64,000 nucleotides of DNA, taken from assembly GCA_026398275.1 (NCBI GenBank), contig JAPLTF010000017.1, positions 100,846 through 164,845 of the forward strand, read 5' to 3'. Below the pieces are notes generated by a model. It saw only the letters and a list, made by a program, of their open reading frames with translations. It did no database searches and was not told where the DNA came from. The position numbers and the translations under genes are program-made. Numbering within the stretch: the stretch's first letter is position 1; every line of letters begins with the position of its first letter. The stretch comes from Verrucomicrobiota bacterium (lineage in GTDB: Bacteria; Verrucomicrobiota; Verrucomicrobiia; Chthoniobacterales; Terrimicrobiaceae). Shown piece by piece: positions 1 through 64,000 of the stretch.

Positions 1-336
1 AACTTCAAGCTCCAGATGGATGCGTTCGGGCGCAGGATCGAGCGCGTGAAAGGGAAGTTCGACGCGCTCCGGCCCGGCCGGATGAAAATCGGAAAGCTCG
101 ACGACTTCCTGTCGAACATTCCGGACGCCTGGAGCAACTTGAAAAAGAGCAGCACGCGCCTGGCCCTGGAAACGCTCCGGGACTTTGATTACACCAAGGC
201 CGGGGGGGAGATGTGGTTTGTGGAAAACCAGGGCATCCTCGGGTTGAAGTTGCAAGGACCGCTCGGATCGCGCAACTTTGAGGTCGTGCTTCACGCCGAC
301 GAATCTCCGGAGGGCCGATGGAAACAAAAACCTTGA
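1..336 (+). CDS. YdbH-like intermembrane bridge protein, C-terminal end (partial)
   Basis: The window opens inside this gene; 111 codons remain before the TGA at 334-336. The visible part is a beta-rich tail with the pattern ALETLRDFDYTKAGGEMWF followed by a hydrophobic beta-strand stretch, which resembles the end of the YdbH/AsmA-like family (dicarboxylate-transport Pfam name). In E. coli YdbH forms a bridge from inner to outer membrane and shares phospholipid transport with TamB and YhdP. The assignment is strengthened by the next gene, a YnbE-YdbL fusion, which matches the E. coli ydbH-ynbE-ydbL order. The two genes overlap by 19 bp, suggesting translational coupling. The N-terminal part lies outside the window. 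Confidence 0.75.
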   Translation, partial: NFKLQMDAFGRRIERVKGKFDALRPGRMKIGKLDDFLSNIPDAWSNLKKSSTRLALETLRDFDYTKAGGEMWFVENQGILGLKLQGPLGSRNFEVVLHADESPEGRWKQKP

Positions 337-830
337 AATATTTTGGCGCAGCAGCAGCCATCGCGCTCATGGCCGGCTGCTCCGCGCCCACGGTGAACCT
401 CGCGACCGGCGAACCGATCAAGGTGGACATCGCGATGCGGCTCGACGTCTACAGCCACAACAAGGAAGCCGCCGCGAAGGGGGCACCCGCCAGCCCGACC
501 AGCGACACCGAGACCCGCCGCCGCAACCGCATGGCCGACATCCAGAACTTCAAAAACTCCCGCCTCATCGGGGAAGGCCGCGACGGGCTTCTGTCGATCC
601 AGGTGGATTCGCCGGGCGAGCCCGGCGACTATGTGCGCAAGACAGTCGCTGCGGAAAATGAAGACCGCATGACACTGATGAAGGCCGCCGCCGAGAAGGG
701 GGAGAAGTCGCTGGCCGCCGTGCAGACCGAGCAGGGCGCGCTCTGGCAGAAAAGGTCGTTTGAAGGCGAACTGATCGAGATCACCAACCCCGATGGCACG
801 TTCTCGTGGGCCCCAAAATCAGGGCGATAG
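318..830 (+). CDS. YnbE-YdbL fusion lipoprotein
   Basis: 170 aa. The signal peptide ends in a lipobox LMAGC with the lipidated Cys at residue 21. Residues about 21-45 (EPIKVDIAMRLDVY) resemble YnbE, the small outer-membrane lipoprotein that anchors YdbH in E. coli. After a short Ala/Pro/Ser linker, residues about 67-165 resemble YdbL (DUF1318), with the family-like motifs KNSRLIGEGRDGLLS and GDYV followed by AENEDRMTLMK. In E. coli YdbL is a separate periplasmic protein thought to control YnbE assembly; here both are one polypeptide. The gene starts inside the end of the YdbH-like gene, so the three functions are made from one transcript. The fusion is read directly from an uninterrupted frame; the role is inferred from the families. 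Confidence 0.82.
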   Translation: METKTLKYFGAAAAIALMAGCSAPTVNLATGEPIKVDIAMRLDVYSHNKEAAAKGAPASPTSDTETRRRNRMADIQNFKNSRLIGEGRDGLLSIQVDSPGEPGDYVRKTVAAENEDRMTLMKAAAEKGEKSLAAVQTEQGALWQKRSFEGELIEITNPDGTFSWAPKSGR

Positions 831-906
831 TCTTCTTTACTCTTCTCCCTTCCTTGTATAGCGTTGCACGAACGTCTACCAACGTTCAACCATCAAACAC
901 AAACCT

Positions 907-1173
907 ATGGCTACCACAAAACGCAAACCAAATCCCGCACTCATGAAACCCGTCCAGCCCGATGAAGCGCTCGCCGCCATCGTCGGCTCCAAGCCGCTTC
1001 CCCGCAGCGAAATGACGAAGAAGCTCTGGGACTACATCAAGAAGAACGACCTTCAGGATCCGAAAAAGAGGACCATGATCAACGCGGACGCCGCGCTCAA
1101 GGTTGTCTTCGGCGGCAAGAAGCAAGTCAGCATGTTCGAGATGACGAAGCTCGTCTCAGGTCACGTTAAATAA
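907..1173 (+). CDS. SWIB/MDM2 domain protein
   Basis: 88 aa, almost entirely one SWIB domain: a basic N-terminus (MATTKRKPNPALMKPVQPD), then the hallmark helices with LPRSEMTKKLWDYIKKNDLQD, KKRTMINAD and FGGKKQVSMFEMTKLVSGH. SWIB domains belong to eukaryotic chromatin remodellers, but short stand-alone versions are known in chlamydiae and some other bacteria, where they are suspected to act on DNA topology or developmental chromatin. The basic N-terminus fits DNA binding; the actual target is unknown. The gene is monocistronic and is followed by a strong intrinsic terminator. Confidence 0.92.
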   Translation: MATTKRKPNPALMKPVQPDEALAAIVGSKPLPRSEMTKKLWDYIKKNDLQDPKKRTMINADAALKVVFGGKKQVSMFEMTKLVSGHVK

Positions 1174-1182
1174 CTTTTCCCT

Positions 1183-1226
1183 CCCCTGCGGAGCATGCCT
1201 CGCATGTTCCGCGGGGGAACTTTTTC
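1183..1226 (+). terminator. Intrinsic terminator after the SWIB gene
   Basis: A 14-bp GC-rich stem (CCCC-GCGGAGCATG against CATGTTCCGCGGGG, one bulged T, one G-T pair) with a CCTCG loop is followed by ACTTTTT. It starts 9 bp after the SWIB stop codon. A second, weaker dyad (GTTCCCC...GGGGAAC) follows at about 1230-1253. Confidence 0.8.
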
Positions 1227-1428
1227 CGCGTTCCCCCTGTTCCGGCGGGGAACAACTCCCTTTCTGCTTTCGTGGAAAGGATTGAGACCAGCTCCTTCCA
1301 TCTCTTAACAACGAATGGACGCAGGGAGAATGGGCAGATGCTTCACTTCGTTTCGGTTGTGCCGTATAACTTGCTCTGAATACGTCTCTTGAGATTATAT
1401 TTCGGTTTTACAAAGTCTTTTATTGCTA

Positions 1429-1445
1429 ATGAGACGCCATCTCAT
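1429..1445. promoter_or_regulatory. Dyad just upstream of feoA
   Basis: Perfect inverted repeat ATGAGA-CGCCA-TCTCAT ending 7 bp before the GTG start of feoA, where a ribosome-binding site would normally lie. It could be an operator for a metal-responsive repressor or an RNA hairpin acting on translation. It does not match a canonical Fur box. No function can be assigned from sequence alone. Confidence 0.4.
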
Positions 1446-1452
1446 ATCGTGA

Positions 1453-1704
1453 GTGGAAGTGAACGCCGCACCGCTGAAAACGCTTGGAAAGATCGCCCAT
1501 GGTCAATCGGTGGAGATCATGGAGATTTCGAGCGATTGCGGGCGGGCGGGGCGATTGGCGGCGCTGGGTTTTCTTCCTGGCCGCCGGGTGCGCATCTCGC
1601 GGATCGCGCCGTTGGGGGATCCGATTTCGATTGAGATGGACGGGCAGGAGATCAGCCTGCGGCGGTCGGAAGCGGACCTGATCGGGGTGAAGGAGATCGC
1701 TTGA
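1453..1704 (+). CDS. feoA: Ferrous iron transport protein A
   Basis: 83 aa, a single SH3-like FeoA domain: LKTLGKIAHGQSVEIMEI at the start, the family pattern AALGFLPGRRVRISRIAPLG in the middle and a GQEISLRRSEADLI strand near the end. FeoA is a small cytoplasmic partner of the FeoB permease. The start codon is GTG at 1453, chosen because the domain begins a few residues later and no in-frame ATG fits. The stop codon is separated from the feoB start by a single base, so the two genes are tightly coupled. Confidence 0.9.
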   Translation: MEVNAAPLKTLGKIAHGQSVEIMEISSDCGRAGRLAALGFLPGRRVRISRIAPLGDPISIEMDGQEISLRRSEADLIGVKEIA

Positions 1705-1705
1705 G

Positions 1706-3910
1706 ATGACAGCGGCGGTCGATACAAAGAAGCGGCCGGCACGGATCGCGCTGCTGGGCAATCCGAACACCGGAAAATCGACGATCTTCAACCGGCTCAC
1801 CGGCCTGCGCCAGCACATCGCGAACTACCCCGGGATCACGGTGGAGATGAAAACCGGCGCGATGCTCGTCGGGGATCAGCAGGTGGAAGTCCTGGACCTT
1901 CCGGGGGCCTACAGCCTGGCGGCAGCCTCTCCGGACGAGCGCGTGGTGATGGATGCGCTGGATGGGCGGATGGGGAAGCGTCCGCCGGATCTCATCGTCT
2001 GCGTGCTCGATGCCACGAACCTCAAGCGCAACCTCCTCCTCGTCTCGCAGGCCGCAGAGCTTGAAATCCCGATGCTGGTTGTTCTCAACCAGTGGGACGC
2101 GGTGAAGCGGAACGGACTCCGCATCGACGCCGACCTGCTCGCCGATCGGCTGGGCGTGCCGGTCGTCACCACGGTTGCCAAACGCGGAGGCGGATTGGAG
2201 GAGCTGAAAAAGGCGATCTCGCACTCTCTCGACGAGCCACGGCGCATCCCGCGGATCCTCTGGCCGGAATTCATCGACGAGGCGCGGGACATCGTCCGGA
2301 ACGGGCTTGAGGAGACAGGGAATGATGTCACGGGCCCGGAGGCGCTCCGGATGATCTTTGACACCGACAGCGCATTTGCGGACAAAATCGGCCATCGGGA
2401 AAAGCTCAAGCCCCTGCTGAAATCCGCCCGCGACCGGATCCGCTCGCACGGCATGAACCCGGCCTCCGCGGAACCGGTCCTGCACTACCGCCACATCGAG
2501 GCCGTGCTCGACGGGGTCATCGAGGGCGATGGGATGGTCGCGCGGACCCGCGACTCGGTGGATGCCCTCCTGCTCAACCGGTTCTGGGGATCCCTGATCT
2601 TCTTCGCCGTGATGTATGTGGTGTTTCAAAGCCTGTATGCCTGGGCCGGGCCGGTGATGGATTTGATCGAGGCCGGGACCGGATGGGTGCAGGACCTCGT
2701 TTCGCCGCTGCTCGAGGGAACGCCCGTTCTGCAAAGTCTCGTCTCCGACGGGATCATCGCCGGCGTCGGCGGCGTCATTGTTTTCCTTCCCCAGATCCTC
2801 CTCCTCTTCTTCTTCATCGCGATCCTGGAGGACACCGGCTACCTTGCCCGCGCCGCGTTCCTCATGGACAAGCTGTTCGGCTGGTGCGGGCTCAATGGAA
2901 AAAGCTTTGTCCCCCTTCTCTCCGGGTATGCATGCGCGATTCCCGGGGTCATGGCCGCCAGGACGCTGGAGGATCCGAAGGCGCGGCTCACCACGATTCT
3001 CATGACCCCGTTCATGAGCTGCTCCGCAAGGCTCCCGATCTATGTCCTGCTCATCGGCGCCTTTGTGGAGCCGGTCTACGGGCCGCTCGTCGCCGGATGG
3101 ACGCTGTTCCTCATGCACTTTGTCGGCGCGGTTGTCGCCATGCCGATGGCGTGGTTCATGAACCGCTGCATCCTCAAGATCAAGGCCCAGCCGTTCATTC
3201 TCGAAATGCCGGACTACCGGGTCCCGACGCTCCGGAACGTCACCATCCGCATGTGGGAGCGCGGACGCGCGTTTTTGATCCAGGCCGGGACGGTCATCCT
3301 GTCGATTTCGATCATCGTCTGGGCGCTGCTCTATTTCCCGCGCCCGGACGAGGTGGCAGCCAAAACCCGCGAGGCGTTCATCGCGGAAAAATCCTCGGCC
3401 ATGCCAGCGGACGCGCTGGCCGCCGAGTTGGCCAACCCGGAGTCCGATCTGTCACACAAGCTGGATCACCGGATCGGCGGGGCCTACATCGAGCAGAGCT
3501 ACCTCGGGCAGTTCGGCAAAGCCGTGCAGCCGGTCTTCGACCCCGCCGGGTTTGACTGGAAAATCACGGTCGGCGTGCTCTCGAGCTTCCCCGCCCGCGA
3601 GGTCATCATCGCGACCATGGGGATCATCTACAACCTCGGGGCCGACGTGGACGAAGGATCGGACGACCTGCGCTCGATCATCGCGCAGGAGAAATGGCAC
3701 GAGGGGCCGCGGAAAGGCCAGCCGGTCTACACCCTGCCGGTCGTCATCGGCCTCATGGTCTTCTTCGCGCTCTGCATGCAGTGCGGGGCCACGGTCGCGG
3801 TCATTGCCAAGGAGCTGAGCTGGAAATGGGCGGTTGCATCATTCGCCACCATGACCGTCATTGCCTGGGTGGCCGCCGTGCTGATCTACCAAATCGGAAG
3901 CCGCCTCTAA
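1706..3910 (+). CDS. feoB: Ferrous iron transport protein B
   Basis: 734 aa, typical FeoB length. It has an N-terminal G domain with G1 GNPNTGKS (residues about 18-25), the G2 region YPGITVE, G3 DLPGAYSL and G4 NQWD (NxxD, with Trp where many FeoBs have Met or another residue). A helical spacer follows (about 170-270), then the polytopic membrane part with the two Gate-like regions around GYLARAAFLMD and PAREVIIATMG. It imports Fe2+ across the inner membrane in a GTP-dependent manner. It sits between feoA and a Cys-rich small membrane protein, the usual Feo layout. Confidence 0.97.
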   Translation: MTAAVDTKKRPARIALLGNPNTGKSTIFNRLTGLRQHIANYPGITVEMKTGAMLVGDQQVEVLDLPGAYSLAAASPDERVVMDALDGRMGKRPPDLIVCVLDATNLKRNLLLVSQAAELEIPMLVVLNQWDAVKRNGLRIDADLLADRLGVPVVTTVAKRGGGLEELKKAISHSLDEPRRIPRILWPEFIDEARDIVRNGLEETGNDVTGPEALRMIFDTDSAFADKIGHREKLKPLLKSARDRIRSHGMNPASAEPVLHYRHIEAVLDGVIEGDGMVARTRDSVDALLLNRFWGSLIFFAVMYVVFQSLYAWAGPVMDLIEAGTGWVQDLVSPLLEGTPVLQSLVSDGIIAGVGGVIVFLPQILLLFFFIAILEDTGYLARAAFLMDKLFGWCGLNGKSFVPLLSGYACAIPGVMAARTLEDPKARLTTILMTPFMSCSARLPIYVLLIGAFVEPVYGPLVAGWTLFLMHFVGAVVAMPMAWFMNRCILKIKAQPFILEMPDYRVPTLRNVTIRMWERGRAFLIQAGTVILSISIIVWALLYFPRPDEVAAKTREAFIAEKSSAMPADALAAELANPESDLSHKLDHRIGGAYIEQSYLGQFGKAVQPVFDPAGFDWKITVGVLSSFPAREVIIATMGIIYNLGADVDEGSDDLRSIIAQEKWHEGPRKGQPVYTLPVVIGLMVFFALCMQCGATVAVIAKELSWKWAVASFATMTVIAWVAAVLIYQIGSRL

Positions 3911-3915
3911 ATCCC

Positions 3916-4098
3916 ATGCCAACTCCGGAAACTATCGCCGTCGCCGTCATTGTTCTGGCCGCCGCTGTTTACCTTGTCTGGATGACGGTCTTGAAATACC
4001 GGAAACGCCAGACGGAAGAAGGCCCCTGCAGCGGATGCGGATGCGGCAGGGCCACCCAGCTCACAAGGAGGAGCGGGCTCGGTCATCGGGGGCCTTGA
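3916..4098 (+). CDS. FeoB-associated Cys-rich membrane protein
   Basis: 60 aa. It has one N-terminal membrane helix (residues about 5-25, IAVAVIVLAAAVYLVWMTVL) and a short Cys-rich tail CSGCGCG. It starts 5 bp after the feoB stop. Small proteins of this architecture are recurrent third genes of feo operons and are thought to replace FeoC; the cysteines may bind metal. The residues after the Cys cluster (RRSGLGHRGP) look unconstrained. Confidence 0.75.
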   Translation: MPTPETIAVAVIVLAAAVYLVWMTVLKYRKRQTEEGPCSGCGCGRATQLTRRSGLGHRGP

Positions 4099-4128
4099 GA
4101 AGAATACTCAGGCCCGGTTGAAGGCAGG

Positions 4129-5286
4129 TTACACCCTGACCCACGCCCGCGTCTTCGCGCTCTCCGAGACTGCAGCGAGGACCTTCTCGTTGGCCAGACC
4201 GTCGGCGAACGTCGGCTGAACGCTCTTTCCGGCAAACACGGCCTTCGTGAAATCCGCAAACGCATGAACGAACGTGTGCTCGTATCCGATGATGTGGCCC
4301 GGAGGCCACCAGGCTCCGGCATAGGGGTGGATGGATTCGGTGACGAGGATGTCCCGGAACCCGCGCGCGTCGGCCGGATCGTCCGCGTTGTAGAACTTCA
4401 GCCGGTTCATGTCCTCAAAATCGAAAACGAGCGAGCCCTTGCTGCCGTTGATTTCGACCGTGATGTGATTTTTGCGACCCTGGGCGAACCGTGTGGCTTC
4501 CAGGTTGGCAAGCGCACCGTTCTTGAATCGCCCGATCCATGAGACCGCGTCATCGACGGTTACCTTCCCGGTTTTACTCGAAGCCTTGGCGCTGAGCCCT
4601 GCGCCGAGTTCCGCCTGAAGCGGCCGCTCCTTGATGAACGTCTCCATGAGCCCGCAGACTTCCTTGATCTCGCCGACCAGATACCGGCCGAGGTCGATGA
4701 TGTGAGCGCCGAGGTCGCCATGGCTGCCCGAGCCCGCGATCTTCGACTGCAGGCGCCAGACCAGCGGAAACGCGGGATCCGTGATCCAGTCCTGCGCATA
4801 GCGTGCCCGGAAATGATAGATCCGGTCGCCGAGATCACCGCGCCCGATCATCGCCTTGGCCAGGGCCATGGCCGGAATGCGGCGGTAAACGTGGCAGATC
4901 ATGTTCACGACGCCCGCCTTCTTCACCGCGGCGACCATGTCCTCGCACTGGGCGACATTCATCGCGAGCGGCTTCTCGCAAAGGACCGCCTTCCCGTGCT
5001 TCGCCGCCTCGATGGCAATCTCGTAGTGGCAGTCGTTCGGCGTGCAGATGTCGATGATATCAATCACCGGATCCGACACCACTTCCCGCCAGTCTGTCGA
5101 TGTTTTGCTCCACCCGAGGCTTGCCGCCGCGGCGTTCACACCGGCAGGTGAGCGCCCGCAAAGGGTGCGCATCTCGATCTCTGCCGGAAGATCAAAAAAC
5201 CTCCCCGCCTGACGCCAGGCATTCGAGTGGGCCTTGCCCATGAAATTATAACCGATGAGCCCGACGCGGAGGGAACGTTTTTTCAT
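4129..5286 (-). CDS. Gfo/Idh/MocA family oxidoreductase
   Basis: 385 aa from the ATG at 5286, chosen because the Rossmann fold (LRVGLIGYNFMGKAHSNAW) begins five residues later. The dinucleotide-binding domain carries the EKP motif (LCEKPLAMN, about 105) and the C-terminal alpha/beta domain has GSHGDLGAHIIDLGRYL with the usual catalytic-site Asp/His. Members oxidise or reduce sugars and inositols with NAD(P); the substrate cannot be read from sequence. It converges with the feo operon (31 bp apart) and lies downstream of the HlyD gene on the same strand. Confidence 0.9.
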   Translation of the reverse strand: MKKRSLRVGLIGYNFMGKAHSNAWRQAGRFFDLPAEIEMRTLCGRSPAGVNAAAASLGWSKTSTDWREVVSDPVIDIIDICTPNDCHYEIAIEAAKHGKAVLCEKPLAMNVAQCEDMVAAVKKAGVVNMICHVYRRIPAMALAKAMIGRGDLGDRIYHFRARYAQDWITDPAFPLVWRLQSKIAGSGSHGDLGAHIIDLGRYLVGEIKEVCGLMETFIKERPLQAELGAGLSAKASSKTGKVTVDDAVSWIGRFKNGALANLEATRFAQGRKNHITVEINGSKGSLVFDFEDMNRLKFYNADDPADARGFRDILVTESIHPYAGAWWPPGHIIGYEHTFVHAFADFTKAVFAGKSVQPTFADGLANEKVLAAVSESAKTRAWVRV

Positions 5287-5316
5287 AATCATAAGGATTG
5301 CGGGACAGCCCAAGTG

Positions 5317-6177
5317 TCACATGCCCGAAAGCGAGACAGACGCGGTCTGGCCGATGCGCAGAGGAAACGGGGGCTTGCCCGAAACCTGAACGCGCACCGG
5401 AAACCGGTTCGGAAGCCGGACCCAATCGATCGTCTGGTTGACATCCGGCAGCAGCTGGACGGTTGACCCGTCCGGAACAAAAATCCCCCAGGCCACGCTT
5501 TCCACAACCCCTTCGAACGGCTGGCTCTCGTGCCCCATGAGCCGGACGGCTGCCTTCCCGCCCTCGACCACGTGCCGCAGCTGGGTCTCCTTGAAATACG
5601 CCGCCACCCAGAAAGAGTTGGAATCCACAAGGGCGAGGATCTGCTGGCCGGCGGTGACATACTCGCCGGGCGATGTGTTCACGTTCGTCAGATATCCATC
5701 CACGGGAGCAAGGATCTTTGTGTAGGTGAGATTGAGCTTTGCGTAGTCGAGGTCGGCCTGCGCGGCGGCGACATCCGCCTGGGCACCGATGTAGGAATCC
5801 TGCGCGTTCTGGAGATCCCGGATGTCGGTGACTTTTGTCTCGTAGAGCTGGGTCTGCCGGTCGAGCTCCTGCTTCGACTGGACCGCCTTGGCCTCGGCCT
5901 GCTGGAGCTTGCCGGTCAGGCTGTTGACGTCTGCGATGTAGGTGGCGGGATCGATTTCAAAAAGCAGATCCCCTTTTTTCACCTGCTGGTTGTCCTTGAC
6001 CGGAATCTGGATAATCGGCCCGCCGACCCGGCACGCCACCCCGACCACATTCGCCCGCACCTGGGCGTCCCGGGTCCACGGGCGCGTGACATACCGGTGA
6101 TACATGGCGAGCGCGGCGACCAGCGCGAGCGCCACCACAACCGAGGTGACAAGATACTTTGAACCGCCGGGCTTCAT
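5317..6177 (-). CDS. HlyD/EmrA-like membrane fusion protein
   Basis: 286 aa. It has one N-terminal membrane anchor (about 8-27), a first biotinyl-lipoyl-like half (VGGPIIQIPVKDNQQVKKGD), a long coiled-coil hairpin (about 75-150, Gln/Ala-rich), the second lipoyl half (ILAPVDGYLTNVNTSPGEYV) and a beta-barrel ending in FPLRIGQTASVSL. It is a periplasmic adaptor of a proton-driven exporter of the EmrA/AaeA type. It overlaps the DUF1656 gene by 4 bp (ATGA). The partner FUSC/AaeB permease that usually accompanies this pair is not in the adjoining sequence. Confidence 0.9.
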   Translation of the reverse strand: MKPGGSKYLVTSVVVALALVAALAMYHRYVTRPWTRDAQVRANVVGVACRVGGPIIQIPVKDNQQVKKGDLLFEIDPATYIADVNSLTGKLQQAEAKAVQSKQELDRQTQLYETKVTDIRDLQNAQDSYIGAQADVAAAQADLDYAKLNLTYTKILAPVDGYLTNVNTSPGEYVTAGQQILALVDSNSFWVAAYFKETQLRHVVEGGKAAVRLMGHESQPFEGVVESVAWGIFVPDGSTVQLLPDVNQTIDWVRLPNRFPVRVQVSGKPPFPLRIGQTASVSLSGM

Positions 6178-6395
6178 GGGGCGAGGATCACACCGAACAG
6201 GCAACCAAACAAGACCGACAATGCCACGAAAAAAAGCGGCACATGCCAGATGTGGCGGGTCAGCGCCCTGCGCTCCAGCTCGAGCACAACAATCCACGCC
6301 GCCAGGAAACCCAGCGAGCTGATGATCATCCCCCATGGCATCAGAAAATCCCCGATCTGAAATTCCGGGGTCCGGAAATAATCGAAGAGAGCCAT
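6174..6395 (-). CDS. DUF1656 small membrane protein (AaeX-like)
   Basis: 73 aa with two membrane helices (about 18-38 and 53-72) and the family-like opening FRTPEFQIGDFLMPWGM. DUF1656 proteins such as AaeX are encoded directly before an AaeA-type adaptor, exactly as here (4-bp overlap). They are presumed accessory subunits of aromatic-acid or xenobiotic efflux pumps. It lies 11 bp after sufT. Confidence 0.82.
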   Translation of the reverse strand: MALFDYFRTPEFQIGDFLMPWGMIISSLGFLAAWIVVLELERRALTRHIWHVPLFFVALSVLFGCLFGVILAP

Positions 6396-6406
6396 GGCGA
6401 GCGGGA

Positions 6407-6946
6407 CTACAGGATCCCGAGCTTCATTTTGCCAGCCTCGCTGATCATGGCCTGGTTCCACGGCGGATCCCAGACCAGATCGACCTCGGCGTCTGCGATC
6501 CCCTCGAGCGAAAGAATCTTCCCGCGCGCGTCCGCCGCAATCGTGGGCCCCATCCCGCAGCCCGGGGCGGTCAGGGTCATCTTCACGTTCACTGCTGTCG
6601 ATCCATCGTCCTTTTTCGTCACGGCGCAATCGTAGACGAGGCCGAGGTCAACGATGTTCACCGGGATCTCGGGATCGAAGACCGTTTTCAGCTGGTCCCA
6701 GACCGCCTGCTCGGTCGAACCCTCGACCTTAACCTTTGCCGAAGCCGCCTCCGGGTCAATGCCCAGCGCGTCGGCGTCCTTCAGCTCAATCCGCGCCAGC
6801 CCGCCGGGGGTGGCCACAGTGAAAGTTCCGCCCAGCGACTGGGTGACGACGACCGACATCCCGGCCGGCAGCACGAGCGGATGGCCGCTGGGGATTTGCA
6901 CGGCGTCGCAGTCGCGGGAAAGAATGATGTCTCCTTGGGTGTTCAT
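6407..6946 (-). CDS. sufT: Fe-S assembly protein SufT
   Basis: 179 aa. An N-terminal extension of about 75 residues contains a beta-rich segment (LPAGMSVVVTQSLGGTFTV) typical of the longer SufT proteins. It is followed by a MIP18/DUF59 domain with VFDPEIPVNIVDLGLVYD and the conserved TAPGCGMG motif. SufT helps mature Fe-S proteins in the cytoplasm. It follows the IscU-like and rhodanese genes on the same strand, so the three probably form a Fe-S maturation operon. Confidence 0.92.
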   Translation of the reverse strand: MNTQGDIILSRDCDAVQIPSGHPLVLPAGMSVVVTQSLGGTFTVATPGGLARIELKDADALGIDPEAASAKVKVEGSTEQAVWDQLKTVFDPEIPVNIVDLGLVYDCAVTKKDDGSTAVNVKMTLTAPGCGMGPTIAADARGKILSLEGIADAEVDLVWDPPWNQAMISEAGKMKLGIL

Positions 6947-6947
6947 A

Positions 6948-7385
6948 TTAAGTGTGAAGTTTGATGATGACTTTTTTTTGAGGTTGAAAGCTGTCCACGA
7001 GGGTCGGCGCAGAAGGAGCGGAGGGGGCGGTTGGTTCAGGGGCAGCTCCGGTGAGCGCGTTTTTCAACGCCCCCTCGACAAGCTGGGCACAATGGATCTT
7101 CATCGGAGGAAGCGGACCGAGCGGTGCGGAAAGCTCGGATCCCGAAAGCGCGAGCGCCTCCTCCGGGGTTTTGCCCTTGATCATCTCGGTGGCGATGCTG
7201 GCGACGGCGATTGCGGTCTGGCATCCGAACGATTGAAACGTCGCCTTGTCGATCACCTTGCGACCGCCGTCATCGCGGAATTTGATCCACATCCGCAGCA
7301 TGTCCCCGCAGTCGCTGCTCCCAGCTGTGCCGACCGCGTCAGCGCCGGACATTTCTCCGAGGTTTTGGGGATCGTCAGGGTTCAT
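6948..7385 (-). CDS. IscU/SufU-like Fe-S scaffold
   Basis: 145 aa from the ATG at 7385, which overlaps the stop of the upstream gene by 4 bp. The three ligand cysteines of the U-type scaffold are present: SSDCGDML (with the Asp two residues on), SFGCQTAIA and KIHCAQLV. The catalytic order C...C...HC matches IscU/NifU-N. After about residue 110 a Pro/Ala-rich tail (APEPTAPSAPSAPT) runs to a hydrophobic end. It would assemble [2Fe-2S] clusters for transfer. No IscS/SufS desulfurase or SufBCD genes are adjacent, so they must lie elsewhere. Confidence 0.88.
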   Translation of the reverse strand: MNPDDPQNLGEMSGADAVGTAGSSDCGDMLRMWIKFRDDGGRKVIDKATFQSFGCQTAIAVASIATEMIKGKTPEEALALSGSELSAPLGPLPPMKIHCAQLVEGALKNALTGAAPEPTAPSAPSAPTLVDSFQPQKKVIIKLHT

Positions 7386-7915
7386 TCGACGGAGTAGCGG
7401 GGCAGCGCGGGATCGACTTGCCGGCTCCAGGCGTCGATACCGCCTTTGAGGGCGCGGACATTTTGAAATCCGTGCCCGGAAAAATACGCGGCCGCATCCA
7501 GGCTGCGGGTCCCGGTGTGGTCGTAGATGACCAGCAGCGTGTCTTTCGCACATCCGCGCATCATCGCCTGGATGAGATCCTGGCTGAAAAGCTCCGAGCC
7601 CGCGATCCTCACGGCTTCATGTTCCTCGCGGGTCCTGATATCGAGAAGCCGCGCACCGCCAGCGCCATGCGCTTTCGCGGCCTCCGGTGGAGAAATATAA
7701 ACCTTCTCATCCTGCTCGTGGGATTCGCGCACTTTTTCCAGCACCTCCTCCATGTCGATCCCCTCGTTGCGGGCGCAAACCCCGGAGAGCTTTTCGTCCG
7801 GCTGGAACCCGCAGCTCGCGCACCCGCCAATGTGGTAGTTGCGGAACAACGCCCGCTGCGCGCCGGGATAGGCGGCGAGAAGTTCCTGCATCGTGGGATC
7901 CGGAGACAAGGTCAT
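7382..7915 (-). CDS. DUF1858-like plus rhodanese-like protein with a substituted active site
   Basis: 177 aa, two domains. Residues 1-65 look like a DUF1858/hybrid-cluster-associated domain with a CxxC pair (HIGGCASCGFQP). Residues about 85-170 are a rhodanese fold (ARLLDIRTREEHEAVRIAGS, then GGIDAWSRQVDP). At the place of the catalytic Cys of active rhodaneses (CxxGxRS) the sequence is DHTGTRS, so the nucleophile is Asp. It therefore probably does not form a persulfide in the usual way and may act as a binding module, with the N-terminal CxxC doing the redox work. It is first in the IscU-like/sufT operon. Confidence 0.82.
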   Translation of the reverse strand: MTLSPDPTMQELLAAYPGAQRALFRNYHIGGCASCGFQPDEKLSGVCARNEGIDMEEVLEKVRESHEQDEKVYISPPEAAKAHGAGGARLLDIRTREEHEAVRIAGSELFSQDLIQAMMRGCAKDTLLVIYDHTGTRSLDAAAYFSGHGFQNVRALKGGIDAWSRQVDPALPRYSVE

Positions 7916-7948
7916 GAGGAAAGGAACGTAATGGCTTTGAGAAGGAAT

Positions 7949-10468
7949 TCAAACGATCTTGAAGTCCACCTGCTGCTTGAACATGTCCACCCGCGCGACG
8001 ATGACCTCGACCGTGGCACCGACCTGGTAGACTTTTTTCGATTTGCGTCCGACCAGCCGTCCGCGGGCGGGGTCGAGGACGTAAAAGTCCCCGTCCAGCG
8101 AGGAGACATGGACGAGGCCGGACAGCAGGAACTCGGGCAGCTCGACAAACATCCCGTAGTTTTTGACGTCGAGGATCGTCGCCTTGAACGACTGGCCGGT
8201 CCGCTTGGCGACCTGGAGTTGGAAGTATTCCAGCTTTTTCAGCCGGACCGATTCGCGCTCGGCATCGGACGCGGTCCGTTCCGTTGTGGAGATGTGATCC
8301 GCGGCGGTGGCGAGCGCGGTGGAGTCCGGGCCGGATTTCGTGAGGCCGAGCATGCGTTCCAGCCCGCGGTGGACGACGAGGTCGCTATAGCGGCGGATCG
8401 GGCTTGTGAAGTGCGTGTAGTCAGGTTTTGCGAGGCCGTAGTGGCCGATCGGGTCGGGAGAGTAGCGCGCGCGCTTGAGGCTCTTGAGCAGTGCGATTTT
8501 CACCGCAGATTCATGCGGTTGCCCCCTGAGCCCGGAGAGCAGCTTCTGGAGTTCGGGCCGCTGGGTCAGGTCGCCCGCGCGGACTCCCTGCCCGGCCGCG
8601 AATTCGCGGAATTCCAGCAGCTTCTCGGCATCCGGCTTCTCGTGGATGCGGTAAAGTGCGGGCTGGTTCCGAACCTTCAGTTCGCGGCCCACGAGTTCGT
8701 TCGCCAGGAGCATCATCTCCTCGATGAGCTGGTGCGAGATGTCGTTCTCGACCCGCTCGAGCCGGATCGGCGTACCCTTGTCATCGAGCCAGACTTTGAT
8801 CTCCGGGAAATCCAGATCGAGCGATCCGGCCGCGAAGCGCTTCTTGCGGAGGAGCGACGCCAACTCCCAGGCCACATGCACCCGCTCGGCCAACGCATCT
8901 CCGCCGGCGGGCTGCTTGAGAATTTCAAAGGCCTGCTTGTAGGTCAGACGCGCCGCGCTTTTGATGACCGACTTCGCGAACCGGACGGAGTGGATTTTCC
9001 CCGCCTTGTTGACCTCTGCGAACACCGAGAACGCCAGCCGCTCGACGCCGGGCTTGAGGCTGCAGATCCCGTTGCTGAGCGCCTCGGGGAGCATCGGGAT
9101 CACCCGGTCCGCGAGATAGACGCTGTTCCCGCGGGCGTAGGCCTCGCGGTCGAGCGTGGTCTTCGGCCGCACGTAGTGGGACACGTCTGCGATGTGGATG
9201 CCGAGTTTCCAGCCGGCGGCCGTCCGCTCGACGTCGATCGCATCGTCAAAATCCTTCGCGTCATCCGGGTCGATCGTGAAAATAAATTTCCCGCGCAGGT
9301 CCTCGCGTCGTGCCGCCTCGTGGGGATCGACCTCCGGCAAGACCCGTCCTGCCTCCTGCAAAACGGCAGGCGGAAAATCCGTCGGAAGCTGGTGCTTGCG
9401 GATGATCGAGAGCATGTCGACGCCGGGTTTCCCGACGGGCCCGAGCACCTCGATAATGTGGCCCTCCGGATTGACGTGGCGCGACGGCCAGGAATCCAGG
9501 TGGGCCACCACCTTGTCGCCGATGCTTGCCGACAGCGGCGGCACCGGCGCCTGAAGGTAGAGGTTGTGGACGAATCGCGGATCGTCCGCGACCAGGTAGA
9601 AGAAATTTTTCGACTTCTGGAGCGTGCCGACAATCGTCTCGTTTGCGCGGTTGAGGATCCGGATCACCCGCCCTTCGTGGACAGCCGCAGCCCCCGGGCG
9701 ACGGCCCTTCGGCCCGTCCACGGAGACCCGCGCGACCACCCGATCCCCGTGCATCGCCGTAAAGGAATTTTCCGCACTGATGAAGAGGTCCGGCTCGCCG
9801 GGCTTTTCGCTCAGAACATGCGCGGTCCCGCTCGCATGGAACTGGATGTTGCCCGTCAAAAGATCCGCCGCCTCCGGGATGATGAACCGGTCTTTCCGGA
9901 TTCTTGCGACATCGCCCGCCAGCTCCATGTCGCGCAGCAGCCCCAGCAGCTTCGTGCGAAGGGACGGCTCGAGATTCAATGCCTCCGAGATCTCGACCTT
10001 GTCCAGCGGACGCTCCGCGAGCAGCTTAAGAATATCCTGACGCAGCTTGGAAGAGGCTTCGCTGCCACCCCCGGGAACGGTGGGCTTGCGGGGCTGCTGC
10101 TCCGCGGGATGCAGGTGGCGCGGCTTTTCTGAGGGCTTGCGGGGATCATGCCTGCGCGGAACGCCAGCCTGACTGCGCGGCTCAGTCTCCAAACGGGCGG
10201 GACGCCCGTTCCCCTTGGAATTTGCAGCCGCTGCGGGCGCGCCCGCTTTCCGGTGTCCTCCGGCTTTTGCTCCACCGCGCACCTGTGCCGGCCCTCTCTG
10301 GTTCGCCTTCGGCTGCGCTTGCCCGGGGGCTCCCGCCGGGAGCTGCTGTCCCGCCTTTGCATTTTTCCTGCGTCTCCGGTTCCGAGATGACGAACGTCCG
10401 GACTCCGGTTTTGCGCCCCCTGTTTGTTGACTGCCACGAGGGCTCTGATGTTTCACAACCCCACCCAT
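7949..10468 (-). CDS. rnr: Ribonuclease R
   Basis: 839 aa from the ATG at 10468, which has an AGAGAGG Shine-Dalgarno just upstream. The first about 145 residues are a low-complexity basic tail (RNRRRRKNAKAG and further Lys/Arg/Gly/Pro/Gln). Then come a winged-helix region, cold-shock domains, the RNB catalytic domain with DPDDAKDFDDAIDV (four metal-binding Asp) and a C-terminal S1 domain (FKATILDVKNYGMFVELPE). It is a 3'-5' exoribonuclease for structured RNA. In most RNase R proteins the basic tail is C-terminal; here the basic region is at the N-terminus and the protein ends right after S1. A REP-like palindrome is translated within the tail. Confidence 0.95.
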   Translation of the reverse strand: MGGVVKHQSPRGSQQTGGAKPESGRSSSRNRRRRKNAKAGQQLPAGAPGQAQPKANQRGPAQVRGGAKAGGHRKAGAPAAAANSKGNGRPARLETEPRSQAGVPRRHDPRKPSEKPRHLHPAEQQPRKPTVPGGGSEASSKLRQDILKLLAERPLDKVEISEALNLEPSLRTKLLGLLRDMELAGDVARIRKDRFIIPEAADLLTGNIQFHASGTAHVLSEKPGEPDLFISAENSFTAMHGDRVVARVSVDGPKGRRPGAAAVHEGRVIRILNRANETIVGTLQKSKNFFYLVADDPRFVHNLYLQAPVPPLSASIGDKVVAHLDSWPSRHVNPEGHIIEVLGPVGKPGVDMLSIIRKHQLPTDFPPAVLQEAGRVLPEVDPHEAARREDLRGKFIFTIDPDDAKDFDDAIDVERTAAGWKLGIHIADVSHYVRPKTTLDREAYARGNSVYLADRVIPMLPEALSNGICSLKPGVERLAFSVFAEVNKAGKIHSVRFAKSVIKSAARLTYKQAFEILKQPAGGDALAERVHVAWELASLLRKKRFAAGSLDLDFPEIKVWLDDKGTPIRLERVENDISHQLIEEMMLLANELVGRELKVRNQPALYRIHEKPDAEKLLEFREFAAGQGVRAGDLTQRPELQKLLSGLRGQPHESAVKIALLKSLKRARYSPDPIGHYGLAKPDYTHFTSPIRRYSDLVVHRGLERMLGLTKSGPDSTALATAADHISTTERTASDAERESVRLKKLEYFQLQVAKRTGQSFKATILDVKNYGMFVELPEFLLSGLVHVSSLDGDFYVLDPARGRLVGRKSKKVYQVGATVEVIVARVDMFKQQVDFKIV
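10192..10210. repeat. REP-like hairpin inside rnr
   Basis: AACGGGCG-GGA-CGCCCGTT, an 8-bp perfect stem with a GGA triloop. It lies in the coding sequence of the basic N-terminal tail of RNase R, read as NGRPAR. The preceding CTCCAAACGGGCGG is also found near 34.28 kb. The design is the same as the hairpins at the ends of the transposase element in alaS. Confidence 0.6.
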
Positions 10469-10674
10469 CGCCTCTCTACAGGCCGTTGGCAAGAAATTGC
10501 TGCCACCGCCAAAACGCAGATGGCGGCTTCCCCCTGCCTCGCAACCAGTCCCGGATCGCGCGGAAATAACCACTCGATTTCGGGCATTTCAGCGTTCTCC
10601 GCTGCTCATGCCCCGGCTTTTTTACCCGCTATCCCTTTACCTGCCTTCGTTTCCCACTGCCGGACAGGCCCGAT

Positions 10675-13080
10675 CTAGCGCTTCGGACGCTTGGGCGGCG
10701 GCGCCTGCGATCCCTGCGGACTGAACCTCGGGATAATCTTCGGCCGCCAGGCGGGCTCGCCCACGGTGCCGGTCGAGATATACTCCAGGAGCTTGCTCAT
10801 CGGGTAAAAGACGATGCCCGGAATCCCCTTGGCATTGATCCGCATGCTCATGTCGAGGCGGCTGGTCATGAAATGGATGTCGCCCGCCCCGAACATGCTG
10901 AACCCCGCGCCTTCGATCACGAGGTTTTTCGTGTTGATGATCTCGTTCGCGGCGGTGAAATCGGCGGTCGCAATGCGCGCGGTCTGGTATCCCACGCCGG
11001 GCAGGATTGTCCCCAGGATGTCGGAGAACGGGCCGAGCACCGGGATGGCGAAGACGTTCCCGTCCTCGACTCGGATGCTCCCCGACCCGCGCATGAGGTT
11101 TTCCTCGCCGATGCGGGCTTGAAATTTGTAGTTTCCGCTCATCACCCCCTTCGAGTCATCGTAGTCGAAATAGAGTTTGGTCAGGCGCGCGAAGTTGACG
11201 CGGCTGAGCTTCACATCTGCTCCGAATGTCGGGTCTTGGGGATCGATCGAGACAACTGCTTTCAACGCCATGTCCCCCCCCATGAGCGAGGCTTTGCGGA
11301 CGTCGGCGTTGACTTTTGCGCCCACGACATTCACCAGCGCGGACGTCCTTCCAAAATGCAGCGTCCGGGAGAGAAGGTCGTAATCGAGCCCCTCGGCGGA
11401 TTCGATGCGGATCGCGAGGTTGTTCTTCGTCGGGTCCTTGAGGTGGACCTTGCCTTCGACCGTGGCGGAGGGCGGCGCCCGGAACCGGTAGGGCTTCACC
11501 GCATCCGCGATTTTGGGATCGATCCACATCAGGACATCGGCGGGAACCAGGGTCGAGCGGATGCCGTTCAGCCTCGCCTCCTGAAGCCCGACATCGTAGG
11601 CGAACGACCCCGTGCCACGCCCGTCGCCGGTCCTGACCAGAAAATCGCGGTATGTCACGCACCGGTCGCCGATTTCAAAATTCGATTCCGCGCTGTCGAG
11701 CCAGGCGCCGCGCATGGCCGTTCTCCCGAGCTTGATATGCCCTTTGCCGCGGATGTTGGCGAAATCGGGTTTGGTTCCGTGCAGCTCCACGGTGATGTCC
11801 GGGAGATCCTCAAACTCCATCTTGGAGAGGAACTCGCGCGTCTTCGGATCAAAGAGCGCCAGAAGCGAGCTCGGGGTGATCGAGTTCCGGGCGCTGAGCC
11901 GGAAATCTCCCGGCGCCACCCAGAGCTGGCCGGCAAAATTTCCACGACCGACCGAGAACTTCACATCGCGCGCATACAAAAACCCATCCTTCCACGCAAA
12001 GTGGCATCCGGCATCGCGGAACTCCGCACCCTTGAATGCCAGGGCGGGGGCAAGCGCCATCCCGGTCACCCGGATCTCCGGCTTGGCACCAAGATTCCCG
12101 GCCACGATGCGCGCCTCGATCTGCGGCGGTTTCGAAAAGACCAGGCTGCCAGCCGCCTCGCTCCTCCCGGATAGGATTTTGAGAAAAGGGACCGGATCGA
12201 GCGTCGAGAGCACGGCGGCATCCGCAGTGCCATCGCTCTTGGACCATTCTGCCGAAGCCTCCAATGCGCCCCGCTCATCCCGCAAAAACAGGCGGGAGAC
12301 CCGCAGGTTGCCATCCGAGTATTGGCCGTGCATTTCTGCGGCCTCCAGCTTCCAGCCTTTCCCGAGAACCTTCCCCGAGTGGATGGAGAAATTGTCGACC
12401 CGCAGGGAGTCCGGCCTGGCAAAATCCGCCTCCAACGAGGCCTGGAGCGTCGGCGGTCCCTCGGAAAACCTGACGGTGGCCAGTTGGCTCAAAACTTTCT
12501 GGACCAGATCGGAGCTGCTTCCGCCACCGGCACCCGCCGCTGGTTTGGATTTGAAGTTCAGCGAGGACGGGTTGAGAAAAAGCCCGGTGAGTTCCACGCG
12601 GACCCCCTCGACGATCCCCTCGAACCGGCTCAGGCGAAGCTGGTCCCCCTGGAGGCTGACCTCGGCGGAAACATCCTGCACGTCGAGCCGCGGAGCCGCG
12701 GAGCCGCTTCCCACCGGGATCGAGACGCCGGTGTTCTGGAGGGAGACCTTGTCGACGACGATGCGCCGCTGCGCAAGCTCGCTCAGGTTGAGCGAGAGCG
12801 CGATGCCGCTGATCCTGGCGATCAGTTGTCCGTCCTGGTTGCGATCATGAACCGCGATGTCCCGGGCCAGCAGACCGGCAAACGGATCCAACGCCAGCCG
12901 CCCGATCGAGACCTCGAACGCATTGCTGCTGAGAGCGCGGGCGAGGGCTTCCTTCGCGCCAAACCCGATCCCCACGTCACGAAGATAGAGAGCCGCCGCA
13001 GGAATCCCGACAAACACCAGCACCAGCACCAGCCTCATGGCATTCTTCCACAAAAAATGAATGACGGGATGGACCTTCAT
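10675..13080 (-). CDS. AsmA-like membrane-anchored beta-groove protein
   Basis: 801 aa. A signal-anchor helix (about 12-30) is followed by a long repetitive beta-rich body without Cys clusters or catalytic motifs. The C-terminal 250 residues match the AsmA-like C-terminal pattern (YKFQARIGEENLMRGSGSI, IPVLGPFSDILGTILPG, GDIHFMTSRLDMSMRI). Such proteins hang from the inner membrane and form hydrophobic grooves that carry lipids to the outer membrane. The tail is Pro/Lys-rich. Together with the YdbH-type gene at the start of the window this gives two members of the superfamily within 13 kb. Confidence 0.82.
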   Translation of the reverse strand: MKVHPVIHFLWKNAMRLVLVLVFVGIPAAALYLRDVGIGFGAKEALARALSSNAFEVSIGRLALDPFAGLLARDIAVHDRNQDGQLIARISGIALSLNLSELAQRRIVVDKVSLQNTGVSIPVGSGSAAPRLDVQDVSAEVSLQGDQLRLSRFEGIVEGVRVELTGLFLNPSSLNFKSKPAAGAGGGSSSDLVQKVLSQLATVRFSEGPPTLQASLEADFARPDSLRVDNFSIHSGKVLGKGWKLEAAEMHGQYSDGNLRVSRLFLRDERGALEASAEWSKSDGTADAAVLSTLDPVPFLKILSGRSEAAGSLVFSKPPQIEARIVAGNLGAKPEIRVTGMALAPALAFKGAEFRDAGCHFAWKDGFLYARDVKFSVGRGNFAGQLWVAPGDFRLSARNSITPSSLLALFDPKTREFLSKMEFEDLPDITVELHGTKPDFANIRGKGHIKLGRTAMRGAWLDSAESNFEIGDRCVTYRDFLVRTGDGRGTGSFAYDVGLQEARLNGIRSTLVPADVLMWIDPKIADAVKPYRFRAPPSATVEGKVHLKDPTKNNLAIRIESAEGLDYDLLSRTLHFGRTSALVNVVGAKVNADVRKASLMGGDMALKAVVSIDPQDPTFGADVKLSRVNFARLTKLYFDYDDSKGVMSGNYKFQARIGEENLMRGSGSIRVEDGNVFAIPVLGPFSDILGTILPGVGYQTARIATADFTAANEIINTKNLVIEGAGFSMFGAGDIHFMTSRLDMSMRINAKGIPGIVFYPMSKLLEYISTGTVGEPAWRPKIIPRFSPQGSQAPPPKRPKR

Positions 13081-13176
13081 CGCTCCGGCAATTCAAACAC
13101 GGAGAACAACGCGAGCACAGAGTAGATTTTTCCGGCAGCGTTGGGACATCCTAACCGAGCGGATTCCACTCCCCGC

Positions 13177-14496
13177 TCAGGCCGCAAGCGCCCGCGCTTT
13201 ATCGAAGCGGGCAAGCGTCCGGGCTTTGCCGAGGACCTCGAACATTTCATAGAGGCCCGGCCCCACCGAGCGCCCGCTCACGGCGACGCGGGCGGGATGG
13301 ACGAGTTCGCCGGCCTTCACCCCCATTGTAGCGGCGGTTTCTTTGAGTTTGAGCTCTATGACTGCGTGCGTCCAGTCGGAGAGGGCGGAGAGGGCGCTGC
13401 CGAGCGCCTGGAGGCGGTCGCCGGCCCCCGGCTTGGCGAGGCTTTTTGCCACCGCCTCGGGATCGAACGGATACTCCTCGGTGAAAAGAAACCCGATCCA
13501 GTCGGGAACGTCGCTCAGGTGCTTGACCTTCGGCTTCACGATCGCGAGGGCGGGGCGCAGGGCATCGATCGTTCCGTAGGAGACTCCGGCCTTGTCCACA
13601 AACGGCAGCGCGAGCTCCTCGAAACGCTCGAGGCTCATGTGCTGGAGGTGCTGGCCGTTGAGCCAAAAACATTTGTCGAGGTCGAAGATCGAGTTCCTGC
13701 GGTTGATCTGGCCGAGGTCGAAGAGCGAGAGGATCTCGGGAGTTTTGAGAAATTCGCGGTTCTCGCCCGGCGACCATCCGAGCAGGCAGAGATAATTCGC
13801 GACGGCTTCCGGCGTGTAGCCGAGGTCGAGGAAATACGTGATGCTCGATCCGCCGTCCCGCTTGCTGAGCTTCTTCCCCTCGTGGTTCAGGATGAGCGGA
13901 ATGTGCGCGAACTTCGGCGGGGTGGCCCCGAGCGCCTGATAGAGCTCGATGTGCTTCGGCGTGTTTGAGAGATGGTCCTCGCCGCGGATGACGTGGGTGA
14001 GCTGCATTTCGATGTCGTCCACCACGTTCACAAAGTGAAATATCCAGGATCCGTCCGGACGCCGGATCGTCATGTCCGGGTGCGTGGCCGGGTTCGACAT
14101 GTCGAATTCGATTTTGCCGCAGACGATGTCCTCGACGAGCACCGGCTTGCGCTGCGAGCGGAACCGGATCGCCCCGTTGTCCTCGTAGACGTGCCCGCCG
14201 GCTTCGAGGACCGCGAGATATTTTTCGTAGATGGCGTTGCGCTCGCTCTGCTGGTAGGGGCCGAATGGCCCGCCTTTGTCCGGGCCCTCGTCCCAATCGA
14301 GCCCGAGCCAGTTCAGCCCGTCGTAGATGACTTTGTAGGCTTCCTCCGTGTTCCGCGCCGCGTCGGTGTCCTCGATGCGGAGGATGAATTTCCCATCGTT
14401 CTGGCGCGCGTAGAGCCAGTTGAAAAGCGCGGTGCGCGCGCCTCCGACGTGAAGGAATCCTGTGGGCGATGGAGCGAAACGGGTGCGAACGGACAT
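13177..14496 (-). CDS. gltX: Glutamyl-tRNA synthetase
   Basis: 439 aa from the ATG at 14496, chosen because the catalytic fold starts at once (MSVRTRFAPSPTGFLHVGG). The class I signatures are HVGG (HIGH) near residue 14 and KLSKR (KMSKS) near 240. ARIEDTD-type (LRIEDTDAARN) and HVIRGEDHLSN motifs are in place, followed by the helical anticodon-binding region. The enzyme charges tRNA-Glu. It is slightly shorter than the common 460-490 residues, mainly at the C-terminus. Whether it also charges tRNA-Gln cannot be decided. Confidence 0.96.
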   Translation of the reverse strand: MSVRTRFAPSPTGFLHVGGARTALFNWLYARQNDGKFILRIEDTDAARNTEEAYKVIYDGLNWLGLDWDEGPDKGGPFGPYQQSERNAIYEKYLAVLEAGGHVYEDNGAIRFRSQRKPVLVEDIVCGKIEFDMSNPATHPDMTIRRPDGSWIFHFVNVVDDIEMQLTHVIRGEDHLSNTPKHIELYQALGATPPKFAHIPLILNHEGKKLSKRDGGSSITYFLDLGYTPEAVANYLCLLGWSPGENREFLKTPEILSLFDLGQINRRNSIFDLDKCFWLNGQHLQHMSLERFEELALPFVDKAGVSYGTIDALRPALAIVKPKVKHLSDVPDWIGFLFTEEYPFDPEAVAKSLAKPGAGDRLQALGSALSALSDWTHAVIELKLKETAATMGVKAGELVHPARVAVSGRSVGPGLYEMFEVLGKARTLARFDKARALAA

Positions 14497-14545
14497 CCGG
14501 AGAGAAAACGGGATTCCTGTCCGGAACTCAATCCGAATCCGGAAA

Positions 14546-15010
14546 TTACATCGCGCCCGCGCCGCCGGCCTGCTCGGCCACCTGCCTGAGCAGGGGACCA
14601 AACTGGCTCGACCAGAGGCCCATGAGCGGACGCTTGTCTTCAAATCCAGCCTCGCCTGCAGAGCTCACAGAAAACACCCTGGGGGCGAGCCGGTAATTGT
14701 TTGTGCCGGGGATCTGGTTGATGTTCACGCGCACCCGGATCGTCTGGGGATTGCCGAAGCTTCCCCACATCACGTTGGCAAACTTGTTGGAGCCTTTGTC
14801 GAAGGAAATCGAATTCGGGAAATTCGAGCCGCTGAGCTGGTATCCGGACTGGGGGAAGACCGCCTGCGCCGCAGCCACGATGGCGCTGGGGTTGGAGTTG
14901 ATGACGGTGACCGATCCCATGCCGCCGGAGCTTTCCACGGGCGAGGTCAGGCATCCGGTCATGAGGAGGGCAAGGGAGAAGGCAGCGAGGAGGGAAGCGC
15001 AGGTTTTCAT
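14546..15010 (-). CDS. Predicted lipoprotein of unknown function
   Basis: 154 aa from the ATG at 15010 (MKTCASLLAAFSLAL...), with lipobox LMTGC at about residue 20. The mature part has a small alpha/beta look: VTVINSNPSAIVAAAQAVFP, then strands INSISFDKG-like and RVRVNINQIPGTNNYRLAPRVF, and a Gly/Ala-rich end. No family is recognised with certainty. It lies 49 bp upstream of gltX on the same strand and may be co-transcribed. Confidence 0.75.
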   Translation of the reverse strand: MKTCASLLAAFSLALLMTGCLTSPVESSGGMGSVTVINSNPSAIVAAAQAVFPQSGYQLSGSNFPNSISFDKGSNKFANVMWGSFGNPQTIRVRVNINQIPGTNNYRLAPRVFSVSSAGEAGFEDKRPLMGLWSSQFGPLLRQVAEQAGGAGAM

Positions 15011-15097
15011 TGGCGGAAGTTTCAGCAGGGACCGCATGGCAGCGCAAGCCAATGGATCAACATTTTTGCCCCGGAATCATTCGCCAAATCATCCGGA

Positions 15098-16375
15098 TCA
15101 GGCTGCGACTGCCGGAGTGATGAGGTAAAGCTGGTCTCCGGCGCGGACTTTTTCCGGCACGGGAAATGAGGCGAGGACGCCCTGTTCGGCCAGGGCGACG
15201 GGGTGGCCGTCCTCTCCGACGTGAAGCTCAGTGACTTTGGTGCGGACGGCTCCGGTGGTGTTCCCCAGAATCCACACCTCATCCCCGACACGGACGGCCC
15301 CGGCGCGGACATGAACCTCCGCGACGCCGATGCGCGCGTAGTATTTGGTGATCTCGCCTGCAAAGATTTTCTTTTCGGTGGCCTGGGAATTCGATGTCGC
15401 CGCCCAGTCGCCGAGCGGTTTCCCCAGGTAGTAACCGCCCTCCCAGAAACCCCGGTGGAAGACTTTCTCAAGGTCCGCCATCCACTCGCCGGTTTCCCTC
15501 TTCGCCGGGAATCTTCCGTCCTTCCAGGCCTCGATCGCCTCGCGATACACGCGGACCACGGTGGAGACATAATCCGCAGATCGCCCGCGGCCTTCCAGCT
15601 TCAGAACAGACACGCCGGCATCGAGGATCTGATCGAGGAACGGCAGGGTGCAAAGATCTTTCGGCGACATCACCTGGTGCCCGTCGATCGCCAGCTCCTC
15701 GCCGGTCTCCTGATCGGTGACAAGGTAGTTCCGCCGGCAGGGCTGAAAACAGGCCCCCCTGTTCGCGGACGCCTTCGGACCGTAAAGGGAAAGGCTCATC
15801 TGGCATTTTCCGGAAAATGCCACGCAAAGCGCGCCGTGCGCAAAAATCTCGATCTCCACCGGATGTCCCGACGGCCCGACGATCCGATTTTTCCGAATCC
15901 CTTCAATAATGTCGCGGATTTGACCGAGGCCGAGTTCACGGGCCAGCACGATCACGTCGGCGAAGGTGGCGAAGAACTGCACGGCCGCGAGGTTCGTGAC
16001 GTTGGCCTGCACCGAGAGATGAATCGGCAGCCCCTCAGCCCGGGCGATCTGCAGGACGGCGAGGTCCGCTCCGATGAGCGCATCCACGCCCGCCTCCTTC
16101 GCCATCCGGCAAAGGCTCCCCGCCTCATCCAGCTCCCTGTCGAAGAGGATGGTGTTCAGCGTGAGATACGCCCGCGCTCCATGCCCATGGCATTTTGCGA
16201 CAATCTCCCCGAGGTCGCCGGCGGAGAAGTTGTTGGCCGACCGGGCACGCATGTTCATCTTCCCCACCCCGAAATACACGGAGCCCGCCCCGGCGTTGAG
16301 CGCAGCCGACAGCGACGCCCACGAGCCGGCCGGAGCCATGAGCTCGATGGATCGTGAAGGAGCTGCGGGATTCAT
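15098..16375 (-). CDS. Peptidase U32 family protein (TrhP/YegQ-like)
   Basis: 425 aa. The TIM-barrel-like N-terminal part begins IELMAPAGSWASLSAAL and carries the U32 signature EIFAHGALCVAFSGKC, followed by GRGACFQPCRRNY-like Cys residues (NRGACFQPCRR) that bind an Fe-S cluster in characterised members. A C-terminal beta-barrel (AGEITKYYARIGVAEV...) closes the protein. Despite the peptidase name, YegQ/TrhP and RlhA hydroxylate tRNA or rRNA, with prephenate as source. Here the tRNA-uridine type (TrhP) is the best guess. It is divergent from the helicase gene. Confidence 0.88.
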   Translation of the reverse strand: MNPAAPSRSIELMAPAGSWASLSAALNAGAGSVYFGVGKMNMRARSANNFSAGDLGEIVAKCHGHGARAYLTLNTILFDRELDEAGSLCRMAKEAGVDALIGADLAVLQIARAEGLPIHLSVQANVTNLAAVQFFATFADVIVLARELGLGQIRDIIEGIRKNRIVGPSGHPVEIEIFAHGALCVAFSGKCQMSLSLYGPKASANRGACFQPCRRNYLVTDQETGEELAIDGHQVMSPKDLCTLPFLDQILDAGVSVLKLEGRGRSADYVSTVVRVYREAIEAWKDGRFPAKRETGEWMADLEKVFHRGFWEGGYYLGKPLGDWAATSNSQATEKKIFAGEITKYYARIGVAEVHVRAGAVRVGDEVWILGNTTGAVRTKVTELHVGEDGHPVALAEQGVLASFPVPEKVRAGDQLYLITPAVAA

Positions 16376-16481
16376 GAAAACATCGTAGGGAAAATATCCG
16401 TCACGGGGGACAGAAAAATCGCCTGCCGATGTATCACCGGAACCTTGTTAATCCCGTCCATATTCATCAAAGTCCTTGCTC

Positions 16482-17747
16482 ATGCCATTTTCCGCACTCG
16501 GCCTCTCTGGTCCCCTGCTGCGCGCGGTTGCCGCGCGGGGTTACTCCACCCCGACACCCATTCAATCCGCCGCGATCCCGGCCATCCTGCGGGGCGGGGA
16601 TGTCTGGGCATCCGCGCGAACCGGTTCCGGCAAGACCGCCGCTTTTGTGCTCCCCATTCTGCAATTGCTGGGCGACGAGCCCCGTCGCCGCGGGCGTTTT
16701 GTCCGCGCATTGATCCTCGTTCCCACCCGCGAGCTGGCGGCGCAGATCGGCGAGGCGATCCGCCATTATGGCAGCCACCTGCCGCATCCGCTCAAAGCCC
16801 TGAGCATCTTCGGCGGGGTTTCGATCAATCCGCAAATGTTGGCGCTCGGTGGCGGCGCCGACATTCTTGTGGCCACACCAGGACGCCTGCTTGATTTGAT
16901 GGAGCGCAACGCATTGTCGCTGGCCATGGTGTCGGCCCTCGTCCTGGACGAGGCCGATCGCCTGCTCGAAGCCGGGTTCAGCGAAGAGCTCGGACGGATC
17001 CTCTCACAGGTGCCGGCAAGGCGGCAGAGCCTGCTTTTTTCCGCGACATTTCCCCCGGCGGTGCAGGCCCTCGCCACCGGCCTGCTCCGCGATCCCGTGC
17101 GCCTTGAAGCGCCCTCCGCGCCAGGGTCACAGCCGGATATCGTCCAGCGGGTCATCGAGGTGGATGCGCCGCGCCGCGCGCAGCTCCTCCGGCATCTCAT
17201 TCAGGAAAACCAATGGACGGGAGTGTTGGTATTCGTCGCCACCAAATACGCCACCGAGCACGTCGCGCAAAAACTCCGGCAGGCCGGCATCGTGGCGACC
17301 GCCCTGCACGGCGATCTCAGCCAGGGCGCGCGCAGCCAGGCCCTCGCGGATTTCAAGGCCGGCCATGTGCAGGTCCTCCTCGCCACCGACCTCGCCGCCC
17401 GCGGGATCGATATTCTCCGCCTCCCGGTCGTTGTGAATTTCGACCTGCCGCGCTCGGCGGTGGATTACACACACCGCATCGGCCGCACCGGCCGCGCCGG
17501 GGAGACGGGACTCGCCATCAGCTTTGTCAGCGCGGCCACACACGCCCACTTTTTGCTGATCGAAAAGCGGCACAACCTTGCGCTCCCGCGCGAGGAGATC
17601 AGGGGATTCGAACCCGTCGAAACCGAAGTCCCGGCCCCGCCCACAGGCGGCATCAAAGGCAGGCGCAAGAGCAAAAAGGACAAGCTCCGCGAGGCCATGT
17701 CGATGACGAAGCGGCATTTGACGTCGCCTTTGAGGAGGCGCTCGTAG
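16482..17747 (+). CDS. DEAD-box RNA helicase (RhlE type)
   Basis: 421 aa from the ATG at 16482 (a TTG two codons upstream is possible; neither has a clear Shine-Dalgarno). The motifs are in order: Q motif (YSTPTPIQ), Walker A ARTGSGKT, PTRELA, TPGR, DEAD, SAT, then LVFVATKYATE, ATDLAARGID and HRIGRTGRAG. A short basic tail follows (KGRRKSKKDK). It unwinds short RNA duplexes in ribosome assembly or mRNA decay. The last about 17 codons (EAMSMTKRHLTSPLRRRS) are the antisense reading of an alcohol dehydrogenase relic, so the original stop seems to have been lost and the C-terminus extended. Confidence 0.93.
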   Translation: MPFSALGLSGPLLRAVAARGYSTPTPIQSAAIPAILRGGDVWASARTGSGKTAAFVLPILQLLGDEPRRRGRFVRALILVPTRELAAQIGEAIRHYGSHLPHPLKALSIFGGVSINPQMLALGGGADILVATPGRLLDLMERNALSLAMVSALVLDEADRLLEAGFSEELGRILSQVPARRQSLLFSATFPPAVQALATGLLRDPVRLEAPSAPGSQPDIVQRVIEVDAPRRAQLLRHLIQENQWTGVLVFVATKYATEHVAQKLRQAGIVATALHGDLSQGARSQALADFKAGHVQVLLATDLAARGIDILRLPVVVNFDLPRSAVDYTHRIGRTGRAGETGLAISFVSAATHAHFLLIEKRHNLALPREEIRGFEPVETEVPAPPTGGIKGRRKSKKDKLREAMSMTKRHLTSPLRRRS

Positions 17748-17890
17748 GCTCCGTTGACCTGCTGGATATTGATCAGTTCGATGTCGCTCGCGATGCCGTG
17801 TTCGGCGCAGAAATCGAGCATCTCCCGGGTCTCGGCGATGCCGACGATCTCGTGTCCGGGAACGCATGGATAGACCGTGTTGCGCCATTC
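17690..17890 (-). pseudogene. Zn-dependent alcohol dehydrogenase relic with internal deletion
   Basis: The minus strand reads EWRNTVYPCVPGHEIVG joined directly to IAETREMLDFCAEHGI and then on to NIQQVNGAYERLLKGD and RFVIDMAS. In YahK/cinnamyl-alcohol-type dehydrogenases the first block lies near residue 50 (PGHE holds a zinc ligand) and the second near residue 285, so about 230 residues between them are missing while the frame is intact. The start and the first 45 residues are absent too. Its 3' end lies antisense over the last codons of the helicase gene. It cannot be functional. Confidence 0.88.
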
Positions 17891-17973
17891 ATTCCGGGGA
17901 GCATGCCCGTCCCCGGTGTGGTTTTCGGCGTCCCGCCGAAAAAAATTGCCTGACGGTGCATTTGGGTGGGTTG

Positions 17974-17990
17974 GCGGGCAGGATGCCCGC
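17974..17990. repeat. REP-like hairpin downstream of the helicase
   Basis: GCGGGCA-GGA-TGCCCGC, a 7-bp perfect stem with a GGA triloop, between the alcohol dehydrogenase relic and the end of icd. It has the same design as the hairpins flanking the transposase in alaS. Confidence 0.55.
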
Positions 17991-18015
17991 GCTCCGTTGC
18001 CGCGAATTGAACGCT

Positions 18016-20292
<2,277 letters not shown>

Positions 20293-20357
20293 TCAAACCT
20301 CGAAACGGGGCAGCCTCCATTGAAAAGATGGGAAGTTGGCCGGGGGACATTCCTTAA

Positions 20358-20389
20358 GCGAGGAGTGGAGTTCGAATCCATCGCCTCGC
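20358..20389. repeat. Inverted repeat with T-loop-like centre
   Basis: GCGAGG ... TGGA-GTTCGAA-TCCA ... CCTCGC forms a two-part stem with a 7-base loop, between icd and the methyltransferase gene. It is followed by AAACCGGAGTGTGAGACATG, a sequence that recurs at the end of the repeat element near 42.05 kb. It is part of a dispersed repeat rather than a gene. Confidence 0.45.
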
Positions 20390-20413
20390 AAACCGGAGTG
20401 TGAGACATGCGAA

Positions 20414-21049
20414 CTATGTCTTCTGCAGCAATCGCAGGACCTCACGATCCTCGCGGCCCTCAAATGTCGGGATGCTGGTCTGTTCTTCGAGCAGCAAAAA
20501 CTCCTGTCCGAACAAGGCGTCCGCCTCCCCCATGGAACAGCCGAAGGGAGGGCCGGGCTCTCCGCGATCCGTGGGATTCCGGTAAAAGATCGCCAGAAAC
20601 AATCCGCCCGGCTTGATGGACTTCGCGACAGCCCGGGCATAATCCGGCCGCCTCGCGGGCGGGATCGCGCAGAAGCAGGTGTGCTCGAAGAGGGCATCGA
20701 AGGAGCCCACCGCCGGAAACCCGGATAGAAAGTCCCCCGTCTGGTAGGTTTCGTTTCCCGCCTTGGGAAAGCTCTCCGCCTTCACTTTTGCCGAAGGCGC
20801 GAGATCCAACCCGACAACGCTTGCTGCAGGATCGGCGGCAAGCGCCCGCACGTCGTGTCCCGCTCCGCTTCCCGGAACGAGGATCAGCCCGGCGAGCCGG
20901 TTCCGCGAAAGCCAGTCAACCAATGCCGGATGAGCCCGGCCTTTGTCCCAGGGCGTTTCGCCCGCCTGGTAGCACGCCTCCCAGTCACGACCTGCGGATC
21001 CATCGGGAACCAAGGGAGATCCCGTATTGGAATTTTCTGCCGTGCTCAC
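20414..21049 (-). CDS. TPMT-family SAM-dependent methyltransferase
   Basis: 211 aa. The thiopurine methyltransferase-like opening is WEACYQAGETPWDKGRAHPAL, followed by the SAM motif LVPGSGAGHDVRAL, then VVGLDLAPSA and FDALFEHTCFCAIPP and a typical NPTDRGEPGPPF near the substrate site. Bacterial members methylate thiols, halides, or selenium and tellurium compounds. Its annotated start overlaps the end of the upstream methyltransferase gene by 65 bp. A later non-ATG start near VPDGSAG would remove most of the overlap. It is third in the alaS operon. Confidence 0.88.
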   Translation of the reverse strand: MSTAENSNTGSPLVPDGSAGRDWEACYQAGETPWDKGRAHPALVDWLSRNRLAGLILVPGSGAGHDVRALAADPAASVVGLDLAPSAKVKAESFPKAGNETYQTGDFLSGFPAVGSFDALFEHTCFCAIPPARRPDYARAVAKSIKPGGLFLAIFYRNPTDRGEPGPPFGCSMGEADALFGQEFLLLEEQTSIPTFEGREDREVLRLLQKT

Positions 21050-21731
21050 GGATCAAAAAGGGCAGATCTTTCGAGAGTTGCAACTCAAAATCCGGCTCCA
21101 GGATTTTGCGCAGCGCCTCCCACGACGGCCCGGTCCCCACGCGTCCGCCAATCCAGTGCTCCGGAGCAGTGTATTCCGGCAGCCAGGAAAACGGTGTGCC
21201 CAACAAAAGCTGCCCGCCTGGCGCCACAAGGTCGGGGAGCCGGCGCAGAAATTTGGCGGGCTCGGGGAGCCGGCAGAGAAGATTCGCGGCAAGCACGATG
21301 TCAAAACTGCCGATATCCGCCCGCAAAGCCGTCGCATCGCCCGTCTCAAACCGGACGCGGCTGGCATCAATGTCCGCAGGAACCTTGGCGGCAAACAACT
21401 CCGTGCGCTCGCCCTCGACCGGCACATGGCAGGCCAGCTCCCCTTCGCGCTTCAATGTTTCCGCCGCGCGGATGAATGCCGAAGAAAAATCAATCCCGAG
21501 AACCGATCTCGCGGAGCGGGCGAGTTCGAACGATGACCGTCCGACCGCACATCCCAGATCCAGGGCTGTGTCGAAAGGGCGGGCCGGATCGGCCAACTCG
21601 GTCACGACACGGACCGAAAAGTTCAGAGCCTCGCGCGGCACGGGGCGTCCGCCTGAAACCTCCTCCTCCCCGGCGTAATGGAAGAGCAGATATTCCGCGA
21701 CCAGCCGCTCCGACTCGTAGGGATTGGCCAT
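20985..21731 (-). CDS. Putative 4-mercaptohistidine N1-methyltransferase (ovothiol biosynthesis)
   Basis: 248 aa, full length for the family. It begins MANPYESERLVAEYLLFHYAG, has the SAM motif LDLGCAVGRSSFEL, then VLGIDFSSAFI, VRFETGDA, FDIVLAANLLCRLPEP and the end LIREHGRKFQY. These match the methyltransferase domain that in many OvoA proteins is fused to the C-terminus of the sulfoxide synthase. Here it is a separate gene starting one base after the alaS stop. It would methylate 5-thiohistidine to ovothiol A. No OvoA sulfoxide synthase gene lies in the window. Confidence 0.9.
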   Translation of the reverse strand: MANPYESERLVAEYLLFHYAGEEEVSGGRPVPREALNFSVRVVTELADPARPFDTALDLGCAVGRSSFELARSARSVLGIDFSSAFIRAAETLKREGELACHVPVEGERTELFAAKVPADIDASRVRFETGDATALRADIGSFDIVLAANLLCRLPEPAKFLRRLPDLVAPGGQLLLGTPFSWLPEYTAPEHWIGGRVGTGPSWEALRKILEPDFELQLSKDLPFLIREHGRKFQYGISLGSRWIRRS

Positions 21732-21732
21732 G

Positions 21733-24700
21733 TCAGGCAAGCAGTGTCTTCGCGTGGGCGAGGGCCCGGGGAACCGAAGAGGCATCTTTCCCTCCCCCTC
21801 GCGCGGCATCCGGTTTTCCCCCGCCTTTTCCGCCGACCAGCGGCGCGACAGCCTGGATGATCTTTCCGGCCTGAACGCGTGACGTGAACTCCGGAGAGAC
21901 GGTCGCCACAAGAGCGACGGCGTTGTTGGCGGTTCCTGCAAAGAGGCAGACCCCGGAGAACCTGCCCTTGAGCGCATCGGCAACCGCCTGAAGGTAGTCG
22001 CCATCCACCGGACCAAGGTCAACGGCAAGGAACGGAATCTCCCCGATCTTCTCGGCGCTTCCAACAAGATCCTTGGCCCGTGCGGCAGCCTCGCGGGCGC
22101 GGGCGGCCTTGAGGGATTTCTCCAAATCTTTCTGTTGAGCCAGAATGGACTCGATCTTTTTCTCGATCTCGCCGACCGGGCTGTTGAGTTGGGACGCAAT
22201 CGAAACCAGCCGCTCCCCGTCATGAACCGCATGCGCGCTGGCCTCCAGGCCCGCGATTGCCTCGATCCGCCGGACGCCGGCCGCGATCGCCGCCTCGCCG
22301 AGAATGCGGAAAAGCCCGATCTCTCCGGTCGCCCGCGTGTGAGTTCCGGCGCAGAGTTCCATCGAGTATCCGTCGAGCGCCTTGGCGGCTCCGCCGACCT
22401 GGACCACCCGGACGGTCTCGCCGTATTTGTCGCCGAAGAACTGCATGATGTCCCCGCAGCCGCGCACATCCGCATACGGCACTTCGATCCACGAGACGGC
22501 GGCGTTCTCGACGATCCGCTCATTCACAAGCCGCTCAATGTCGCGCACCTGCGCAGGCGTGAGCGCCTGATGGTTGAAATCAAATGTCAGCTTTTCCGGG
22601 CCGACGAACGAGCCCTTCTGCGTCGCATCCGGGGAAACGACCTCGTGCAACGCCCAGTGCAGCAGATGCGTCACCGAATGGTGGCGCTGGATCGCAGCGC
22701 GACGCGCCACGTCCACGTTGAGCATCACTTCCGCACCGATAGCCGGCGCATCCTCAGAATCCAAAAAGTGGAGCCATGTGTGGCCGGTCTTCTGCGTGCC
22801 CGCAATCCGCCAGACATCAGCCCCGTGAGTGAGTTCGCCGGTGTCACCGACCTGCCCGCCCATCTCGGCGTAGGCCGTGCTCGCATCGAGCACGACGGCG
22901 GTCTTATCCTTGAGGCTGACGACCTCCAGAACCTTCGCCGGAGTTGAGAGCTGATCGTAGCCCACGAACTTTGTCGGCTCCTTGGTCTCGACTTCGGAGA
23001 GTTCGATCACCTGCTTCTTCTGCGCAGCACGCGCCCGCGCCCGCTGCTCGTTCATCAGCTTCTCGAAGCCTTCCGTGTCCACAGCCAGTCCGCGCTCGCG
23101 CGCCATCAGCTCGGTGAGGTCGAGCGGAAACCCCTGCTCGTCATAAAGCCGGAACGCGAACGCGCCGGAAATGGTTGCGGGAGCGCACGCTTCCAGCGTG
23201 CCGGGCTTCGCATCCTGCGGGGCCCCCTCCTGATCCCCGGGATCCCAAGTCCACAGCCAAGGATACCCGCCTTCCGGGTCCGTCAGCCCGCCCTCAATTG
23301 GATTCCGACAAACATAGGAAAACGCCTCCTCCAGCTGCCGCTCGTCACGCATCAGCGTATCAAACGATTCCTTCTCCCAAACCGGGATCGCGGGCGCTTG
23401 TTCCATCCGGTTGATCTCATTTGCGGTATAGGATTTGATTGAGTGAAGCAATTCCGTGAGCGTCCAAAAGACAGCCGTCCCGTCAGCGGACGTTTCCTTG
23501 ATGAAAGGCTGGAACAAGACGTGGACATGGTCGGGCATCACGCAGGTTGCGAACAACTCATAGCGCTGGCCGTCAAAGTGGCGGACCGAGTCGATCACCA
23601 GAGAGCGCGCCGCCGGCGACAAATCCCTACGCTCGTGTGTGGAAAAAGTAACATGGTAAATCCCGTGGGGCCGTTGGTAGTGCGGAAGACGGCGCTTCGT
23701 GTATTTGGCTCCAGAGGACTCCGGCTGGAAGCCGGCGTCGGCACGCTGGAAGCGTGCGCTCCCGGTCGAAATCCCCAGCAATTCGGCAACCTCCGCCTCA
23801 AACAATGCGATCCCCTTGTCCAGCGTCCTGTTGAATGCCTCTTCCTCTCGTCGCAGCACCTCCTCGACGTGCTTCTGCTTCGTCCGGATTTCGGGAAAGA
23901 CATCGCCCATGTTCCGGGCGAGGACATCGACCAGCTTGTAGAAGAACGGCTCGTGGAAGCCGAGCGTGCGGCCGTATTTGACGGCCCTGCGGAGGATGCG
24001 GCGGAGAACGTAGTTGCGGTCGGTGTTCCCCGGCTGGATGCCGTCCGCGATCGCGAAGCTGAGCGTGCGGATGTGGTCGGCTATGACGCGGAATGCGACA
24101 TCGGCCTTCTCCTGCCCGCTTTCGCCGGTGCTGCCCGCCGCCGGGAGGGTGGATCCGTAGGTTTTGCCGCTGAGCTTTTCGATCTCGTCGAAGATCGGCC
24201 GGAAGATATCGGTCTCGTAGTTCGAGATGTTCGCATTGGCGAAATTGGAGAAGCCCTTCGTGCCCTGGATGATCGAGGTGACGCGCTCGAAGCCCATGCC
24301 GGTGTCGACGTGCTGCGCAGGCAGCGGCGTAAACGAGCCGTCCGGGTTGGCGTTGAATTGGATGAACACCAGATTCCAGATCTCGATGCACTCGGCGCTT
24401 CCCTTGTTGACGAGCGCGCCCCTGGTGTCACCGGCGGGGGTCAGGTCCACGTGCAGCTCGGAACACGGCCCGCAGGGGCCGGTCTCGCCCATCATCCAAA
24501 AGTTGTCCTTCTTGTTGCCGTTGACGATATGGACCGCCGGATCCAGACCGGCGCTGCGGAATTTTTCCGCCCACAGTTCGTAGGCTTCCTCGTCGCGCTC
24601 CGCAGGGTCTCCGAGGGATTGGTCCGGATGGTAGATCGTCGCGTAAAGCCGCTGCGGCGGAAACTTCCACCGCCCGACAACGAGCTCCCATGCCCACTCG

Positions 24701-25047
24701 ATGGCCTCCTTTTTAAAATAATCCCCGAAGCTCCAGTTCCCGAGCATCTCGAAAAACGTGTGGTGGTAGGTGTCGAGCCCGACGTCATCGAGGTCGTTGT
24801 GCTTGCCGCCCGCGCGGATGCATTTCTGCGTGTCGGTCGCCCGCGTGTCGCTGCCGGGCACCGCCCCGCCCCATCTGCTGACGTCGGCTTTTTTTTCTCC
24901 GAGAAAGATCGGCACGAACTGGTTCATCCCCGCGTTGGTGAAGAGCAGGTTCGGGCTGTCGGGCATCAGCGACGACGACGGGACGATCGTGTGTTGCTTC
25001 TCGCGGAAGAAATCCAGAAAGGACTGGCGGATTTGGGCGGACGTCAT
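21733..25047 (-). CDS. alaS: Alanyl-tRNA synthetase carrying an in-frame transposase insert
   Basis: 1104 aa from the ATG at 25047; ordinary AlaS proteins have about 870-930. The class II catalytic domain begins MTSAQIRQSFLDFFREKQH (motif 2 and 3 regions intact: FFEMLGNWSFGDYFKKEA, GMGFERV). About residue 428 the AlaS sequence (AEVAELLGIST) is interrupted by about 195 residues of a RAYT transposase and resumes at ATISGAFAFRLYDEQGFPLDL. The editing domain (HSVTHLLHWALHEV, and a C-x3-H metal motif in MELCAGTHTRATGEIG) and the C-Ala domain ending at KTLLA are intact. Removing the insert restores a normal AlaS. AlaS is essential, so the hybrid is presumably functional or the only copy is tolerated. 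Confidence 0.95.
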   Translation of the reverse strand: MTSAQIRQSFLDFFREKQHTIVPSSSLMPDSPNLLFTNAGMNQFVPIFLGEKKADVSRWGGAVPGSDTRATDTQKCIRAGGKHNDLDDVGLDTYHHTFFEMLGNWSFGDYFKKEAIEWAWELVVGRWKFPPQRLYATIYHPDQSLGDPAERDEEAYELWAEKFRSAGLDPAVHIVNGNKKDNFWMMGETGPCGPCSELHVDLTPAGDTRGALVNKGSAECIEIWNLVFIQFNANPDGSFTPLPAQHVDTGMGFERVTSIIQGTKGFSNFANANISNYETDIFRPIFDEIEKLSGKTYGSTLPAAGSTGESGQEKADVAFRVIADHIRTLSFAIADGIQPGNTDRNYVLRRILRRAVKYGRTLGFHEPFFYKLVDVLARNMGDVFPEIRTKQKHVEEVLRREEEAFNRTLDKGIALFEAEVAELLGISTGSARFQRADAGFQPESSGAKYTKRRLPHYQRPHGIYHVTFSTHERRDLSPAARSLVIDSVRHFDGQRYELFATCVMPDHVHVLFQPFIKETSADGTAVFWTLTELLHSIKSYTANEINRMEQAPAIPVWEKESFDTLMRDERQLEEAFSYVCRNPIEGGLTDPEGGYPWLWTWDPGDQEGAPQDAKPGTLEACAPATISGAFAFRLYDEQGFPLDLTELMARERGLAVDTEGFEKLMNEQRARARAAQKKQVIELSEVETKEPTKFVGYDQLSTPAKVLEVVSLKDKTAVVLDASTAYAEMGGQVGDTGELTHGADVWRIAGTQKTGHTWLHFLDSEDAPAIGAEVMLNVDVARRAAIQRHHSVTHLLHWALHEVVSPDATQKGSFVGPEKLTFDFNHQALTPAQVRDIERLVNERIVENAAVSWIEVPYADVRGCGDIMQFFGDKYGETVRVVQVGGAAKALDGYSMELCAGTHTRATGEIGLFRILGEAAIAAGVRRIEAIAGLEASAHAVHDGERLVSIASQLNSPVGEIEKKIESILAQQKDLEKSLKAARAREAAARAKDLVGSAEKIGEIPFLAVDLGPVDGDYLQAVADALKGRFSGVCLFAGTANNAVALVATVSPEFTSRVQAGKIIQAVAPLVGGKGGGKPDAARGGGKDASSVPRALAHAKTLLA
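23178..23203. repeat. Terminal inverted repeat of the RAYT element, distal end
   Basis: 26 bp identical (inverted) to 23739-23764. It contains the hairpin GCACGCT-TCC-AGCGTGC at 23185-23201, a 7-bp stem with a TCC triloop, as expected of a REP sequence recognised by a RAYT. Confidence 0.9.
23721..23764. repeat. Terminal inverted repeat and inner hairpin of the RAYT element, proximal end
   Basis: The 26-bp terminal repeat occupies 23739-23764 with hairpin at 23741-23757. An adjacent hairpin CCGGCT-GGA-AGCCGG occupies 23721-23735. The pair of hairpins next to the transposase start resembles a two-REP (BIME-like) arrangement. Confidence 0.85.
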
Positions 25048-25140
25048 GATTGGTGAGAGGAAAAAGGGAAGTGGGGATGTTGGCAAGCGCTCGGTGAGAT
25101 TGGGAGCATGGAATGCGCTTCGGGAAAAATGCTCACATAT

Positions 25141-25422
25141 TCATTCCCGGATCCGGCTGTGGAAAACCTCGTAGATCCATTTTCGCGGGCCGGCGAACAC
25201 GCAGGTGATCGTTCGAATACCGTGGATCATCTCATACTCGAAGATCACGCGATGCGATCCCACGCGCAGGCGGTGAAAACCTTCCAACTCCTCCACAAGG
25301 GATCTGATGTCGCCCCGCTCATTGGCCAGTGCTTTGATGGCGATGCGGAGCGCATGGCGCGGTTGCGGGGGGAGCTTCCGCAGGTAGTCGAGCACATCCT
25401 CCGTCACCCGCACTGCGATCAT
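25141..25422 (-). CDS. RelE/ParE-family toxin
   Basis: 93 aa with the RelE fold pattern: VTEDVLDYLRKLPPQPRHAL, LVEELEGFHRLRVGSHRVIFEYE and RTITCVFAGPRKWIYEVF. It overlaps the antitoxin gene by 4 bp, with the antitoxin first. Such toxins cleave mRNA at the ribosome or, in the ParE branch, inhibit gyrase; the conserved basic residues favour the RelE branch. It lies just upstream of alaS. Confidence 0.88.
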   Translation of the reverse strand: MIAVRVTEDVLDYLRKLPPQPRHALRIAIKALANERGDIRSLVEELEGFHRLRVGSHRVIFEYEMIHGIRTITCVFAGPRKWIYEVFHSRIRE

Positions 25423-25667
25423 AGCTGATCGAGAACCGACACATCGTGGGAAACACCCCGCCCCTCGCGGTGCTTGCGAATCGCCGCCATGGCTTTCGGA
25501 TCCGCCAAAATCTCCATGGTCTCGGCAATCGACTCCAAACGCTCGATGGACATCATCACCGCAACCGCCTTCCCCTGCTTCGTGATCGTCACCGGATGGT
25601 CGGACGCTTCTTGAACAACAGCCGAAAATCTCTGCTGGGCCGTCTTGATCGTGTAGGAATCGGGCAT
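25419..25667 (-). CDS. Phd/YefM-type antitoxin
   Basis: 82 aa. The N-terminal Phd/YefM DNA-binding part is YTIKTAQQRFSAVVQEASDHPVTITKQGKAVAVMMS, and the tail (ETMEILADPKAMAAIRKHREGRG) would wrap the toxin. It precedes the RelE-like toxin with a 4-bp overlap. An inverted repeat directly upstream is a likely autoregulatory site. Confidence 0.9.
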   Translation of the reverse strand: MPDSYTIKTAQQRFSAVVQEASDHPVTITKQGKAVAVMMSIERLESIAETMEILADPKAMAAIRKHREGRGVSHDVSVLDQL

Positions 25668-25672
25668 GTCGA

Positions 25673-25712
25673 GATATTGTCTTCCTTATTTTTAAAAAAA
25701 GGAAGACATATC
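25673..25712. promoter_or_regulatory. Inverted repeat between the toxin-antitoxin pair and the DUF4340 gene
   Basis: A stem of about 14 bp with one bulged T (GATAT-GTCTTCCTT against AAGGAAGAC-ATATC) and an A/T-rich loop. It lies 6 bp upstream of the antitoxin start and 7 bp after the DUF4340 stop. It can serve as an operator for the antitoxin or as an end-of-operon hairpin; the A/T-rich loop and absence of a downstream T-run favour the operator. Confidence 0.5.
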
Positions 25713-25718
25713 AGCCCT

Positions 25719-27074
25719 CTAAGGTGCGAGCCAGGAAGCCTCGTCCGGCGGGACAACATCGAGGATCTTCTCCGGGACCAGTGCAATTTCCGGCGATCCC
25801 GTCTTGAGAACCGGGACGAGCCCGCCGTCCTGTTTCGTCCCGAATTTCAGCCCGGCCACGAGCTGGTTGCCGGCCGGTGACTCGGGGGTATTTTCCGAGA
25901 CGACCGCAAAGAACTCGACGGTAAGCGCAGGATGGGACAGGCCGGATTTTTCCACGCCCGCCACGGTCGCGGGTTCGAATCCCGTGGATTTGACCGACGC
26001 GAAGGCATCCACCATTTTTTGAATGGCCTCCCTGCCCACCGGTTTGTTCCCGATCACCCAGCCGTCGGCCTTGCGTCTCAGGTCGAAGGTTGCTGCGGGA
26101 GCCGTCACCCGGATCATGTCCACGAGATCAAGGTTGATGCGCGCCAGGGAGGTGTCGCGGAGGGAGGCGAGATCGAAGGCGAGAATGTCCCGGATCGACG
26201 CCGGAAGCCGGACTGTCACGCCGCGCGGCTCGAGGCGGGAATAAATACCGCCCCTTGGAGACGGCGTGCCCACGCGGATCGTCTCGGGCGCGCCACCGGC
26301 CCCGTCGAAAAGCTGCACCTCGGCGACCGGTTCAGAAAGCCCCATCACCCCGGGATCGGCGCTCGACTCAAATCCCTCGATCCGCAGCTTCAAAAGCTTC
26401 TCCAGCAAACCCTCGATGGCGGCGGCGCTGCCCGGGGCGGACATCGGCTTGACGATCTGCCAGCCTGAGGCCTCACGCTTCAGCTCAATCTCACCGGCGG
26501 GACGCCTGATGATGACCCGGTCCACGCGGTCCGGACGCAGCCGGGCCGGCATCCGGTCGCGAAAATCCTGCGGGGAGCTGAGGATCAGGTTCACCAGCTC
26601 GTCGGAGATCAGATAGATGTCCCGAGAATCCTCGAAGCGGACGTAGGACCGGCTCTCATCGGCGGCATCCTTCCCGATGAGGAGCGGAAGATCCCGGTCG
26701 CCACGAAAATCGAACTGCACCCGGCTTTTTTTCAGCCCGTAGGTGGAAAGCTGGTCGCGGTCGCCGAGTTCGCCGGCATCGATCCTGTCCAGAACCGGAG
26801 TGCTGAGCGCGGTCTCGATGAGGCGGCGGACCGCATCGACCGAGGCGCGGTCCTTGGGTTCCGGCCCCAGATACCAGCCGTCCTCGGTGCGCCGGAGCTC
26901 GACCACCTCCTCGCCGTTCGTGATTTTGATGAGACCGATGTCATCCGGATCAAAGTCAAAAAGCGCGGAGCCGACGGGTTTTCCGCCGCCTGCTTTGAGG
27001 GGAATAAATACGAGTGCGCAGACGATCACGGCGACCGCGGCAACGAGAAGGAAAGCCGTCGCCCAACGGTTCAT
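25719..27074 (-). CDS. DUF4340 protein
   Basis: 451 aa. One N-terminal membrane helix (about 5-25) is followed by DUF4340-type repeats: IGLIKITNGEEVVELRRTEDGW, VDRVIIRRPAGEIELKREASGW and VDMIRVTAPAATFDLRRKADGW, three copies of the same strand-turn-W unit. The rest is periplasmic. It follows the GldG-like gene with a 4-bp overlap. In several phyla DUF4340 proteins are the last gene of GldAFG-like ABC operons. The substrate is unknown. Confidence 0.9.
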   Translation of the reverse strand: MNRWATAFLLVAAVAVIVCALVFIPLKAGGGKPVGSALFDFDPDDIGLIKITNGEEVVELRRTEDGWYLGPEPKDRASVDAVRRLIETALSTPVLDRIDAGELGDRDQLSTYGLKKSRVQFDFRGDRDLPLLIGKDAADESRSYVRFEDSRDIYLISDELVNLILSSPQDFRDRMPARLRPDRVDRVIIRRPAGEIELKREASGWQIVKPMSAPGSAAAIEGLLEKLLKLRIEGFESSADPGVMGLSEPVAEVQLFDGAGGAPETIRVGTPSPRGGIYSRLEPRGVTVRLPASIRDILAFDLASLRDTSLARINLDLVDMIRVTAPAATFDLRRKADGWVIGNKPVGREAIQKMVDAFASVKSTGFEPATVAGVEKSGLSHPALTVEFFAVVSENTPESPAGNQLVAGLKFGTKQDGGLVPVLKTGSPEIALVPEKILDVVPPDEASWLAP

Positions 27075-28543
27075 GCCCGGCGCCTCCACCAGACAAGGAT
27101 CCCGATCAGGGCGGAGAGCCCGGGCAGCGCGACCATCGTGAACAGGGCAATGCGGCCGAGCTGCTCGTCGGTGAGGTTGAGAGCAAAGTGCGTCACCGAT
27201 TTCGCCGTGACCCCGGAGATCTTGCCGCGATCCAGAAGCGAGTTGATGGAGGACAGGATAAAGTCCATGCCCTGCGGAGTGGCCGAGGCATCGAAGGCAA
27301 ACTGCGAGGTTCCCACGACGATGAGCTTCGATGTCTGGACCTCAACGCGGTCGTCCTCGACGCCGCCGCGGTCGGCGGATGCGGCAACCGTGAGCGGCTG
27401 CCCGTGATCGATGCCGTCGTCATAATGCACGCCCTGCGGCTGGTTGGGCGCATAGTTGGTCTCGCCCCAGAATTCCTCAGCCGCCTGGATCAATGGCCGG
27501 AGGAGGATCTTCTGCTTGTCCGCGAGCTCCTGCTCCAGCTTGAGGGACTGCGTGGCCCCGGCAAAGAGGATGGTCGCGCCCTCGAGCCTGCGGGTGAATT
27601 CCGTGGTGGGCAGGATCTCGCCGGTCACCTCCCGCAAAATCCCGGTCGCGAACGCCAGCTTGACGGTGCGCAGAACCCGGTCGTCCTGGGGAACGATCCC
27701 GTTGGCCGCAAGGACCGAATACAGGCGGGGAGTTTTGGCATCCGGATCCAAAAGCACGAGCAGCCGGCCGCGGACCTTGAGCCATGCCGACAGAATCGCC
27801 GTCTCCCTTTCATCGAGATCAAACTTCGGCGCCAGGATCACCATCGCCGCGGCATCGGCGGGGATCGCGTCGCGGGAGGCCAATGAAAGCCCGTCGATTT
27901 TTGCGTTCTGCTTCTGGATGTAATCGGCAAGGATCGCCACCGGCGAGCCGGCTCCAAGGGTCGGTTCCCCGTGGCCCTGCAGGAAATAAACCACCTGCGA
28001 CTCCGGGCGCAGCAGCGAGATCAGGGCGCTGGTCAGAACCTGCTCGCCGCGAAACGCCGTGAGCCGCGGGGGTTCGCCCTGCGCGGTCGGCCGCATGTCG
28101 AAATCGGCCATGTCCCCGATGTTCAGGAAGCGCGAGCGGCTGTCGCTGTCCAGGATGATGAGGCTGTCGGCGTTGTTGAATTTGTATCTTCCCTGCAGCT
28201 CGCGCATGCGGGCAAGGTCGCGCGTGGGGTCGATATACTCGATGACGATCCGCTCGCGCCCGGAATACTGGATCTCCGCGAGAAGGTTCCGCACGTCGCC
28301 GAGGATCTGGGTCACGGGGGATAGAAATGTCGGCGACGAGATCACCGTGATGTTGACCGGCTTTTTGAATTCCCGGATGACGCGGCGGGTCTGTGCCGAG
28401 AGCGCGAACTTCTGCGAGCGCGAGCAGTCGATCCGCGCGAAATACTCGAAGCCAAGGAAGTTCACGCCCGCATAGAGAACAAGCATGGCAAGCACTTGAA
28501 GCCCGATGCTGATCCTGATGCCTGTGCGGGGGATGCTGTTCAT
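27071..28543 (-). CDS. GldG-family ABC transporter auxiliary protein
   Basis: 490 aa from the ATG at 28543, chosen because it overlaps the permease stop by ATGA and has GGAG eight bases upstream. An N-terminal helix (about 12-32), a large extracytoplasmic domain with RRVIREFKKPVNITVISS, VVYFLQGHGEPTLG and LLVLLDPDAKTP, and a C-terminal helix (about 465-485) are seen. The layout matches GldG/DUF4350-type subunits that work with a GldA ATPase and GldF permease. In Bacteroidetes this complex is linked to gliding; elsewhere its role is open. Confidence 0.9.
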   Translation of the reverse strand: MNSIPRTGIRISIGLQVLAMLVLYAGVNFLGFEYFARIDCSRSQKFALSAQTRRVIREFKKPVNITVISSPTFLSPVTQILGDVRNLLAEIQYSGRERIVIEYIDPTRDLARMRELQGRYKFNNADSLIILDSDSRSRFLNIGDMADFDMRPTAQGEPPRLTAFRGEQVLTSALISLLRPESQVVYFLQGHGEPTLGAGSPVAILADYIQKQNAKIDGLSLASRDAIPADAAAMVILAPKFDLDERETAILSAWLKVRGRLLVLLDPDAKTPRLYSVLAANGIVPQDDRVLRTVKLAFATGILREVTGEILPTTEFTRRLEGATILFAGATQSLKLEQELADKQKILLRPLIQAAEEFWGETNYAPNQPQGVHYDDGIDHGQPLTVAASADRGGVEDDRVEVQTSKLIVVGTSQFAFDASATPQGMDFILSSINSLLDRGKISGVTAKSVTHFALNLTDEQLGRIALFTMVALPGLSALIGILVWWRRRA

Positions 28544-29295
28544 GACTTCCATCTCCGGTATTTAAAAACCTGGAAGACCGCGAAGAGGACCAGCAGGGTT
28601 GAGCTGAGGTAAAAGACAACCGGCCTCGTGTCGAAGATGCCGCGCGAAAAATCCATCATGTGCTGGATCGGCGAGAAGTAGTAGGTCAGCTCGCGGACAA
28701 ACGGCCCGGCTCCCGGCAGGAAGAGCGAGAGCAGCCCGAGGAAGAACAGCCCCAGGATCCCGGCAAAGGCGATCACGGCGGCAACGATCTGGTTGTCGGT
28801 CAGCGCCGACGCCAGGCACCCGATCGCCGTGTAGAGCATGCCGATCAGGATGAGCATCGCATACGCGCCCAGATACGATCCCGCGGCACCGGCGGCGCTC
28901 ATCGACGTGACCCACTGGAAGACAAAAAAGTAAAGCAGGCTCGGGAGCCAGAGGATCAGGTAGAAGAACAGGGCTCCGAAATATTTTGCGAAGACCACCT
29001 GCCCGTCCCGCACGGGAGCGGTCATCAGCGTCTCGATCGTCCCCAGCTTCGCCTCCTCGGCAAACACCCGCATCGTGATCAGCGGAAAGACGAGCACGAA
29101 CGCGAACCAGAAATAAACGGTGTTGAAAAAGGCCTCGACCATCGTCGTCGAACCGGCGGACTTGTTCAGCAGCGAGACGCCCGCGTGGAAATTAAACCCG
29201 GTGATCAGCAGGAAAAAGAACAGGACGACATACGCCAGCGGCTGGTGGAATGCACTGCCAAGTTCGCGGCCGAGGAGTGTCAAAAATCTTCTCAT
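28540..29295 (-). CDS. ABC-2 type permease (GldF-like)
   Basis: 251 aa with six predicted membrane helices, starting MRRFLTLLGRELGSAFHQPLA. The conserved cytoplasmic loop EEAKLGTIETLMTAPV after the second helix is the ABC-2 coupling region. It lies 4 bp after the ATPase gene and overlaps the GldG-like gene. It forms the membrane channel of the exporter. Confidence 0.92.
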   Translation of the reverse strand: MRRFLTLLGRELGSAFHQPLAYVVLFFFLLITGFNFHAGVSLLNKSAGSTTMVEAFFNTVYFWFAFVLVFPLITMRVFAEEAKLGTIETLMTAPVRDGQVVFAKYFGALFFYLILWLPSLLYFFVFQWVTSMSAAGAAGSYLGAYAMLILIGMLYTAIGCLASALTDNQIVAAVIAFAGILGLFFLGLLSLFLPGAGPFVRELTYYFSPIQHMMDFSRGIFDTRPVVFYLSSTLLVLFAVFQVFKYRRWKS

Positions 29296-29299
29296 GGGC

Positions 29300-30238
29300 T
29301 CAGTTTTCGTCCGAATGCGTGACCTCCGCAAAGACCTGCTCCAGCGAGACCGCCGACCGGCTGAGCTCGCGCAGCGGCCACTTTTCAGCCACCGCGTGGT
29401 CGTAGATCGCTTCCCGCGGATCGGCCCCCGGGCCGGCCTGGATCGTGAACGTGGTCCATCCGCCATCCGTGCGGGCGGATACGGAGTCCACGCCGGCGAT
29501 CCGCCGGATCCCCGCCGCAGCTGCCTTGGCATCGGCCACCCGCGCATCCAGCGTGATATGCCCGGCCACGCCGAGCCTCGCCCTTAAATTTTGCGGGCTG
29601 TCGAGCGCCTCGATCCGGCCCTTGTTGATGATGATCACCCGCGAGCAGAGCATCTCGACCTCGGGAAGAATGTGCGTGGAAAGCAGGATCGTGTGGTGAC
29701 GCTTCAGGTTGCGGATCAGATCCCGCACCAGCCGGATCTGGTTCGGGTCCAGCCCGATCGTCGGCTCGTCCAGAATCAGCAGGTCCGGCTCATGGACCAT
29801 CGCATCGGCCAGACCGACCCGCTGGCGGTAGCCTTTCGAAAGGCGGCCGATGATCTTTTTCTCCACGTCTCCCAGGCCGCACAGCTCGAGGACGTCCCCC
29901 ACCCGCTCGTTCATCCGCCGCCCGGGAACCCCCTTGAGCGCCGCGCGGTAGCGGAGATACTCATGCACGCGCATGTCCGGATACAGCGGGACATTCTCCG
30001 GCAGATAGCCGATGTGCTCGCGCGCCCGGAGAGACTCGCGGAAAACATCCCGCCCAGCCACCTGCGCGCTTCCGGACGTCGGCGGCAAAAACCCGGCCAG
30101 CATCTTCATGGTCGTGCTTTTCCCGGCGCCGTTTGGCCCGAGGAACCCGACGATCTCGCCCTTGCTCACCTCGAAACTAATCGAGTCCACGGCCTTGACC
30201 GGGCCGTAACATTTTGTGAGCTGTTCCACTTTGATCAT
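29300..30238 (-). CDS. ABC transporter ATPase (GldA-like)
   Basis: 312 aa. Walker A GPNGAGKST (about 34-42), Q-loop region GYLPENVPLYPDM, signature LSKGYRQRVGLADAM, Walker B LLILDEPTIGLDP and switch His in STHIL are all present. The C-terminal about 80 residues form a small ferredoxin-like domain (TLDARVADAKAAAAGI) seen in GldA/CcmA-like ATPases. It powers the GldF/GldG-like exporter encoded immediately downstream. Confidence 0.93.
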   Translation of the reverse strand: MIKVEQLTKCYGPVKAVDSISFEVSKGEIVGFLGPNGAGKSTTMKMLAGFLPPTSGSAQVAGRDVFRESLRAREHIGYLPENVPLYPDMRVHEYLRYRAALKGVPGRRMNERVGDVLELCGLGDVEKKIIGRLSKGYRQRVGLADAMVHEPDLLILDEPTIGLDPNQIRLVRDLIRNLKRHHTILLSTHILPEVEMLCSRVIIINKGRIEALDSPQNLRARLGVAGHITLDARVADAKAAAAGIRRIAGVDSVSARTDGGWTTFTIQAGPGADPREAIYDHAVAEKWPLRELSRSAVSLEQVFAEVTHSDEN

Positions 30239-30321
30239 CGGGCGAGCCCTTCTGGATACCCCGTTTCCACCCCCGCTGCAAGCGGACAGATTTTTCCCGT
30301 TCTGCTCCGGTAAAACGACGT

Positions 30322-31614
30322 TCAGGCACCCGCTGGAGCCGGGACGCTCTGCCTCATGAACCCCCCGCCGAAGGCGCGGACATACCGGGCGCTCACCTGC
30401 TCCTGGGTGATGTCGCTGTAGAACCATCGCCAGAGGGCCAGATAGCGATTGAGGAGGGATTCGGGCGACTCGTGCAGCGGCGCGAAGACGACATTGGCCC
30501 CGTTGTATTTGCTCCAATCTTTGGTGAGCAGTCTGCCCTCGCTCTCCATCTGTGTAAATTGCGGGGTGCCCGGAAACGGGGTGTGAATAATGAACTCGGC
30601 GAGATTGGTCTGCGTCGAGGTGCAGAAGCTGGAAATCTCCGCCTCCACCGGGTCGATGTCCCCGTCATTCCCGAGATTGAACGAGGCCATGACCTCGATC
30701 CCGGCGGCCTTCAGCTCGACGACTTTCGCCATCAGGACCTCATCGTTCAAATCGTTTGCGAGCGGCTGCTTCAAGCCCAGCACCAGATAGATCTGCTGCA
30801 TCCTGGCCCGGGCCATGAGCGCAATCTCTTCGGAGCGCAGCTGGCGGACAAATTGGGGGTAGCCGGCAATGAACGAGATCCGCCGGTTGCGGCCTTCCAC
30901 GAGCCGCGAAAATAGCTGCATCCGATATTCCCGGTTCTCCGCATCGGGAAAGAGCAGGTTCTCATCGGCGAAAAAGAAGCACGGGAACGGGAGGCCCGCG
31001 ATGTCGTCGAGCACTTCATCAACCGACCGGAAGACGACCTCCGTGCCGGCGTGGTTTGGAAGCACACAATACGAACAGGCGGCGGGGCATCCTCTGGCCG
31101 TCTGGACCGTGCCGGCCCGCAGATATCCGGAGTCTTTGAAGAGGTCTCTGCGCGGCGCGGCGAAGGGGGCGCACGGGTTCCCTTCATAGACCGGCTTCAA
31201 TGCGCCGGCTTCAAAATCCCGGATGATCTGCTCCCAGGCACCCTCGGCGGGCCCGCGAAGAATGGCATCGAAATGCGGCAACGCGTCCGCGGTTGCCACC
31301 GTCGGGTGAATTCCGCCGCCGATGACCGTCTTCCCCGCGCGGCGGAAGCCATCCGCAAGCCGGTAGGCATTGGTGGCCTGCGGGGTGAAAAAGCCGATGC
31401 ACACGAGATCCGCCTCGAGGTCAAAGTCCGCCTCGGCCACATTCTGGTCGAGGAGCGAAACCGAGTGCCCGGATGGCACCGCCCCGGCCGCAGTGGCCAG
31501 GCCGAGCCCCGCCATGCGGAAATTCCCGACATCGTATCCGCTGATCACATCCCGCAGTTCCGGATGGTCTTCAAGAAGCTTCTGCCACCGCGGAAACACG
31601 AAATGAAAATGCAT
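30322..31614 (-). CDS. B12-binding-domain radical SAM protein
   Basis: 430 aa from the ATG at 31614 (MHFHFVFPRW). The N-terminal half is a cobalamin-binding-like Rossmann domain (LVCIGFFTPQATNAYRLADG, TVIGGGIHPTVATADALP). The radical SAM cluster motif is GCPAACSYC (CxxxCxxC), followed by FFFADENLLF. The C-terminal part has a TIM-barrel-like run. This class B group includes BchE and hopanoid or lipid methylases; the substrate here cannot be named. It lies upstream of the ABC operon on the same strand, separated by 83 bp. Confidence 0.9.
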   Translation of the reverse strand: MHFHFVFPRWQKLLEDHPELRDVISGYDVGNFRMAGLGLATAAGAVPSGHSVSLLDQNVAEADFDLEADLVCIGFFTPQATNAYRLADGFRRAGKTVIGGGIHPTVATADALPHFDAILRGPAEGAWEQIIRDFEAGALKPVYEGNPCAPFAAPRRDLFKDSGYLRAGTVQTARGCPAACSYCVLPNHAGTEVVFRSVDEVLDDIAGLPFPCFFFADENLLFPDAENREYRMQLFSRLVEGRNRRISFIAGYPQFVRQLRSEEIALMARARMQQIYLVLGLKQPLANDLNDEVLMAKVVELKAAGIEVMASFNLGNDGDIDPVEAEISSFCTSTQTNLAEFIIHTPFPGTPQFTQMESEGRLLTKDWSKYNGANVVFAPLHESPESLLNRYLALWRWFYSDITQEQVSARYVRAFGGGFMRQSVPAPAGA

Positions 31615-31793
31615 TTCGCGGGTTCTAGCCTCCGGCGAGGCGGATGGCGAGCGCGGCTTCAAAGGGAAGCCTTACATCTTGCCGGAAAAATTGCAGGCCG
31701 CCGTGACGAGTGCCACGACGGCCTGCTGTTCCCCCCAGAACACATTCAATACAGCAGCCTCCGTGCCAAGTTGCTGGCTTTCCAAAATATATC

Positions 31794-32474
31794 TTATCTC
31801 GTGGCCGGATTTCCCGGGATCTGGGGCATCTCGATTTTCCGATACCCGTCGGGAATCTTAAACGTCGCATCGGCGATGGCCTCGCGGGAGATCGCCTGCA
31901 CGCGAATGGTCGTTTTTTTCCCATCCGCAGCGGTTAATTCCGTGAGAACGGGAAATCCCTGCAGCGCCGCATTCCCTGCGAGCGGTCCCTGGGATTGCTT
32001 GAGCTGCGGCGAGAGAGAGAGAAACTGCTCTGAGAGGTCCTTGTATTCCGGGACATCCTCCGTGGTCCAAACTGTCGCTTTTTGACCAGAGATCGTTCCC
32101 GTGTATTCCTCACACGGCAATCCAATGATGGTTTCCTTGCGGCCCGTGGGCTGGAGTTGGAGCGGATCGGAGGCTTTCGCTTTGCCCGCGAGCTGCGATG
32201 CCATTTTTTGAACAGCCTGGGACATCGGGATCGCCACCTTCTGCTGGTGCATCAGGGAAATCATCTCGCCCTTCTTGCCGTCAATGATCATCGACGCGGT
32301 CCCGGCGACATCGACCCGGAGCTTGTCTCCTTTGCATTTTGTTGTGGTGACCACGGCGGACTTCGGGCCGTCGGGCGATGAGATTTCCTGGAGGATCGTC
32401 AGATCTGCCCGTGTACAGACGGCGGACAGCACGAGGAGAGCACAAACAGCGCGGGGGAGCATCGGTGAGTTCAT
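31794..32474 (-). CDS. DUF4412-like secreted protein
   Basis: 226 aa from the ATG at 32474 (MNSPMLPRAVCALLVLSAV), with a clear signal peptide cut after about residue 20. The mature part has DUF4412 features: TTTKCKGDKLRVDVAG, SMIIDGKKGEMISLMHQQK, GRKETIIGLPCEEYTG and VWTTEDVPEYKDLSEQ. Such proteins are exported and poorly studied. It is a single gene, divergent from rho. Confidence 0.82.
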   Translation of the reverse strand: MNSPMLPRAVCALLVLSAVCTRADLTILQEISSPDGPKSAVVTTTKCKGDKLRVDVAGTASMIIDGKKGEMISLMHQQKVAIPMSQAVQKMASQLAGKAKASDPLQLQPTGRKETIIGLPCEEYTGTISGQKATVWTTEDVPEYKDLSEQFLSLSPQLKQSQGPLAGNAALQGFPVLTELTAADGKKTTIRVQAISREAIADATFKIPDGYRKIEMPQIPGNPATR

Positions 32475-32776
32475 GCCGGGAACATGCACCCAACCCGGAG
32501 CGGCGTCATCTCCTTTTCAAAACATCGCGGAGGCGCAGCCGGAGAAAAGTGTTTGACAAGCAGGAGCCGTCCCGCTTTAGTTGCCACCGTCGTTCGATTC
32601 AGGGGCGGGAATTTCCCCGGACCCCGATTTTCGAAACCCGCAAAACGTCGCAAGACATTGTATTAATTTTTGTCTGCCCATGGGGAAACCTCCCGAGGAC
32701 AGGCCTACTCAACAGAGATCATTTCATGGCCGGCCACACAACTGGTTCTCGCCAACTTTGAAATCCCCGGGGAGCT
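32475..32776 (+). other. 302-bp region between the DUF4412 gene and rho
   Basis: No convincing coding sequence. It holds the likely rho promoter (32553-32581) and a leader of about 190 bases. A strong GGGGAG lies just before the rho ATG. The long leader is compatible with Rho autoregulation, which is known in other bacteria, but no specific attenuator was recognised. Confidence 0.5.
32553..32581 (+). promoter_or_regulatory. Candidate sigma-70 promoter for rho
   Basis: TTGACA, 17-base spacer, TTTAGT. The -35 is perfect and the -10 weak. It is oriented toward rho, about 195 bp from its start codon. Confidence 0.4.
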
Positions 32777-34198
32777 ATGCCCCAACCGAATTACCTCATG
32801 ACTGACGAACCGACACTATCCGCCTCAACCGCGGAGTCCCCCGAAACACAACCCGCTTCCAAAGCTCCAGCCCGCACAAGACGCCCACGACCAGCCAGGC
32901 CGCCACGGCGTCGCACGGCTGCGGGGGCCGGTTCGGAAACCAAAGAAAATCATTCCGGGGAAGAATCGACCCCTGCCGCTGCTGCTCCCGAAGCCATCAA
33001 ACCCGTGCCGACAGCCGTCTCGGAAGCCCCCGCTGCTGCGGAAACCCCACAGGCCCCCGCCTCCACTCCCCCGCCCCCTCCCACGCCGCCCGCTCCTCCG
33101 GTTTACGCAGAGGGCATCGTGGAAGTCTCGGGCAAGGGCTTCGGCTTCCTGCGCGAGGCGCGCCGCAATTTCGCCCAGTCGAACAACGACATCTTTGTCA
33201 CGCCCGAAGTCGTCCGCAAATACGGCCTCCGCGACGGCATGTGGATCCGCGGGGAAACCCGCCGCGGCAGCCGCGGACCGCAGCTCTTCCGCCTCACCGA
33301 ACTCGAGGGCGAGGATCCGGACAACTTCCAAAACCTCCCGGTTTTTGAGGAACTCACCACGATCAACCCGAACAAGCGCATCCGCCTGGAGACCGTGCCC
33401 GACCGCTACACGACGCGCATCATGGACCTCATGACGCCGGTCGGCAAAGGCCAGCGCGGGCTCATCGTCGCCCCGCCGCGCACCGGAAAAACCACGCTCC
33501 TGCAGCACATCGCCGACGCCGTGGTCAAGAACCACACCGAGATGAAGCTGATCATCCTGCTCGTCGACGAACGCCCGGAGGAGGTCACGGAAATCCGACG
33601 CACCGTGCCGTCGGCCGAGCTCATGGCCAGCTCGAACGACTGCGACATCAAGACCCACACCCGGATCGCCCAGCTCGCCATCGAACGCGCCAAGCGGCTC
33701 GTCGAAATGGGCAAGGATGTTTTTGTCCTCATGGATTCCCTCACCCGCATCGGCCGCGCGTTCAACAACGCGCAGGGCGGCGGCGGACGCACGATGTCCG
33801 GCGGCGTGGATGCCCGCGCCCTGGAGATCCCGCGCAAGCTTTTCGCCGCGGCGCGCAACACCGAGGAGGCCGGCTCGCTGACCATCATGGCCACCGCTCT
33901 CATCGAGACGAACAGCCGGATGGACGAGCTGATCTTCCAGGAATTCAAAGGCACGGGAAACATGGAGCTCGTCCTCGACCGCAAGATCAGCGACCAGCGG
34001 ATTTACCCGGCGGTGGACATCTTCCTCTCCGGCACCCGCCGCGAGGAACTCCTCCTCTCCGGGGAAGACCTGCAGAAGATCAATGTCATCCGCCGCGGCC
34101 TCGCGGGCCACAAGCCGATCGAGGCGATCGAGCGCCTCCTGTTCTTCATCCGCAAGTATCCGACCAACGCCGAAATGCTCAAGGGCCTTCCGGGCTAA
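32777..34198 (+). CDS. rho: Transcription termination factor Rho
   Basis: 473 aa. Residues 1-110 are an intrinsically disordered Pro/Ala/Glu/Thr-rich extension with a basic patch (ARTRRPRPARPPRRR), as in many actinobacterial and verrucomicrobial Rho proteins. Then comes the cold-shock RNA-binding domain (VEVSGKGFGFLREARRNFAQ, the primary site) and the RecA-like motor with Walker A APPRTGKTTL, LVDERPEEVTE, LMDSLTRIGRAFN and the arginine-finger region. The first ATG is preferred because GGGGAG precedes it. Rho ends transcripts in an RNA- and ATP-dependent way. Confidence 0.97.
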   Translation: MPQPNYLMTDEPTLSASTAESPETQPASKAPARTRRPRPARPPRRRTAAGAGSETKENHSGEESTPAAAAPEAIKPVPTAVSEAPAAAETPQAPASTPPPPPTPPAPPVYAEGIVEVSGKGFGFLREARRNFAQSNNDIFVTPEVVRKYGLRDGMWIRGETRRGSRGPQLFRLTELEGEDPDNFQNLPVFEELTTINPNKRIRLETVPDRYTTRIMDLMTPVGKGQRGLIVAPPRTGKTTLLQHIADAVVKNHTEMKLIILLVDERPEEVTEIRRTVPSAELMASSNDCDIKTHTRIAQLAIERAKRLVEMGKDVFVLMDSLTRIGRAFNNAQGGGGRTMSGGVDARALEIPRKLFAAARNTEEAGSLTIMATALIETNSRMDELIFQEFKGTGNMELVLDRKISDQRIYPAVDIFLSGTRREELLLSGEDLQKINVIRRGLAGHKPIEAIERLLFFIRKYPTNAEMLKGLPG

Positions 34199-34233
34199 GA
34201 TGCACGCCGGCCACTTTGCAGGCAAACAGGGGG

Positions 34234-34252
34234 CACGGGCGTCCCGCCCGTG
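34234..34252. repeat. REP-like hairpin downstream of rho
   Basis: CACGGGCG-TCC-CGCCCGTG, an 8-bp perfect stem with a TCC triloop, 36 bp after the rho stop. The following 60 bp contain CTCCAAACGGGCGG, which is also next to the hairpin inside rnr. It may also act as an mRNA end structure for rho. Confidence 0.6.
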
Positions 34253-34407
34253 TGGGGCGATGACCCCGCTGCGATCTCCAGCCTCCAAACGGGCGGAAAA
34301 CCCGCGCGATAGCGCATTGTGAATATGGGAAAGACGAATCTTTGGTGCCGGGAGCACATCCGAAACGAAGAGAAGCATCGCCCGTTCCCCCTGGACTAGC
34401 AGACTCC

Positions 34408-34974
34408 ATGTCCCTCCGTTTCGTTCGCGAGTTTTTGAAGTCCCCCGGCATGGTGGGAGCCGTCTGGCCGTCATCGCCGGCGCTCGCCGCCATGATGGTC
34501 CGCGCGGCTCGCGTTCGATCGGCGGACTTCGTGCTCGAGATCGGCCCCGGCAGCGGGGCATTCACCGGCCCGATCCTGAAAAACCTCCGCCCGGACGCCC
34601 GCTTCCTCGCCGTCGAAAAATGCCCGGTGCTCGCAAAGACGGTTTCGGAAAAATTCCCCGATGCCCGCATCGTCGCGGGATGCGCGACCGACCTCACCGG
34701 ACACCTGAAAGACCACGGAAATCCGGACTCGATCGTCTCCGGACTCCCGTGGGCGGCCTTCGACGACCATCTGCAAAATTCCCTCCTCGGCGAGATTACT
34801 TCCTCGATCGCGCCGGACGGGATCTTTGCGACGTTCGCATATTTCGGCCCCCACCGGCTAAAAGCCGGACGCGCGTTCCGCAAAAAGCTCGACCACCATT
34901 TCGGCGAAGTCGGCAAGACCCCCGTGGTCCTCGCGAACCTCCCGCCGGCATTCGTCTACTTTTGCCGCCGGTAG
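34408..34974 (+). CDS. Class I SAM methyltransferase (phospholipid or rRNA-dimethylase-like)
   Basis: 188 aa from the ATG at 34408 (MSLRFVREFLKSPGMVGAVW). It has the SAM motif VLEIGPGSGAFTGPIL, the acidic second strand FLAVEKCP, and SGLPWAAFDD at motif IV. The opening FLKSPGMVGAVWPSSPALA is characteristic of PmtA-like phosphatidylethanolamine methyltransferases, which share the fold with KsgA. A role in lipid head-group methylation is the best guess. Confidence 0.82.
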   Translation: MSLRFVREFLKSPGMVGAVWPSSPALAAMMVRAARVRSADFVLEIGPGSGAFTGPILKNLRPDARFLAVEKCPVLAKTVSEKFPDARIVAGCATDLTGHLKDHGNPDSIVSGLPWAAFDDHLQNSLLGEITSSIAPDGIFATFAYFGPHRLKAGRAFRKKLDHHFGEVGKTPVVLANLPPAFVYFCRR

Positions 34975-35116
34975 CCCCCTTTCTTTCGTGGAGCATACCC
35001 GCCCCGCGTGTGGAGTTCCGCGCCCCCGCCGGACGGATTGGTCAATACTGGCAACCCCTTCCACTGTTTGTTTTTCTTTCGTGGCGTCCGGGGTGGATTC
35101 ACGCTAGACAGGCCGG

Positions 35117-35680
35117 ATGCACGAACTGGACCCGTCCAATGACCAACCCACGCGCGCGGAGATTTTCCGCGCGGCGAGGATGTGCGTGCCGTGCATGGAC
35201 CGCTTGGGCGCTCTGACCTACCAGGCCCCGCCGCTGAACGAATCCCTGCGAACCCGCTGGTGCGCCTCCGTGCTCATGAACCACCTCATGCCGGCGGTCT
35301 CCGCCGCACACCTCGCGGCGGGCAATTTCGGCTTCCGCGAACTCCTCGAAGTGGACGCCCGCCTCGATTCCGGACTGGCCGGCCCGATGGCCGGGCGGAG
35401 CCGCGCCGCAGGTCGGATCGTGGCCATGGATTTCCGCCCGCCAACCGCCGAACGCGCACTCAGGCGCTACTGCGAAGCGGTGGAATCCGGAAAATCCTCC
35501 GGCCATATCGCAACCGTTCTCTCCGCGCGTGCGGCCGTGTTTCACATTCCTCCCCGGATGGCGCTCGCCGCCCTGGTGTTCCTGGAGATGCGGACGGCCC
35601 CTGTCACGAGCTTCTGGACCTGCGTCGAGGCCTGCATGCAGCAGCTCCCCCCGGATGCCCACCTGCTCAGAGCCGCCTGA
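35117..35680 (+). CDS. Conserved hypothetical protein upstream of clpS
   Basis: 187 aa, mostly helical, with a CVPC pair near residue 24 and no signal peptide or membrane helix. It ends 5 bp before clpS, so it is probably co-transcribed with clpS and the DUF2017-like gene. No family was recognised. The base composition and codon use resemble the neighbours. Confidence 0.7.
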   Translation: MHELDPSNDQPTRAEIFRAARMCVPCMDRLGALTYQAPPLNESLRTRWCASVLMNHLMPAVSAAHLAAGNFGFRELLEVDARLDSGLAGPMAGRSRAAGRIVAMDFRPPTAERALRRYCEAVESGKSSGHIATVLSARAAVFHIPPRMALAALVFLEMRTAPVTSFWTCVEACMQQLPPDAHLLRAA

Positions 35681-35685
35681 TCGCC

Positions 35686-35976
35686 ATGCCTTCCGTTGAT
35701 ACTCCTGAACCCGAGACACGGGAAAAAACCGGCGTGGCAGCCCCGTGGAATGTCGTTGTCCACAACGATCCCGTCAACCTCATGAGCTACGTCACGCTCA
35801 TCTTCAGAAAAGTGCTGGGATTTTCAAAAGACAAAGCGCAGAAGCACATGCTCGAAGTCCACCAAAAGGGCCGCTCGATCGTGTGGACCGGAAACCGCGA
35901 AAAAGCGGAATTCTACGTGCAGCAGCTCCATTCCCACCTCCTGCTCGCCACCCTCGAACCCGCTCCCGAAGGGTAG
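35686..35976 (+). CDS. clpS: ClpS adaptor protein
   Basis: 96 aa. The core is PWNVVVHNDPVNLMSYVTLIF, the family signature, with HNDPVNLM holding the N-degron pocket residues, followed by KAQKHMLEVHQKGRSIVWTGNREKAEFYVQQL. ClpS delivers N-end-rule substrates to ClpA/ClpC-ClpP. No clp ATPase or protease gene is adjacent. The stop codon abuts the next start. Confidence 0.95.
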   Translation: MPSVDTPEPETREKTGVAAPWNVVVHNDPVNLMSYVTLIFRKVLGFSKDKAQKHMLEVHQKGRSIVWTGNREKAEFYVQQLHSHLLLATLEPAPEG

Positions 35977-36450
35977 ATGAAACTCTCCGCGACAGAATCC
36001 GGCGCGCTCGACCTCGAGGAAATCCCCCCGTTTCTGTTCGAGCTTCTGAAGGCCATCCCCCTCCGGGCGGCATCCGATGATCCTCGCGCCGAGGGCCGAT
36101 TCTATCCGGCCCCGGCCGTGGATGAAGCCCTGGTGGAGGATTGGAAATCCCTCGTCCATCCGGGCCTGCAGGAAACCTTTCTCTCCGCCCGCGAGACCGT
36201 GCTCGCAGACCTCCGCGGAGCCTCGGCTGCCGGGGATGGCTTTGCGATCGAAATCCCCGCAAATCACATGGATGCCTGGCTGAACACGCTCAACCAGGCG
36301 CGGCTCGCCATCGCCGCGGAAAACCATTTCGGCGAAAAGGACCTCGCGCAGGAAATCGAGCCGGACACCTCGGACCCCCGCTCGATCGCCCTCTTCCAGA
36401 TCAGCTTCTACGGCTTCCTTCAGGAATGCCTGGTGAAGATGCAGGGCTGA
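35977..36450 (+). CDS. DUF2017-like protein
   Basis: 157 aa starting directly after the clpS stop. It is helical and acidic, with LEEIPPFLFELLKAIPLR at the start and ANHMDAWLNTLNQARLAIAAE in the middle. In actinobacteria a DUF2017 protein commonly follows clpS. Order, size and the central NTLNQARLA-like helix agree with that family, although similarity is weak. Its function is unknown; the pairing suggests a role in ClpS-dependent proteolysis. Confidence 0.6.
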   Translation: MKLSATESGALDLEEIPPFLFELLKAIPLRAASDDPRAEGRFYPAPAVDEALVEDWKSLVHPGLQETFLSARETVLADLRGASAAGDGFAIEIPANHMDAWLNTLNQARLAIAAENHFGEKDLAQEIEPDTSDPRSIALFQISFYGFLQECLVKMQG

Positions 36451-36453
36451 TAA

Positions 36454-36768
36454 TTATTTCGCGATTTTCTTCCGCCAGCAGCCGGCGACGTGGTCGTCCA
36501 CCATCCCCACCGCCTGCATGAACGCGTAGCAGATCGTGCTTCCGCGGAACTTGAATCCGCGCGCACCAAGGTCCTTGCTCATGGCGTCGGATTGCGCGGA
36601 GGTCGCGGGCACGTCCTTGAGCGTTCGGGGATTGTTCACCACGGTTTTCCCTCCGGTGAAACTCCAGATATATTTGTCGAAGGAACCGAATTCCTTTTGG
36701 ACCGCCTTGAAGAGCCGCGCGTTGTTGATGGCGGCCTCGATCTTCATACGGTTTCGGATAATGCCAAC
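36454..36768 (-). pseudogene. tag: 3-methyladenine DNA glycosylase I, 5'-truncated
   Basis: The frame encodes the C-terminal half of Tag: GIIRNRMKIEAAINNARLF, FGSFDKYIWSFTGGK, KDLGARGFKFRGSTICYAF and MQAVGMVDDHVAGCWR. The N-terminal about 85 residues, including the CxWC zinc-binding start and the catalytic Glu region, are missing. Upstream of the homology the DNA changes to repeat-like sequence abutting the mutY end. The remaining fragment cannot hold the active site, so it is a relic. Confidence 0.85.
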
Positions 36769-36843
36769 GATGGGAGGGTGAGGCTTTGGACGCTTCGCTC
36801 TTGCCTTCGGCAACCCTGTCTCCCTGCGGTCGGCTGCCCGAAC

Positions 36844-37845
36844 TCATATATTTCGGCTCGGACGGAGCCTCGCCCTCCCGGTGTGTTGTTCGAGGAGAAT
36901 CGCCAGCGCACGACGGTGTGGGGTGGGCATTGGAGGAAGGTTCGCGGGATCAAACGCCTTCCACCCCGCGCGGGGGCGGGCGCGGGAGATTTCCATGCGG
37001 ATGCGGTGCCTGGTAACGATGCAGGAAAGTTCGAGGATCACCTCCCCTTCCTGCCTGGTGGGGGGCAAAAGCCACAGGCCTTTCCATCGCGGGCCCGCTG
37101 ATGGCACAAGAAAGATCCCGCCTTTTGCCCTCGCGAACACACGAAGATCCCGCTCGTGGATTACGACCTTGCGCGGAGGTTTGAATGGAATCTTTTCCGG
37201 CGACACGGCCCGGCAGAACGTTCTCACCGGACACGACGGACAATCCGGCCGGCCCGCCTTGCAGATCAGCGCGCCGAGCTCCATGAGCGACGACGCATGA
37301 AGATATCCCCCCCTCTGCGGCAGCAGGGATCTGGCGGCCTGCTCGATAAAATATTTTCCTTTTGCATCCGTCACCGGCTTCCGGAAATCAAACAGCCTGG
37401 CGACGACGCGGATGATATTGGCATCGAGCACGGGCACCGGGCGGTCGAACGAAAATGCCGCAATCGCGGAGGCGGTGTATGGACCGATTCCAGGCAGCTG
37501 GAGAAGTTCCGGCATCCGGTCGGGAACGACTCCCCCGTGGCAGGCGACGATCTCCTGCGCAGCACGCCTCAGGTTCCTCGCGCGGGAGTAGTATCCGAGC
37601 CCTTCCCAGAGCTTCAGAACAGTTTCCTCATCCGAACCGGCAAGGGAAGCAATGTCAGGAAACCGCTTCATCCACCGCACGTAAAACGGGATCACCGCCG
37701 CCACGGTCGTCTGCTGCAGCATGAACTCCGAGACCAGCACCGCATACGGATCGCGGCTCCGGCGCCACGGCAGGTCGCGGCCGTTCTTCCGGAACCAGCC
37801 GTGCAGGCTGCGGTGAAATTTCCCGGGGTCGTGGTTGGATATCAT
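36844..37845 (-). CDS. mutY: A/G-specific adenine glycosylase
   Basis: 333 aa. It contains the HhH-GPD region with VSEFMLQQTTVAAVIPFYVRWM, ELLQLPGIGPYTASAIAAF, the catalytic Asp in VPVLDANIIRV and the [4Fe-4S] loop CKAGRPDCPSCPVRTFC (C-x7-C-x2-C-x5-C pattern with one extra residue in the first gap). A Nudix-like C-terminal domain follows. It removes A mispaired with 8-oxoG. The last residues are encoded by a repeat-like stretch, so the tail may be recent. It is divergent from rnhC, 36 bp apart. Confidence 0.94.
   Translation of the reverse strand: MISNHDPGKFHRSLHGWFRKNGRDLPWRRSRDPYAVLVSEFMLQQTTVAAVIPFYVRWMKRFPDIASLAGSDEETVLKLWEGLGYYSRARNLRRAAQEIVACHGGVVPDRMPELLQLPGIGPYTASAIAAFSFDRPVPVLDANIIRVVARLFDFRKPVTDAKGKYFIEQAARSLLPQRGGYLHASSLMELGALICKAGRPDCPSCPVRTFCRAVSPEKIPFKPPRKVVIHERDLRVFARAKGGIFLVPSAGPRWKGLWLLPPTRQEGEVILELSCIVTRHRIRMEISRARPRAGWKAFDPANLPPMPTPHRRALAILLEQHTGRARLRPSRNI
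36851..36880. repeat. Palindromic repeat at the mutY 3' end
   Basis: CGGCTC-GGACG-GAGCC flanked by CTCGCCCTCCC. It is read on the minus strand as the last codons of mutY (ARLRPSRNI) and shares style with other dispersed repeats, though not the TCC/GGA triloop type. Confidence 0.4.
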
Positions 37846-37881
37846 CTCGACAGTGCGGGGGATTACGAACTGAATTACGCC

Positions 37882-38802
37882 ATGTCGTCAGCAAAAACTT
37901 TGCACACCCACACGGCTCCCCTCACCCCGGAGCAGGCGGAGCACCTCCGCAAAGTGCTCAAGGAACAGGGCTACGAATTCGAGGAAAAGCCCTACATGCT
38001 CTACTCGGCGAGAAAGCTCAAACTCAACATCGCCGTTTACGAAAAGGGCCCGAAGGCGGTCATTCAGGGCAAGGGGATCGAGGAGTTCATCACGTTCGTG
38101 CTGGAGCCGGAAATCCTCGGCGAGGCGAAACTCGGCTACGAAGAGGTCCACTCGCCGGAGCTTTTCTCGCCGCACTTCGGGATTGATGAGAGCGGCAAGG
38201 GCGACTTCTTCGGCCCGCTCGTCATCGCCGGCGTCTATGTCGATGCCGCGCTGGCGAGGACGCTCCGCGACGCGGGCGTGCAGGACAGCAAGGCGATCGG
38301 CTCGGACAAGCGGATCCGCGACCTCGCCTCCGCCATCAGGAAATCCGGCGCACCCCACAGCATCGTCACCGTCGCCCCGCCGCGCTACAACGAACTCTAT
38401 CGCAAGATCGGCAACCTCAACCGCCTGCTCGCCTGGGGCCATGCCAGAATCATCGAAAACCTCTGCGAGCTCCGCCCGGATTGCCCGCGCGCGCTCTCGG
38501 ACAAATTCGCCGATGTCCGCGTCCTCGAGCGCGCGCTCATGGAGAAGGGAAAAAAAATTGTGATGGAACAAAGAACGAAAGCCGAGTCCGACTTCGCCGT
38601 CGCCGCCGCCTCGATCCTCGCCCGCGAAAAGTTCATCGACTGGCTGGCCGATGCCGAAAAGTCCGCCGGCATCAAGCTCCCAAGGGGCGCGTCCGCCGCC
38701 GTCAAAGCCGCCGCGCTGGCGCTCGTCGAAAAGCTCGGCCCCGACGCCCTCGAACACCGCGCCAAAACCCACTTCAAAACCGCCGCCGAGGTCCTCGCGT
38801 GA
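37882..38802 (+). CDS. rnhC: Ribonuclease HIII
   Basis: 306 aa from the ATG at 37882. An N-terminal TBP-like substrate-binding domain (LTPEQAEHLRKVLKEQGYEFEE..., about 1-90) is followed by the RNase H type 2 fold with FGIDESGKGDFFGPLVIAGV (metal-binding Asp and Glu), VQDSKAIGSDKRI, YNELYRKIGNLNRLLAWGH and QRTKAESDFAVAAASILARE. HIII enzymes replace HII in some lineages and remove RNA from RNA/DNA hybrids. The frame is open further upstream, but the domain and the typical length fix this start. Confidence 0.95.
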   Translation: MSSAKTLHTHTAPLTPEQAEHLRKVLKEQGYEFEEKPYMLYSARKLKLNIAVYEKGPKAVIQGKGIEEFITFVLEPEILGEAKLGYEEVHSPELFSPHFGIDESGKGDFFGPLVIAGVYVDAALARTLRDAGVQDSKAIGSDKRIRDLASAIRKSGAPHSIVTVAPPRYNELYRKIGNLNRLLAWGHARIIENLCELRPDCPRALSDKFADVRVLERALMEKGKKIVMEQRTKAESDFAVAAASILAREKFIDWLADAEKSAGIKLPRGASAAVKAAALALVEKLGPDALEHRAKTHFKTAAEVLA

Positions 38803-38904
38803 ACCTACTTGAGAATAGGCGATCAGGAGTAAATGGCCCGAAGCCAGGTGTGGAGGGATGGCCGCCGTGCCGTCCCATATTTCTGCTTGATGGCAGACAA
38901 AGTC

Positions 38905-38924
38905 GGCGCTGACGGCGCAGCGCC
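38905..38924. repeat. Hairpin GGCGCTG/CAGCGCC
   Basis: A 7-bp stem with a 6-base loop between rnhC and a membrane protein gene, 12 bp before the long palindrome. It is part of a repeat-rich 200-bp spacer. Confidence 0.4.
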
Positions 38925-38936
38925 CTCCAGTGAGGT

Positions 38937-38972
38937 TACAAAACTTTGATGCGGCCGCATCAAAGTTTTGTA
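38937..38972. repeat. 36-bp perfect palindrome
   Basis: TACAAAACTTTGATGCGG followed immediately by its reverse complement, with no spacer. It is bordered by GCGCCCTCC on the left and GGGAGGCGCGG on the right, which extend the symmetry imperfectly. No gene overlaps it. A spacerless palindrome of this length is unusual because such DNA is unstable in replication. Confidence 0.85.
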
Positions 38973-39011
38973 CGGGAGGCGCGGGGCGATCCCGCTTGCA
39001 TCGGGTGGTTT

Positions 39012-39410
39012 ATGATCCACATTCCACACGCAATGCCAAAGCTCGCCATCATTTTCGGAATCGTGCTCGATGCTCTCGGCGTCGCGGCATTCATCGCGGC
39101 CGGGGCCACCCACCTCACGGCGCTGATCCCGTCCGGTTTTGGGACGATCATTTTTCTGAGCGGCATCCTGGCACATGTCCGGCCGGATTTGCGCAAGCAC
39201 GCCATGCATGTGGCCGCGATGTTCGGCTTGTTCGGGACACTCGCCGGACTCGGCGTGGGGCTGGGCACATTGCTCTCAGGCCCCGTCCAGCGGCCGGTGG
39301 CGGTCGTCCTGCAGATCGCAATGGGCCTGATCGCGCTGGTTTTTCTTGTGCTCTGCGTGAAGTCGTTCATCGATGCGCGGCGCGCGAAGCCGGAAAACTA
39401 CGGCGTGTAG
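39012..39410 (+). CDS. Small four-helix membrane protein
   Basis: 132 aa from the ATG at 39012, which has GGGTGG a few bases upstream (an ATG at 39033 is possible). Four membrane helices are predicted, at about 12-32, 38-56, 68-90 and 95-118, with a short polar tail (RRAKPENYGV). Motifs such as RPDLRKHAMH between helices 2 and 3 do not point to a known family. Function unknown. Confidence 0.6.
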   Translation: MIHIPHAMPKLAIIFGIVLDALGVAAFIAAGATHLTALIPSGFGTIIFLSGILAHVRPDLRKHAMHVAAMFGLFGTLAGLGVGLGTLLSGPVQRPVAVVLQIAMGLIALVFLVLCVKSFIDARRAKPENYGV

Positions 39411-39418
39411 AGCGGAAA

Positions 39419-39530
39419 TCTCACGGTCGCGTTGTAGGGGTGCTCTCTGAGCGCCCATCCCCGCGGGCCTGCCGCGCGACCGGGGTCACAGACCCCGGCT
39501 ACAGCCTGCGGCCTCCCAAACCGGAATGTG
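39419..39530. repeat. Dispersed repeat element, copy A
   Basis: About 110 bp beginning TCTCACGGTCGCGTTGTAGG and ending CCTCCCAAACCGGAATGTG. It is about 85-90 percent identical by eye to copy B near 42 kb. It contains an internal dyad (CCGGGGTCACAGACCCCGG). Confidence 0.75.
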
Positions 39531-39542
39531 GATATACGGCTA

Positions 39543-39582
39543 CAAAAAGGACGGGGGCACCCCGTTGCCGGAGCACCCCCGC
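39543..39582 (-). terminator. Intrinsic terminator of rnpB
   Basis: Read on the minus strand: CGGGGGTGCTCCG, loop GCAA, CGGGGTGCCCCCG, then TCCTTTTT. It is a 13-bp stem with three G-T pairs, directly after the 3' end of the RNase P RNA. Confidence 0.8.
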
Positions 39583-39583
39583 T

Positions 39584-40014
39584 TTCAGATGGCTGTAAGC
39601 CGGATTCTGTCCGGTCCGCGGCTTGCGCCGGAACCTGGACGGCCATTTGTCTTGCCCCGCACCTTTCGGGCGGGGCAGTCCTTGCGGACTGCGACTATTA
39701 CCCGGAGGTCCCCCTCGGCTTTCGCCTCGGGATCGGGCAGGCAACCCGGATCCTCCTGTTCTGTCTTGCACCGCATGGGGTTTTTCGTGCCCCCGGACTC
39801 GCGCCCGGGGCGGTGGGCTCTTACCCCGCCTTTTCACCCTTGCCCTCCGGCTTTCGCCGGAAGGCGGTCTGTTCTCTGTGACACTTTCCGTCGGCCGGAA
39901 TTTTCACTCCGGCCTCCCGCGCGTTCTACGCGGCATGCCGCCTTGTGGTGTCCGGACTTTCCTCTCCCCGCCCGCCTTTCGGCAACCGGAGAACGGCCGT
40001 CCGCCATCGAAGAA
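39584..40014 (-). ncRNA. rnpB: RNase P RNA, bacterial class A
   Basis: About 430 nt. Hallmarks on the minus strand are AGAGGAAAGTCCGGAC (P4 5' strand, at 39950-39965), GGGGTAAGAGCCCACCG (L15/CCA-binding region) and ACAGAATCCGGCTTACAG (P4 3' strand, about 39595-39610). The ends pair through GATGGC (40003-40008) and GCCATC (39588-39593), giving P1. It is the catalytic RNA that matures tRNA 5' ends. Boundaries are approximate to within about 10 nt. It is followed by its own terminator. Confidence 0.95.
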
Positions 40015-40054
40015 AAGGTTACACCACGCCCAGGACTCGTGCAATAGTGGACGC

Positions 40055-40669
40055 ATGGGGTCAATAACATGCAGTGCATCACGCGGAAGTTTCCGGGGTA
40101 GGGCTGGACGTCCCAGCCAGCCGCAGGGGAGATTCCCGGCCAGCCCGGAGGTCTGTCCCTACCAGTCTTCCCGCGACGGTCACATTTCCGTCGGGCGCGG
40201 AACTTTTGCTCGCGGTTTTTTCCTTCTGCTCGCGGCGGCGGGACTGAGCGTGCCGGATTTGTATGCGAGAGAGCCGGTCTCGGGCGAGGGCTACACGAAG
40301 CAGATCGCGGTGACCCCGCTTCTGCGAACAACCAAGACGGCGTGCGGCCAGGCAATTGCCTACCCGAAAACCGACTCGCCCCAGGTGACTGCGGTGATTG
40401 TGGACATCCCGCCGGGTGCCGAAACCGGATGGCACCAGCATCCCTTCCCCTGCTATGCCTACATTTTGTCGGGGAAACTCACCGTTGAGGTGAAGGGGGG
40501 AAAGCCACGCGAACTCCACGCGGGCGAGGCTCTTGTCGAGGTCGTGAACACCACGCACAACGGCATGAACAAAGGAACCGACCCGGTGCGCTTGGTGATG
40601 TTCGTGACGGGTGAGGAAGACAAGCCGTTCACTGTCCGGGTCCCCGGTCCGGCGGCGGCAGAAAAATAG
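40055..40669 (+). CDS. Secreted cupin-domain protein
   Basis: 204 aa if started at the ATG 40055. The secure part begins near residue 50 with a signal-peptide-like run (FARGFFLLLAAAGLSVPDLYA), then a single cupin: VTAVIVDIPPGAETGWHQHPFP (two metal-binding His), CYAYILSGKLTVEV and ALVEVVNTTHNGMN. The first about 35 residues are encoded by a repeat (40097-40163), so the true start is uncertain and may be an unusual codon nearer the signal peptide. Cupins of this sort bind a metal and small ligands; the role is unknown. Confidence 0.7.
   Translation: MGSITCSASRGSFRGRAGRPSQPQGRFPASPEVCPYQSSRDGHISVGRGTFARGFFLLLAAAGLSVPDLYAREPVSGEGYTKQIAVTPLLRTTKTACGQAIAYPKTDSPQVTAVIVDIPPGAETGWHQHPFPCYAYILSGKLTVEVKGGKPRELHAGEALVEVVNTTHNGMNKGTDPVRLVMFVTGEEDKPFTVRVPGPAAAEK
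40097..40163. repeat. Inverted-repeat element at the cupin gene start
   Basis: 67 bp with ends GGTAGGG and CCCTACC and inner pieces GGGCTGG/CCAGCC. It has MITE-like symmetry and lies inside the predicted 5' part of the cupin gene. Confidence 0.55.
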
Positions 40670-40692
40670 CGTTTGGAGGAACCTGCCATCAA

Positions 40693-41961
40693 ATGAACGT
40701 CTACCGCGTCGATCAAAAACTGGTCTCGCATCCGCTCGAAGATATTGAGGCGGAGGTCTTCCGCCAGCTCGACGGGCTGGGCCTCACACCTCCCCGCGGC
40801 CGGGTTGCGATCACCGCAGGGAGCCGCGGAATCGACAACATCGTCCGGATCACAAAGGCCGCGGGCGACTGGCTGCGCGCGAACGGCGCTGAGCCATTCC
40901 TCGTCCCCTGCATGGGTTCCCACAACGGCGCGACCGCCGAGGGTCAGCGGCAGATGGTCGAGTCGCTCGGACTCACCGAATCCGCCACCGGCATGGAGAT
41001 CCGCTCCAGCATGGACGTGGTGAAGGTCGGAACCGTGTCCTCCGGGGATGTCTGGATGGACCGCCACTGCCACGAGGCGGACGGGGTCCTCGTCCTCAAC
41101 CGGATCAAGCTTCACACCTGCTTCTCCGGCCCGGTGCAGAGCGGGCTGACGAAGATGATGGTGGTCGGCATGGGGAAAATCCGCTCGGCCGAAACCTTTC
41201 ACTCCGCCCCCACCCCGGCGATGAAGGACATGCTTCTCGAAATGGGATCGCTCATCGTGGGCTCTGGAAAGATTTTCTGCGGGCTGGCCATCCTTGAGGA
41301 CGGCTATGACCGGACGGCGGAGCTTCACGCCATCGCGCCCGGCGAAATCCTTGCGAGGGAGCCCGCCCTGCTCGAACGCCACCGCCACTATTTCCCGGCG
41401 CTTCCCTGCGACGACCTGCGGGTCCTCGTCGTCGGCGAAATCGGAAAAACCTTCAGCGGGTCCGGCATGGATACCAATGTCATCGGGCGGCGCGGCATCA
41501 GCGGCTACGAGGATCTCGACCGTCCGCGCATTGCTGTCATTGCAGCGCTTGGACTCTCCGAAGCCTCCCACGGAAACGCCATCGGCGTCGGCCTTGCCGA
41601 CTTCATCACCCGCCGCCTGCGCGAGGCGATCGACGAAAAGAAAACTTTTCTCAATGTCTACACGACCGGCGAGATGCGCCGCATGGCGATTCCCTGCACC
41701 CTGAGCGATGACGAGGAAGTCGTGGAGCGCATCCGCGAGCGCTATGGAGATTCCGGTTGGATGGTTGTGCCAAACACCCTCCACCTCGAAACACTCTACT
41801 GCTCGGAGGATATCGCGGAGGAGCTGCGGGCGAGCAGTCGCTGCACAGTCGCCGGCTCCCCGGTCCCGCTGGAGTTTCGCGAGGGGAGACTCACGCTTTT
41901 TGAACCACTAATTTCCACTAACCCACATGTCTCACAGTCGCGTTGTAGGGGTGCTCTATGA
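40693..41961 (+). CDS. LarA-like (DUF2088) protein
   Basis: 422 aa, beginning MNVYRVDQKLVSHPLEDIE. It shows a lactate-racemase-like N-terminal domain (RVAITAGSRGIDNIVRITKA) and matching His-rich spots (GSHNGATAEGQRQMVESLG, LNRIKLHTCFSGPVQSGL, MVVGMGKIRSAETFHS). LarA uses a nickel-pincer cofactor; whether this relative does is unknown, and no larB/C/E genes are near. The final residues (VSQSRCRGAL) are encoded by the repeat copy B, so the native C-terminus was replaced. Confidence 0.8.
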   Translation: MNVYRVDQKLVSHPLEDIEAEVFRQLDGLGLTPPRGRVAITAGSRGIDNIVRITKAAGDWLRANGAEPFLVPCMGSHNGATAEGQRQMVESLGLTESATGMEIRSSMDVVKVGTVSSGDVWMDRHCHEADGVLVLNRIKLHTCFSGPVQSGLTKMMVVGMGKIRSAETFHSAPTPAMKDMLLEMGSLIVGSGKIFCGLAILEDGYDRTAELHAIAPGEILAREPALLERHRHYFPALPCDDLRVLVVGEIGKTFSGSGMDTNVIGRRGISGYEDLDRPRIAVIAALGLSEASHGNAIGVGLADFITRRLREAIDEKKTFLNVYTTGEMRRMAIPCTLSDDEEVVERIRERYGDSGWMVVPNTLHLETLYCSEDIAEELRASSRCTVAGSPVPLEFREGRLTLFEPLISTNPHVSQSRCRGAL

Positions 41962-42049
41962 GCGCCCATCCCCGCTGGCTTGCCAAGCGACCGGCGGTCA
42001 CAGACTGCGGCTACAGCCTGCGGCCTCCCAAACCGGACCGTGAGACATG
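41926..42049. repeat. Dispersed repeat element, copy B (MITE-like)
   Basis: 124 bp with terminal inverted repeats CATGTCTCAC and GTGAGACATG. The inside matches copy A (39419-39530). It supplies the last codons and stop of the LarA-like gene. A partial end of the same family (AAACCGGAGTGTGAGACATG) is seen at 20390-20410. Confidence 0.8.
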
Positions 42050-42078
42050 CGGGCTAGCGGTTCCCAAATTGAAAACTG

Positions 42079-43269
42079 TCAGCGGAACCGCTGGCGCAGC
42101 CACCCGAGGTCGAAGCGGTCGCCGGGGCAGTCGGTGGGCTTGGGATTGATTTCCTTGTGGCCCTTCACGATTGCGGACTTGCCTTTGATTTTTCCGACGC
42201 GCGAACGCAGATACGTGATGAGCTCATCCAGGGCATCGAGCTGCTGGGGGGTGGGCTTGTCGCGGTTCAGGTCCCCCACCAGGCAGATGCCGAGGGCGAT
42301 GTTGTTGAGGTAGTCGCTGGCGACATGCCCGCCGTTGATCTGGCGGGTCCAGCGGTTGCCGATTTCGATTTCCCCGTTGCCGGAGGAATTCCCGTTGCCG
42401 ATGACGAAATGATACGCGAGCCCGTTCTGCATTTTCCGGACGCGCCGGTGGTAGACATCGAAGATCCGGGCGTTGCCCTGGCGGGTTCCGCTGTTGTGGA
42501 CGATGATGTATTTCCATCGCCCGCGCTGGACCTTCGCCTGGTCGATCGCCTTGCGGACCGCCGGGGTGAGATACCGGTAGCGTTTGAAAAATCCGCCGAA
42601 CTGGGCCTTGGGCGCGGGCTCGATCCCCTGGTCATCGTCGAGCCCGGATTTCTCCACGACGATCGGAGCGTCGAGCGGCCTGCCCTGCGGGGTTTTGCCC
42701 TGGGGGATTTGCGCCGGGCTGATGGCGGGAACCGCATGGACAGGCGTGCCCTCGGGTGGCGCAGGAGGTTTTTGAGGTTCGCGCACGGGCTGGTCGGGCA
42801 CATCGATGATGTCCGGAGTTCCCGAGGCTTTTGGCTTTTCTTTATCCGGGGACGGTTCAGGGGCTGGCTTCTTCGGGCGCGGGGTCGGCGTCTCTTCGGG
42901 CTCCGGTGTCGGTTTCTTGTGATGTGGGACCGGTGTCTCTTCGGGCACTGGCGCTGGCTTTTTGGGAGGCGGAGTTTCCTCCGGCGGCAGCTTTCCCTCG
43001 GGCTCCGGAGTGGTCTTCGGTGTGGGCTTGGGAGTCGGTTTGGGGGTCGAGGCGGGCTGGGGTTTCGGACGGGGAGTTGAGGATGGGGACGGTTTCGGGA
43101 CCGGGCGGATATCCTCGCGCGCCTGGAGGAAGAGGCGTCGCTTTTCCTCATCGCTCATCTGGGCACGCACGGTCGGGACCAGGAGAAGAACCCATCCCAA
43201 CAGAAGCATCCAGACAACAAGGCGTCGTTTCCGCACGCCGCACACTAGCAAACCGGAGGGCATGATCAA
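42079..43269 (-). CDS. N-acetylmuramoyl-L-alanine amidase-like (PGRP type) secreted protein
   Basis: 396 aa. A signal-peptide-like region (about 17-36) is followed by a 160-residue Pro/Lys/Thr/Glu-rich linker with (PKPTP)n-type repeats, then an Ami_2/PGRP domain: WKYIIVHNSGT, NGLAYHFVIGNG, INGGHVASDYLNNIALGICL and VKGHKEINPKPTDCPG. The zinc ligands are His of VHNSG, His of GHKEI and the Cys of DCPG. It would cut the bond between muramic acid and the stem peptide. The linker probably spans the wall. Convergent with the LarA-like gene. Confidence 0.88.
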   Translation of the reverse strand: MIMPSGLLVCGVRKRRLVVWMLLLGWVLLLVPTVRAQMSDEEKRRLFLQAREDIRPVPKPSPSSTPRPKPQPASTPKPTPKPTPKTTPEPEGKLPPEETPPPKKPAPVPEETPVPHHKKPTPEPEETPTPRPKKPAPEPSPDKEKPKASGTPDIIDVPDQPVREPQKPPAPPEGTPVHAVPAISPAQIPQGKTPQGRPLDAPIVVEKSGLDDDQGIEPAPKAQFGGFFKRYRYLTPAVRKAIDQAKVQRGRWKYIIVHNSGTRQGNARIFDVYHRRVRKMQNGLAYHFVIGNGNSSGNGEIEIGNRWTRQINGGHVASDYLNNIALGICLVGDLNRDKPTPQQLDALDELITYLRSRVGKIKGKSAIVKGHKEINPKPTDCPGDRFDLGWLRQRFR

Positions 43270-43281
43270 GCAGTGCGAGGA

Positions 43282-44016
43282 TCAATAGATCACGCGGACC
43301 AGACAGAGACCTTCGGCGGGGGCCACATGGTTCATGCGCGGCCCGGCAGTTTTGAGCCGGTGCCGGATCTCGTCGAGCGTGAGCCGCCCGGCCGCGCACC
43401 GGACCGCGGAGGCGGCCAGCATCCGCACCATCTTGTAGAGAAACCCCTCGCCTTCAAACGTGAGCGTCCATGAGGAGCCATTCCTGGCGGGACGGATGGC
43501 CGATAGCGTCCGCGTTGTCGGCTCGGGAGCCTTGGAGCCGCGCGCGCAGAACGCCGCAAAATCGTGGCGGCCTGGAAAAATCCTGCATGCGGACCGGAGG
43601 AGATCCCCGTCGAGCTTTCCCGGCACATGCCACGCCCGGTTGATCAGCAGCGGCGGCATCACGGGACCGTTCCAGATGGTGTAGCGGTAGATTTTCCCCT
43701 TGGCCGAAAAGCGGGCGTGAAAATCCGGCGCGGCTTTGCGCAGGCCCATCACGCGGACTCCGGGAGGGAGGTGCGCGTTCAGGGCCGGGAGCCACGAGTC
43801 AACCGGCAGGCGGTCATCGGGAACGTCGACATGGGCGGTCTGCCCGGCCGCATGGACGCCGGCATCGGTGCGCCCGGCACCGTGGACGATGATCCGCCCG
43901 CCGCAAAGCAGTTGGAACGCGGACTCCATCGCATCCTGCACAGCCTTCCCGTGCGACTGGCTCTGCCATCCGGAAAACCGCGTCCCGTCGTAGGCAACGG
44001 TCAGCCGGAGTCTCAT
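43282..44016 (-). CDS. truA: tRNA pseudouridine(38-40) synthase
   Basis: 244 aa. It has the TruA start RLRLTVAYDGTRFSGWQSQ, the catalytic Asp in GAGRTDAGVHAAGQ, NAHLPPGVRV, RYTIWNG and FLYKMVRMLAASAVR at the end. It modifies the tRNA anticodon stem. It overlaps ruvX by 4 bp, forming a two-gene unit. Confidence 0.96.
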   Translation of the reverse strand: MRLRLTVAYDGTRFSGWQSQSHGKAVQDAMESAFQLLCGGRIIVHGAGRTDAGVHAAGQTAHVDVPDDRLPVDSWLPALNAHLPPGVRVMGLRKAAPDFHARFSAKGKIYRYTIWNGPVMPPLLINRAWHVPGKLDGDLLRSACRIFPGRHDFAAFCARGSKAPEPTTRTLSAIRPARNGSSWTLTFEGEGFLYKMVRMLAASAVRCAAGRLTLDEIRHRLKTAGPRMNHVAPAEGLCLVRVIY

Positions 44017-44423
44017 GCCTGGGAATCCAGCCAGCTCTGAAGCAGGATCTGCGCGGCGACCTGGTCGATCATGGCCTTCTGCGCCCGCGCATTTTTTCCG
44101 GCCTCATGAAGCGATCGCTGGGCGGAGACGGTCGTCAGCCGCTCATCCCATGGCACGACCCTCGCCGAGGTCCCCACCTTCAGCGCTTCAATAAATTCCC
44201 GGGCCTTCTGCGCGGCGGGGCCGAACGACCCGTCCATGTTCCGCGGCATGCCCACGACGACCGTCTGCGTCCCCTTCTCCTTGATGATTTCCAGAACCCG
44301 CTGCATGACACGGCCTGACTTGACCTGGATCGTCTCCATCGGGTGCGCCAGCATTCCGAGATCGTCGCTGACGGCGATTCCCACGCGGGCATCCCCGAGA
44401 TCAATTCCCAATGAGCGATTCAT
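44013..44423 (-). CDS. ruvX: Holliday junction resolvase-like RuvX (YqgF)
   Basis: 136 aa. The RNase H-like fold begins LGIDLGDARVGIAVSDDLG (catalytic Asp), with VVVGMPRNMDGSFG, VVPWDERLTTVSA and DQVAAQILLQSWLD. YqgF proteins process the 16S rRNA 5' end and are also called putative resolvases. It is the first gene of the ruvX-truA pair. Confidence 0.95.
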   Translation of the reverse strand: MNRSLGIDLGDARVGIAVSDDLGMLAHPMETIQVKSGRVMQRVLEIIKEKGTQTVVVGMPRNMDGSFGPAAQKAREFIEALKVGTSARVVPWDERLTTVSAQRSLHEAGKNARAQKAMIDQVAAQILLQSWLDSQA

Positions 44424-44466
44424 TTGCGATTGAAAATCTCATACCGTCCCCGTAGGTTCAATCACC

Positions 44467-44748
44467 ATGTCACAATTGTCATTGGACAAATTCGGAGAAA
44501 ACCTCCCGGTTTCGGGAGTGGTCGCATTTTCGCAGGTGGCCGTCGGCTTGGGCGTCGGGATTCTTGTCGCCGACCGCATCGGACGAAACGCACGGCGCGG
44601 GTTGGCCATCGGCCTTCTGAGCGCCGGAGTCGCAACGCTCGTGCCGGTCGTCTGGGGAGTCATCTCGAACTTCAGCCACCGGCCGGGATCCTCGCGCACG
44701 ATGCAGAAGCGCCTGGATGGCATCCGCCGCGCTGCCGGGGGCGGGTAA
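44467..44748 (+). CDS. Small membrane protein of unknown function
   Basis: 93 aa with two membrane helices (about 18-37 and 45-66, the second AIGLLSAGVATLVPVVWGV) and a basic tail (RTMQKRLDGIRRAAGGG). It is divergent from ruvX and ends 17 bp before maf, so the two may be co-transcribed. No family was recognised. Confidence 0.65.
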   Translation: MSQLSLDKFGENLPVSGVVAFSQVAVGLGVGILVADRIGRNARRGLAIGLLSAGVATLVPVVWGVISNFSHRPGSSRTMQKRLDGIRRAAGGG

Positions 44749-44765
44749 ACTTTTTTTGCGGCCGC

Positions 44766-45317
44766 TTGAAAATCGTCCTGGCATCCGCGTCTCCGCGACG
44801 CAGGCAACTGCTCGAGGAAGCCGGCTATCAGGTCACGTGCATCGTCTCCGGAGCCGAGGAGATCGAGGACCATTCCTTTTCGCCCGCTGAGCTCGCGCTG
44901 GAAAACGCCGCGCGCAAAGCCGGGATCGTCGCCGGGAATTCCCCTGAAGACACCGTCATCGCAGCCGATACCGTCGTGTGGAAAGGCGGGAGATTTTTCG
45001 GAAAACCCTCCGACATGGAGGACGCGTTCCGGATGCTGAAGGAACTGGTCGGCCACACCCACGAGGTCGTCACCGGCGTGGCCATCCATTTTCCCGGCGG
45101 AAAAATCACGACCTTCGCAGAGTCCTCGCTGGTGACCTTCCATGAACTCAGCGACGACGGGATCCGCCGGTATCTGGCCTCGATCCATCCGCTGGACAAG
45201 GCCGGCGCCTACGCCGCGCAGGACGACGACGGCAGCATCATCAAAATGATCGAGGGCTCGGTGACCAATGTCATCGGCCTGCCGGTGGAGCGGGTCCGCG
45301 AAATGCTTGGTCTTTAG
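44766..45317 (+). CDS. maf: Maf-like nucleotide pyrophosphatase
   Basis: 183 aa from the TTG at 44766, since the family begins KIVLASASPRRRQLLEEAGY right there and no ATG lies nearby. The motifs are SASPRRRQLL (nucleotide binding), DTVIAADTVVW, GKPSDMEDAFRMLKELVGHTHEVVTGV and DKAGAYAAQDDD. Maf hydrolyses dTTP/UTP or modified nucleotides and is linked to septum inhibition. The use of TTG is notable but common at this GC. Confidence 0.93.
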   Translation: MKIVLASASPRRRQLLEEAGYQVTCIVSGAEEIEDHSFSPAELALENAARKAGIVAGNSPEDTVIAADTVVWKGGRFFGKPSDMEDAFRMLKELVGHTHEVVTGVAIHFPGGKITTFAESSLVTFHELSDDGIRRYLASIHPLDKAGAYAAQDDDGSIIKMIEGSVTNVIGLPVERVREMLGL

Positions 45318-45457
45318 AACCTGTGAAATAATTAGGAAAAGCCGCTGCTTTGAGGCGGCGAGAGCCGCAGGACTGCGTCAGCAGTTCGGGCAGTGTGTTT
45401 TCACGCAGCCGCTTCATCTGACGCGCCTGCCCCGCCGGGGCATGCCCCCAATTCACC

Positions 45458-46558
45458 TCAGTCCACCTCGCCGTCCTGAAGGCCTTCCGGAAGCGGCGAG
45501 GGCCGGGTCATCGAGCTCGTCAGCTCAATGTGCCGCCCGCTTTCCGACGAATCCAGAATCGAGTGCATGATGTCCAGGACATGGTAGGCCGTGCGGGCGT
45601 TCGCGCGGTGCTCCCGGTTGTTCTGGATCGCCGCGATCATATCGGCAACGCCAAGCCCGCGGCTGTTGTCGGAGTAGCCGAAGGCCAGCGGGATCTCGCT
45701 CCAGTTCTCCCCGCCCTGGCGGCGGATGCGGACCGGCCCGCCAAAGGTGTTCGGATCCGGAACGGAGAGCGTGCCCTCCGTGCCGTAGATTTCGATCGGC
45801 GGCATCGAGTGGACCTTGACGTCAAAACTGGTCGCCAGTGTGACGATGGGGCCGGATTCAAAATCCAGGACCGCCGCGATGTGCGTCGGGGTCTCGACCT
45901 CGATCTTCGTGCCGGAGAGGGGCTGGCTGGTGATGGTCCTGGTTGGAAAGCTCATCCGCGCGGAACCGGTCACCCGGTGCACCGGCCCCAGAAGCGTCGT
46001 GAACGCCGTCAGATAATACGGGCCCATGTCAAAAAGCGGGCCGCCGCCTTTTTTGAAAAAGAACTCGGGGTTCGGATGCCAGCTCTCCACGCCGGCGCTG
46101 AGCATGAACCCCGCCCCGCCAACCGGCTCCCCGATCGCGCCTTCGTCGATCAGCTTCCGGCAGGTCTGGAGGCCGGCCCCGAGAAACGTGTCCGGCGCAC
46201 AGCCGATGAGCAGGTCCTTCTCCCGGGCGAGCCCGATCATCTCGCGGGCGGCGCGGCGCTTTTGGGCGAGCGGCTTTTCGTTGTAGACGTGCTTCCCGTT
46301 TTTCAAGGCCTCCATCCCCACCTCCGCGTGAACCGCGGGAACCGTCAGGTTGATCACCAGTTCGACATCCCGGTCAGCCAGCAACTGCTCGACCCGCAGC
46401 GGGCGCGGGATCCCGTGCTTCTCCGCCAGCACATGCGCGCGCGCAAAGTCCAGGTCGGCGCACGCCAGGATCTCCAGGTTCTGGAATTTCCGGCCGGCCA
46501 CCGCGTAGATCTCGCTGATGTTCCCGCATCCGATTATCCCCGCCTTCATTTTTTTCAT
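45458..46558 (-). CDS. Gfo/Idh/MocA family oxidoreductase
   Basis: 366 aa from the ATG at 46558 (MKKMKAGIIGCGNISEIYA). The N-terminal Rossmann domain carries VYNEKPLAQKRR (EKP motif). The C-terminal domain has GGGPLFDMGPYYLTAF and GTEGTLSVPDPNTFGGPV. It is one of two such enzymes in the window (the other at 4.1 kb) and they are not close copies. The substrate is unknown; members act on sugars or inositol with NAD(P). Confidence 0.9.
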   Translation of the reverse strand: MKKMKAGIIGCGNISEIYAVAGRKFQNLEILACADLDFARAHVLAEKHGIPRPLRVEQLLADRDVELVINLTVPAVHAEVGMEALKNGKHVYNEKPLAQKRRAAREMIGLAREKDLLIGCAPDTFLGAGLQTCRKLIDEGAIGEPVGGAGFMLSAGVESWHPNPEFFFKKGGGPLFDMGPYYLTAFTTLLGPVHRVTGSARMSFPTRTITSQPLSGTKIEVETPTHIAAVLDFESGPIVTLATSFDVKVHSMPPIEIYGTEGTLSVPDPNTFGGPVRIRRQGGENWSEIPLAFGYSDNSRGLGVADMIAAIQNNREHRANARTAYHVLDIMHSILDSSESGRHIELTSSMTRPSPLPEGLQDGEVD

Positions 46559-46623
46559 GACCCACGAAAATGGCCGAGTCGCCCGCCCCACCGCAAGAAG
46601 GAATCGAATTTTTGTTGAGGCAT

Positions 46624-46869
46624 CTACTCGTCCAAGTCTGCCCACTTGCGGCCGAGAATATCCAGGATCTTCTGGATCTCAAAGTCCGTCAGCGTCCGCT
46701 TTCCCAGCTCAATGCGGTTCAGGACCATAATGTCCAGATCCCAGCCTTGAATCTGGAGACGGCGGGCAAGCTCCGCCTGGGAGATTCCCGCCGCCTCCCG
46801 AAGCGCCCGGAGCCTTGGCCCTTTCAAGTTAAGAGCCTCCCCTTCGACACGTGAACTCCTTTTGAACAC
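46624..46869 (-). CDS. XRE-family helix-turn-helix regulator
   Basis: 81 aa from a GTG at 46869. The HTH runs from LRALREAAGISQAELARRL to LNRIELGKRTLTDFEIQKILDIL. The gene may instead start at the TTG 14 codons downstream, which has GGGGAG at good distance. Two copies of a CATAGA-n-CTATAA operator-like sequence lie upstream (46871-46922), so it probably represses itself and perhaps the oxidoreductase gene 65 bp downstream. Confidence 0.85.
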   Translation of the reverse strand: MFKRSSRVEGEALNLKGPRLRALREAAGISQAELARRLQIQGWDLDIMVLNRIELGKRTLTDFEIQKILDILGRKWADLDE

Positions 46870-46870
46870 A

Positions 46871-46922
46871 CATAGAGCGTATCATCTATAAAACCACTTG
46901 ACATAGACGACATCGGCTATAA
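46871..46922. promoter_or_regulatory. Tandem operator-like repeats upstream of the XRE gene
   Basis: Two 21-bp direct copies of CATAGA-4-ATC-2-CTATAA (46871-46891 and 46902-46922), each an imperfect dyad, spaced 31 bp apart (about three helical turns). A TTGACA is at 46898-46903 (plus strand), within the second copy's border. The arrangement suits cooperative binding by the adjacent XRE protein. Confidence 0.65.
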
Positions 46923-47162
46923 GACCAAAACAATTCCCGATGAATCGTCTCACGAAAATGGATCCTCAGGCAATCGGTCCCGTGTGGCACCCAACACAAA
47001 AAAGGAAATAACCGATGTCAGTGAAGACAAGGTTTCCGTAAAGCATGGGAAGGTTCAGCATGTCTCGAAAGAGTCGTTTCGTCGAACTATTGAATACCTG
47101 ATTGCAAACAACTGCGGCATGCAGAGATGTAGAATTTTCTGGGCAATTCCCCCGAGGGCAGG
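46923..47162. other. Spacer without recognised gene
   Basis: Only short frames are present, with a lower GC content than the neighbourhood. A 65-codon plus-strand frame (46984-47181) has no known relatives that I can see and is likely chance. Confidence 0.35.
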
Positions 47163-47336
47163 CTACTGGTTTCTGATGTAGGCCCGCACTTGATTGTGGT
47201 TCCCCACAAAGCAGAGACGGAAGTCTCCCCCCTCCGGCAAAAAGAGGACACGCAAGTCCAATCCGGCGCGGAACTCGAAATATTTTCCGAACGGGCGCAG
47301 CCCGATACCCGAATGCAGGTGAGGCCGGCCGAACAT
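47163..47336 (-). pseudogene. RelE-like toxin, 5'-truncated
   Basis: 57 codons resembling the C-terminal half of a RelE/ParE-type toxin: FGRPHLHSGIGLRPFGKYFE, RAGLDLRVLFLPEGGDFRL and VGNHNQVRAYIRN. The first 35-45 residues are missing; upstream the frame does not continue with toxin-like sequence. It lies directly after the XRE-type antitoxin gene. Confidence 0.6.
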
Positions 47337-47362
47337 GGATTCCAGCCGGGGGATGACGGGCC

Positions 47363-47725
47363 TTACGCTGCGGCGAGGACTGCGTCGGGGTTTTTTGCTG
47401 CGATGCGCAGAAGGACGCAGGCCGCTCCGGTCGGCTTGCGGCGACCCTGCTCCCAATTTTGGAGTGTATCCACCGACACGCCGAGGAGCCCGGCGAATTT
47501 TGTCTGGGAGAGCCCGAGGGCGCGTCGGGCTTCGACAATCTGGCGCTTGTCGTAAGCGGCCTTGTTGCGCAAGCGGACAGCCTCCGGGGCGATCTGCACG
47601 CGCGACCACGTGCCATCGGAGCGTTTGTTGACGTTCCAGACACGGGAGGGAGCCCGCTCGCCACGAGAGACGGCGATGGCTTCGTCCATGGCGTCAGAGA
47701 GCCGTTTACCGAGTGTCTTTTTCAT
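47363..47725 (-). CDS. NadS-like XRE antitoxin/regulator
   Basis: 120 aa. The N-terminal region (MDEAIAVSRGERAPSRVW) is typical of NadS-type antitoxins. The HTH follows at about 64-95 (ARRALGLSQTKFAGLLGVSVD TLQNWEQGRRKPTG, split here by a space). It ends DAVLAAA. Members pair with a RelE-like toxin; the only toxin nearby is the truncated fragment 26 bp downstream. It overlaps the broken parD-like gene by 20 bp. It may survive as an orphan regulator. Confidence 0.85.
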   Translation of the reverse strand: MKKTLGKRLSDAMDEAIAVSRGERAPSRVWNVNKRSDGTWSRVQIAPEAVRLRNKAAYDKRQIVEARRALGLSQTKFAGLLGVSVDTLQNWEQGRRKPTGAACVLLRIAAKNPDAVLAAA

Positions 47726-47926
47726 TTTTCCATTCCTCCAGTTTTTTGCGCAGCGCGGCGAGTTCCGCCGCGCTGAGATTTTCTTTTTCGTTTTTGGGAA
47801 AGATGTCCGCGAGCAGGATGCCGCTTCCTGAACAGCCGCAGAGGCATATTTGAAGCGCCCGGTCTTGACCTGCGTGTCCAGAAGGCGGATCAACGGTTCG
47901 GAAAGCGTGATGTGTTGGCTGCTCAC
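47706..47926 (-). pseudogene. ParD-like antitoxin gene with a single-base frameshift
   Basis: From a GTG at 47926 the frame reads SSQHITLSEPLIRLLDTQ and VKTGRFKYASAAVQEA, the ribbon-helix-helix start of ParD antitoxins. At about 47822 one base is missing and the homology continues in the next frame as GILLADIFPKNEKENLSAAE and LAALRKKLEEWKNEKDTR, ending at 47706. The break separates the DNA-binding domain from the toxin-binding tail. Confidence 0.7.
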
Positions 47927-47999
47927 GGATTCACGATGGCACAACGAGCCGAAGCATCAATTCAACAAGGCATCCGCAGCAAAAAAAGCGAAGCGAACC

Positions 48000-48028
48000 T
48001 TGACATGCTGGCCATTAGTTGAACTAAT
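48000..48028 (+). promoter_or_regulatory. Candidate sdh promoter with overlapping dyad
   Basis: TTGACA (48000-48005), 17-base spacer, ACTAAT (48023-48028). A perfect 15-bp dyad ATTAGTT-G-AACTAAT (48014-48028) covers the -10 region, so a regulator bound there would block RNA polymerase. The sdhC ATG begins 17 bases downstream, implying a very short or no leader. Confidence 0.6.
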
Positions 48029-48044
48029 ACGCTCTTTCACGAAC

Positions 48045-48760
48045 ATGATTTCGGCACCATCCAAAACCCGCCGGGGACCGCATCCCATCCTCCTCTGGCT
48101 CCTCTCTTCGATCGGCAAAAAAACCATTGTCGCGCTGACCGGCATCTGCCTTGTGCTGTTTGTCACCGGCCACCTGCTCGGCAACTTCACGATCTACCTC
48201 GGCCCTGACTGGCTCAACGCCTACGCCCTTCATCTCCAGAGCCTCGGACCGATCCTCTGGGTGATCCGCCTCGGCCTGCTCGCCGTCGTCGGTGCCCACA
48301 TCCTTTTCACGATGCTCCTGTGGAAGGAAAACCAGGCCGCGCGCCCGAAAAAATACATCGCGTCGGACCCGATCCAGACGACGGTCTTCGCCCGCACGAT
48401 GAGGCTCAGCGGGCTGTGCGTGCTGGCGTTCATCGTCTTCCACCTCGCGCACTTCACGCTCCAGATCGTGGACCCGTCGTTCAAGCACCTGGAAACAACG
48501 CTCGACGGGCATCAGGTCCACGACGTGTACCGGATGGTGGTCCTCGGATTCAGCAACCTTCCCGTGAGCCTGATCTACATCGGCGGGCTTTTCCTGCTGA
48601 CGCTCCACCTCAGCCACGGCATTGGAAGCCTGTTTCAGACGCTCGGCTTCACGAACCGCACGACGCGGCCGCTCATCGAGCTCGCAACCAAGGCCTACGC
48701 CTGGCTCCTCTTCCTCGGCTACATCTCCATCCCCGTTTCTGTCCTTACCGGATTAGTCAA

Positions 48761-48764
<4 letters not shown>
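48045..48764 (+). CDS. sdhC: Succinate dehydrogenase cytochrome b subunit
   Basis: 239 aa with five membrane helices, the single-subunit type that binds two hemes in bacteroidetes-, epsilon- and verrucomicrobial-like enzymes. Heme His candidates are in [45 protein letters not shown] and [13 protein letters not shown]. It starts [20 protein letters not shown] after a short soluble start. It anchors SdhAB and passes electrons to menaquinone. It overlaps sdhA by ATGA. Confidence 0.93.
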
Positions 48765-50677
<1,913 letters not shown>

Positions 50678-50709
50678 CCGGAGCCATCAACTCTCAACGA
50701 TCAACTACT

Positions 50710-51468
50710 ATGAAATTCTATTTGGAAGTTTGGCGTCAAAAGGGTCCGGAATCCGGCGGCAAACTCGAGCACTACGAGGCCAATAATATTCCCGCCGAGG
50801 CCTCGTTCCTCGAGATGCTCGACATCGTCAACGAGGACCTGACCGCCAAAGGCATCGAGCCGATCCAGTTCGACTCCGACTGCCGCGAAGGCATCTGCGG
50901 CAACTGCTCGCTTACGATCAACGGCGTCCCCCACGGCCCCGGCCGCGGCACCACCTGCCAGCTCTACATGCGGAAATTCCGCGACGGCCAGATCATCACG
51001 ATCGAACCGTTCCGCGCGGATTCCTTCCCGGTCGAGCGCGACCTCGTCGTCAACCGTGAAGCCTACGACCGAATCATGCAGGCCGGTGGGTTCATCAGCG
51101 AACGTGCCGGCTCCGCGCCGGATGCCAATTCCGTCCCGATCCCGAAAGTCGTCGCGGATGTGGCGATGGACGCCGCGGCCTGCATCGGCTGCGGTGCCTG
51201 CGCCGCCGCCTGCCCGAACGGCTCCGCCATGCTCTTTGTCAGCGCCAAGGTCACCCACCTCGGTCTCCTCCCCCAGGGGAAACCGGAAAACGACCGCCGC
51301 GTCCTCAGCATGGTCCGCCAGATGGACAAGGAAGGGTTCGGCAACTGCTCGAACTACTACGCGTGCGAAGCCGTCTGCCCGGCCGGCATCCCGGCCTCGT
51401 TCATCGCCGGCATGAACCGCGCGTATTCCTTCGCCTCAATCAAAGAATCCGTCGGCATCCCGCTCTGA
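50710..51468 (+). CDS. sdhB: Succinate dehydrogenase iron-sulfur subunit
   Basis: 252 aa. The [2Fe-2S] domain has [15 protein letters not shown] and a fourth Cys further on ([11 protein letters not shown]). The [4Fe-4S] motif is [12 protein letters not shown]. The [3Fe-4S] region has [19 protein letters not shown]. It conducts electrons from SdhA to SdhC. It starts 32 bp after sdhA without a clear Shine-Dalgarno. Confidence 0.97.
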
Positions 51469-51475
51469 TTCTGAT

Positions 51476-51496
51476 GCCTCCGGAAAATCCGGAGGC
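51476..51496 (+). terminator. Hairpin after sdhB
   Basis: GCCTCCGGA-AAA-TCCGGAGGC, a 9-bp perfect stem, 8 bp after the sdhB stop. No T-run follows, so it may rather protect the mRNA end or assist Rho. Confidence 0.55.
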
Positions 51497-51637
51497 TTGT
51501 GGCGGAAGCCGCGCCCGGCCCGGCGCACACCCGAAAACGGTTTTGCCTGTAGCGGCACATGGAACATGTTTCGTAAACGCTGTGGGCGCGACGGGCCATG
51601 TCGCATGCTTTGCGTGGCACGCAGCCAACAGCAAAAC

Positions 51638-52642
51638 CTACTCCAGCTCGAAGTTGATGTTGACGGTGTAGGCGCCCCCCCCCGAGGCCAGCGCGGATGG
51701 CGGGGGATCGATTTGTGATACGCGCTTCGCCGCAGTGAGGACCGACTCGTCCATGAGCGGGTTGCCGCTCGATTTCACGATTTCGGCGCTGGAGATTTTC
51801 CCATCCTTTTCGATCCGGATTTTGACCGTGCAGACGAACGATTTTGCCTGGTCGAAGATGGATGTCGGCTGGTCCCACTGGCTGTAGAACCGGTCGTGGA
51901 TGAGCTCGTGATACCAGGCGAATTGGGATGAGTCGCCGCCGGCTCCGGCCTTGGAGGATTTTCCGGAGCCCTGGGATGCGCTGCCGGAACCCTCGGCAGC
52001 GGAAGAACCCTTCGTGGAGCCGGATCCCGGTGAACCGCCGGGCGAAGCGGAGGCTTTGGGGGAACCGCCGGGAGAGGCCTGGGGTGACGATTTCGGCGAT
52101 GCCGATGCGCCGGGCGAGGACTTGGGGGAAGCGGAGGGTTTGGCGGAAGGTTTCGGGCTTGGCTTCGGGGTTTCCTTCGGACTGGGTTTGGGCGACGGCT
52201 TCGGCGACGGCTTCGGCGATGGCTTCGGTGTTGGTTTCGGTGTCGGCTTTGGCGTCGCAGAGGGCGTGGGCTTTGGAGTCGGGGTGGGAGTTGGCGTCGG
52301 GGTAGGGCTGGGCGTGGAAAGCGGGATCTGAGATTCGGTGGCCTCGGGAGTGGCCTCCGGGGTCGGTTCAGGGGTTGGCTCGGGAGTCGGCTCGGGCGTT
52401 GCTTCAGGGGTTGGCTCGGGAGTCGGCTCGGGCGTTGCTTCCGGAGTGGGGACAGGTGTCGCGGCAACCTCAGGCGCACCTCCCTGACCGACCGAAGAGG
52501 AGAACGCGCCGGGATCCATCCAGACAACTTCCCCCGAAGGCTTTTTGATCTCGCGCCGGGCAAAATAAAAGAACGCGACCAGCGCCAGCACATGGACCAT
52601 GGCGACGAGGATCAGATTCCGCCGGAACCTTGGATCTGCCAT
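51638..52642 (-). CDS. TonB-like energy transducer
   Basis: 334 aa. One N-terminal membrane helix (about 9-27), then 150 residues of Pro/Thr/Glu and Pro/Lys/Ser repeats ([16 protein letters not shown]), then Ser/Gly-rich spacer, and a C-terminal TonB fold ([37 protein letters not shown]). The linker spans the periplasm. It is co-directional with exbD and exbB, which lie immediately upstream on the minus strand (1-bp gap). It would couple the proton motive force to outer-membrane import. Confidence 0.9.
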
Positions 52643-52643
52643 G

Positions 52644-53075
52644 TCAGGGGGTTGTTGGCGCCGACTGCTCCGGGTGGGTCATGACGCCGACCTTCGTGAT
52701 CCCGGTGCGCTGCAGGATATCCATCACGGAGACAAATTTTTGCACGGCCAGATCGCGGTCGGGACGGACGACAACCGCCGTCGAGGGATTTTCCGCATGG
52801 AGCGTGGCGAGGCGGGATTCGAGGTCTGCGGCGGTGAGGACCTCGTTGTTCAGCTTCATGACATCGTTCTTATCGATGGAAATTGTGAAGACGTCGGAGG
52901 GGTTGACGCTGACCTTCGCCGTGGAGCTTGTCGGCACGACCAGATCGATGCTGTTCTCGATGAGCGGCGTCGTGATCATGAAAATGATCAGCAGCACGAA
53001 CGCCAGATCGAGAAGCGGCGTGACATTGATCTCGGTGAGCGTCTGCAGACTCTGCCGTGAGGAATACCGGCGCAT
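52644..53075 (-). CDS. exbD: ExbD/TolR biopolymer transport protein
   Basis: 143 aa. A single membrane helix with the conserved proton-path Asp ([21 protein letters not shown]) precedes a periplasmic domain with [14 protein letters not shown] and [19 protein letters not shown]. It works in the ExbB5-ExbD2 motor. It lies 2 bp after exbB. Confidence 0.93.
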
Positions 53076-53077
53076 GG

Positions 53078-53821
53078 TCAGGAAAGTGAGGACCGTCGCG
53101 CCTCGCGCGTTCCGTGCTCGACGTAGCGGTGCTCGATCTCCGACGACAGCTCGGCGGCAAAATTGTCGGCCTGCACGATCATCGATCGCACGCTGGTGAC
53201 CAGGAAATTGTATCCGAACATCGCGGGGATCGCGACGAGCAGCCCGGTGACCGTCGTGATCAGCGCCCCGGAAACGCCGGGCGCCATCGCAGCGAGGTTC
53301 GCCGTGCCCGCCGAGGCGATGCCGGAAAATGCGTCCATGACACCCCACACAGTCCCGAGAAGGCCAAGAAACGGGCCTCCGCTCACGGCCGTCGAAAGGA
53401 TGATCATCTGGGATTCCAGCTTGAGGGCCGACTCGCCGACCGCCCGCTCCATAGCCGCCTGCACCGCGCGCATCTGGGCGGGGCTGATCTTTTCCGCCGA
53501 CTCGAGCCGCGCGCGGAACGTCTCGTCCACCTCGGTCGAGCCGAGCATTTGAAAGCAGAGCTCAGCCGTGCCCGCCGCGTAGATGGCATAGAGCGGCGAG
53601 CCTTCGAAATGAACCCCCTGCTCATAGATGCGCAGCGGAGCCCGGTCCCGGTGAAACAGAGCCGCGAACCGCTCGCTCTGGCGCTTGGCGAAATGCAGGT
53701 AGCGCATCTTGGTGACCATCACCGACCAGCTGAAAATCGAGGCGAGGAAGAGCGTGAGAAGCACCAGCTTCCCCTCGACCGTGCTCTCCAGAAATGCGTA
53801 GACAAGTCCAGTGGCAATCAT
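53078..53821 (-). CDS. exbB: ExbB/TolQ proton channel
   Basis: 247 aa with three membrane helices. The family pattern GGPFLGLLGTVWGVMDAFSGI and the region MAPGVSGALITTVTGLLVAIPAMFGYNF (broken by a space if quoted in full) are present. It is first in exbB-exbD-tonB. Whether it serves TonB or Tol function is not decided by sequence, but the TonB-like partner suggests the former. Confidence 0.93.
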   Translation of the reverse strand: MIATGLVYAFLESTVEGKLVLLTLFLASIFSWSVMVTKMRYLHFAKRQSERFAALFHRDRAPLRIYEQGVHFEGSPLYAIYAAGTAELCFQMLGSTEVDETFRARLESAEKISPAQMRAVQAAMERAVGESALKLESQMIILSTAVSGGPFLGLLGTVWGVMDAFSGIASAGTANLAAMAPGVSGALITTVTGLLVAIPAMFGYNFLVTSVRSMIVQADNFAAELSSEIEHRYVEHGTREARRSSLS

Positions 53822-53943
53822 GCCCGTTCCATCGGCGCCCGTCCGGTTCCCGTGTTCATTCGATGCAGCCTACCCGACACCGGATGGCTGATAAATGCAA
53901 AACTTTTTGCCACAGCGTGTAATCGGGGTTAATGAGGGCGCGC

Positions 53944-54762
53944 ATGTATCGCATAATCCTCTGCCTTTTTCTCGCCGCCGGCCTTCCCCTCCACGCCCAG
54001 CAGGAGCCCCCGCGGGACAATCCGTTCAATGTGATCGGAAAAATCTTCCAGCCGCTGTGGGGCGTCCTGCTCGCGGACACCAAGAGCCCGAACCGCGCCG
54101 CCACGCTGACGCTCGAGATGAGCGAGGTCACGGGCCGGCTCCCCGCGAACATGAAGGGAGCCTCGCTCAAGGCCGCGGTCCAGTTTCCCGACAAGGTGCG
54201 ACTCGAAGCCCCGGTCCTCGGCGAGCAGTTCACGATTTGCAGGAACGGCAACGAGGTCTGGGCCACCCCGGGCACCAAGGTCGAATTCCTGATCGCCCAG
54301 TTCAAGGTGAAGCCGAAAAAAAACCTCAAGCTGACGACCCCGATCTTCCTGCCGCCGGAGCTTTCAAAGTATGCCATGTTCCTTCCGGCCATCTTCTCGA
54401 TTGTCCGCCCGGACGTTGCAGAGGTCGAAACGCTCAACGGCGAGGACTGCCGGGTCCTCACCGCAGGCCTCATCCCCGAGCTGTCGCCGGCCCTGAAAGC
54501 GGAGGATTTTCAGGGGCGCATCTGGGTGGCCCCCGGATACCTGCCACGCCGGGTGGAAGTGAAGCGAAAGGATTTCACCGCGGTCGTGGACATCCGGGAC
54601 CTCACCTACACCACCTCGCTGCCTGCCTCCACGTGGCAGCCGCCTGCCGGAACCACCGACATCTACCGGACGACCCCCGAAATGCTGGAAGCCCTGCTCT
54701 ACATTGTCATGAACTCGGTGAAAGCCTCCGAGGCCGATGCCCCGTGGCTTCACGCAAAATAA
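53944..54762 (+). CDS. Secreted LolA/LolB-like protein of unknown function
   Basis: 272 aa from the ATG at 53944 (MYRIILCLFLAAGLPLHAQ), preferred over the ATG at 53932 because GAGG lies six bases upstream. A signal peptide ends near HAQ. The mature part is beta-rich (KAAVQFPDKVRLEAPVLGEQ, RIWVAPGYLPRRVEVKRKD, AVVDIRDLTYT), an arrangement that resembles LolA-type lipoprotein carriers, but no motif is decisive. It is divergent from exbB. Confidence 0.7.
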   Translation: MYRIILCLFLAAGLPLHAQQEPPRDNPFNVIGKIFQPLWGVLLADTKSPNRAATLTLEMSEVTGRLPANMKGASLKAAVQFPDKVRLEAPVLGEQFTICRNGNEVWATPGTKVEFLIAQFKVKPKKNLKLTTPIFLPPELSKYAMFLPAIFSIVRPDVAEVETLNGEDCRVLTAGLIPELSPALKAEDFQGRIWVAPGYLPRRVEVKRKDFTAVVDIRDLTYTTSLPASTWQPPAGTTDIYRTTPEMLEALLYIVMNSVKASEADAPWLHAK

Positions 54763-54772
54763 AAATACCACC

Positions 54773-55186
54773 ATGAAAACCGCCCTTTTCATCCTCGCAC
54801 TTGTCGCCTTCACCATGCCGCTGCGAGCCGATGACGAAACCAAGCACCCGATCGATCAGGCGATGGAGGCCGCAATCGACAAAGACTCTTCAACTGCGGG
54901 CATGGTCCGGGCCGTCTCGAAAGCCAACAAGCAATGGGACGCGGAAATGAACGATCTCTACCAGGATCTGAAAAAGTCGATGAAGCCCGAAGAATGGGCC
55001 GCTCTCGTCACCGCACAGAAGGCCTGGATCGTCTACCGTGATGCCCAGACGAAGTCCATTGTCGAAACCTACGGTCACATGCAGGGGACGATGTATATCC
55101 CCATGTCCGCCTCGGACGTCATGGAAATCACCAAAGATCGCGCCCTCTTCTTAAAATCCCTCAAGGAAACGGTTTCCGAGCGGTAG
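54773..55186 (+). CDS. LprI/DUF1311-like secreted protein
   Basis: 137 aa with a signal peptide (MKTALFILALVAFTMPLRA). The mature part has the DUF1311 hallmarks: NKQWDAEMNDLYQDLKKSMK, LVTAQKAWIVYRDAQ and a C-terminal helix. The conserved cysteines of lysozyme-inhibitor LprI are not visible. It starts 10 bp after the LolA-like gene and is probably co-transcribed. Confidence 0.8.
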   Translation: MKTALFILALVAFTMPLRADDETKHPIDQAMEAAIDKDSSTAGMVRAVSKANKQWDAEMNDLYQDLKKSMKPEEWAALVTAQKAWIVYRDAQTKSIVETYGHMQGTMYIPMSASDVMEITKDRALFLKSLKETVSER

Positions 55187-55224
55187 CCGCATATCCCACC
55201 CTTTCGGTGAGGATGCACGGGTTC

Positions 55225-55352
55225 CGGGGAGCGCACGCGCCCCCGCGTGCGGGCGGCAGCGCCCTCGCTGCCGCGAACTTCCTGCATCCCGGGAGGGAAG
55301 AATGTTTCGGCGGGGCAGCCGAAACCAGCACGCGAGGCGCGTGCGCTCCCCG
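55225..55352. repeat. MITE-like inverted repeat element
   Basis: 17-bp perfect terminal repeats CGGGGAGCGCACGCGCC and GGCGCGTGCGCTCCCCG, with inner hairpins GCAGCG/CGCTGC and TTCGGC/GCCGAA. 128 bp without coding content. The ends share GGAGCGCACGC with the terminal repeat of the RAYT element in alaS. Confidence 0.75.
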
Positions 55353-55402
55353 AAACGCTCCGCTCCGCGGTTTCTCTGAAGTGTGAGATCTGCCGGCCAA
55401 GC

Positions 55403-55951
55403 CTACCCGATCGCCCGCTCCACCTGCCACTCGTTGAGGAGGAGGTGCGGCTGGCCGGGATGGGAAGGCTGGAGGAAGAACACGAACGGCTTGCCGCCGG
55501 GCTGCCATCCGAGAATCTGGCGGTCCTTGTCGGAAAGCGTGAAATACGTCGACGGGATTTCGGCCGGGACGGACTTCTTTGTCGGCTTGGAAGATTTCCC
55601 AGCCGGGGCCGGGGCCTGTGACTGCTCGGATTTCCAGGAACCGACCGGCCCATTGAGCGCGAGGATCGAGGACATCTCCGCCGGGGAAAATCCCGTCTTG
55701 GGACCTTTCGTGCGGACGACGGCCAGATACCTCGCTACATCATCGAAGAACCCGACAATAATGTCATTGCCGGCCTGCGGGTAGGTGTAGGCCTTTTCGC
55801 CTTGAGCGGTCATGCCCAGGAGCCCGCGCGCCATGACGGGCTTGCCAAGCAGCGCGTCCACCGCCTGCTTGCTGGAACCGAGAACAGCCGGAGCGGCGGA
55901 CGGAGCCGGAGCCCCGCCCGCATCAGGGGTCTTAGTAGGCGGCTTGGGCAC
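55403..55951 (-). CDS. Conserved hypothetical protein downstream of ilvC
   Basis: 182 aa, with a Pro/Ala-rich start ([21 protein letters not shown]), a central domain ([36 protein letters not shown]) and a Lys/Ala/Pro linker before a C-terminal part ending [14 protein letters not shown]. There is no signal peptide. It overlaps the end of ilvC by 20 bp, so it is translationally coupled. Function unknown. Confidence 0.75.
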
Positions 55952-56957
55952 CTTTCAGATTTTTCTTTTTGATCCAGGGCATCAGCGAGCGGAGGCGCGC
56001 GCCGGTTTTCTCGATCGGATGCTGCTCGCCTTTTTTGAGGAGCGCGTTGTAGCGCTTGTAGCCGCCCTGGAATTCCTTGACCCATTCCTTGGCAAACTTC
56101 CCGCTCTGGATGTCCTTGAGCGCCGCTTTCATGCGGAGCTTCACGCCGGCATCAATGATCTTCGGTCCGACAAGCACGTCGCCCCACTTGGCGGTCTCGC
56201 TGATCGAGAACCGCATGCCTGCGATGCCGGACTCGTTCATCAGGTCGACGATCAATTTCAGCTCATGCAGGCACTCGAAGTAGGCCATCTCGGGCGAGTA
56301 GCCGGCTTCCACAAGAGTTTCGTAGCCCGCTTGGACGAGAGCTGAAGCTCCGCCGCAGAGCACGGTCTGTTCGCCGAAGAGATCGGTCTCGGTCTCTTCC
56401 TTGAACGTGGTCTCGATGACCCCGCCGCGCGTTCCGCCGACGCCTTTGGCCCATGCGAGCGCGAGCTTTTTCGCGTCCTTGCCGGGGTTCTGATAAACCG
56501 CGATCAGGGCCGGCACGCCTTTGCCCTCGGTGAACTGGCGGCGCACGATGTGGCCGGGGCCCTTCGGGGCGACCATGATGACGTTCACGTTTTTCGGCGG
56601 AACGATCGTCTTGAAATGAATGCTGAACCCGTGGCTGAAGAGCAGCGTCTTGCCGGCCTTGAGGTTCGGCGCGATGTCCTTCAGATACGCGGCGGGCTGC
56701 TTGGTGTCGGGGATGCCGACGAAGATGACATCCGCGCGGCGGACGGCTTCCGCGGTATCGTAGACCTCGAAGCCGTATTTTTTCGCGACGGCGCGGCTTT
56801 TGGATTTCGGATAGAGGCCGATGATCACTTTGGCGCCGCTGTCCTTGAGGTTGAGCGCATGGGCATGGCCCTGGGATCCGAATCCCAGAACGGCAAGGGT
56901 TTTGCCCTTGAACACTTTGAGGTCGGCGTCTTTGTCGGTATATATCTTGGCTGGCAT
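55932..56957 (-). CDS. ilvC: Ketol-acid reductoisomerase
   Basis: 341 aa (class I size). Rossmann motif [17 protein letters not shown], phosphate-binding region [26 protein letters not shown], the metal-binding part [12 protein letters not shown] and [17 protein letters not shown]. It converts acetolactate to dihydroxy-isovalerate with NADPH and Mg2+. It follows ilvN by 22 bp. Confidence 0.97.
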
Positions 56958-56979
56958 AGTTTTTGTTGGGTTGGAGAAA

Positions 56980-57456
56980 TTAGCTCACGCGGGAGAGGGC
57001 GACTTTCCCGGTGCGGGTGAGGTCGCTGACCCCGAACGTTTCCATGAGGGTGAGGAACTTGCTGATCTTGCCCTCGGTGCCGGTGATCTCGATCGCCAGC
57101 TTGTTCGGCTGCACGTCGATGATCTTCGCCCGGAAAATGTCGCAGATCTGCATCACCTCGGCGCGGTTTTTGGAATTCGCATTCACGCGGAGAAGCACGA
57201 GTTCGCGGTCCACGTATTCCTCGTCGCGGAAATCCTGCACGTCGATCACGTCGATCAGCTTTTCGAGTTGCTTGGTGACCTGCTCGAGCACCTTGTCGTC
57301 GCCGCGGACAACGATCGTCATGCGGGATGCCGAGGCATCGAGCGTCGGCCCGACATTCAGCGTGTCGATATTGAAGCCGCGACCGCTGAACATGCCGGCC
57401 ACGCGGGTCAGCACGCCGAATTTGTTTTCAACAAGGATCGAGATGGTATGTCGCAT
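56980..57456 (-). CDS. ilvN: Acetolactate synthase small subunit
   Basis: 158 aa. An N-terminal ACT domain ([23 protein letters not shown] would be the full stretch; the key part is [15 protein letters not shown]) that binds the feedback inhibitor valine, a linker with [16 protein letters not shown], and the C-terminal ACT-like half ([20 protein letters not shown]). It activates and regulates the IlvB catalytic subunit. No ilvB is in view; the pair ilvN-ilvC and a hypothetical gene form the operon. Confidence 0.95.
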
Positions 57457-57570
57457 GAATGGAAAGAACCAATGACCCTGCCCGAGCCTGCAACGGGAGT
57501 CAATGGTTTCCATGAAAATGTCGCCAGTTTCCATTCGACTCAGGAGGGCTGGATATCGGAGAATGCGCGG

Positions 57571-58965
57571 ATGAAGATCCTGATGGCTGCCAGCGAGATG
57601 ACGCCTTTTGCGCGGACCGGCGAGTTTGCCGACGAGATGCTGGCGCTGGCGGCGCACCTGAGCGAGGCCGGGCACGATGTGACCGTGGCCCTGCCGTATT
57701 ACCGCTGCATCCGCGAGGACAAGTCGGTCAAGGCCAGGCGCACGAAAATGAAGTTTCCCGTTCCGGTCGGCCCGGCGAAGCTTCCGGCGGATGTCTTCGA
57801 GGCGGCGGCACCGGGCGGAGTGAAGGCCCTCTTCGTGGTCCGCGACGAATTTTTCGACCGCACCGGGCTTTATGGCGCGGATGACCGCGACTACCAGGAC
57901 AACTCCGCGCGCTTCATCTTCTTCACCAAATGCGTGCTCGAACTGGCCAAAAAGCTCGGCCCGGATGTCGTGCATGTCCACGGGTGGCAGACGGCGCTGC
58001 TGCCGGTGTTTGCGAAGGACCAGCGCCTGCCGACGGTGACCGTGCTCACGCCGCACGGGCTCGAATACCAGGGGAATTTCTGGAGCTACGACTTCGGGCT
58101 CACCAACCTGCCGGGAGAATATTTCTCCGCCCGCGGGCTCGAATTTTTCGGGAGCATGAACTGCCTGAAGGCCGGGATTTTGTTCGCCGACGCCGTCGTC
58201 CTGCCTGGACGCCGTTATGTGGCGGAGATGCAGACCCCGGAGTTCGGATGCGGCCTGGAAAGCGTGCTGCGGGAGCAGAGCTACAAGCTCGAAGGCATTC
58301 CGGACGGCCTGAAGGATTCCGCCTGGCCGGTCTTCCCCCCGGCGGAAAAGCCCGCGGCGCGGGATGAGCTGAGCCAGCGCGCCGGTCTGCTGTCGGGCGG
58401 GCGCATCTTTCTTGCGGACTCCTCGGCCACGCATGGCGCGGGGATCGGGCTTCTGCTCGAAGCGCTTGATCGCCTGCCCTCCGAGGATGTCCGGGTTCTG
58501 CTGCTGGGGCCGGTCGGGCCTGAGCACCGGCAGGCGCTGGAGATCGCTTTGAGGCAGCATGCCGGCCGGTTCGCCAACCTTCCCGAGGTGGACGCACCGC
58601 TTTTCCACCTGGCCCTCTCGGGCTCGGAATTTCTCATCCTTCCCGGCCCGGTCGAACCCGGCGGCGAACTGCTCATGCTCGCGCTCAGGAACGGCGTCCT
58701 CCCGATCGCCGCGCACTGCGGCGGGCTCAGGCAGTTTGTAAAGGACTTTGACCCGGTCACCAGCGAGGGCAACGGATTCGTGTTCTACAAAGATTCTGTC
58801 GAGGCCATCGGCGACGCGATCGGCCGCGCCACCCGGACCCCGGATCTGGCGCATCTGGTCGGGGCCGCTCGCTCAGCGGATTTCTCCTGGGCATCCGCCG
58901 CCAGGCACCACCTGGCACTCTACAGCCGGCTCCTCGCCGCCAGCGGCAGGCCTGTCGCCGCCTGA
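57571..58965 (+). CDS. Glycogen synthase-like GT5 protein with altered active site
   Basis: 464 aa. The N-terminal GT5 domain is recognisable (MKILMAASEMTPFARTGEFA, VVHVHGWQTALLPVFAKDQ, TVLTPHGLEYQGNFWSYDFG). The ADP-glucose loop KTGGLAD is RTGEFAD here, so the Lys and one Gly are changed. The C-terminal domain keeps a Glu (VEPGGELLML) but not the EPCGLTQ consensus. The protein may be a divergent synthase using another donor or an inactive regulator. It is divergent from ilvN. Confidence 0.75.
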   Translation: MKILMAASEMTPFARTGEFADEMLALAAHLSEAGHDVTVALPYYRCIREDKSVKARRTKMKFPVPVGPAKLPADVFEAAAPGGVKALFVVRDEFFDRTGLYGADDRDYQDNSARFIFFTKCVLELAKKLGPDVVHVHGWQTALLPVFAKDQRLPTVTVLTPHGLEYQGNFWSYDFGLTNLPGEYFSARGLEFFGSMNCLKAGILFADAVVLPGRRYVAEMQTPEFGCGLESVLREQSYKLEGIPDGLKDSAWPVFPPAEKPAARDELSQRAGLLSGGRIFLADSSATHGAGIGLLLEALDRLPSEDVRVLLLGPVGPEHRQALEIALRQHAGRFANLPEVDAPLFHLALSGSEFLILPGPVEPGGELLMLALRNGVLPIAAHCGGLRQFVKDFDPVTSEGNGFVFYKDSVEAIGDAIGRATRTPDLAHLVGAARSADFSWASAARHHLALYSRLLAASGRPVAA

Positions 58966-58978
58966 TTTTCACCGACCG

Positions 58979-60343
58979 ATGCTTCCGGAAATCCTGACCG
59001 AAATTCCCGGTCCGCACTCACGGGCGCTGATGGAAAAGCTCTCCCGCTTCGAGTCGCAGAACGTGACGTTCTTCAGCGGAGACTTCCCGGTTTTCTGGGA
59101 CCGGGCGTTCGGGTCCAACGTTTGGGATGCGGACGGCAACCGGTATCTGGACATGACCTCCGGGTTCGGGGTCTGCGGGCTCGGGCACGGGGCGACCTCG
59201 GAGGCCATGATCGCGCAGGCGTCGCGCCTCGTGCACGGTCTCGGCGACGTGCACCCCTCGCCGCTCAAGGCCTCGCTCTGCGGGGCGATCAGCCGGATCA
59301 CATTCGAGCGGTGGCGCGAGGGACCGGCAAAAACAATCCTGTGCAACTCCGGCTCCGACGCCGTCGAGGCCGCGCTGAAGACGGCGCTCCTGCACAGCGG
59401 GAAGCCCGGCGTCATCAGCTTCGCCGGGGGATACCACGGCCTCGGGCATGGCGCGCTTGAGACCTGCGGCATGCCGTTTTTCCGCGATCCCTTTGCGGGC
59501 CAGCTCGCGCGGTTCGGCGTCCGCCTGCCCTACCCCTATTGCTGCCGCTGCCCGTTCGGCCGCACCGAAGGCTTCCGGCTCGAGGGCCGGGAATTTCCCA
59601 ACTGCTCGTCCTCGTGCCTGGAGGCGCTTCACGAGCAGCTGGAAAAAACGATCCGGCACCGCGAGATCGGCTGCATCCTCGTCGAGCCGGTCCAGGGAAG
59701 GGGCGGCGACATCGTGCCTCCGAAGGATTTTCTCCCGCTGCTGCGGCAGGTTTGCGACGAGCATAAAATCCTGCTCATCGCCGACGAAATCTACACCGGC
59801 TTCCACCGCACCGGACGCTTCTTCGCCTGCGAGCACTCGGGCGTTGTCCCCGACATCATCTGCCTCGGCAAGGGGCTGACCGGCGGGTTCCCGCTCTCCG
59901 CCTGCACAGGCAAATCCCACGTGATGGACGCCTGGCCGCGCTCGGGAGGAGAGGCTCTGCACACGAGCACATTTCTCGGGCACCCCGTCGGCTGCGCGAT
60001 GGCGCTCGCCTCGATTGTGGAACACGAGAAGCCCGGCACCGCCGTGCGCGCAAGGAATGCGGGCAGCCTGCTGCGCGAGGCCCTGTCCGGGCTCAAAGGC
60101 GGGCACCTCCGCGGGCTCGGAGCCATGCTCGGATTCGAGCTCCTGACCCCGGATGGCTCGCCGGACACTGCCACGGCCTCGCACGTCGTGGTGAACGCGC
60201 TCAAGGCCGGACTGGTCGTGCTCGGCGGCGGCCCGGACGGAAATGTCCTCTCCTTCACCCCGACATTCGACCTCAGCGCCGAAGAGGCGGAGTGGACGGG
60301 CACGCTCCTGGCGAGGCTTCTCGCAGGCCGCCGGAAGGTCTGA
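58979..60343 (+). CDS. Class III aminotransferase
   Basis: 454 aa. PLP fold with NSGSDAVEAALKTALL, YHGLGHGALETCG, LIADEIYTGFHRTG (the Asp that binds the PLP ring N) and ICLGKGLTGGFPLSACTG (catalytic Lys). It has an unusual Cys-rich insert YPYCCRCPFGRTEGF followed by NCSSSCLEAL. It lies 13 bp after the GlgA-like gene and 82 bp before the pot genes. Class III enzymes include putrescine, GABA and glutamate-1-semialdehyde transaminases; the neighbourhood suggests polyamine or GABA use, as an inference. Confidence 0.88.
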   Translation: MLPEILTEIPGPHSRALMEKLSRFESQNVTFFSGDFPVFWDRAFGSNVWDADGNRYLDMTSGFGVCGLGHGATSEAMIAQASRLVHGLGDVHPSPLKASLCGAISRITFERWREGPAKTILCNSGSDAVEAALKTALLHSGKPGVISFAGGYHGLGHGALETCGMPFFRDPFAGQLARFGVRLPYPYCCRCPFGRTEGFRLEGREFPNCSSSCLEALHEQLEKTIRHREIGCILVEPVQGRGGDIVPPKDFLPLLRQVCDEHKILLIADEIYTGFHRTGRFFACEHSGVVPDIICLGKGLTGGFPLSACTGKSHVMDAWPRSGGEALHTSTFLGHPVGCAMALASIVEHEKPGTAVRARNAGSLLREALSGLKGGHLRGLGAMLGFELLTPDGSPDTATASHVVVNALKAGLVVLGGGPDGNVLSFTPTFDLSAEEAEWTGTLLARLLAGRRKV

Positions 60344-60425
60344 GCCCTTGCGACTTTTGACGCGGTTTCTGTCCAGGTGAGGCCATGGACTGGACGCGCG
60401 GCATGGATGTTGCTACATTCGATCC

Positions 60426-61271
60426 ATGTCGGCGTTCGCTTCGTCGTTTTTTCCGTTCAAGCTTCGCGAGGTGAGACGCCTGCTGAGCGGCACGCGGATC
60501 CAGAGCGGATTTTTCGGGCTCTGGACGGCGGTGGTGTTTGCGTTTCTCTACATCCCGATCCTCCTGCTGGTGATTTTTTCGTTCAATGCCTCGAAGCTGA
60601 ACATCCGCTGGGAGGGATTCACGATGCAGTGGTATTCGGCGCTGCTCTCGAACAAGCCCATCGTGGCGGCATTTCAGAACAGCCTGGTTGTCGCCTGCGT
60701 GACCACGGTTCTCGCGACGGCGCTCGGGACGATCGGCGCCTGGATGCTCTACCGCTACAGGTTCCCATTCCAGCGGGCGATCGGGCTCCTGATCTTTGTC
60801 CCGATGGTCATGCCCGAGGTCCTGATGGGCGTGAGCCTGCTCGTGCTTTTCGTGCAGCTGCTGAACATCCCGCTCGGCTTCACGACGCTGATCATCTCGC
60901 ACACGACGTTTTGTTTCCCGTTCGTGCTGGTCGGCGTCCAGGCCCGCCTGCAGGGGATCGACCCGTTCCTCGAGGAGGCGGCGATGGACCTCGGGGCAAC
61001 TCCGGTCCAGGCGTTCTGGAAAGTGATCGTTCCCTACCTGATGCCGGCCATCATCTCCGGCGCGCTCATGTCGTTCACGCTCTCGCTCGACGAATACATC
61101 GTCAGCGCCTTTTTGACCGGCGCGCAGACCCAGACGCTTCCGCTGAAAGTATTCGGAATGGCGAAGGTGGGGCTGAACCCGCAGCTCAACGCGTTGAGCG
61201 CGCTTTTTATTCTCGGGACAATCGTCATTGTTCTTCTCAGTCAGTTGATCAGCAGCAAAAAAACCACATGA
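60426..61271 (+). CDS. potC: Spermidine/putrescine ABC permease PotC-like
   Basis: 281 aa with six membrane helices. The EAA-loop is EEAAMDLGATPVQAFWKVIVPYLMPAI in part (key part MDLGATPVQAFWKVIVP). It ends in a run of SKKTT. It overlaps the next gene by ATGA. The order here is potC-potD-potB, different from the E. coli potABCD order. Confidence 0.9.
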   Translation: MSAFASSFFPFKLREVRRLLSGTRIQSGFFGLWTAVVFAFLYIPILLLVIFSFNASKLNIRWEGFTMQWYSALLSNKPIVAAFQNSLVVACVTTVLATALGTIGAWMLYRYRFPFQRAIGLLIFVPMVMPEVLMGVSLLVLFVQLLNIPLGFTTLIISHTTFCFPFVLVGVQARLQGIDPFLEEAAMDLGATPVQAFWKVIVPYLMPAIISGALMSFTLSLDEYIVSAFLTGAQTQTLPLKVFGMAKVGLNPQLNALSALFILGTIVIVLLSQLISSKKTT

Positions 61272-62371
61272 AAAACCACATCACCCTGATGGCCGCACTG
61301 GCAGCGCTCGCGCTTGCCGGATGCGGGAAACCCCCTGCGGCAACCAGCTCGTCCGGGCCGAAAGTCGAATCGAAGCCTGCGGCTGCGGCGGAGCCGAAAG
61401 CGCCCGGAAGCGACAAGCTCAACGTCTTCTGCTGGTCGGAATACATCCCGCAGTCCGTCATCGACCAGTTCACGAAGGAGACCGGCATCAAGGTCTCGGT
61501 CGAGAACTACGCATCGAACGAGGAGATGCTCGCGAAGCTCATGGCCGGCGGCGGGAGCTACGACATCATCCAGCCGAGCGAGTATGTCGTCGGCGCGCTC
61601 GTGAAGGAGGGCCTCCTCCATCCGCTCGATCCGGCGAAGGTTCCCAACCTCAAAAATATCGCCCCGCAGTTCCTGAACCTGCCGTTTGATCCGGGCAACA
61701 AATTCAGCGTGCCCTTCATGGCCGGAACGGTCGGCATCGTCGTGAACACGGACCTCGTGAAGGACGACATCAAGGGATTCACCGATGTCTTCCAGGACAA
61801 ATACAAGCAGAACATCGTGGTGCTCGATGATGCCAGGGAAATTGTGACGTGGGGATTTTTCACCGAGGGCGTGCCGATCAACCAGGTCACCGACGAGAAC
61901 CTGGCGAAAGTGAAGCCGCTCGTTTCCAAATGGCTGCCACTGGTGAAGGTCTATGATTCCGACAGCCCGAAAACCGCATTGCTGAACGGGGATGTGGCGA
62001 TCGGCGTGGTGTGGGGCGGAGAAGGGGCGATCCTTCTGAACGAGGACAAGAAGTTCAAATGGGTGCTGCCCTCGGAGGGGACGCACCTGTTCATCGACAG
62101 CCTCGCCATTCCGAAGGCCTCCCAGAACGTCGCAAACGCGGAGGCGTTCATGAACTTCATCCTGCGCCCGGATGTCAGCAAGCAGATCTCCGACGCATTC
62201 CCGTATCTCAACCCGAACCTCGCCGCACGCGAGCTCCTCACCGCAGAACAGCGCGCCAACAAGGCCAGCTTCCCGCCCGATGAGGACATCAAGAAAATGC
62301 AGATGTTCGAGGACATCGGGCAGCAGGCCTCGAAGATCGACGAGATGGTCACCTCGCTGAAGGTCCAGTAA
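61268..62371 (+). CDS. potD: Polyamine-binding lipoprotein PotD-like
   Basis: 367 aa. Lipobox LALAGC at about residue 19, Ala/Pro/Lys-rich linker to about 50, then the PotD fold: LNVFCWSEYIPQSVIDQFTK, YDIIQPSEYVVGALVKEGLL and GVVWGGEGAILL. The lipid anchor replaces the free periplasmic form of E. coli. It binds putrescine or spermidine and presents it to PotBC. Overlaps both neighbours. Confidence 0.92.
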   Translation: MKNHITLMAALAALALAGCGKPPAATSSSGPKVESKPAAAAEPKAPGSDKLNVFCWSEYIPQSVIDQFTKETGIKVSVENYASNEEMLAKLMAGGGSYDIIQPSEYVVGALVKEGLLHPLDPAKVPNLKNIAPQFLNLPFDPGNKFSVPFMAGTVGIVVNTDLVKDDIKGFTDVFQDKYKQNIVVLDDAREIVTWGFFTEGVPINQVTDENLAKVKPLVSKWLPLVKVYDSDSPKTALLNGDVAIGVVWGGEGAILLNEDKKFKWVLPSEGTHLFIDSLAIPKASQNVANAEAFMNFILRPDVSKQISDAFPYLNPNLAARELLTAEQRANKASFPPDEDIKKMQMFEDIGQQASKIDEMVTSLKVQ

Positions 62372-63258
62372 TGGCCGGCCTGGCAGCAGCGGCTCCCGTT
62401 GCGGCGGACTCCCGGGGATTCCGCCGCAAGCCCGGCCTTGCGGCCTGGCTGGTTTTGGCGCCGCTGCTGGCCTGGCTGGTCCTGTTCATCGTTGTCCCCA
62501 CGATCATGCTCGTGGTCGTGAGCTTTGCCGAGCGCGACGCCCTCGGGCGGGTCGTCTACCAGTTTTCCTTCGACAACTACGTGAGGGCGTTCAACTGGGT
62601 CTGGCTGAAAGTTCTTTGGGACTCGATCTGGTATGCGTTCCTGACCACGGTGATCTGCATGCTCGTCGGGTATCCGGTCGCCTTTTTTATCGGGCGGGCA
62701 CCGGAGCGCTGGCGCGGGATATTGCTGATGCTGGTGATGGTCCCGTTCTGGACAAGCTTCCTGATCCGCACGTATGCGTGGATCACGATCCTGAGCAAGG
62801 AGGGCCTCGTGAACAGCCTGCTGATGTCCTCGGGCCTGATCTCCGCGCCGATCACGCTGCTCTACACGCCGTTCGCGATCGTGCTCGGCCTGGTTTACAA
62901 CTTTTTGCCGTTCATGATCCTGCCGATCTACACGAGCGTCGAGAAGCTCGACGGGGCGATGATCGAGGCCGCGTATGATCTCGGCGCGAGGCCGATGCGG
63001 GCGTTTGCGCAGGTCATCATTCCTCTCACGAGCCCCGGCATCACCGCCGGTGCCCTCCTGGTTTTCATCCCCTCGATCTGCATGTTTGCCATCACCACCC
63101 TCATGGGCGGCGGCGCGAACCCCACGATCGGCGAGGTGATCTTCAAGCAGTTCACCTCCGGCCGCAACCAGCCCTTCGGGGCCGCGCTCGGGACCCTGCT
63201 GCTCGTCCTTTTCGTCGTCGCCCTCTGGTTCACCCGCAACAGCCGCGAGGAAGAATAG
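62371..63258 (+). CDS. potB: Spermidine/putrescine ABC permease PotB-like
   Basis: 295 aa with six membrane helices. It starts at the base where the potD stop ends (TAATG). The EAA-loop is MIEAAYDLGARPMRAFAQVI and WTSFLIRTYAWITILSKEG is typical of PotB. No PotA ATPase is in the window; upstream or remote ATPase genes must supply it. Confidence 0.92.
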   Translation: MAGLAAAAPVAADSRGFRRKPGLAAWLVLAPLLAWLVLFIVVPTIMLVVVSFAERDALGRVVYQFSFDNYVRAFNWVWLKVLWDSIWYAFLTTVICMLVGYPVAFFIGRAPERWRGILLMLVMVPFWTSFLIRTYAWITILSKEGLVNSLLMSSGLISAPITLLYTPFAIVLGLVYNFLPFMILPIYTSVEKLDGAMIEAAYDLGARPMRAFAQVIIPLTSPGITAGALLVFIPSICMFAITTLMGGGANPTIGEVIFKQFTSGRNQPFGAALGTLLLVLFVVALWFTRNSREEE

Positions 63259-63663
63259 GGAAGCCAGGAAGGAAGTGCGGAAGATTGCTGGGGCCTCATC
63301 ACAGCCGAGGTCAAAGCGCTCCGCGATTCCTACCTGATCGTGAACGAAAACGTGCCAGCCCGGAAAGCCAAGGGCCGGATCTTCATTTCCAAAGCAGTGA
63401 TCATCCTCTGCGCTGCCAAGAAAAGCCGTGACCCCGACCACCTTCAAAACCTCGTCTATGACCAGTTGAAGGGAGTCGATGCCGACACGCTCGCCGACGA
63501 TCTCAGGAACGCGCCCGAATACGTGCCCATCCCCGGCTATGCGTTCGACTGCCACACCCGCAAGGGCAAGGCATCAGGGGCCACGAAAGCACAGTTTTTC
63601 TCCGCAGAGCACGCCGCCCTCCAGCCATTCCAGCCGGGGTTGTTTGATGGGTTGATCGAGTAA
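63259..63663 (+). pseudogene. 5'-truncated relic of an AAA+ ATPase-like gene
   Basis: Directly after the potB stop the same frame reads EDCWGLITAEVKALRDSYLI, then AVIILCAAKKSRDPDHLQNL and PEYVPIPGYAFDCHTRKGKA, ending in FQPGLFDGLIE. The stretch resembles the C-terminal part of a RarA/MgsA-like AAA+ ATPase, but the family call is weak. No ATP-binding half is present; potB ends where it should be. A start codon is at 63340 only. Confidence 0.5.
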
Positions 63664-64000
63664 GGCACGCGGGTTTTGAGGCTTTCGGCACCCACCTATA
63701 CCACCTGGCGACGATCCCGCCCGCCACGAGGCATCCACACAAGATTCGTCTCTTTTGCGGCTGACGAGCAAACGGCTTTCTACGCCTGATAAATGCCGTC
63801 CGAGCCGTCCGAGGGGCGATGGACCGGCCAGGAACATTTCCGGTGCCAACTTCGGGCGACCGCGAAAAATGGTGAAAAATATGGTGTGATTCAGCGCTTC
63901 CACGTCGAGGCACCGGAGCAGGATAAAATTGGGGTGATAACGGATCACTCATCAGCCAAGCCGGACAAGACCGGATCGAGCGCGGCGAGCACCGCGCAAA
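63664..64000. other. End of window without a firm gene
   Basis: 337 bp. A plus-strand frame from the ATG at 63793 stays open to the end of the window (69 codons, containing KNGEKYGVIQRFHVEAPE), but it has no ribosome-binding site and no recognisable family. It may be the start of a gene that continues outside. Confidence 0.3.

What the first reader, a model, noticed from the sequence alone, without database searches (positions are those of the whole stretch)
23178..23764. A complete HUH transposase (RAYT) lies in frame inside alanyl-tRNA synthetase
AlaS is essential and normally uninterrupted. Here about 195 codons encoding a Y1/HUH transposase (HVH motif, catalytic Tyr in YVCRNP) are fused between the catalytic and the editing parts of AlaS, with no stop or frameshift at either junction. 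The element has 26-bp perfect terminal inverted repeats, each with a 7-bp hairpin and a TCC/GGA triloop. This behaves like an intein-type intervening sequence but without splicing signals: the transposon persists because it keeps its host gene open. It raises the questions whether the hybrid AlaS is active, whether the transposase domain is active from within it, and whether in-frame insertion is a strategy of these elements.
Basis: partly seen in the sequence, partly recalled or inferred. Interest (0 to 1): 0.93.

Follow-up and report, generated by a model that had tools for sequence, protein, structure and literature searches.

The report
Transposon translated inside essential host proteins
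In this bacterium the only alanyl-tRNA synthetase gene that was found carries, in frame and without a stop, a complete transposase gene bounded by inverted hairpin repeats, and relatives of this element sit in frame inside many other genes, essential ones among them, in several bacterial phyla, so it likely spreads as a passenger domain that is predicted to be made as part of its host protein and tolerated by it.

Summary
The window's alaS, the only one found, has a 202-residue in-frame insert with 26-bp perfect inverted repeats, HUH and tyrosine motifs and a predicted fold closest to E. coli RAYT (4er8). In this genome the insert's three closest relatives are also in frame inside host genes: leuS, a DNA methyltransferase and a C-methyltransferase. 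In the order, 104 of 213 genomes have relatives; of 116 reading frames examined, 105 are embedded in frame in 13 host families: RecG 44, AlaS 14, MetH 14, CarB 12, LeuS 7 and others. Further hosts occur in other phyla. The AlaS loop is empty in two same-genus genomes and holds a lone REP in a third. RecG genes 92-96% identical on both sides carry elements only 66% identical at one site. Insert dN/dS has median 0.19. Best reading: a RAYT-type transposon expressed as an internal protein domain, repeatedly colonising permissive loops and leaving in-frame scars. Transposition, translation and enzyme activity are inferred. Ten paper searches found no description.

The parts
21733..25047 (-). alaS coding sequence with insert, 1104 aa from ATG (open frame to 25086)
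   Evidence: only alaS found in the genome
23167..23772 (-). in-frame insert, 202 codons (aa 439-640 of the 1117-aa frame); outer limits approximate because the loop varies among relatives
   Evidence: comparison with uninterrupted AlaS of relatives
23739..23764 (-). left (5') terminal inverted repeat: tag GGGAGC then hairpin GCACGCT-TCC-AGCGTGC
23720..23736 (-). left second hairpin GCCGGCT-TCC-AGCCGGA
23178..23203 (+). right (3') terminal inverted repeat, inverted copy of the left one
23205..23223 (+). right second hairpin with TCC loop, imperfect
23233..23676 (-). predicted folded Y1/HUH transposase core (aa 471-618)
   Evidence: AlphaFold2; Foldseek best hit 4er8
23521..23529 (-). HUH motif H-V-H (H520, H522)
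   Evidence: invariant in the 70 aligned fused AlaS
23314..23316 (-). predicted catalytic tyrosine Y591 (YVCRNP)
   Evidence: invariant in the 70 aligned fused AlaS

Best explanation
The insert is a RAYT-type (HUH/Y1) transposable element whose reading frame runs from end to end through both hairpin repeats, so that it is likely translated only as an internal domain of the protein of the gene it sits in. Shown by sequence: the frame is continuous; elements of the family sit in frame in many unrelated genes; the same loop is empty, scarred or occupied in related genomes; and host genes that are nearly the same can carry very different elements at one site. Predicted: the repeats are read as disordered linkers that tether a folded transposase to the host enzyme.
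For: Frame and ends. Recurrence: own genome; 105 of 116 frames embedded, 88 with at least 100 aa of open frame on both sides. All 7 LeuS hosts score 871-993 bits against NCBI's LeuS cut-off of 548 with the insert in place, and both ValS pass a ValS cut-off. Movement between genes: insert tree of 111 rows needs 20 label changes for 12 labels (minimum 11; shuffled mean 63.5), with ThrS/AlaS, RecG/MetH and MmeI/C-methyltransferase neighbours (its bootstrap had not settled and two ValS rows were labelled LeuS). Same site: in AlaS 13 of 14 N-flanks end at host residues 452-460, one at 479. Gain/loss: AlaS host tree of 112 rows needs 13 changes, at least 9 by starred branches. Scars: lone REP in AlaS and LeuS of G084; in this genome's own RecG a remnant that matches the left end of G083's RecG element at 37 of 38 bases and its right flank at 29 of 31. 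Replacement: RecG pair L055/L071, DNA identity 91.6% and 96.0% on the two sides, 66.4% within the element (host dS 0.15, insert saturated). Function kept: HUH in 106 of 116, tyrosine with following N in 104 of 116; dN/dS median 0.19, n = 157. Linkers pLDDT about 27-52, core 66-93 within AlaS, core mostly above 90 alone. Tag+hairpin at 113 of 204 ends against 3 of 408 control windows.
Against: Element length between tags is 0, 1 or 2 modulo 3 (7, 22 and 11 of 40 embedded), so the element is not frame-neutral by design. Eight close relatives stand alone between genes and one MetH copy ends 23 aa after the insert (L093). An internal start cannot be excluded: 15 of 94 have an ATG, 58 of 94 an ATG, GTG or TTG, in the 30 codons before the conserved LPH motif. 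Inverted repeats exceed the 99% control level in 59 of 107 only. The REP core of the window element occurs exactly only at its own two ends in this genome, three more times with two mismatches, and the next copy of the transposase is only 46% identical, so there is no sign of recent multiplication here. 199 of 426 same-host pairs fit shared descent of host and insert. In 10 of 116 the HUH motif was not found or had lost its first histidine. Low dN/dS would also fit a domain useful to the host. No expression, transposition or enzyme data.
Confidence: 0.74

Rival explanations
1. Pure survivorship: an ordinary RAYT element inserts anywhere, and in-frame copies in tolerant loops of genes that cannot be lost are what is still seen. 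The frame is not used for expression.
For: Lengths modulo 3 and right-end phase vary; losses with scars occur; more distant relatives in the phylum are often standalone, open frames of about 190-300 aa.
Against: Intergenic copies should then be common, but only 8 close relatives are intergenic among the 116 frames examined, and these too have the repeats inside the reading frame, 7 of 8 with an ATG upstream of the left repeat. Left-end phase is the same in 52 of 58, though descent may explain part of this.
Confidence: 0.15
2. Domestication: the transposase is a useful accessory domain of the host enzymes, for example a nucleic-acid-binding module kept by selection.
For: Purifying selection and conserved catalytic residues; insert and host dS within twofold in 199 of 426 pairs.
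Against: Unrelated hosts (tRNA ligases, CarB, MetH, restriction enzymes, PurH); empty, scarred and swapped alleles among close relatives.
Confidence: 0.07
3. The insert is removed from the product, by protein splicing, RNA splicing or ribosome bypassing over the inverted repeats.
For: Long perfect inverted repeats could bring the junctions together in mRNA.
Against: No intein domain and no intron family; the frame is open throughout and conserved as protein, which removal would not need. Bypassing was not tested.
Confidence: 0.03
4. Assembly chimera.
For: The genome is a 117-contig assembly.
Against: 116 of 120 listed homologues are fused AlaS, on contigs of up to 3.5 Mb.
Confidence: 0.01

Closest known systems
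RAYT / TnpA-REP with REPs (E. coli TnpA-REP, PDB 4er8)
   Same: HUH + single tyrosine, fold, tag (mostly GGAG or GTAG) plus hairpin ends; NCBI's REP_Tyr_transpos model passes its cut-off in the LeuS insert of this genome (81.9 against 80).
   Different: [quoted passage not shown] Here the gene sits inside other genes, in frame, in changing hosts.
TIRYT / TIRtrons (De Nocera 2013, PMC3733652; two sections read)
   Same: RAYT-like transposase gene flanked by inverted repeats, some with self-complementary tracts.
   Different: No in-frame insertion of the transposase in host genes is mentioned in the sections and passages read.
Intragenic REPs and Rickettsia palindromic elements
   Same: Palindromes inserted in frame in genes, including tRNA synthetases and repair genes (PMC3733652).
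   Different: Up to 82 residues, no transposase. Some may be scars or satellites of elements like this one (inference).
Homing inteins
   Same: In-frame occupants of conserved genes, same sites, gain-loss cycle (intein side from recall).
   Different: No splicing domain; the insert is predicted to stay in the protein; the nuclease is of HUH type.
IS200/IS605 TnpA (IS608, ISDra2) and IStrons
   Same: Same fold class and hairpin ends.
   Different: No TnpB domain in the frame and no intron.

Membership tests
RAYT / TnpA-REP superfamily | HUH motif and one catalytic tyrosine | tested here: met
   H520, H522, Y591 invariant in 70 aligned fused AlaS; HUH in 106 of 116, Y..N in 104 of 116
RAYT / TnpA-REP superfamily | fold and sequence profile of TnpA-REP | tested here: met
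   Foldseek best hit 4er8, E 3.9e-8; profile hit 4er8 E 1.2e-8; NF047646 over its cut-off in 2 of 9 hosts scanned (L023, L122), listed below it in 5 and not listed in 2
RAYT / TnpA-REP superfamily | flanking tag + hairpin (REP) | tested here: met
   58 left, 55 right of 102; control 3 of 408; window element
RAYT / TnpA-REP superfamily | one full-length gene per type in a genome (described groups) | tested here: met
   next copy in this genome is 46% identical
RAYT / TnpA-REP superfamily | vertical inheritance (described groups) | tested here: not met
   moves between host genes; different elements in near-identical hosts; part of the pairs fits descent (199 of 426)
RAYT / TnpA-REP superfamily | cleavage of single-stranded REP DNA | not testable with these tools
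   needs biochemistry
TIRYT | transposase gene between inverted repeats | tested here: met
   26-bp perfect repeats; 59 of 107 relatives above the 99% control level
Intein | self-splicing domain | tested here: not met
   no such domain in the Pfam scan at E up to 0.001
IStron / intron-borne element | group I or II intron | tested here: not met
   no Rfam match at E up to 1, window 22900-24000

The most novel reading that the evidence does not exclude
A distinct class of mobile element: host-translated transposons that live as unspliced internal domains of essential proteins, re-colonise the same interdomain loops over and over like homing inteins, move between unrelated genes, and leave in-frame palindromic scars that would explain the long-known REPs and palindromic elements inside bacterial proteins.
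Probability: 0.5. Interest if true: 0.96.

Novelty: new variant of a known kind. Interest (0 to 1): 0.92.

Why it matters
Transposons are expected to destroy the genes they enter. Here a whole transposase gene lives inside conserved enzymes without closing their frame, in hundreds of database proteins (706 and 629 hits; best 120 of each seen) and in several phyla. It offers a natural library of domain insertions in tRNA synthetases, RecG, CarB and MetH, a possible source for in-frame palindromes in bacterial proteins, and an intein-like life cycle without splicing that can be tested. [quoted passage not shown]

Tried and rejected
Assembly chimera: rejected. Second alaS: none found (assembly 98.68% complete). 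Intein or intron: none found. A frame-neutral element of constant length modulo 3: tested and not found. A single ancient insertion in AlaS kept by descent: rejected as the whole story, although the 94 insert-bearing rows came mostly from a search with the insert and over-represent it. Chance palindromes: rejected (the control was a plain base shuffle). Site comparison for CarB is uninformative because CarB is internally duplicated. In the tree two ValS rows (L122, L129) were labelled LeuS; named later by NCBIfam.

Rows dropped: 2 duplicate loci before the 116; 5 short inserts; 29 of 141 rows for coverage (4 are not AlaS; AlaS of G082 and G091 are among them); 9 of 116 elements and 14 of 116 lay too near contig ends. 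Of the matches listed the 29 new loci and 80 others were examined; the remaining listed and all unlisted ones were not, and the ranking was by likeness to the AlaS insert.

Full report
WHAT IS THERE. The window is part of contig C32 of a 4.66-Mb, 117-contig assembly. On the minus strand, 21733-25086, lies one open frame for alanyl-tRNA synthetase with a 202-residue insert, aa 439-640. Uninterrupted relatives have only a few residues at this place: in same-genus genome G082 the loop reads EEHSGLISGEFAF, in G083 RVRGTSAGLSGAFAF. In human AlaRS (4xem) the matched stretches end at residue 419 and resume at 424. The insert begins and ends with inverted repeats of 26 bp, 100% complementary, each a GGGAGC tag, a 7-bp hairpin with TCC loop and a second hairpin. 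No second alaS was found in the genome.

WHAT IT ENCODES. HUH (H520, H522) and Y591 are invariant among 70 aligned fused AlaS, the window included. AlphaFold2 gives a confident core with disordered ends, alone (core blocks pLDDT 83-98, end blocks 45-61) and within AlaS (core 66-93, linkers 27-52; whole-model pTM only 0.48). The best solved match by fold and by sequence profile is the E. coli REP-associated tyrosine transposase bound to a REP hairpin.

IT IS NOT ALONE. A search with the insert region of the AlaS frame found 706 proteins at E up to 1e-4; of the 120 listed, 116 are AlaS, 2 MetH and 2 ThrRS. One search printed 39 of the AlaS: the 37 with both flanks share the junction near host residue 437, and three (P0007, P0010, P0016) carry what looks like a second insert near 315-325. 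In this genome the insert has three further good relatives, each in frame inside another gene: leuS (C51), a Mod-type DNA methyltransferase (C37) and a C-methyltransferase (C31). In the order, 104 of 213 genomes match at E up to 1e-8. I examined 116 distinct open frames: 105 are embedded, in RecG 44, AlaS 14, MetH 14, CarB 12, LeuS 7, ThrS 3, Sua5 3, MmeI 2, ValS 2 and one each of a C-methyltransferase, a DNA methylase, PriA and adenosine deaminase; 11 stand alone, 8 of them close relatives. LeuS and ValS were each named by NCBIfam equivalogs above cut-off; for the other families Pfam named representatives and clustering the rest. That many of these genes are essential is general knowledge. 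Of the 105, 88 have at least 100 aa of open frame on both sides; 14 of the other 17 run off the end of the stretch held; one, MetH L093, ends 23 aa after the insert.

OUTSIDE THE ORDER. In the phylum sample 138 of 387 genomes match; open frames are mostly either about 190-300 aa or 500-2175 aa, and the eight best matches lie in frames of 730-1316 aa. So standalone relatives are common further out. In the genome-contig scan, 22 of 33 Verrucomicrobiota/Lentisphaerota loci and 12 of 47 other loci have at least 80 aa of open frame on both sides (80 loci kept of 332, phylum taken from record titles). Hosts named there by Pfam include an isoleucyl-type ligase, ValS, PurH, HsdR, an Eco57I-type enzyme, a DUF1156 methyltransferase (Viridilinea, Acidobacteria and Methylobacter records), MetH of an Akkermansia and adenosine deaminase; L192 and L217 showed no host domain. 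A second protein search (629 hits, 120 listed) adds HsdR, sulfatase, MoaE, DegT aminotransferase and cytidylate kinase by precomputed Pfam labels.

MOBILITY. On a tree of 111 inserts the host labels need 20 changes where 11 is the minimum and 63.5 the shuffled mean: inserts cluster by host gene but have moved between genes repeatedly. On the AlaS host tree (112 rows) presence of the insert needs 13 changes, 9 forced by starred branches; G083, without insert, falls with the window in a starred group of five (insert-bearing rows are over-sampled). In AlaS the 14 inserts, although from several insert lineages, sit at one place; RecG N-flanks end at 376-404 of 725 in the 42 that could be placed; MetH has two places, 9 and 5, both between domains. 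Among 426 same-host pairs with host dS below 1.6, insert dS is within twofold of host dS in 199, more than twofold above (saturated included) in 221, below half in 6. The extremes show replacement at one site: RecG of G119 and G116 (L055, L071) are 91.6% and 96.0% identical in DNA on the two sides and 66.4% within the element; L063/L071, L074/L098, MetH L037/L070 and RecG L035/L103 look alike, hosts 88-93% and inserts 65-68%. Conversely MetH L043/L087 share an insert (dS 0.38) in more distant hosts (dS 1.29).

SCARS. G084 has in AlaS a lone REP almost identical to the right end of the window element, in frame, and in LeuS a single palindrome at the insertion site. This genome's own RecG has no transposase but an in-frame remnant that matches the left end of the element G083 carries there at 37 of 38 bases and the right end with flank at 29 of 31. 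That this is a deletion product is inferred as the simplest course. Against wide dispersal, the REP core of the window element occurs in this genome exactly only at its own two ends and three times with two mismatches.

FRAME. In 45 elements with both hairpins found, the host frame is open in all 45; the other two forward frames and two reverse frames have stops in all 45, the third reverse frame in 42. So, nearly always, one of six insertion phases is tolerable. The left tag has one codon phase in 52 of 58; the right tag is read in all three phases (29, 13, 13), and length modulo 3 varies. I conclude that the left junction sets expression and that the right junction is adjusted by indels or selection; this is inference.

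SELECTION. Insert dN/dS has median 0.19 (157 pairs, range 0.07-0.47) against 0.14 for hosts (423 pairs) (Nei-Gojobori counts, pairs not independent). With conserved catalytic residues this speaks for an active enzyme rather than only a tolerated fold.

MECHANISM. Published work shows that TnpA-REP of E. coli cuts single-stranded REP DNA and that the GTAG tag is crucial, less so in other systems (PMC8266576, passages). Tags here are mostly GGAG or GTAG. That this family moves in the same way is inference, as is tolerance by the host enzyme, which rests on occupied single-copy genes that still match their family models.

LITERATURE. Searches (open PMC papers only, judged from listings and from passages of five papers: PMC6006769, PMC3733652, PMC8266576, PMC8049555; the fifth, PMC8450116, from its abstract only) found no report of RAYT transposases in frame inside host genes. 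In-frame REPs without transposase are known (PMC3733652).

Noticed in passing
window 55227-55351: Two inverted tag+hairpin REPs about 124 bp apart, a REPIN-like non-autonomous element, between two convergent reading frames.
   Followed up: partly
window 17995 (-): A solo GGAGCG-tagged hairpin just beyond the end of the large frame 18016-20244.
   Followed up: no
G000:C19:42836-43468 (L159): RecG of the window's own genome carries an in-frame REP scar where G083 has a RAYT.
   Followed up: yes
L158 / L099 (G083 RecG): Repeat order looks flipped there: the second hairpin is outermost and the tag faces the transposase, unlike in the window.
   Followed up: no
L033, L040, L075, L082, L084, L108: Standalone close relatives sit between the same two kinds of neighbouring genes in different genomes; the operon looks pilus-like, an impression not tested.
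   Followed up: no
P0007, P0010, P0016: AlaS proteins of 1299-1402 aa with what looks like a second insert near host residue 315-325.
   Followed up: no
L132, L069, L025, L226, L237, L240, L244, L252: Restriction-modification and DNA methyltransferase genes are frequent hosts beside housekeeping genes.
   Followed up: no
window 25141-25667 (-): Next to alaS, two small frames look like a toxin-antitoxin pair of RelE/Phd type; recognised from memory, not tested.
   Followed up: no
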